Shown here: positions 1 through 34,423 of the stretch, in pieces
Layout of the letters: every line of letters begins with the position of its first letter
Position numbering within the stretch: the stretch's first letter is position 1
Assembly (NCBI GenBank): GCA_002400905.2
Contig: NVRQ02000067.1
Location: 1 to 34,423, forward strand
DNA length: 34,423 bases
Source: Gammaproteobacteria bacterium
Lineage (GTDB): Bacteria > Pseudomonadota > Gammaproteobacteria > GCA-2400775
Direction of reading: 5' to 3'
The notes under the pieces: model-generated
Seen by the model: the letters and a program-made list of their open reading frames with translations, nothing else
The model's database searches: none
What the model was told of the DNA's origin: nothing
Program-made: the position numbers and the translations under genes

Positions 1-299
1 GTAAATCGGAAGCTCTTGTTTAACGCAGGCCAATCGAACAGAAGGCCAGCGCTACTTAGTTCTAAATCAAGATCGTGATCGACGCCATTGGTTTCGCCAT
101 TGGTGTCATAGTTTGCGTCGTTATATTCGAGCCTGAGATGGGTGTTTCTGGTTGGCGATTGCGCGACTTGTATCTTGCCATTTAGCGTACCAACGTCAAC
201 ATCAAATGAAGTGTCTGCATAGCTTTGTTGAGAAATGAGTGTTGTCGATGTAGCCAGAATGGTTATGCGTTTATTGTTCGTAAAGGACGTTCCTTTCAA
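1..299 (-). CDS. Putative secreted/outer-membrane beta-barrel-like protein, N-terminal part only (runs off the left edge)
   Basis: Not in the ORF track because it has no stop in the window. Reverse strand is open from a TTG at 299 (upstream AAAGGA) to the edge: MKGTSFTNNKRITILATSTTLISQQSYADTSFDVDVGTLNGKIQVAQSPTRNTHLRLEYNDANYDTNGETNGVDHDLDLELSSAGLLFDWPALNKSFRF. Signal-peptide-like start followed by alternating polar/hydrophobic strands. Confidence 0.5.
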   Translation of the reverse strand, partial: MKGTSFTNNKRITILATSTTLISQQSYADTSFDVDVGTLNGKIQVAQSPTRNTHLRLEYNDANYDTNGETNGVDHDLDLELSSAGLLFDWPALNKSFRF

Positions 300-474
300 G
301 TGTCCTTTTCATCAACTTTAGGCCATCTAAACTATGTGGTGGTTAGCAAGCTGAGTGTATTGAACCGGATAGTGAGCTGGCAGTCTCTAATAGTAGGTGT
401 ATCATTAGTATTGAGGCAGGCTGGACTGCTTGCAGCGTTGTCTCGAGACGTTATTGGCCAGGTGAGGGTGAGTG

Positions 475-792
475 ATGAATAAGCGAATTTTTATAGCAGC
501 AATGTTGGTGTGCTTGCTGACGATGTCGGTATCCTATGCTGGTAGCCAAAGTCGCTATTCTCGTTACGGAGACAATGTCTTTATCAAAAATGGTTCGGGT
601 GAAGCGATGGTATTAGATGCTTTACTACTTCGTCCCGTTGGTTTGGTAACGGTGATTATTGGTGGTGCGGCGTTTGTGGTGTCTCTGCCGTTCAGCGTAT
701 TGGGTGGTAATGTCGGCGAAGCAGCCGATAAGCTAGTCGTTGAGCCAGTGAACTATACGTTTAAGCGTAAGTTGGGTGATATAGAGTTTTAA
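475..792 (+). CDS. Small exported/membrane protein of unknown function
   Basis: ORF with signal peptide (MNKRIFIAAMLVCLLTMSVSYAG) and a glycine-rich hydrophobic segment; ORF-track start is 472. Confidence 0.6.
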   Translation: MNKRIFIAAMLVCLLTMSVSYAGSQSRYSRYGDNVFIKNGSGEAMVLDALLLRPVGLVTVIIGGAAFVVSLPFSVLGGNVGEAADKLVVEPVNYTFKRKLGDIEF

Positions 793-822
793 TGGGGCAC
801 CGTTTGGCTTGAACTAAGCCAG

Positions 823-1299
823 TTAATGATTCTCTTTCATTAGGCGCTGCTTGCTACGTGCCCAATCACGATCACGTTCAGTCGCACGTTTATCGTGCTG
901 TTTTTTACCTTTGGCTAGTCCAACTTCGATTTTGGCGCGACCATTCTTCCAATACAACGCGGTAGGTACAATGGTATAGCCTTTGCGTTCTACTGAGCCG
1001 ATGAGATGATCTATCTCGGCACTATGAAGTAAGAGTTTACGCGAGCGAGTTGGGTCTGGATTAATATGGGTTGATGCGCTTTGTAATGGCGAGATATGCC
1101 CGTTAAACCAGAAGGCTTCGCCATCTCTGATTACAATGTAGCTTTCCGTCATTTGCGCGCGCCCAGCGCGCATACTTTTGACTTCCCAGCCTTCCAGCAC
1201 AAGCCCAGCTTCAAAGCGTTCTTCAATAAAGTATTCGTGCCGTGACTTCTTATTGAGCGCGATGGTGTTGTCTGATACTTTTTTCTTGTTTTTAGCCAT
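823..1299 (-). CDS. smpB: SsrA-binding protein SmpB
   Basis: [55 protein letters not shown]...[17 protein letters not shown] is classic SmpB; start reset to internal ATG (MAKNKKKV) at 1299. Confidence 0.97.
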
Positions 1300-1452
1300 G
1301 GCGTGATTATACAAGCTTAGGGGTGGTTCTAGCACCGATAATGTCTGCAAATGCTTGTATTAGATAGAAAAATCCCAGACAATTACCATTAAATACGATG
1401 ATAATCTGATTAAATTTACGCGTGTACGTAGGTCTAGACTACTCAAATCACT

Positions 1453-2817
1453 ATGGCAGACAACGACAGAACATCACTTCATGGGCTTTGGACCTCGCGC
1501 TGGGCCTTTATTATGGCGGCGACGGGCTCAGCTGTTGGTCTCGGTAATATCTGGAAGTTCCCCTACATCACTGGCGAGAATGGCGGTGGTGCCTTTGTAT
1601 TAATTTATCTTTTATGTATTTTTCTCATGGGTGTGCCGATAATGATGGCCGAAGTCATGTTGGGTCGTCGCGGTCGCCGTAACCCAGTTGATAGCATGAG
1701 GCATCTTGCTGAGGAGACTGGGCACTCTCAGCTTTGGCGCTTTCTCGGCTGGATGGGCGTTACCGCTGGCTTTTTTATCCTGTCTTACTATAGCGTCATT
1801 GCCGGTTGGGCTATCAGCTATGTGTTTACTACTGGCTCAGGTACGTTTTCTGGTGCCGATGCAGCGTTAGTTGAACAGCACTTCGATACGCTAACTCAAT
1901 CACCGCTTACACTAATATTGTGGCATAGCCTCTTCATGCTGATTACTATGATAGTGGTTGCCCATGGTATAGAAGGTGGCATAGAAAAGGCGGTGCGTTT
2001 TTTAATTCCGGCTTTGTTTGTTTTACTGATAGTGATGGTTTTGTATGCCATGACCACCAGCGGTTTTGCTGAGGGTTTACGTTTTATGTTTTCGCCTGAT
2101 TTTTCTAAAATCTCAACAGAAGGTGTGCTTAAAGCAATGGGGCAGGCCTTTTTTACTTTAAGTATTGGTATGGGCGCTATTATGGTTTATGGCGCGTACT
2201 TGCCGAAAGAAACGTCTATAGCGCAAACGTCATTTATTATTGCTTTTGCTGATACCTCGGTAGCCGTATTAGCAGGCGTGGCAATTTTTCCAATTGTTTT
2301 TTCAAATGGATTAGAAGCAGGTTCCGGCCCGGGTTTAATTTTTGTGACATTGCCTTTGGCCTTTGGCAATATGGCTTTCGGTACCTTTTTTGGAACTTTG
2401 TTTTTCATATTGTTGGTGTTTGCAGCGTGGAGTTCGTCGATCAGTTTAATAGAGCCAGCTGTTGCATGGTTAATAGAAAACAAAGGTGTTAGCCGCATAA
2501 AGGCGAGCATCGCTCTAGGGTTGCTGACTTGGGTTTTTGGTCTTGGAACGGTGTTCTCTTTTAATGAATGGTCTGACGTCACTGTATTTGATAAAACGTT
2601 TTTTGATGTATTGGATTATTTAACATCGAATATTATGCTGCCATTAGGTGGTGTGTTAATGGCTATTTTTGCTGGTTGGTTAATGAAGCGAGAAGCATCG
2701 CAAGATGAGCTTGCTTTAGGTCGTGGTGCCTATTTGACTTGGCGCTTTTTAGTTCGCTTTGTGACACCCGTTGCAGTAACGTTGGTATTTCTTAATGCCA
2801 TTGGCGTCTTTTCGTGA
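1453..2817 (+). CDS. Sodium-dependent neurotransmitter:sodium symporter (SNF) family transporter
   Basis: RWAFIMAATGSAVGLGNIWKFPYITGENGGGAFVLIYLL is the SNF N-terminal signature; many TM segments. Confidence 0.95.
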   Translation: MADNDRTSLHGLWTSRWAFIMAATGSAVGLGNIWKFPYITGENGGGAFVLIYLLCIFLMGVPIMMAEVMLGRRGRRNPVDSMRHLAEETGHSQLWRFLGWMGVTAGFFILSYYSVIAGWAISYVFTTGSGTFSGADAALVEQHFDTLTQSPLTLILWHSLFMLITMIVVAHGIEGGIEKAVRFLIPALFVLLIVMVLYAMTTSGFAEGLRFMFSPDFSKISTEGVLKAMGQAFFTLSIGMGAIMVYGAYLPKETSIAQTSFIIAFADTSVAVLAGVAIFPIVFSNGLEAGSGPGLIFVTLPLAFGNMAFGTFFGTLFFILLVFAAWSSSISLIEPAVAWLIENKGVSRIKASIALGLLTWVFGLGTVFSFNEWSDVTVFDKTFFDVLDYLTSNIMLPLGGVLMAIFAGWLMKREASQDELALGRGAYLTWRFLVRFVTPVAVTLVFLNAIGVFS

Positions 2818-3318
2818 GTGAGTTTAACTGTGCCAAAAATTAGCCGTAGTGCACTGGTCCCTTACAGTGCGCAAGTCATGTTTGGCTTGGTGGATGATAT
2901 AAAGTCTTATCCGGAGTTTTTGCCTTGGTGTGCCAGCAGTAAAGAACTCGCTCGTGATGAGCTGGGGGTTCGTGGTCAAATCGAGTTACGTAAAGGTAAA
3001 GTACATAAGTCGTTTACCACGCAGAATAGTAATGATCCTGGTGCAAGCATCATTATGCGGCTTGTTGAAGGGCCCTTTAAGCAGCTTGAAGGTGTTTGGT
3101 CCTTTCAGGCCTTGAATAAGAGTGCTAACAATAATGTGGCCTCAGGGTGCCATCTGTCCTCGGGGAGTAAGGTATCACTTGATTTGGAATATGAATTTTC
3201 TAATATGCTATTAAAAATGACAGTGGGACCGGTTTTTCAGCAAATTGCTGATAAATTAGTTGATGCCTTTTGCCAGCGTGCGAATGAGGTGTATGGCGAA
3301 AATGCTAATAAACTATGA
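2818..3318 (+). CDS. ratA: RatA family (START/COQ10-like) protein
   Basis: ISRSALVPYSAQVMFGLVDDIKSYPEFLPWC motif; GTG start directly abuts the upstream TGA; followed by rnfH-like gene. Confidence 0.93.
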   Translation: MSLTVPKISRSALVPYSAQVMFGLVDDIKSYPEFLPWCASSKELARDELGVRGQIELRKGKVHKSFTTQNSNDPGASIIMRLVEGPFKQLEGVWSFQALNKSANNNVASGCHLSSGSKVSLDLEYEFSNMLLKMTVGPVFQQIADKLVDAFCQRANEVYGENANKL

Positions 3319-3345
3319 TAATTATTTATGAAATGATCAGTAATA

Positions 3346-3633
3346 ATGATAAGTGAAACGATGGATATAGAAGTGGCCTACGCTACGTTAGAAGAGCAGC
3401 TTATTCTCAAACAGAGTATTGCTGTCGACGCAACGATTGAGACAGCATTGCTGGAATCGGGATTGCTTGAACGTTTTCCTGACATTGATTTGTCGGTCAA
3501 TAAAGTGGGTGTTTTCGGCAAGCTTTGTAAGCTTAATACGGGATTACGCCCTGGTGATCGTATCGAGGTCTATCGTAAATTGGTTGCGGATCCGAAAGAA
3601 GCACGACGTAAGCGCGCAAGTGAGTCAAAGTAG
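3346..3633 (+). CDS. rnfH: RnfH family Ubiquitin-like protein (RatB-like)
   Basis: IEVAYATLEEQLILKQSIAVDATIETALLESGLLERFPDIDLSVNKVGVFGKLCKLNTGLRPGDRIEVYRKLVADPKEARRKRA is typical of the family. Confidence 0.93.
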   Translation: MISETMDIEVAYATLEEQLILKQSIAVDATIETALLESGLLERFPDIDLSVNKVGVFGKLCKLNTGLRPGDRIEVYRKLVADPKEARRKRASESK

Positions 3634-3682
3634 ATTCACTATTGAGTCTGACGGAGTACTCGCTTGTGGCCGAAAATTAAGG

Positions 3683-4045
3683 CTATGAGATTTTAACAGT
3701 GTCGTTATTCGTTTCTTCATCTAACGGCTTTGGCCGACGCTGAGGGATATCAGTATCGAAATGAATTAAGTGATCACCTTCGAAAAACAATATTAATTGG
3801 TATAGGTCGGCGAGCTTATTGGCGGGTTTAAAATAATAGACATAATCCCAGCGATCTTGGCGAAACGGATCTTGCACAAGTGGCGTGCCGAGTAAGCGCA
3901 GTACTTGTTGTCGACGCATGCCGACATGAAGCTTTTCTAGTTGTTCATCCTCAATGATATTGCCTTGTTGAATATCAATCTTATGGATAGAGCAGGCAGA
4001 GAATGATAAGAGCAGGGTGAAAATAAGTAGGCTGCGGGTTAGCAT
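3683..4045 (-). CDS. bamE: Outer membrane protein assembly factor BamE (SmpA/OmlA)
   Basis: Lipoprotein signal (LLLSFSACS), GNIIEDEQLEKLHVGMRRQQVLRLLGTPLVQDPF; divergent from fur as is usual. Confidence 0.95.
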   Translation of the reverse strand: MLTRSLLIFTLLLSFSACSIHKIDIQQGNIIEDEQLEKLHVGMRRQQVLRLLGTPLVQDPFRQDRWDYVYYFKPANKLADLYQLILFFEGDHLIHFDTDIPQRRPKPLDEETNNDTVKIS

Positions 4046-4210
4046 AGCGATAATAATTGATTCTCGTTTCTATTTAGGTTTTATTGCTCAGTCGAATACA
4101 GTAATATGCTGTCAGGAACAGAGTATCGTAAAGACACAGATGGTAACGCATGTCGGCCTTAGCCAAAAGGGCTGTCTACTCAATACTAATTCGGGATCAC
4201 CAAAAAACCA

Positions 4211-4630
4211 ATGAGTTCTTCAGAATTAAAAAACGCGGGCCTCAAGGCCACATTACCACGCATCAAGATTCTTGAGATTATGCAAAAGAATCGCTCAAAC
4301 CATATGCGCGCGGAAGAAGTCTACCAGATGCTGCGTGAAGACGGCGAAGACGTTGGTTTAGCAACGGTTTATCGTGTTTTAACTCAGTTTGAAGACGCTG
4401 GTTTAGTCATCCGCCATCATTTCGAGGGTGGTCACGCCGTGTTTGAGTTCGACGAGGGCCCTCATCACGATCACCTCGTATGCGTTAAGAGCGGTAAGGT
4501 GATCGAGTTTACCGACCCTATTATTGAAGAGCGGCAGAAGACGATTGCTAAAGAACATGGGTTTAAAATGACGGATCACACATTGATTATTTATGGTGTG
4601 TCAGCAGAGCATCAAAAACCAGAAGATTAA
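4211..4630 (+). CDS. fur: Ferric uptake regulator Fur
   Basis: LKNAGLKATLPRIKILEIMQ...EDVGLATVYRVLTQFEDAGLVIRHHFEGGHAVFEFDEGPHHDHLVC. Confidence 0.97.
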   Translation: MSSSELKNAGLKATLPRIKILEIMQKNRSNHMRAEEVYQMLREDGEDVGLATVYRVLTQFEDAGLVIRHHFEGGHAVFEFDEGPHHDHLVCVKSGKVIEFTDPIIEERQKTIAKEHGFKMTDHTLIIYGVSAEHQKPED

Positions 4631-4701
4631 GATTGCTGGTTATAAGTTGGTTTTCTTTCTTATGAATGGCTCTTAACTAATTGATTAATAGTATTTTTAT
4701 T

Positions 4702-4720
4702 GATAATTATTAAGATAAAT
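4702..4720. promoter_or_regulatory. Weak Fur-box-like sequence
   Basis: GATAATTATTAAGATAAAT matches about 12 of 19 positions of GATAATGATAATCATTATC by eye; AT-rich context makes chance matches likely. Confidence 0.2.
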
Positions 4721-4727
4721 TTAATAC

Positions 4728-4967
4728 CCTTTACCTTCAAAGTGGTCAGCACCTTCAGAATTGGTGAATCCACATCAGCCAGCGATTACCAAACACAATA
4801 TGAGTAATGAAATTAGCTGGGAACGCATGCTGCTTGATCTACATAGTGGTCGTGTCTTTGGACGCTATGGCATCTATGTAATGGACTTTGCGGCGATCGG
4901 TTTATTAGTGCTTTCTTGTACGGGTTTATGGATCTGGCTACGTCACAGTTCGATTTTACGACGGTAG
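4728..4967 (+). pseudogene. C-terminal fragment resembling PepSY-associated TM domain protein (remnant or very short ORF)
   Basis: ISWERMLLDLHSGRVFGRYGIYVMDFAAIGLLVLSCTGLWIWLR matches the C-terminal end typical of PepSY/PiuB-type proteins; only about 80 codons are open and no ATG with RBS precedes the conserved part. Confidence 0.5.
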
Positions 4968-4993
4968 TATTTTTTATTGCGTATGTGATTATT

Positions 4994-5097
4994 GTAGCCT
5001 GAATGAAGCGTAGCGGAATCCAGGTTAAGTAATTAAGCCTCTCTCTTGAGTGTTCGAAGAACTGTTCCCGGATTACGCTACGCTTCTTCCGGGCTAC
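4994..5097. repeat. REP-like inverted pair (two 31-nt arms, BIME-like)
   Basis: Arm 1 GTAGCCTGAATGAAGCGTAGCGGAATCCAGG (4994-5024); arm 2 CCCGGATTACGCTACGCTTCTTCCGGGCTAC (5067-5097), whose reverse complement matches arm 1 at 26/31. Confidence 0.75.
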
Positions 5098-5190
5098 GTA
5101 GCGTGGGATTTTTTCGTATCAAAAGTAATTCTTCAAGAAACGAGCAAGTATATTTTTCAAGAAACATTCGCCTATTGCCGCCATATTATT

Positions 5191-5229
5191 AATAGCCATA
5201 AATAACGTGTAACGTTTTTTATGGCTATT
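5191..5229. promoter_or_regulatory. 39-nt near-perfect palindrome/hairpin, 18-nt arms, 3-nt loop
   Basis: AATAGCCATAAATAACGT-GTA-ACGTTTTTTATGGCTATT, one mismatch; directly followed by a second palindrome TTCAATA-TG-TATTGAA at 5229-5244. Confidence 0.65.
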
Positions 5230-5260
5230 TCAATATGTATTGAATGAGAGGGTATGTGTC

Positions 5261-5827
5261 TTGAGAAATTTAATTATATTGATACTTTTTTCCCCTTCGA
5301 TTGTCTACGGAGCGTCTACATCTATTCAAAACATAGACTACAGGCCCCTTCTGATACAGTCCGCTTCTGGTGCAGCGTATTCTGAATGCGAAAATCAATC
5401 CATTTCATTTTATACAAATGCGGTAGAAGATTTAATCACTAAAGGGAAAAGCCGAGATGAGATAACCGATGATGACCTCTATAAATTACGTAAGGAAAGA
5501 ACCCGATTTGAGCTCAACTGTATAAAGAGAACGCTCGATAGTAATAAATATAAAAATGAAATTTGGGTGAAGGCGCATTGCAAGGTGTATTATCTGGATA
5601 GGTATTCAAGTTTAGAAGAGTACGTTGCAGGGATGAGGTCGGCATTTATTAGATTAGATGGGGATCGTAAGATATTTGATATTCAGTTAGTGCAAAAGTT
5701 TGTTGAGGACGTGGACTTAAATGATGAAGTGAAGTTTGGCGAGTGTATTCGTGGTATAGAAAGGACTTTTCATGATTGGGTAGATCAGCTTAAAGCTGAG
5801 GAACCTGGATTATTTGTAACAAAATGA
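5261..5827 (+). CDS. Hypothetical exported protein
   Basis: ORF track 5240-5827; GAGAGGG at 5245-5251 fits a TTG start at 5261 giving signal peptide MRNLIILILFSPSIVYG. No recognised domain. Confidence 0.6.
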   Translation: MRNLIILILFSPSIVYGASTSIQNIDYRPLLIQSASGAAYSECENQSISFYTNAVEDLITKGKSRDEITDDDLYKLRKERTRFELNCIKRTLDSNKYKNEIWVKAHCKVYYLDRYSSLEEYVAGMRSAFIRLDGDRKIFDIQLVQKFVEDVDLNDEVKFGECIRGIERTFHDWVDQLKAEEPGLFVTK

Positions 5828-5885
5828 ACCCATAGAAATATGATGTATTGGTTTTTTCGAAGGCAATAGTGAAATCTTGTTCCGT

Positions 5886-5970
5886 CTAGTGCACCGAACT
5901 AGTAGCACCACGCGAAATTAAATCCTGCGCATTCTTTCGAGCGCTATCCTTGACTTCTGTGCCCGCAATA
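5886..5970 (-). pseudogene. Divergent duplicate of the recN 3' end
   Basis: Reverse strand reads AGTEVKDSARKNAQDLISRGATSSVH* versus RecN AGTEITDSARENAQDLISRGAASSVH* (22/26 identical); about 75% nucleotide identity over ~80 nt to 7818-7897. Confidence 0.9.
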
Positions 5971-6060
5971 ACTAAAAGGCGTTGCGCCGCATGGCAATAA
6001 TCTAAACTTTAAAACATTTGATGCAACGTGCTACGCTTGTTGCCTACGTGCTCTGACTTG

Positions 6061-7053
6061 TCAGTGTGAGGAAGGGCAGCGCACGGGCTGACAGTCGCTG
6101 CCGACTTTATTCTCGTCTGAATTGATTTCATCGAGTAACTGGCGAAACGCTACGTTGTCCGGCGTGAGTTCAATTGCGCACTCAACAGCTTCTCGGGCCT
6201 CGATAGCACAGTGCTGCTGCGCCAGTACATGGCCCAAATTATTCCACGCTTCCGCAGCTTTCGGGTGATATTTTAAGGTCTGATGAAATGCTTGCTCGGC
6301 GCTCATCCAGTCACCATTGTTCGCCGCGAAATTACCGCGCGCCATCGTTGATAATAAGTCTTCTGGCCAGCGTTGCGCAGCAGCCTGATAACTTTTAAGT
6401 GCAGCATTCTTGTGGCCAGTTTGTTCCAGGGCCAGTGCGCTTTTCAGATAAGGTAATGGTTTTGCCGTTTTCGGAATTTCACCCGCTGGCATATAGACCA
6501 CAGCCCAGCGCTTAGAGCGTGCCCAAGTGGTATCGAAGTTAGCGATAGTGGTTCGCCATTCTTTGGTAGCGCCTGAGCGCAAGATGATTTGATTGGCGTC
6601 GAGGTCGTATCCCACCACCACAGCATAATGCCAGCGTGGTAGCCAAGATAAGCCAAGGTTTTGCATCACCAGTGTTGGATGACCGGCGGCAACTTCATAG
6701 AACAGTGAATCAAGATTGGGTTCAATAACATAGGCCAGCATATCGTACGAGCGGCCGGCGGCGAGCATTTCAGTTTGTACGCTGCCCTTGCGCTCTGGGA
6801 TATAGACCAGCGGCTTAAGCGTATAGGGAGTGACGGCTACGCCATAATGATTCAATACTGTGGCCAAGGCTGCGGGGCCACATTGATAGCGTTTTTGCGG
6901 ATAAAAGGGGACATCAGCTAATACAATCGCTCGGCCGAGATCCGCGGGTGGTGTTTGTTTAATGTAACCGGCAGGGTGGATGCTGGCGCAGCCGCTGAGC
7001 CCAATTGCCATGATTAGCGCAAGCCCGGCGGCGCGTAGCACCGATGTATTCAA
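6061..7053 (-). CDS. PA2778-like family cysteine peptidase (C39-like) lipoprotein with C-terminal TPRs
   Basis: Lipobox IGLSGCAS; FYPQKRYQCGPAALATVLNHYG C39-type catalytic Cys motif; HYAVVVGYD His motif; TPR-like WPEDLLSTMARGNFAANNGDWMSAEQAFHQTLKYHPKAAEAWNNLGHVLAQ. Confidence 0.88.
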   Translation of the reverse strand: MNTSVLRAAGLALIMAIGLSGCASIHPAGYIKQTPPADLGRAIVLADVPFYPQKRYQCGPAALATVLNHYGVAVTPYTLKPLVYIPERKGSVQTEMLAAGRSYDMLAYVIEPNLDSLFYEVAAGHPTLVMQNLGLSWLPRWHYAVVVGYDLDANQIILRSGATKEWRTTIANFDTTWARSKRWAVVYMPAGEIPKTAKPLPYLKSALALEQTGHKNAALKSYQAAAQRWPEDLLSTMARGNFAANNGDWMSAEQAFHQTLKYHPKAAEAWNNLGHVLAQQHCAIEAREAVECAIELTPDNVAFRQLLDEINSDENKVGSDCQPVRCPSSH

Positions 7054-7068
7054 GACTTATCCCAATAC

Positions 7069-7464
7069 CTACCTGACGGGATGAACAAAGGGGAAGATGT
7101 CGGTTGCGCCAATTGCGTCGGTAATGACAAAGACTACAAATATCAGCACGATGAGTCCTAGTGCATCGCCGCCCGCCGGTATATCGGCAAGCTGATCATT
7201 CAGAAGTGCGACCTCACTGGGCGTTAGATTGGCGACGCGTTTTTCGATGTCGGCTGCATTCACGCCGAGCTTGGCCAGTTGATTCTGAACGTCCTGCCGT
7301 TCGAGCAGGGTTTGCAGCCTGGACTTGTCGACCGCGATCTGTTCCTGCGCCAGCAGGCTCTCTGTGGACACTATGCCGGCATAGGCAGGTGCCAATTGTA
7401 CTCCGAGGAATGACAGAATCAGTGCCAATCCGATCCCTCTGCGAGTTTTTTTGAATGGTTGCAT
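7069..7464 (-). CDS. PA2779-like family protein
   Basis: MQPFKKTRRGIGLALILSFLGVQLAPAYAGIVSTESLLAQEQIAVDKSRLQTLLERQDVQNQLAKLGVNAADIEKRVANLTPSEVALLNDQLADIPAGGDALGLIVLIFVVFVITDAIGATDIFPFV; pattern and adjacency to the PA2778-like gene. Start reset to 7464. Confidence 0.85.
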   Translation of the reverse strand: MQPFKKTRRGIGLALILSFLGVQLAPAYAGIVSTESLLAQEQIAVDKSRLQTLLERQDVQNQLAKLGVNAADIEKRVANLTPSEVALLNDQLADIPAGGDALGLIVLIFVVFVITDAIGATDIFPFVHPVR

Positions 7465-7814
7465 TGTCCATCTCCTGATTGTTAGTCGCGAATTGAAGTA
7501 AAAGTAGACGATATTCTTGCGTATGTGTAAGTACATACAAGTACATATGATAATTATAGAGAGTCAGTTGGTAGAGTAGCGCAGATTATCCCCATCACCT
7601 GTAGCGCTGAGTATAAGGTAATGATTTGCAACATAATAGACTCTATTTTTATTTGCGATACCTATGCAAGTACGACGATCGTCAAATTCGAAGTAAAAAA
7701 TTAATCTTGCTAATTAGGGTGAAATTAAGGTGGTCGGCGTGACTTATTGTTGACCAGCTAGGAATGTACTGGCTAGCTAGTAAAGCCAGCGAAAGCCAAA
7801 AAACAATATGGGTG

Positions 7815-9506
7815 TTAATGCACCGAACTAGCCGCACCACGTGAAATTAAATCTTGTGCATTTTCTCGTGCGCTGTCGGTAATTTCGGTACCGGCTAGCA
7901 TGCGGGCAATTTCTTCTAAGCGGTCTGTGTCAGACAATACCGTTACGCTGGTATGGGTCATTTTATTAACAACCGATTTTTCAACTTTGAGTTGATGATG
8001 ACCAAGGGCGGCGACTTGCGGTAGATGGGTGACGCAGAGTACTTGATGGCTGTCACCAACACGGCGTAAGGTTTGACCAATGATTTCGGCGATACTGCCG
8101 CCAACACCAACATCGACCTCATCAAAGACATAGGTGCCGATTTGGTGACGCTTGACGTTGATAACCTGTATCGCGAGGCTGATGCGTGACAATTCTCCAC
8201 CAGAGGCGACTTTTGTCATGGGTGAGAGTTCTTGACCAGGGTTTGCGCTAACTAAAAACTCTATGCGCTCTATGCCGTGCGGGCCATATTGCGTTTCATT
8301 TAGATCATGTAGTGCAATATCAAATACGCCTTCGGGCATGCCAAGTTGTTGCATATTGTTGGTGATTTCTGCGCTGAGTTTTTTGGCGCTGGCTTTACGT
8401 TTTTTACTGATTTTTTTCGCTAGCGCCAAATACGTGTCGCGCGCTTTTTCGATGTCTTGTTCTAGTGTGCCTAATGTTGCACTGTCACTATCGAGTTTAT
8501 CAACAGTGCAACTTAACTCATCTTTCAATGTGAGTAGCGCGCTTGGCTCGATATGATGTTTGCGGGCCAGTGTATGCAGCTCGCTAGTACGGTGTTCAAT
8601 TTGACTGAGTTTTTGCGGGTCATCATCTAGTGAATCAAGGTAGTTTCTTAGTTCGCTGCTCGCTTCTTGTATTTGAATGTTGGCATTTTCAAAGCAAGCC
8701 AGTGCATTCTTAAGATTGCCATCTAGCTCAGAGGCCTTGCTAAGTTGTATGGTGATGGTTGACAGCTCGCCGACGCTGTCGCTATCAATAAACCGCATTG
8801 CGCTATGACAGGCATCACGCAATTCACTGGCATTGGCTAATTGTTTGAGATCGATATCGAGCTGTTCCCACTCATTTTCTTTTAGCTGTGCATGAACGAG
8901 TTCGTCGAATTGGTAACGCAACAAATCGAGCTTGGCTTCGCGTTCTTGTGCGGTTGTTTGCAGGTCGGTTAATTTGCTAACGAGAGTTTGCCATTCTTGA
9001 TGGTACACGCCAACAAGTATTAATTGATCGGCATGGTCTGCATACGCATCAAGGAGTTCACGCTGAACAGAGCCATGCATCATGGATTGATGCGCGTGTT
9101 GTCCGTGTATGTCGATGAGTTTTTCACCGAGTTCACGGAGCCACTGTACTGTGACGGGGCTGCCGTTGATGTAGGCGCGTGAGCGACCGTCGTTATTGAC
9201 GGTGCGGCGTATTTGGCAGCTATTTTCTTCCACGTGCCCTTGGGGTGTATCGACTTCATGATCGGTTAGCCAAGAAATAACATCGGCTTTATTGCTAATG
9301 TCAAAATCGAGCATGACTTCAGCGCGTTTAGCGCCAGGTCGTATGAGGCTGGTATTGGCGCGATCACCCAACGCCAAGCCAATGGCATCGAGTAATATCG
9401 ATTTACCCGCACCGGTTTCACCGGTGATGGTCGTCATGCCGTTAGACAGACTAAGGTCAAGTGTATCGACTAGAACAAAGTCACGAATGTAAAGTTGGGT
9501 GATCAT
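7815..9506 (-). CDS. recN: DNA repair protein RecN
   Basis: MITQLYIRDFVLVDTLDLSLSNGMTTITGETGAGKSILLDAIGLALGDRA; VASGGELSRISLAIQVI; start reset to ATG 9506 overlapping the nadK stop. Confidence 0.97.
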   Translation of the reverse strand: MITQLYIRDFVLVDTLDLSLSNGMTTITGETGAGKSILLDAIGLALGDRANTSLIRPGAKRAEVMLDFDISNKADVISWLTDHEVDTPQGHVEENSCQIRRTVNNDGRSRAYINGSPVTVQWLRELGEKLIDIHGQHAHQSMMHGSVQRELLDAYADHADQLILVGVYHQEWQTLVSKLTDLQTTAQEREAKLDLLRYQFDELVHAQLKENEWEQLDIDLKQLANASELRDACHSAMRFIDSDSVGELSTITIQLSKASELDGNLKNALACFENANIQIQEASSELRNYLDSLDDDPQKLSQIEHRTSELHTLARKHHIEPSALLTLKDELSCTVDKLDSDSATLGTLEQDIEKARDTYLALAKKISKKRKASAKKLSAEITNNMQQLGMPEGVFDIALHDLNETQYGPHGIERIEFLVSANPGQELSPMTKVASGGELSRISLAIQVINVKRHQIGTYVFDEVDVGVGGSIAEIIGQTLRRVGDSHQVLCVTHLPQVAALGHHQLKVEKSVVNKMTHTSVTVLSDTDRLEEIARMLAGTEITDSARENAQDLISRGAASSVH

Positions 9507-10387
9507 CAGCGATTTGGCGTTGTTCCCCACCCTAGCTTGGTGCGTAAGGTACTAAAATGATCATGCTGCTTAGGATGAATTAAATGCGTTCGTTGTTCAC
9601 TTTTTTCGATAATAATGGAGTCGCCATTCATTACATCAATCGTATTTTGGCCATCACAACTGAGTTTGACTGAGTCTAAGTTGGTGTCGGTAATAATGAG
9701 CTCAATCGAACTGTCACCGCTGACCACGATGGGTCGGTGGCTGAGTGTGTGCGGACAAATAGGCACTAACACTACGGCATTGAGTGAGGGGTGTACGATA
9801 GGGCCGCCACCGGATAGCGCGTAGGCGGTGGAGCCGGTTGGTGTCGAGATGATTAATCCGTCAGAACGTTCGGTACTGACAAAGGTACCATCGATAAAAG
9901 TCTCTAGCTCTATCATGCGTGATGAGGCCCACTTATGGACAACAACGTCGTTAAGTGCGTGGGTGATTTGGATGGTTTCACCTTGGCGAATGACGGTGCT
10001 TTTTAATAACGCACGTTGTTCTGATAGATAGTGGCCATCCATGATTTCGTTCAGTCGTTCTATCATGACGCCTGGGGCAATGTCGGCGAGAAAGCCGAGT
10101 CGGCCCATATGAACGCCGAGTAATGGCGTATTAGTATTGCCTAATGCCCGCGCTGCGCCGAGCAAGGTACCATCACCGCCAATGGCCACAGCCAGGTCAC
10201 ATTGCTTCGATAGGTTAGACCAGTTAACGATTTCAGCGGGCTTATCTAATAACTTGGCGGTATCTCGCTCAACAAAAACGATAATGTCGCGTTCTATAAA
10301 ATAGCGATGCAGCGTATTCAGTACGGCGACAACCTCGGGGTCTGATTTTTTTGCGATAAGGCCGATGGTCTGAAATGGCGAAGTCAT
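9506..10387 (-). CDS. nadK: NAD(+) kinase
   Basis: CDLAVAIGGDGTLLGAARALG, RSDGLIISTPTGSTAYALSGGGPIVHPSLNAVVLVPICPHTLSHRPIVV. Confidence 0.97.
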   Translation of the reverse strand: MTSPFQTIGLIAKKSDPEVVAVLNTLHRYFIERDIIVFVERDTAKLLDKPAEIVNWSNLSKQCDLAVAIGGDGTLLGAARALGNTNTPLLGVHMGRLGFLADIAPGVMIERLNEIMDGHYLSEQRALLKSTVIRQGETIQITHALNDVVVHKWASSRMIELETFIDGTFVSTERSDGLIISTPTGSTAYALSGGGPIVHPSLNAVVLVPICPHTLSHRPIVVSGDSSIELIITDTNLDSVKLSCDGQNTIDVMNGDSIIIEKSEQRTHLIHPKQHDHFSTLRTKLGWGTTPNR

Positions 10388-10408
10388 TATTGTTCCTTTT
10401 TACGCAAA

Positions 10409-10441
10409 CTAGCATGTTGGCACCTTAAGGCCAACTGCTAG
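10409..10441. promoter_or_regulatory. Imperfect 33-nt palindrome in the nadK/hrcA divergent intergenic region
   Basis: CTAGCA-TGTTGGC-ACCTTAAG-GCCAAC-TGCTAG; arms pair apart from a single bulged base; 22 nt upstream of nadK start. Confidence 0.5.
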
Positions 10442-10566
10442 CTTTCTCCTAATCCCCTGTTTGGTGCTTGACTGGCCGGATTGCGATTGCTACTGTCGAT
10501 TGGTGCTCTTGTTTAGAGCCTAGGTACTTATGCATTATACGGTGATCTACACCTATATTCCTCATT

Positions 10567-11613
10567 ATGGCAACAGAACTTAGCGATAGAGCCAATGCCT
10601 TATTGAGGACATTGGTTGAATCATATATAAAAGATGGTCAGCCGGTTGGGTCGCGTGCTTTGGCGCGTGGTTCAGGCTTGAAACTAAGCCCAGCAACCGT
10701 TCGTAATGTCATGGTCGACCTTGAAGAGGCCGGTTTAATTATTTCGCCACATACTTCATCTGGCCGTGTTCCGACAGCAAAAGGCTATCGTTTATTCGTT
10801 GATGCCATAGTTTCAGCTGAGCCCATGCCGATTGAAAGTGCGGCGATTGCGGAATTAAAGCGCCAATTTGATAGTGATCAGCCAATGAGCGATCTAATGG
10901 CTTCGGCGTCAGCCATGCTGTCTGGCGTGACCAGTATGGCTAGCGTGGTCATGGTGCCGCGACAGGCGAACAAAAGCCTTAAGCACGTCGAGTTTCTCGT
11001 GTTAGGAGGTGATCGCGTGCTGGTCATTTTGGTGACTAATGATGAAGAAGTGCGCAATCACGTTATTCATACGCCGCGTAAGTTTAGTGCCGCTGAGCTG
11101 CAATACATTAGCAATTATTTAAATCAAACTTTTGCTGGCCAGGAGTTGCCGACTATGCGTGATCAGATTATGTCTGATATGCGTGAAGCCCGGAATGATA
11201 TGGACAGGCTGATGCGTGAGGCGATCGAAATGGCTGATCAGGTGCTTAGCGTCACTGAGCAGGACAGCGTGGAAGATTGTGTTATCTCGGGTCAGACTAA
11301 CCTTATGGCTTATGCTGAGTTATCGAATGTCGATAAGTTGCGCCAGTTATTTGAGGCATTTAACCAAAAGCGCGATATTTTACATGTACTTGATCAGTGT
11401 CTACAAAGCCCAGGCGTGCAAATTTTTATTGGTGAGGAATCGGGCTATCATCCTTTTGATGATGTGAGCGTAGTGACCTCAACTTATGAGCGCGATGGGA
11501 AAATTCTGGGTGTGCTCGGAGTGATAGGTCCAACGCGTATGGAATACAATCGCGTCATCCCTATTGTTGATATTACGGCAAAATTACTCAGTTTGGCCTT
11601 GAATCAGCGCTAA
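10567..11613 (+). CDS. hrcA: Heat-inducible transcriptional repressor HrcA
   Basis: LVESYIKDGQPVGSRALARGSGLKLSPATVRNVMVDLEEAGLIISPHTSSGRVPTAKGYRLFVD. Confidence 0.97.
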   Translation: MATELSDRANALLRTLVESYIKDGQPVGSRALARGSGLKLSPATVRNVMVDLEEAGLIISPHTSSGRVPTAKGYRLFVDAIVSAEPMPIESAAIAELKRQFDSDQPMSDLMASASAMLSGVTSMASVVMVPRQANKSLKHVEFLVLGGDRVLVILVTNDEEVRNHVIHTPRKFSAAELQYISNYLNQTFAGQELPTMRDQIMSDMREARNDMDRLMREAIEMADQVLSVTEQDSVEDCVISGQTNLMAYAELSNVDKLRQLFEAFNQKRDILHVLDQCLQSPGVQIFIGEESGYHPFDDVSVVTSTYERDGKILGVLGVIGPTRMEYNRVIPIVDITAKLLSLALNQR

Positions 11614-11687
11614 ATATCCTTATATTGACCACCAAATCTGGTGACATGTCGGTATTCCGGCCTTAATAGACCTATTTTTCTAAATAA

Positions 11688-12281
11688 ATGGCTAATACGG
11701 GAGTGTTTGTAATGACATCTACACAAGAGGAGCATGGCTCCGCTGCTGAAAATGAGCAGAATGAATCGGTATTGGATCAAGATGAAATTGAGGTGGAGCA
11801 AGATGAAGCCTCAGAAGAAGACGTATTTAATGCCGCTGAGCAACGTATTAACGAGCTTACAGATAGTTTGTTACGTGCGCGCGCTGAAACAGAAAATCTG
11901 CGTCGCCGTGCCGAGCGCGATGTCGCCAATGCGCATAGATATGGCCTTGAGCGTTTTGCTAACCAGCTTTTGCCTATTAGAGACAGCCTTGAATTAGGCT
12001 TGGCAGCAGCTAGCCAGGAAAACGCAACCGTCGACCATGCTAAAGAAGGCATGGAGCTAACGCTAAAGATGTTGACTGATGCGATGGAAAAAGTATCAAT
12101 TATTGAATTAAACCCACTGGGTGAGAAATTTAATCCTGAGCATCACCAAGCCATGCAGATGCAGGAAACGGATGAGGCGGAGCCTAATACGGTACTTGTA
12201 GTGCATCAGAAGGGATATACCTTGAGTGACCGTTTGATGAGACCGGCTATGGTCGTTGTCGCGAAAGCAACGAGCACTTAA
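11688..12281 (+). CDS. grpE: Nucleotide exchange factor GrpE
   Basis: ENLRRRAERDVANAHRYGLERFANQLLPIRDSLELGL...GEKFNPEHHQAMQMQE...VLVVHQKGYTLSDRLMRPAMVVVAK; true start may be the ATG at 11712. Confidence 0.96.
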   Translation: MANTGVFVMTSTQEEHGSAAENEQNESVLDQDEIEVEQDEASEEDVFNAAEQRINELTDSLLRARAETENLRRRAERDVANAHRYGLERFANQLLPIRDSLELGLAAASQENATVDHAKEGMELTLKMLTDAMEKVSIIELNPLGEKFNPEHHQAMQMQETDEAEPNTVLVVHQKGYTLSDRLMRPAMVVVAKATST

Positions 12282-12315
12282 AGAGTAAGCGGTTGTAGAG
12301 GAATAATTTAAAGGG

Positions 12316-12343
12316 CTTGATTTAAGTATTGTTAACCTTATAT
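12316..12343 (+). promoter_or_regulatory. Possible sigma-32-like promoter upstream of dnaK
   Basis: CTTGATT - 13 nt - CCTTATAT versus consensus CTTGAAA / CCCCATNT; partial match only. Confidence 0.3.
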
Positions 12344-12396
12344 AGATAGACATCAGATGCTCAAGAGTGAGCGCAGGTTTATACGGAGAACGAAAG

Positions 12397-14322
12397 ATGG
12401 GCAAAATTATTGGTATTGATTTGGGTACAACCAACTCATGTGTGGCAGTGATAGAAGGTGGCACGCCAAAGGTGATTGAAAACTCCGAGGGTGATCGTAC
12501 GACACCTTCTGTTGTCGCATTTACCGATGATGGCGAAGTATTGGTTGGCCAGTCTGCCAAACGTCAGGCCGTTACCAACCCAACGAATACACTGTTTGCG
12601 ATTAAGCGATTGATTGGTCGCAAATTTGCTGATGACGTAGTCCAGCGCGATATTAAAATGGTGCCTTACAAAATCATTGGTGCGGATAACGGCGATGCTT
12701 GGGTTGAAGCTGGCGGCAAGAAAATGGCCCCGCCTGAGATTGCTGCACGTATCTTGATGAAAATGAAGAAAACGGCAGAAGATTATCTTGGTGAAGACGT
12801 CACTGAAGCTGTGATTACCGTTCCTGCTTATTTTAATGACTCGCAGCGCCAGGCGACCAAAGACGCTGGTAAAATTGCTGGCCTCGAAGTTAAACGTATT
12901 ATCAACGAGCCAACTGCTGCTGCACTTGCCTATGGCATGGATAAAAAACGTGGCGACAGTAAGCTGGCCGTGTTTGATCTGGGCGGTGGTACCTTCGACG
13001 TATCCATCATTGAAATTGCCGAAGTTGATGGCGAGCACCAGTTTGAAGTGTTGTCGACCAATGGTGACACCTTCCTGGGTGGTGAAGATTTTGACTTACG
13101 CTTGATCGACTATCTTGCTGATGAATTCAAAAAAGACAGTGGTATTGATATTCACAATGATCCGCTTGCTCTGCAACGTTTGAAAGATGCGGCAGAAAAA
13201 ACCAAAATTGAATTGTCATCAAGTCAGCAGACTGATGTTAACTTGCCTTACATTACGGCTGATGCTGCGGGCCCGAAACATCTTAACGTTAAGGTGACGC
13301 GCGCCAAACTAGAGTCTCTTGTTGAAGATTTGATTGAGCGCACGATTGAGCCTTGCCGCATTGCATTGGAAGATGCCGGTTTGAGCGCAGCAGAAATCGA
13401 CGATGTCATCTTGGTGGGTGGTCAGACTCGTATGCCTAAGGTGCAAGAGGCTGTGCAAAACTTCTTTGGTAAAGAACCACGCCGTGATGTTAATCCAGAT
13501 GAAGCCATCGCAGTTGGCGCATCGATTCAGGCTGGTGTGCTTGCTGGTGATGTGAAAGATGTGTTGTTGTTAGATGTGACGCCTCTGTCTCTGGGTATTG
13601 AGACCATGGGTGGTGTTATGACTAAGCTAATTGATAAGAACACGACCATCCCAACCAATGCATCGCAAGTATTTTCAACAGCTGATGATAACCAAGCAGC
13701 AGTAACCGTGCATGTATTACAGGGCGAGCGTGAAATTGCATCCGGCAATAAGTCGTTAGGCCGTTTTGATTTGGCTGACATTCCACCTGCACGACGTGGT
13801 ACACCACAAATTGAAGTGTCTTTTGATATCGATGCGAACGGTATTCTTAATGTGTCGGCTAAAGATAAGGCGACAGGTAAAGAGCAGTCTATTATTATTA
13901 AGGCATCGAGTGGTTTGTCTGAAGACGAAGTCGACAAGATGGTTAAAGATGCCGAACTTCATGCGGAAGATGACAAGAAGTTCCATGCATTAGTCGCTGC
14001 CCGTAACAGTGCAGATGCATTAGTTCATGCTACGACTAAAGCAATGGAAGACTTAGGGGATAAGCTTGAAGCCGATGAAAAGACCACTATTGATGCGGCA
14101 GTAGAAAGTTTGCAAGAAGCGATTAAGGGTGATGATATTACTGAGATTGAAGCAAAGACGTCAGCGTTAGGCGAAGCATCAAGCAAAATGGCTGAGCGCG
14201 CTTACGCTGAAAAACAATCAGGTGATGCGGATGTTGAAGCAGCATCAGATACGGGTTCAAGTAATGCCGCTGATGATAATGTTGTTGATGCTGATTTTGA
14301 AGAGGTTGATGACAAGAAATAA
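12397..14322 (+). CDS. dnaK: Molecular chaperone DnaK
   Basis: [22 protein letters not shown]...[13 protein letters not shown]; start reset from 12367 to 12397. Confidence 0.98.
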
Positions 14323-14402
14323 GGTTTTTATTCCTCTTTAACGATAGCGAGACCTTTTCAGGATGTGGGTTTTTCGTTAGGGCAAGGAAAAAATCGTTGA
14401 AT

Positions 14403-14459
14403 AGCCCAAGAGTTCTTTTCAATACCTCATTGAGGGGTATTGAAAAGAATCCTTGGGCT
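14403..14459. terminator. Long inverted repeat between dnaK and dnaJ (terminator/attenuator or structured intergenic element)
   Basis: AGCCCAAG-AG-TTCTTTTCAATACC-TCATTGAGG-GGTATTGAAAAGAA-TC-CTTGGGCT; alternative outer pair AATAGCC / GGCTATTTTT. Confidence 0.6.
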
Positions 14460-14567
14460 GTGAGGCTATTTTTAACACCGCCATAGCGGAAAAGATGCTT
14501 TGTGCTAAGGTCTCGATAGTATTTTATTTAATTAATATAACAACAATAAGGGTGAGGCGCTGAGCGA

Positions 14568-15701
14568 ATGTCTAAACGGGATTACTATGACGTGCTCGGT
14601 GTCGAACGAAATGTCAGTGATGCAGAGTTAAAAAAATCTTATCGTCGTTTGGCGATGAAACATCATCCTGATCGTAATACGGGTGATGCGTCTGCTGATG
14701 CGGAAGGCAAATTTAAAGAAGTGAAAGAGGCCTACGAAGTCCTTAGCGATGCACAAAAACGTGCAGCCTATGACCAGTTTGGTCACGCCGGTCTTGGTGG
14801 TGCGGGCGCAGCAGGCGCCGGTGGGTTTGGCGATGTCTTCGAAGATGTCTTCGGCGATATTTTTGGCGGTGGGCGTGGCGGCGGACGCGGTCATAGTGGT
14901 GCCAATCGTGGTTCTGATCTTCGTTATGACCTAGAGCTCAGCCTTGAAGATGCAGTAGCGGGCACTACCGTTAAAATCCGTGTACCCACTCGTGTTCGTT
15001 GTGGCACGTGTAGTGGGTCTGGCGCCAAGAAAGGTTCTAAAGCCATGACCTGTGAAACCTGTGCAGGACATGGCCAAGTTAGAGTGCAGCAAGGTTTTTT
15101 CTCTATTCAGCAAGCCTGTCCTAAATGTCATGGTAAAGGCACAGTAATTAGCGATCCATGTAATACGTGTCATGGTCAGGGTCGTGTACAAGAAAGTAAA
15201 ACCCTCTCAGTAAAGATTCCGCCTGGTGTTGATGCCGGTGATCGTATTCGCCTTAGCGGTGAAGGTGAGGCGGGTGAACACGGTGGACCAAGTGGTGACT
15301 TGTATGTGCAAGTTCGCGTCAAACCGCATACCTTGTTTACGCGTGATAATGCTGATTTAGTCTGCGATGTGCCTATTGATATCGTGACTGTATCATTAGG
15401 CGGTGAGCTCGAGATTCCAACGCTGACGGGTCGAGTGAGACTGAAAGTACCTGCGGAAACACAGACTGGAAAAGTGTTCCGTCTGCGCGGTAAAGGTGCG
15501 CGTACTGTTCATAGTGATAAGGCGGGTGATCTTCTATGTCACGTTAGCATTGAAACGCCGGTTAATCTTAGTTCCGAACAAAAAGAAATATTGCTGCACC
15601 TACAGCGAACGATGGCTGAAAGTAAGCATGAACACAGTCCCAAGTCTAAATCTTGGCTGGACAGCGTGAAGAAAGTATTTGATGATATTCGTTTCTCCTA
15701 G
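14568..15701 (+). CDS. dnaJ: Molecular chaperone DnaJ
   Basis: J domain with HPD (MKHHPDRN), G/F region, four CXXCXGXG zinc motifs. Confidence 0.98.
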
Positions 15702-15861
15702 TGTAGGTTGTCGCTCATTTTGTAATAGTAGAATGCGTCCCATTTTTTGCCAGGTAAGGCGTGAGGCGCAGTCATAGTGGGCCTATGGCGACAACGAGTA
15801 ACGCTGCATGGTGAAAAATGGTGCCATTATAAGTTATGAAATGGGCGACGACCTGCACTAG
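15698..15861. mobile_element. MITE-like 164-nt CTAG-bounded inverted-repeat element (copy 1)
   Basis: Ends CTAGTGTAGGTTGTCGCTCATTT and (reverse complement of right end) CTAGTGCAGGTCGTCGCCCATTT, 20/23 identical; apex CATAG-TGGGC-CTATG; core resembles 22804-22970. Confidence 0.65.
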
Positions 15862-15877
15862 TTTGTGGGAGATTTAG

Positions 15878-16720
<843 letters not shown>

Positions 16721-16728
16721 GTCTGTTA

Positions 16729-16995
16729 ATGAGCCGCGATTATCATCCTATTGATTGTAGCTTGCATGATTACATCGAGATTGCTTGTCTTAAGCAATAT
16801 CAACTAAAGCTTGAGTTAGTAGACTCATCAGAAATTTTTGCTGTCGCCGAAACGACAGAAACTCGCGCCGACAAGTCGGAATGGCTGATTGTGCGTGACG
16901 GCGCGCTTCAGCATAGCGTTCGCCTTGATAGCATCGTTGCCTTTACCCCCCTGACTGAAAATGCCGGTTTTGGCCGTATCGTATTACGTGACTAA
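16729..16995 (+). CDS. rof: Rho-binding antiterminator-like protein (Rof/YaeO family)
   Basis: YHPIDCSLHDYIEIACLKQYQLKLELVDSSEIFAVAETTETRADKSEWLIVRDGALQHSVRLDSIVAFTPL resembles E. coli Rof (YQPINCDDYDNLELACQHHLMLTLEL...RLDKITSF) from memory. Confidence 0.72.
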   Translation: MSRDYHPIDCSLHDYIEIACLKQYQLKLELVDSSEIFAVAETTETRADKSEWLIVRDGALQHSVRLDSIVAFTPLTENAGFGRIVLRD

Positions 16996-17041
16996 TCACT
17001 CTCAAGGCATTGATCTACGTTAACACTTCTTAATGTTGGCA

Positions 17042-17070
17042 TAGACATTAGGGGGGGGGATAGCGTAAAA
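17042..17070 (+). promoter_or_regulatory. Candidate sigma-70 promoter of carA with G8 tract in a 17-nt spacer
   Basis: TAGACA (17042-17047), 17 nt containing GGGGGGGG (17051-17058), TAAAAT (17065-17070). Confidence 0.55.
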
Positions 17071-17145
17071 TTCTCGCTCAATCACGCACGCTGTAAAGCG
17101 CTGGCGTTGCCAGTGTGGTGTTCCTTGGGACATTACACTCTTAGG

Positions 17146-17178
17146 CGGGAGGCGATGGTTCACATCCTCCCGTTTTTT
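17146..17178 (+). terminator. Rho-independent-terminator-like hairpin in the carA leader (attenuator candidate)
   Basis: CGGGAGG-CGATGGTTCACAT-CCTCCCG followed by TTTTTT, 29 nt before carA start; preceded by hairpins CTGGC-GTT-GCCAG and AGTGT..TGTTCC/GGGACA..ACACT. Confidence 0.75.
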
Positions 17179-17206
17179 ATGTCTTGCAGTTTCGTTCGGA
17201 GGTTGA

Positions 17207-18337
17207 ATGCTTGTTACCGCCTTGCTCGCGCTTGAGGATGGGACTGTCTTTTATGGCGAGTCACTCGGTGCGAAGGGTTATACCGTTGGTGAAGTGGTAT
17301 TTAATACTGCTATAACTGGTTATCAGGAGATCCTGACGGATCCTTCCTATTCCAAGCAATTGGTCACTCTGACCTATCCACATATTGGTAATACGGGTGT
17401 TAATAGTGATGACACCGAATCGAGCCAAATTCACGCTGCTGGGTTAATTGTGCGCGACGTGCCGATCACGCATAGCTGTTGGCGCCAAGAGGGTGATTTA
17501 CGTAGCTATTTACACGAAGCAGGTGTGGTGGCGATTGCTGATATCGATACGCGTAAGTTAACACGCATACTCCGAGAAAAAGGCGCACAAAGTGGCTGTC
17601 TTATGGCTGGCCCCGACGCCAATGCTGATAAAGCATTAGCGCTAGCACGTGGCTTTCCTGGTCTAAAAGGTATGGACTTAGCGCAAGTGGTAACGACGAA
17701 TGAATCCTATCAATGGAATACCACCACCTGGCGTTTAGATGGCTCGCATATTAATGCCAAGCCAAGTAAGCAGTTTCGTGTGGCTGCCTACGACTTTGGC
17801 GTAAAGCATAATATTCTTCGTTTATTGGTGGATAGAGGGTGTGACGTAACGGTATATCCGGCGAAAACGCCAGCGAGTATTGTGTTGGCAAGCCAGCCGG
17901 ATGGCGTCTTTTTGTCAAATGGTCCTGGCGATCCAGAACCTTGTGACTATGCGATTCAAGCGATTAAAGAAATTATAGAAACAAATATCCCCGTGTTTGG
18001 TATCTGCCTTGGCCACCAATTGTTAGGGCTGGCCAGTGGTGCGAAAACGGAAAAAATGAAATTTGGTCACCACGGTGCTAATCACCCAGTTCAAGATTTA
18101 GCCAATAATAAAGTGATGATTACCAGTCAAAACCATGGTTTTTCCGTGTCCGAGACAAACATGCCAGAAAACCTTGAAGTCACACATCGATCATTGTTTG
18201 ATGGCAGCGTGCAAGGTATTAAGCGTAAAGACAAACCTGCTTTTAGTTTTCAAGGTCATCCCGAAGCAAGCCCTGGTCCGCACGACGTGCAACCTTTATT
18301 CGATCAGTTTGTAGCGCTGATGAAGGCGCGGGGATAA
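17207..18337 (+). CDS. carA: Carbamoyl-phosphate synthase small subunit
   Basis: [56 protein letters not shown] glutaminase motif. Confidence 0.98.
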
Positions 18338-18346
18338 AGGACTAGT

Positions 18347-21300
18347 ATGCCAAAACGTAATGATATTAAAACCATTTTGATCATTGGCGCAGGACCGATT
18401 GTTATTGGTCAAGCCTGTGAGTTCGATTATTCCGGTGCGCAAGCCTGTAAAGCACTAAAAGAAGAAGGCTACCGCGTCGTTCTTGTTAACTCCAATCCTG
18501 CCACCATCATGACTGACCCAAGCATGGCGGATGCGACTTATATAGAGCCTGTGGAATGGCGTGTTGTAAAACGTATCATAGAAAAAGAACGTCCTGATGC
18601 TATTTTACCGACAATGGGCGGACAAACGGCACTCAACTGCGCACTTGATTTAGCCAGTAATGGTGTGCTCGACCAATATAACGTTGAGTTGATTGGTGCC
18701 AAAGAAGATGCCATAGACAAAGCCGAAGACCGTGATCGTTTTCGTATGGCAATGGATGCGATAGGTTTAAATACTCCGCGTTCTTATATTGCTCATACGA
18801 TGGAAGAAGTATTTGCAACACATTCGGACATTGGTTTTCCCACGATTATTCGTCCCTCATTTACCCTCGGTGGTAGCGGCGGAGGTGTCGCCTATAACCG
18901 TGAAGAGTTGACCGAAATTTGTGGTCGTGGTTTCGAGTTATCGCCAACTAATGAGCTGTTGATTGAAGAATCAATCATTGGTTGGAAAGAGTTTGAAATG
19001 GAGGTGGTGCGTGATAGCAAAGATAATTGCATTATTGTCTGTTCTATTGAAAACCTCGATCCTATGGGCGTGCATACCGGTGACTCGATTACTGTGGCGC
19101 CAGCACAAACACTAACGGATAAAGAATACCAATTATTGCGCAACGCATCGATTGCAGTACTGCGTGAGATCGGTGTCGATACGGGTGGTTCAAACGTTCA
19201 ATTTGCCATTAATCCTGAAGACGGACGTCTTGTTGTGATTGAAATGAATCCTCGCGTATCACGTTCTTCTGCCTTGGCATCAAAAGCGACCGGTTTCCCC
19301 ATCGCTAAAGTTGCGGCCAAGCTAGCGGTGGGTTACACGCTTGATGAACTGCGTAACGATATTACTGGTGGATTAACGCCGGCGTCGTTTGAACCGAGTA
19401 TTGATTATGTTGTAACCAAGATCCCAAGGTTTACGTTTGAGAAGTTCCCCCAGGCTGAAGACACGCTCAGCACTCAAATGAAATCGGTGGGTGAAGTCAT
19501 GGCGATGGGCAGAACCTTCCAAGAATCATTGCAAAAAGCCATGCGTGGCCTGGAAATTGGTGTCAACGGATTTGATGAGCAGTATGATCATTCACAAGCT
19601 GATGTTGCGGACCAAATTCGCAACTACTTGCGTTTGCCACGGCCGATGCGCATATGGGTGCTTGCAGATGCCTTGCGTGCGGGCATTCCGATGCAAGAGT
19701 TACAAGAAATTACCCGTATCGATCCTTGGTTTTTGGCACAAATCGCAGACTTGATTGCCGTCGAACAGAGCTTGTCGGGTGAAAAATTATTAGATATCGA
19801 TGCGGATAGATTACGCAAACTAAAGCGCAAAGGTTTTTCAGATAAGCGATTGTCAATGTTGCTTAGTTGTGCTGAAAGTGACGTGCGCGCATTGCGCAAC
19901 CAGCTAGCAGTGCACCCAGTTTTTAAACGTGTTGACTCCTGTGCTGCAGAATTTGCCACGACGACTGCCTATCTTTATTCGTGTTATGAAGACGAATGTG
20001 AGGCCGCGCCAACGGATAACGCTAAGATCATGATTTTGGGCGGAGGCCCAAATCGCATTGGTCAAGGTATCGAGTTTGATTATTGCTGTGTTCATGCCGC
20101 GTTGGCATTGCGCGAAGAAGGTTACGAAACCATAATGGTTAACTGTAATCCGGAAACCGTTTCTACCGACTATGACACTTCTGATCGACTCTATTTTGAG
20201 CCGCTGACATTGGAAGACGTACTTGAGGTGATTCGTGTTGAAAAACCCAAAGGCGTTATCGTCCAGTACGGTGGTCAAACGCCATTGAACTTGGCGCGTG
20301 CCTTGGAGGATGCTGGCGCACCAATTATTGGCACATCACCCGATGCGATAGATAAGGCAGAAGATCGTAAACATTTTCAGCTTATTGTTAATGAGCTAGG
20401 ATTATTGCAACCACCTAATGCCACCGCGACAAATGAAGCGGAGGCCTTAGCGTTAGCCGAGGGCATCGGCTTTCCGTTAGTCGTGCGACCATCTTATGTC
20501 TTGGGTGGTAGAGCGATGGAAATTGTTCACGACATTAGTGATCTCGAGCGTTATATGCGCGAAGCCGTTAAGGTGTCAAACGATGCACCAGTGTTGTTAG
20601 ATCGTTTTCTCGATGATGCGATTGAAGTTGACGTCGATGCGGTTTGTGACGGTGAGCATGTCACTATTGGTGGCATCATGGAGCATATAGAGCAAGCCGG
20701 TGTTCATTCGGGTGACTCGGCCTGTTCATTGCCGCCATATAGTTTAAGTGATGACATTCAAATTGAAATTAAACGGCAGATGCGACAGTTAGCAGGTGCA
20801 TTAGGCGTGATTGGTTTGATGAATGCGCAATTTGCCGTAAAGGGTGACAAAGTTTATTTGATCGAAGTTAATCCGCGTGCCTCACGTACCGCACCCTTTG
20901 TATCCAAAGTGATTGGTTATTCTTTGGCTAAAGTGGGTGCCTTGTGCATGGTCGGCAAGACCCTTGCGGAGCAAGGTATGGATGAAGATATCGTAGCGCC
21001 TTACCATGCTGTGAAAGAAGCTGTATTCCCGTTTTCCAAATTTCTTGGAGTTGATCCATTGCTCGGGCCAGAGATGAAATCAACGGGTGAAGTCATGGGG
21101 ATTGGCCGCAGCTTCGCCGAAGCCTTTGCCAAAGCACAGATGGCAGCAGGTAGCTTTCTCACCTGCGGTGGCCGAGCATTTATCAGCGTTAGAGACGCCG
21201 ATAAACAGCACGCTATAGAGATTGCTAGAGATCTGTTGATGCTGGGCTTTAAGATAGTTGCGACGGGGGGAACCGCTAAAGTGCTTGAACAAGCCGGTTT

Positions 21301-21577
21301 AACAGTAGAGACTGTATTAAAGGTAATCGAAGGGCGTCCTCACGTAGTTGATATGATTAAGAACGAAGAGATTTCGTTTATCGTTAATACGACTGAAGGT
21401 AAGCAAGCTATCGCCGATTCGTATTCTATTCGACGTGAAGCCTTGCAGCACAAGATTGCTTATACCACCACCATAGCGGGTGCCCGCGCTAGCTGCATGG
21501 CGATGGCTAAAGGAAATGATTATGATGTTTATGCTCTACAGGCATTGCATGAGGAATTGCGTAAGGAATTGAATTAA
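18347..21577 (+). CDS. carB: Carbamoyl-phosphate synthase large subunit
   Basis: [42 protein letters not shown]; 1076 aa; two ATP-grasp halves. Confidence 0.98.
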
Positions 21578-22056
21578 TGCAAAAAGAACCCGTCACCTTA
21601 AAAGGCGCAGAACGTCTGCGTGAAGAATTGCATCGTATGAAGTTTGTCGACCGCCCACGTATTGTAGAGGCGATAGCCACCGCGCGTGCGCACGGTGACC
21701 TGAAAGAAAATGCCGAATACCATGCGGCAAAAGAGCAGCAAGGTTTTTTAGAAGGGCGAATTCAAGAAGTTGATGGTCGTCTTAGCCATGCGCAAATCAT
21801 CGATATCGCATCGCTTGATCCTGGTGACAAAGTTGTATTTGGTGCAAAGGTCAATTTAATCAACGAAGAAAATGGTGAAAAAGTCACCTATCAGGTTGTT
21901 GGTGATCTCGAAGCGGATATTAGTAAAGGCTTGCTCTCAATTAACTCTCCTGTCGCGCGCGCACTGATCGGCAAAGAGGTGGGTGAAATCGCTACCGTCA
22001 ACGCGCCAGCCGGTGAGATTGAGTATGAAATTGATTCCGTCAGCTACGACGATTAA
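21577..22056 (+). CDS. greA: Transcription elongation factor GreA
   Basis: [55 protein letters not shown]; overlaps carB stop (TAATG). Confidence 0.98.
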
Positions 22057-22058
22057 GC

Positions 22059-22562
22059 ATGATTGCTAATTCCAGCTTAGCTGGTATGAAACACTATACT
22101 AGACTCAACTTAGGCGAACGCATATTACTAACGCTTTGGGTAGGCGGTACCTGGACGATCGGTTATATCGCAGCCCCTGTCTTATTTAACTTTCTTGATA
22201 CGGACCGACAACTGGCAGGGGCTATTGTCGGGGAAATGCTGCGAGCAATGCTGACTATCGGATTGATTTGTGGCGTGATATTGCTGATCAGTGGCGCATT
22301 AAATGGTTTGAATTCGGCACTAAAATCATGGCGCTGGTGGCTGATAGTCGCCATGCTAGTCATTATATTAGTTAGCTTATTCGGTGTTCACCCCATGGTT
22401 GCCGAATTGAAACTGCAAAAAGACCTCATGGACGCAATTGAATATAAATCTCAGTTTGGCAAACTGCATGGTCTATCTGCCGCGATTTATCTTCTCCTTA
22501 GTATCCTCGGTTTAGTTCTCGTCGTCTTTGGTTTACGGCGTCCATCATTAGATAGAATCTAG
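22059..22562 (+). CDS. DUF4149-like integral membrane protein
   Basis: GERILLTLWVGGTWTIGYIAAPVLFNFLDTDRQLAGAIVGEMLR...FGKLHGLSAAIYLL; downstream of greA as expected. Start may be ATG at 22086 (MKHYTRLN). Confidence 0.8.
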   Translation: MIANSSLAGMKHYTRLNLGERILLTLWVGGTWTIGYIAAPVLFNFLDTDRQLAGAIVGEMLRAMLTIGLICGVILLISGALNGLNSALKSWRWWLIVAMLVIILVSLFGVHPMVAELKLQKDLMDAIEYKSQFGKLHGLSAAIYLLLSILGLVLVVFGLRRPSLDRI

Positions 22563-22571
22563 ATAGCGTTA

Positions 22572-22763
22572 ATGTCAAAATTACGTAAAAAACGTAAGGC
22601 ATTGATGTTCGTCACCTTTATTGGGTTTGCTCTAATCATACGTGCAATCGTTGATGTTTTTATGCGTGAGCCAATCAATATAGAGCGGACGGCCGCTGGA
22701 GTGGTTATCGTATTAGTGAGTGTTTACTTCTCTCGTCGATTAATGCAAAACAATGATCAATGA
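22572..22763 (+). CDS. Small membrane protein, unknown function
   Basis: 63 aa, basic N-terminus and two hydrophobic segments. Confidence 0.55.
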   Translation: MSKLRKKRKALMFVTFIGFALIIRAIVDVFMREPINIERTAAGVVIVLVSVYFSRRLMQNNDQ

Positions 22764-22803
22764 ATTGTTAGGTGATTGGATAAAGCAGTTAAAGTGATTG
22801 ATG

Positions 22804-22970
22804 CTAGGGGGCGTTCTCAATCACCTGAGTGAGCATGATTCTGAGGCATTTTTTGTGCTGGCAAGGCGCGGTGAGGCGGAATAGTTGTTCTATTGCAACG
22901 AACCGCAACGCCGCCAGCGCGAAAAAGGGCCAGAACCTTGCCGCGAACGGTGATTGAGAACGCCCCCTAG
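22804..22970. mobile_element. MITE-like 167-nt CTAG-bounded inverted-repeat element (copy 2)
   Basis: Perfect 22-nt terminal inverted repeat CTAGGGGGCGTTCTCAATCACC / GGTGATTGAGAACGCCCCCTAG; inner arms TTCTGaGGCATTTTTTGTGCTGGC / TTCTGGCCCTTTTTCGCGCTGGC; apex AATAG-TTGTT-CTATT. Confidence 0.85.
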
Positions 22971-22983
22971 TACTCCAGTAAGG

Positions 22984-23142
22984 TTGTATTGGTGTGGAGA
23001 ATACGTGAAAGGTTCTCTCAATGTTTTCAAAGTTGTTGATGGACAGTTTGTCATTGATCAAGAGGCTGAAACAGAATCTGAGATTCGTGAAACCGTTTCG
23101 AAATGTACCTTCTGGTACGTTGAAAATAGAGCAATAGATTAA
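22984..23142 (+). pseudogene. Short ferredoxin-like (Fer4_19-like) fragment
   Basis: LYWCGEYVKGSLNVFKVVDGQFVIDQEAETESEIRETVSKCTFWYVENRAID resembles the divergent mono-cluster ferredoxin family; ORF-track start (22954) lies inside the MITE-like element. Confidence 0.35.
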
Positions 23143-23317
23143 GGCGCTATACCTTGCCAGAAAACGTGATGGGGGATTTGAAAACCTTCACGCTCTGTTA
23201 ACAAACTCTTCTATATTTAAAGCTATTCACCTCAACCTTAGGTTAATCCGGACGATATCTCTTGAATAGAAGGAGATTTGGATTTATGGTCAAAGCTTAG
23301 ACATCGGAGGACAGGGT

Positions 23318-25807
23318 ATGTCTGCACCATCGAATATATCAGCAATGGTTACTGACATTGATTCAGGCACTTTGAGTGCAGAGGCGGAATCGATTAAGCA
23401 GTCTTTGATTAAGAGCTTACTTTATAATGTGGGTAAGGATGGCCATATTGCTACGCCTAGGGATTGGCTGCATACCCTGGCTTATGAAGTCCGTAACCGT
23501 CTGACGGAACATTGGATGGATACAATGACCAGCTACTATCGTGCTGATACTAAGCGCGTCTATTATTTATCGCTTGAATTCCTGATTGGCCGTTCGTTGA
23601 CGAATGCGCTGCTGTCGCTCGACATTTATGAACCTTGTCGTGAGGCAATGCATTCGTTGGGTATTGATCTTGAAGAGGTGTGTGATCTGGAATATGACGC
23701 GGCTCTGGGTAATGGTGGTTTGGGCCGTTTAGCGGCGTGTTTTCTTGATTCGATGGCAAGTTTGCAATTGCCTGGCTATGGTTATGGTATTCGCTATGAT
23801 TACGGTATGTTTCGCCAAGAGATTCGTAATGGTCAACAGGTAGAACATCCTGATAATTGGCTTCGCTACGGCAACCCTTGGGAGTTTGGCCGCCCTGAAT
23901 CTATTTATAGAGTGAAGTTTTTTGGTGAGACCGCAGACTATACGGATGATGATGGGCATTTGTGTCACCAATGGGTAGGTACGGAAGATATTATTGCGAT
24001 GGCCTATGACACACCTGTACCGGGATATGCGAATAACACGGTTAACAATATGCGTTTGTGGTCTGCAAAAGCCAGTCGCGATTTCAACCTTCAGTATTTT
24101 AATGAAGGTGATTATATTAAGGCGGTCGAAGATAAAACCCTATCTGAAAACCTATCTAAGGTGCTGTATCCGGATGATTCGACAGACAGTGGTCGTGAAC
24201 TACGATTGCAACAGCAATACTTTTTTGTCAGTGCATCTTTACAAGATATTATTCATAGATTCAATAAGGTTCATGATTCTTTTGATGCGTTATCGGACAA
24301 GGTTTCTATTCAGCTCAATGATACCCACCCGTCGATTGCCGTCGCTGAGCTTATGCGTATTCTGGTTGATACGCATCACTATGAGTGGGAGCGTGCTTGG
24401 AAGATTACACAAAATACGTTTTCTTATACTAATCATACCTTGTTACCTGAAGCGCTAGAGACCTGGCCTGTTGAGTTATTGCAACGCGTATTACCGCGGC
24501 ACTTGCAAATCATCTATGAGATTAATCATAAATTTCTTAAGAAGGTGACATATTGGCGTCCAGGTGATGAGGGTTTATTGAGGCGTATGTCTATTATTGG
24601 TGAAGAGGGCGTGCGCCATGTACGTATGGCGCATATTGCAATCGTGGGGAGTCATAAGGTTAATGGTGTAGCGGCATTGCATTCAGATTTAATGCAAAAA
24701 ACGATATTTGCTGATTTCCATGCTTTTTTCCCGGAAAAATTTATCAACGTTACCAATGGAGTTACGCCACGTCGTTGGTTGAACCAATCGAATCCTTTGT
24801 TATCGAAGTTGATTTCTTCCCGTATTGGCGACGGTTGGAAAAAATCTTTATCTGATTTATCTCAACTTTCTAAATATGCCAGTGATAGTGAATTTCAGTC
24901 TGCTATTGCAGAAGTTAAGTATGAAAACAAGAAGCGTTTATTGCCTTTGATTGCTGCTCGTGCTGGCGTTGATGTAAATCCGAATGCAATGTTTGATGTG
25001 CACGTAAAACGTATGCATGAATATAAGCGACAACTATTGAATGTATTGCATGTCATCACGCGCTATAACGAAATCAAGGATAACCCAGATTCCTCTTTTG
25101 TTCCGCGTGCGGTGATATTTGCCGGTAAGGCTGCGCCAGGTTACGCAATGGCTAAGTTGGTGATTCGTTTGATTAATGATGTGGCAGAAATAGTAAACAA
25201 TGATCCGTTGGTGGGAGACAAGCTTAAAGTGGTATTTATGCCTAACTATGATGTGTCGTCGGCGCAGCTCATTATTCCGGCTGCAGATCTATCTGAGCAA
25301 ATTTCCACAGCGGGTACTGAGGCATCTGGCACGGGTAATATGAAGTTATCTCTCAATGGTGCATTAACGATAGGCACGCTTGATGGTGCGAATATTGAAA
25401 TTCGCGAGGAAGTGGGAGAAGAAAACTTCTTTATATTTGGTTTGACTACTGATGAGGTCAGGGAGCTTAAAGCCAGTGGGTATCAACCATGGGATTACTA
25501 CAATAGCGATGATGTATTGCAACGTGTGCTAGATATGATTCGTGACGGCTTTTTTTGTCCAGATGAAAAATCGCGTTATCAACCGGTCTTTGATACGCTG
25601 ACGGCATGGGGAGATAATTATTGTTTGCTAGCAGACTATGCATCTTACATTGCTTGTCAGCGAAGTGTGGATGATTTGTATATTCGGCCCAGTGCATGGA
25701 TTGAAAAATCGATACTTAATATTGCTAATATGGGCAAATTCTCCAGTGATCGTACGATAGAAGAATATGCCCAACATATTTGGTATGTTAAGCCCGTCCC
25801 GCATTAA
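23318..25807 (+). CDS. glgP: Glycogen/starch/alpha-glucan phosphorylase
   Basis: RVYYLSLEFLIGRSLTNALLSL, LGNGGLGRLAACFLDSMASL, EASGTGNMKLSLNGALTIGTLDGANIEI (PLP site region); RBS GGAGG upstream. Confidence 0.97.
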   Translation: MSAPSNISAMVTDIDSGTLSAEAESIKQSLIKSLLYNVGKDGHIATPRDWLHTLAYEVRNRLTEHWMDTMTSYYRADTKRVYYLSLEFLIGRSLTNALLSLDIYEPCREAMHSLGIDLEEVCDLEYDAALGNGGLGRLAACFLDSMASLQLPGYGYGIRYDYGMFRQEIRNGQQVEHPDNWLRYGNPWEFGRPESIYRVKFFGETADYTDDDGHLCHQWVGTEDIIAMAYDTPVPGYANNTVNNMRLWSAKASRDFNLQYFNEGDYIKAVEDKTLSENLSKVLYPDDSTDSGRELRLQQQYFFVSASLQDIIHRFNKVHDSFDALSDKVSIQLNDTHPSIAVAELMRILVDTHHYEWERAWKITQNTFSYTNHTLLPEALETWPVELLQRVLPRHLQIIYEINHKFLKKVTYWRPGDEGLLRRMSIIGEEGVRHVRMAHIAIVGSHKVNGVAALHSDLMQKTIFADFHAFFPEKFINVTNGVTPRRWLNQSNPLLSKLISSRIGDGWKKSLSDLSQLSKYASDSEFQSAIAEVKYENKKRLLPLIAARAGVDVNPNAMFDVHVKRMHEYKRQLLNVLHVITRYNEIKDNPDSSFVPRAVIFAGKAAPGYAMAKLVIRLINDVAEIVNNDPLVGDKLKVVFMPNYDVSSAQLIIPAADLSEQISTAGTEASGTGNMKLSLNGALTIGTLDGANIEIREEVGEENFFIFGLTTDEVRELKASGYQPWDYYNSDDVLQRVLDMIRDGFFCPDEKSRYQPVFDTLTAWGDNYCLLADYASYIACQRSVDDLYIRPSAWIEKSILNIANMGKFSSDRTIEEYAQHIWYVKPVPH

Positions 25808-25827
25808 CTATGCGAGACAGGAGTTTA

Positions 25828-27669
25828 TTAGCTAGCTTTTTTTTCTTTCAGTTTTTTGGGCTTACGTTGGGCTTTAGGTGGCGCGCTACGTTTAGGTTTG
25901 TGTTGCTTGGATGATGAGTCTGAGCCGCTCTTTTCGTTCAAACGTTTTATCTTCAATTGTTGACCACAAACCCAGGCTTTTTTAAGGTCCATAAAAATTT
26001 CTTTAGGCATATCACTGGGTAGATCGATAACGCTGTGGTCGTCAAAAATTTGTAGGCGGCCAATGTATTTGCTGTCTATGCCGGCTTCATTGGCTATCGC
26101 GCCGATGACGTTTGAAGGTTTAACGTCATGCTCGTGGCCGACTTCAATGCGAAATGATTCCATGTCTTCGTCAGTTTCATGATGACTTCTTTTTGGTTTG
26201 CGCTCGCTATCGCTATTTCTGTCGCGGTCGCGGCCTCTATCTCTACCGTGGCCATGTTCATTGCCTCTGTTACTACGTTCTCCACTATTTCTCTCTCGTG
26301 GTTTATGCTCATCACGTTGTCTTGATGGTCTGGCTGTTTCTTTCTTCAATAATAGTGAGCTGTCACCTTGAGCGATTTTTGCTAGTGCTGCAGCGATTTC
26401 AATAACAGGAATGTTATGTTCATGCTGGTACTGTTCTAGTACCTGCTGGTATAAATTGAGTTCGTCGTTGCTAGCGAGTGTATCGGTGATGCGTTGCTTA
26501 AATGTGGCTATGCGTTTGTCGTTAATCACTTCTGTCGAAGGCAATTCCATTATATCCATTTTTTGATTCGTCGCACGCTCGATAGTATTGAGCATACGAC
26601 GTTCGCGCGGTGCGACAAACATAATGGCATCACCCGAACGACCTGCGCGGCCGGTACGGCCTATGCGATGGACATAGGCTTCAGCGTCATACGGTATATC
26701 GTAGTTAATGACGTGTGAAACACGCTGAACATCGAGGCCACGGGCTGCAACGTCGGTAGCAATAACGATATCAAGATCACCTTTTTTAAGTTGGTTGACA
26801 GTACGCTCGCGTTGTTTTTGTATAATGTCTCCATTTAGCTCTGCTGCGGCATAGCCACGCGCACGTAGCTTGTCGGCAAGCTCTACCGTAGCAGTTTTCG
26901 TGCGAACGAAAATAATGACTCCGTCAAACGTTTCTGCTTCGAGAATGCGGGTTAGGGCATCGAGCTTATGGAGGCCACTCACTAACCAATAACGTTGGCG
27001 AATATTTTCTGCAGTGGTGGTTTTAACTTTGATGGTTATTTCTTCGGGATTATTCAAATACTTTTGCGCGATCTGACGAATAACTTTAGGCATAGTCGCA
27101 GAAAATAAACAAATCTGGCGGGTATCTGGTGTTTGTTCTAGCACCCATTCGACTTCTTCAACGAAACCCATACGCAACATTTCGTCGGCTTCATCAAGCA
27201 CTAAGGCTTTTAGTCCGCCGAGTTTCAAGGTGCCGCGACGCATATGGTCAGTGACTCGACCGGGGGTTCCGACAACGATATGGACACCACGTTTTAATGC
27301 GCGGATCTGTACACCATAGTCTTGACCGCCGTAGATGGGTGCGACATGAAAGCCTTTAATATGGCTGGCGTATTTCTGGAAAGCTTCTGCAACCTGAATT
27401 GCCAATTCACGTGTTGGTGTCAACACTAACACTTGGGTTTCATTACGCCGAACATCAATCTGTGAGAGTAACGGTAAAGCAAAGGCAGCCGTTTTACCGG
27501 TTCCGGTTTGCGCTTGGCCGATAACGTCACGACTATTGAGTACGTGCGGAATAATGGCCGCTTGAATGGGTGACGGAGTTTCGTAGCCAATGACCTTTAA
27601 TGCTTCGAGTACATCTTTACTCAAACCGAGATCAGTAAATTGGGGGGTATTTTCTGTTGGTGATGTCAT
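25828..27669 (-). CDS. deaD: DEAD-box RNA helicase, DeaD/CsdA-like with DbpA-type RNA-binding domain
   Basis: AQTGTGKTAAFALPLL, VLDEADEMLRMGF, SATMP, HRIGRTGRAGR; C-terminal DbpA-like domain; RD/RE-rich linker and Lys-rich tail. Confidence 0.93.
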   Translation of the reverse strand: MTSPTENTPQFTDLGLSKDVLEALKVIGYETPSPIQAAIIPHVLNSRDVIGQAQTGTGKTAAFALPLLSQIDVRRNETQVLVLTPTRELAIQVAEAFQKYASHIKGFHVAPIYGGQDYGVQIRALKRGVHIVVGTPGRVTDHMRRGTLKLGGLKALVLDEADEMLRMGFVEEVEWVLEQTPDTRQICLFSATMPKVIRQIAQKYLNNPEEITIKVKTTTAENIRQRYWLVSGLHKLDALTRILEAETFDGVIIFVRTKTATVELADKLRARGYAAAELNGDIIQKQRERTVNQLKKGDLDIVIATDVAARGLDVQRVSHVINYDIPYDAEAYVHRIGRTGRAGRSGDAIMFVAPRERRMLNTIERATNQKMDIMELPSTEVINDKRIATFKQRITDTLASNDELNLYQQVLEQYQHEHNIPVIEIAAALAKIAQGDSSLLLKKETARPSRQRDEHKPRERNSGERSNRGNEHGHGRDRGRDRDRNSDSERKPKRSHHETDEDMESFRIEVGHEHDVKPSNVIGAIANEAGIDSKYIGRLQIFDDHSVIDLPSDMPKEIFMDLKKAWVCGQQLKIKRLNEKSGSDSSSKQHKPKRSAPPKAQRKPKKLKEKKAS

Positions 27670-27772
27670 GATTTTACCTTAAATAGAAAGTAGTGTTCGG
27701 CTATTCAAATCCAGATTAGAACCGGCGTTCGAATAGATGGTAGAATGCGGGTGTGACGAGTGTTGCCGCGAC

Positions 27773-28066
27773 TTACGCAGCAGGTAATTTAATCGTAGGC
27801 TTTTTGGCTGGTCGGTAATAAATAAAGACTCGGCCAATATTTTTCACTGGATCGCATTGCGCTCGTTCAGCAATTTCAGTGTCGACTTGCTTGCGAATAT
27901 CGCGGTCGCCATGGTTGATTTTTACTTTAATCAGCTCGTGGACATTAAGCGCAATATTGATCTCATTGATAACATTGTCGGTTAGACCGGCATTACCTAA
28001 GGTAACAACAGGCTTTAAGGTGTGCGCCAGACCATTAAGATGGCGACGCTCTTTTCCAGTAAGCAT
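27773..28066 (-). CDS. yhbY: Ribosome assembly RNA-binding protein YhbY
   Basis: MLTGKERRHLNGLAHTLKPVVTLGNAGLTDNVINEINIALNVHELIKVKI (CRM domain); start reset from 28084 to 28066. Confidence 0.95.
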   Translation of the reverse strand: MLTGKERRHLNGLAHTLKPVVTLGNAGLTDNVINEINIALNVHELIKVKINHGDRDIRKQVDTEIAERAQCDPVKNIGRVFIYYRPAKKPTIKLPAA

Positions 28067-28071
28067 TAGAT

Positions 28072-28320
28072 GTGAATACTCCAAATAATCATGCCCCTAT
28101 TCGGGCTAAAAAGCACTTCGCGGTTTTGGCGAGCCCATTTAATGGGGTCAAACTCGAACTAGCCCTGATTTTAATCATTGGGCTGGTATTATGGCTCGTG
28201 CTTGAACAACTCTTTCCTCACCGTGTTGAAGCTTTTTTCATGCTCATTGGCTATAGCTTGCTGGCGGCGGGATGGATAATCTTGCGTGTGCGTAACGTAT
28301 TAAAACAGACATTGGAGTAG
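28072..28320 (+). CDS. Small membrane protein, unknown function
   Basis: 82 aa with two TM-like segments; divergent from yhbY. Confidence 0.6.
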   Translation: MNTPNNHAPIRAKKHFAVLASPFNGVKLELALILIIGLVLWLVLEQLFPHRVEAFFMLIGYSLLAAGWIILRVRNVLKQTLE

Positions 28321-28392
28321 GTAGAGCCGTGATAATTAAGGTAAACACCAATGTGCAGCTCGACATTATGCCGGAAGTGGAGCATTAACGCT

Positions 28393-29022
28393 ATGTCTAG
28401 TCGCAGTAGCAAGACGCGTTGGTTGGCGCGACAAGAAAAGGATGAGTATGTTAAGCGCTCAAAAATTGACGGCTATCGCTCGCGCGCGGCCTATAAGCTA
28501 GAGGAGATTAACAAGCGAGACCGTGTTCATATTCAGGGTAAAATGATTATTGATTTGGGCGCCGCGCCCGGCGGTTGGTCGCAGTTAGCGGCAAAATGGT
28601 GCCAACACAAGACCGATATCATCGCTCTTGACATTCTGCCTATGGATAGTTTGGCTGATATCGAAATTATTCAGGGTGATTTTACCGAAGAGGTAGTGCT
28701 TAAGCAGCTAGTTGGTTCAATTGCTGGGCGTGAAGTAGGGCTTGTTCTTTGTGATATGGCCCCCAATATCAGTGGGGTAGGCTCGGTAGATCAACCAAAA
28801 TCGATGTATTTAGCGGAATTGGCTCTCGAGTTGGCACGGCAGGTGCTTTGTAAGAATGGCAATTTCGTCACCAAGCTTTTTCAAGGTGAAGGCTTTGACG
28901 AATATATGCGATTGGCTAGAGTGAGCTTCACGAGTGTGAAGACGCGCAAGCCTCGCGCCTCGCGTCCGGAGTCTAGGGAAGTGTATTTGGTGGCGAAAGG
29001 CTTCCGAGGACTCCCCCCTTGA
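28393..29022 (+). CDS. rlmE: 23S rRNA (uridine(2552)-2'-O)-methyltransferase RlmE (FtsJ/RrmJ)
   Basis: DEYVKRSKIDGYRSRAAYKLEEINKRDRV...IDLGAAPGGWSQLAAKW; start reset to ATG 28393. Confidence 0.97.
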   Translation: MSSRSSKTRWLARQEKDEYVKRSKIDGYRSRAAYKLEEINKRDRVHIQGKMIIDLGAAPGGWSQLAAKWCQHKTDIIALDILPMDSLADIEIIQGDFTEEVVLKQLVGSIAGREVGLVLCDMAPNISGVGSVDQPKSMYLAELALELARQVLCKNGNFVTKLFQGEGFDEYMRLARVSFTSVKTRKPRASRPESREVYLVAKGFRGLPP

Positions 29023-29152
29023 ATAACGGTCTACAGGGGTGCAGATGTCGATATTTTTGATTAATTTCGATGTTATGAGCAGAAAACATTGAGCAAACGG
29101 TGCAAGTTTGCTTAAACTAAGCAATTACAACGTTATGGAATAAGGTGCTAGC

Positions 29153-31066
29153 TTGAGCGACATGGTAAAAAACATCATTCTTTGGGTGGTCATCGCAGTG
29201 GTATTGATGTCTGTCTTCAATAATTTCGGCCCACCACAGGTGCCGTTACAGCAGTTAACCTATTCTGAATTTCTCAATGATGTTCGTAAGGGTATGGTCA
29301 ATAAAGTCGTTATCGAAGGCCGCTCTATCCAGGGCGAGCGTAGTGGCGGCGATAAGTTCCTTACCTATAGCCCGGGCGATGATGGTCTAGTTGATGAGCT
29401 TATCAATAACGGTGTGCAAATTAGCGCGGTTCCAATTGAGCGCCAGGGGTTTTTCACGCAAATTTTAATTTCCTGGTTCCCAATGTTGCTACTAATTGGT
29501 GTATGGATATTCTTCATGCGCCAGATGCAAGGCGGTGCTGGTGGCCGTGGTGCAATGTCATTTGGCCGCAGCAAAGCGCGCTTGCTTGGTGAAGACCAAA
29601 TTAAAGTGACTTTTAACGATGTGGCTGGCGTTGAAGAGGCCAAAGAAGAGGTTAGTGAGCTAGTCGAGTTTCTTCGTGAGCCAGCGAAATTCCAAAAACT
29701 CGGTGGTAAGATTCCGCGTGGTGTTTTAATGGTAGGTTCACCAGGCACGGGTAAAACCTTGCTGGCCAAGGCGATTGCGGGTGAAGCCAAGGTGCCATTC
29801 TTTAGTATTTCAGGTTCTGACTTTGTTGAAATGTTTGTTGGTGTTGGTGCCTCTCGTGTGCGTGACATGTTTGAGCAAGCCAAAAAACAATCGCCTTGCA
29901 TTATCTTCATTGACGAAATTGATGCCGTGGGTCGTAAGCGTGGCGCCGGTCTCGGTGGTGGTCATGACGAACGTGAGCAAACTTTAAACCAGTTGTTAGT
30001 TGAAATGGACGGCTTTGAAGGTAATGAAGGCGTTATTGTTATTGCTGCGACCAACCGTCCTGACGTGCTTGATCCCGCATTGCTGCGACCGGGCCGTTTT
30101 GATCGGCAGGTTGTTGTACCCTTGCCTGACGTGCGTGGTCGCGAACAAATTCTTAAAGTTCATATGCGTAAAGTGCCACTGAGTGATGATGTAAAAGCAA
30201 GCATTATCGCGCGTGGTACACCGGGTTTTTCTGGTGCTGATTTGGCCAACCTGGTTAACGAGGCTGCACTATTTGCCGCACGTGGGAATCTGCGTGAAGT
30301 TGAAATGCAGCATTTTGAGAAGGCCAAAGACAAAATCATGATGGGCGCAGAACGCCGCTCTATGGTGATGAGCGAAGATGAGAAAAAACTCACTGCGTAC
30401 CATGAGTCTGGTCACGCTATTGTTGGTTCATTGGTGCCATCGCATGATCCAATCCATAAGGTGACTATTATTCCTCGTGGTCGCGCATTGGGTGTAACGA
30501 TGTTCTTGCCAGAAGAGGATCGTTACAGTTATAGCCGCGAACGTTTGGAAAGCCAAATTTCATCTATGTTCGGTGGCCGTATCGCGGAGGAACTTATTTT
30601 TGGTTCTGAGGCAGTAACCACGGGTGCGTCTAACGATATTCAGCGTACTACTGAAATTGCTCGCAATATGGTGACTAAGTGGGGGCTTTCTGATCGGCTG
30701 GGCCCGCTAACCTATAGTGAAGAAGAAGGCGAAGTATTCCTAGGACACTCAGTGTCGAACCACAAAACAGTGTCAGACGATACAACGCGTATTATTGATG
30801 AAGAGGTACGTACTATAATCGATCGCAATTATCAGCGTGCTGAAAAAATGTTGACTGATAATATAGATAAATTGCACATTATGGCTGAAGCCTTAATGCT
30901 CTACGAAACCATCGATAATGGACAGGTCACCGACATTATGAATGGTAAGACGCCTCGCCCACCTAAGGATTGGGGGCAGACCGAACCACCGTCATCGGGT
31001 AAAGTCGTTGATGAAGATGAGCCAAAATCTGATTCAACTATTGGTGGGCCAGCTAGCTTACATTAA
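29153..31066 (+). CDS. ftsH: ATP-dependent zinc metalloprotease FtsH
   Basis: [51 protein letters not shown] zinc site; start TTG 29153 or ATG 29162. Confidence 0.98.
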
Positions 31067-31106
31067 TTTGATATTTACTCCTTGCGTGCCCTAAACGATA
31101 GCAGCG

Positions 31107-31952
31107 ATGCTAAATTTAACGAAACACCAGGATTTTCATATCCAGTATCCCTGCATCATGGGGGTACTCAATGTGACTCCCGATTCATTCTCGGACGGGG
31201 GTCATTTTATTGAGCGCGATTCCGCGCTTGCTCAAGTGCGGCTCATGGTTGAACAGGGCGCCACGATTATCGATATCGGTGGTGAGTCAACGCGACCTGG
31301 CGCTGAACCCGTTTCGATCAAAACAGAAATTGATCGTGTTGTTCCAATCATAGAAGCACTTCAAGCTTCGCCTGATACTTTTTCAGGTATGGCTATATCT
31401 ATTGATACGAGCAAACCGGAAGTGATGGCCGCTGCGTTGGCTGCAGGTGCTTCAATGATTAATGATGTTCAGGCGTTGTCTGTTCCTGGTGCGCTGGAAG
31501 TCGCCGTTAATAGTGATGTTCCTATTTGTTTAATGCATGCGATGAGACTACCGCGAACCATGCAAAGTAATCCGCACTATGCGGATGTTGTTGTTGAGGT
31601 GGTGACTTTTTTAGAGGAACGTATTGCTGCTTGCGTAGCAGCAGGTATTGATCGTGAACGATTGATTATTGATCCAGGCTTTGGCTTCGGTAAAAACCTA
31701 CAGCATAATCTTCAGTTAGCGCAAAACCTAGATCGTTTCAGCACGTTAAATTTACCTGTCTTGGTTGGCGTTTCACGTAAATCAATGTTTGGCGCTATAC
31801 TCGACGTCGAGGTGGATGAACGTTTGTATGGCAGTTTGGCTATGACCGCATTATTGCTCGACAAAGGCGCATCAATTGTGCGAACACATGACGTTGCGGC
31901 AACACGTGATGTGATGAAAGTAGTGTTAGCGATGACTACAACGGCCCGATAA
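31107..31952 (+). CDS. folP: Dihydropteroate synthase
   Basis: IMGVLNVTPDSFSDGGHF, ATIIDIGGESTRPGAEPV. Confidence 0.98.
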   Translation: MLNLTKHQDFHIQYPCIMGVLNVTPDSFSDGGHFIERDSALAQVRLMVEQGATIIDIGGESTRPGAEPVSIKTEIDRVVPIIEALQASPDTFSGMAISIDTSKPEVMAAALAAGASMINDVQALSVPGALEVAVNSDVPICLMHAMRLPRTMQSNPHYADVVVEVVTFLEERIAACVAAGIDRERLIIDPGFGFGKNLQHNLQLAQNLDRFSTLNLPVLVGVSRKSMFGAILDVEVDERLYGSLAMTALLLDKGASIVRTHDVAATRDVMKVVLAMTTTAR

Positions 31953-32002
31953 TAGCTAACGGTGTAGCGTGGCAAATAAAAACAATAGCGATGTGAAACA
32001 GT

Positions 32003-33349
32003 ATGAGTAGACAATATTTTGGTACGGATGGTATTCGTGGCAAGGTGGGTGAATACCCTATAACACCTGAGTTTGTGCTGAAGCTTGGTTGGGCTGCCGG
32101 CCGTGTTTTGTGTCGCGGCCATGCTGGCAAAGGCAAAGTGTTGATTGGCAAAGACACGCGTGTGTCGGGTTATATGTTCGAGTCTGCTTTGCAGGCGGGT
32201 TTATCTGCTGCAGGTGTTGATGTTTTACTCAGTGGGCCTATGCCCACACCTGCTGTTGCCTATCTCACGCACACGCTTCATGCGCAGGCGGGTATTGTTA
32301 TTAGTGCATCACATAACCCGTATCATGATAACGGCATTAAGTTTTTTGGCGCTGACGGAACCAAGCTTGATGATGAAATTGAGCTTGCGATTGAAGCCGA
32401 ATTAGAAAAACAGCTTGATACGGTTGAATCGTCGAAGTTAGGCAAGGCGCAGCGTGTGGTAGACGCGTCAGGTCGATATATCGAATACTGTAAAAGTACT
32501 GTGCCACGTAATCTTGACCTTACCGGTATGAAGATTGTTGTGGATTGCGCGCATGGCGCAACGTATCACGTTGCTGGCAGTGTGTTTCGCGAGCGTGGCG
32601 CTGAAGTGATCGAAATTGGTGTTGACCCCGACGGCTTTAATATTAACGAGCAGTGCGGTGCCTTACATCCGGAGTTGTTAAGAGCGGCAGTGCTTGATCA
32701 GGGTGCTGATCTTGGTATCGCGCTGGACGGTGACGGTGACCGCGTGATGATGGTTGATCATACAGGCAATATATTAGATGGCGATGATTTGCTCTACGTG
32801 ATAGCCCGTCATCGTTTGTGTGGAAAAGGTTTGGGTCGCGACAAGGTTGTGGTGGGCACCTTGATGAGTAATCTTGGCTTTGAAAAAGCGTTGGCACGAC
32901 ATGATGTCACGCTGATACGTACGCAGGTAGGCGACCGCTATGTTCTTGAGAGCATGAAGCAGTCTGGGCTGGTGCTTGGTGGTGAAACCTCAGGCCATAT
33001 TATTTGTTTGGATAGAACCTCAACAGGTGATGGCATTATTGCAGCCTTGCAGGTGCTTGCTGCTTTGTCAGGCATGTCTCGCAGTTTGAATGACATCAGT
33101 TCTGAGGTGAGTAAAACTCCTCAAATCATGATCAATGTTAAAGCCGACGCCAGTGTGGTCAATAATCAAACAACGAAAGCCGCTGTCGCTGCGGCAGAAG
33201 CCGATCTTGGTGATAAAGGCCGTGTGTTGCTGCGTCCATCAGGCACTGAGCCAGTGGTTCGCGTGATGGTTGAAGGCGAGGATGACAGCCAAGTTGAGCG
33301 TCTAGCCCATGAGATAGCAGCGGTAATTCGCGCAGAGCCTAGCCTTTAG
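32003..33349 (+). CDS. glmM: Phosphoglucosamine mutase
   Basis: [47 protein letters not shown]. Confidence 0.98.
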
Positions 33350-33476
33350 TTTAGTAAAGCGAATTAATTACTGGTTTTCCTCTTCTTTTTGATCATAAAC
33401 TGACCATTCAAAATTGCTTTATTGCAGCCGTCTCGCTAAGATGCACGGCTATTTTTGAGCAATGGAGCGCATCTCA

Positions 33477-34235
33477 ATGCGGCAGGCGTTTGTAGCGGGC
33501 AACTGGAAGATGAATGGTTCACGTGCTAGCGCGCGCGCGCTCATTGACGGCCTAAAACAAGACATTGACTCTGTGACGACAGCAGAAGTTGTTGTGTGTC
33601 CTAGTTTTGTCTATCTGGCAGATGTGCAATCCATGCTAAGTGATACGCGTATCGCTTTAGGAGCTCAAAACCTCAGTGAGCAGAAGCCAGGAGCTTTCAC
33701 TGGCGAAATAGCTGGCGAAATGCTGAAAGACTTCGATTGTAAATACGTGATCATTGGACACTCAGAGCGTCGCGCGATTTATGGCGAGACGGATGCCTTA
33801 ATTGCTAGTAAATTTACCGCTGCCCTTGAACAGGGTCTTAGCCCCATTTTTTGTTTGGGTGAGTTATTAGAAGAGCGCCAGCAAAATCAAACTGAAAGCG
33901 TCATTGCACGTCAGCTCGATGCTATACTCGCGCTACCTGGTGGGTTGGAGGGTTTGCGTAGCGCGGTGATTGCCTATGAGCCTGTTTGGGCGATTGGTAC
34001 TGGCATGACGGCAACACCAGAGCAAGCACAAACCGTGCATGCCTTTATCCGTCAGCGTATCGCAGAGAAAGATGCTGAGGTCGCTGCTGGAGTACAGATA
34101 CTTTATGGTGGCAGTGTTAAACCAGATAATGCGGTTGAGCTGTTCTCGCAAGCTGATATCGATGGTGGTCTCATTGGTGGTGCTGCGCTCGATGCAGAAT
34201 CATTTTTAACTATATGTCGCGCCGCTGGCGCATAG
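33477..34235 (+). CDS. tpiA: Triosephosphate isomerase
   Basis: RQAFVAGNWKMNGS, VIIGHSERRAIYGE, VIAYEPVWAIGTGMTATPEQAQ; start reset to 33477. Confidence 0.98.
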   Translation: MRQAFVAGNWKMNGSRASARALIDGLKQDIDSVTTAEVVVCPSFVYLADVQSMLSDTRIALGAQNLSEQKPGAFTGEIAGEMLKDFDCKYVIIGHSERRAIYGETDALIASKFTAALEQGLSPIFCLGELLEERQQNQTESVIARQLDAILALPGGLEGLRSAVIAYEPVWAIGTGMTATPEQAQTVHAFIRQRIAEKDAEVAAGVQILYGGSVKPDNAVELFSQADIDGGLIGGAALDAESFLTICRAAGA

Positions 34236-34241
34236 GTTTTT

Positions 34242-34423
34242 ATGCAAACAATTTTATTGCTCATTCATGTTGTTATAGCAGTAGCCTTGGTTGGTTTAGT
34301 TTTGCTGCAACATGGTAAGGGTGCTGACGCAGGCGCTGCTTTTGGTAGTGGCGCTTCGCAAACCGTTTTTGGTAGCCAAGGTTCTGGTTCGTTTTTAACG
34401 CGAGCGACTGGAATATTGGCAAC
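34242..34423 (+). CDS. secG: Preprotein translocase subunit SecG (partial, runs off right edge)
   Basis: [60 protein letters not shown]; downstream of tpiA as expected. Not in ORF track because no stop in window. Confidence 0.95.

Follow-up and report, generated by a model that had tools for sequence, protein, structure and literature searches.

The window, by which we mean the whole 34,423-nt stretch analysed here, comes from a draft gammaproteobacterial genome (G000; 180 contigs, 2.16 Mb, 90% completeness) and carries genes in the order dnaK, dnaJ, dapB, a Rof-family gene, promoter, carA, carB, greA and a DUF4149 gene. The features relevant to this work, all on the forward strand, are the following.

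15911–16720, + strand: dapB, dihydrodipicolinate reductase, the upstream gene (Pfam DapB_N 2.7e-39, DapB_C 1.6e-45)
16729–16995, + strand: Rof family gene (modulator of Rho-dependent termination), 88 aa (PF07073 ROF, E 2.9e-26, full profile length)
17042–17047, + strand: candidate -35 hexamer TAGACA, identical in 5/5 genomes of the genus
17048–17065, + strand: 18-nt spacer TTAGGGGGGGGGATAGCG, length invariant in 5/5 genomes of the genus
17066–17071, + strand: candidate -10 hexamer TAAAAT, identical in 5/5 genomes of the genus
17146–17178, + strand: intrinsic-terminator hairpin in the carA leader, putative attenuator, conserved in 5/5 genomes (consensus fold)
17207–18337, + strand: carA, carbamoyl-phosphate synthase small subunit (Pfam CPSase_sm_chain 4e-51, GATase 1.7e-56)
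18347–21577, + strand: carB, carbamoyl-phosphate synthase large subunit (Pfam CPSase_L_D2 6.7e-105)
21577–22056, + strand: greA, downstream of carB (Pfam GreA_GreB_N 4.5e-28)

The same dapB-carA-carB-greA neighbourhood surrounds carAB in pseudomonads, with the difference that here a Rof-family gene stands between dapB and the promoter. The Rof-family gene is the immediate upstream neighbour of the carA promoter and leader terminator, and sequence similar to it also precedes the promoter in three other genomes of the genus (G002, G003 and G004).

The hexamers TAGACA and TAAAAT each depart from the sigma-70 consensus at one position (10 of 12 matches), as a preliminary description of this DNA had stated. 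That description had placed them 17 nt apart and ended the element at 17070; the spacer is in fact 18 nt long and the element ends at 17071, so that a one-base slip would give a spacer of 17 or 19 nt and not, as had been proposed, of 16 or 18 nt. The comparative set consisted of five genomes of the order, all from one genus, with this species represented by a single genome. All five carry TAGACA-18 nt-TAAAAT at the same location, between the Rof-like gene and carA, i.e. near-consensus hexamers at a sigma-70-type distance (16–18 nt), conserved 5' of carA in five of five species. Shared by all of them as well is the GATAGCG that precedes the -10 hexamer.

In the 601-bp region concerned, chance alone would supply about 0.8 promoter-like matches, and the genes here are tightly packed and co-directional, which would suit a reading of the two hexamers as a chance match, with carA transcribed from some other promoter or by read-through from dapB and rof. 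We consider this very unlikely, given that the five species share the two hexamers, the distance between them and the bases flanking the -10 without any change, whereas they differ in sequence farther upstream. Because hexamers and spacing are conserved, the TAGACA-18-TAAAAT pair is likely the carAB promoter, and the assignment made in the preliminary description is upheld for an element lying directly 5' of carA. The conservation of the hexamers, of their spacing and of the leader hairpin described below can be read from the alignments; that the promoter is actually used we infer.

In one of the five genomes (G004) the promoter is on a separate contig from carA and was located by a DNA search. 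The possibility that this genome lacked the promoter was rejected with that result; the break in the assembly falls at a dispersed repeat. The repeat has inverted ends (TAGGGTCTGTTGA...), is found at L121:1-112 and in L092 upstream of carA, and separates the carA leader from the start of carA; G004 contains about 20 matches to it and the genome studied here contains 4 (e.g. G000:C174:3700-3810).

Within the promoter spacer there is a homopolymer of nine G's (17051–17059, + strand). The preliminary description had recognised this homopolymer, which is real, but had counted eight bases in it. It is the longest G run in the window by three bases, the runner-up having 6, and about 0.03 runs of nine G's would be expected on this strand of the 34-kb window from a first-order Markov model. 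Across the 2.16-Mb genome, counting both strands and taking totals from overlapping-match pattern counts, there are 173, 48, 6 and 3 G or C runs with a minimum length of 6, 7, 8 and 9 bases, respectively. Geometric extrapolation from the 6-to-7 ratio predicts 13.3 runs of at least 8 and 3.7 of at least 9, versus the 6 and 3 observed, i.e. long G/C runs are not in excess over chance in this genome by this measure. The G9 is thus unusual inside the window and not unusual across the genome. A further G9 (L004:1501-1509, equivalent to G000:C79:3857-3865) is located beside an A/T-rich inverted repeat, and no open frame of more than 80 codons spans it.

The tract was seen in only one of the five genomes of the genus, the one described here. 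At its position the four sister species read AGGGCCAC, GGGGTGGC, AGGGGCAC or GGGGTGAC, and their complete spacers (TTGAGGGCCACGATAGCG, GTCGGGGTGGCGATAGCG, GCCAGGGGCACGATAGCG and TCAGGGGTGACGATAGCG) align without gaps to TTAGGGGGGGGGATAGCG, with identical length. No change of spacer length was seen among the five species, even though the G tract is missing from four of them. A GGG core is present in all five spacers, and about three substitutions from the majority bases suffice to give G9 in this G-rich background. Since the 18-nt spacing is kept in the four sisters that have no tract, the tract would most simply have arisen by substitutions without change of length, the reverse of the pattern expected from a switch that works by slippage.

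These alignments also bear on the reliability of the tract itself. Homopolymers are error-prone, and in a 180-contig assembly of 90% completeness the length of this one could be a sequencing or assembly error, as the preliminary description had warned. Nine G's, however, give exactly the spacing conserved in the four relatives, which makes an error of count less likely, as a miscount would have to match the conserved value by chance. An error of the substitution type could have occurred but is not needed to account for the data. Taken as a whole, error seems to us a highly improbable source of the tract length.

Other G runs in the genome provide internal controls. A second G9, at G000:C113:833-841, is found in frame in icd, where it encodes part of Val-Gly-Gly-Gly-Ile (the gene was named from its translation and not by a family search), and a G8 run is in frame in an sdhA-like gene. 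At the icd site three sister species encode the glycines by a mixture of GGC and GGT in a stretch of equal length, so that substitution appears as a plain route to G runs in this genome. Besides, all five genomes have a full-length mutS, and mismatch repair is therefore probably working.

The preliminary description had proposed that the run is a contingency tract, in which slipped-strand mispairing would move the spacer between 17, 18 and 19 nt (as corrected for the actual spacing) and phase-vary carAB expression. Several features would fit such a switch. The G9 sits within a conserved promoter spacer, where its length does alter the distance between the elements, and altered spacing between promoter elements is a known mechanism of phase variation (PMC5084427). 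In Neisseria meningitidis, homopolymers of at least 8 are predominantly variable, and strong candidates for phase variation most often have a G/C tract; nine G's are long enough for instability in some species (PMC5084427). Meningococcal phase-variable promoters, such as that of opc with its poly-C, likewise have a long single-base G/C run in the promoter, here located inside the -35/-10 spacer. Unlike those, however, the promoter described here has a spacing invariant in five species, four of them without the tract, no length variants of it are known, and it precedes biosynthetic housekeeping genes, with no surface antigen in the operon, in a genome with an intact mutS. In one study the poly-C tract of opc was variable in a mutS mutant, unlike in the parent of that mutant (PMC3447861). 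Long G runs do not exceed the expected number and are found inside housekeeping genes as well, and slippage of the comparable in-frame G9 in icd would break a central enzyme. Moreover, the effect predicted for a one-base change from 18 is small: across an Escherichia coli library, expression was high for all spacers of 15–19 bp and differed little between 17 and 18 (PMC8695583), from which a slip of one base would be expected to alter promoter strength only modestly. Phase variation of carAB by this tract therefore strikes us as most improbable, and the caveat in the same preliminary description that the run could be chance turns out to be its best reading. A narrower version, in which the G9 has recently become slippage-prone in this one species and yields spacers of 17, 18 and 19 nt mixed at low frequency, we think scarcely likely at all; if it were true, there would be heritable cell-to-cell variation in carbamoyl-phosphate supply.

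Between the promoter and carA all five species have an intrinsic terminator, consisting of a hairpin followed by U6 (CGGGAGG-CG-ATG-GTTCA-CAT-CCTCCCG-TTTTTT), in the position of an attenuator. The carA leader has a predicted folding energy of -49.1 kcal/mol (z -3.3), more stable than all 200 shuffled sequences. The five aligned sequences show little covariation, a single pair out of 35 having changed on both sides. A simple terminator scan missed this bulged stem and flagged instead a hairpin at 17098–17116, which was rejected as the terminator and which falls partly within a stretch missing from two sister species. An Rfam scan of 14000–18500 yielded one match to a miRNA, below threshold, but no credible family, and none matched the hairpin at 17146–17178. 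A terminator-like site occurs within 250 nt in 37 of 76 carA upstream regions of other genomes (0.25 expected in shuffles), and the control for this survey, a stretch inside carA, had none. The stems of these sites differ from one another (GCGAGATG.., GGGAGAAGCC.., CGGGATG..).

The ATG within the hairpin (17155) opens a short frame in all five genomes as read from the alignment, with an end that differs. A conserved leader peptide starting there was considered but appears the less likely reading, as no more than 2 nt separate the ATG from the Shine-Dalgarno-like GGGAGG, and as codon 3 is CAC, AAC or TAC, these changes falling in the hairpin loop. For the same two reasons the hairpin would explain the conservation at this ATG better than a leader peptide does.

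Attenuation of carAB has been described or proposed for Pseudomonas aeruginosa, with a leader peptide, and for P. syringae, with the P32 leader RNA (PMC4997734). The arrangement here resembles that of pseudomonads, where the 5' leader of carA contains a Rho-independent terminator behind a -35/-10 promoter and attenuation was proposed; it differs in that a clearly conserved leader peptide is not established here. The main text of Naville and Gautheret does not discuss carA. The leader terminator thus appears the likelier regulatory element near the G9, and it is of a known kind.

With considerable confidence, we propose that the tract lies in an ordinary conserved promoter of carA-carB-greA, that the G9 was formed by substitution and has no regulatory role, and that control is exerted at the promoter and at an attenuator in the leader. 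A sigma-70-type promoter with a fixed 18-nt spacer would drive the three genes, and a few point substitutions would have fused the G's of a spacer that is G-rich throughout the genus into G9, its length unchanged. The G9 itself would most likely be without regulatory role, and regulation would most likely take place at the promoter together with the conserved terminator hairpin of the carA leader acting as an attenuator; both the neutrality of the tract and the attenuation are what we infer from these comparisons. The length of the spacer in sister species may thus serve to separate a true contingency tract from a run built by substitution, and a tract is unlikely to be a regulator when relatives without it have kept the same length. 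A conserved promoter and leader terminator are now placed 5' of carAB in an uncultured gammaproteobacterial lineage, and the putative carA attenuator would be of a kind already proposed in Pseudomonas.
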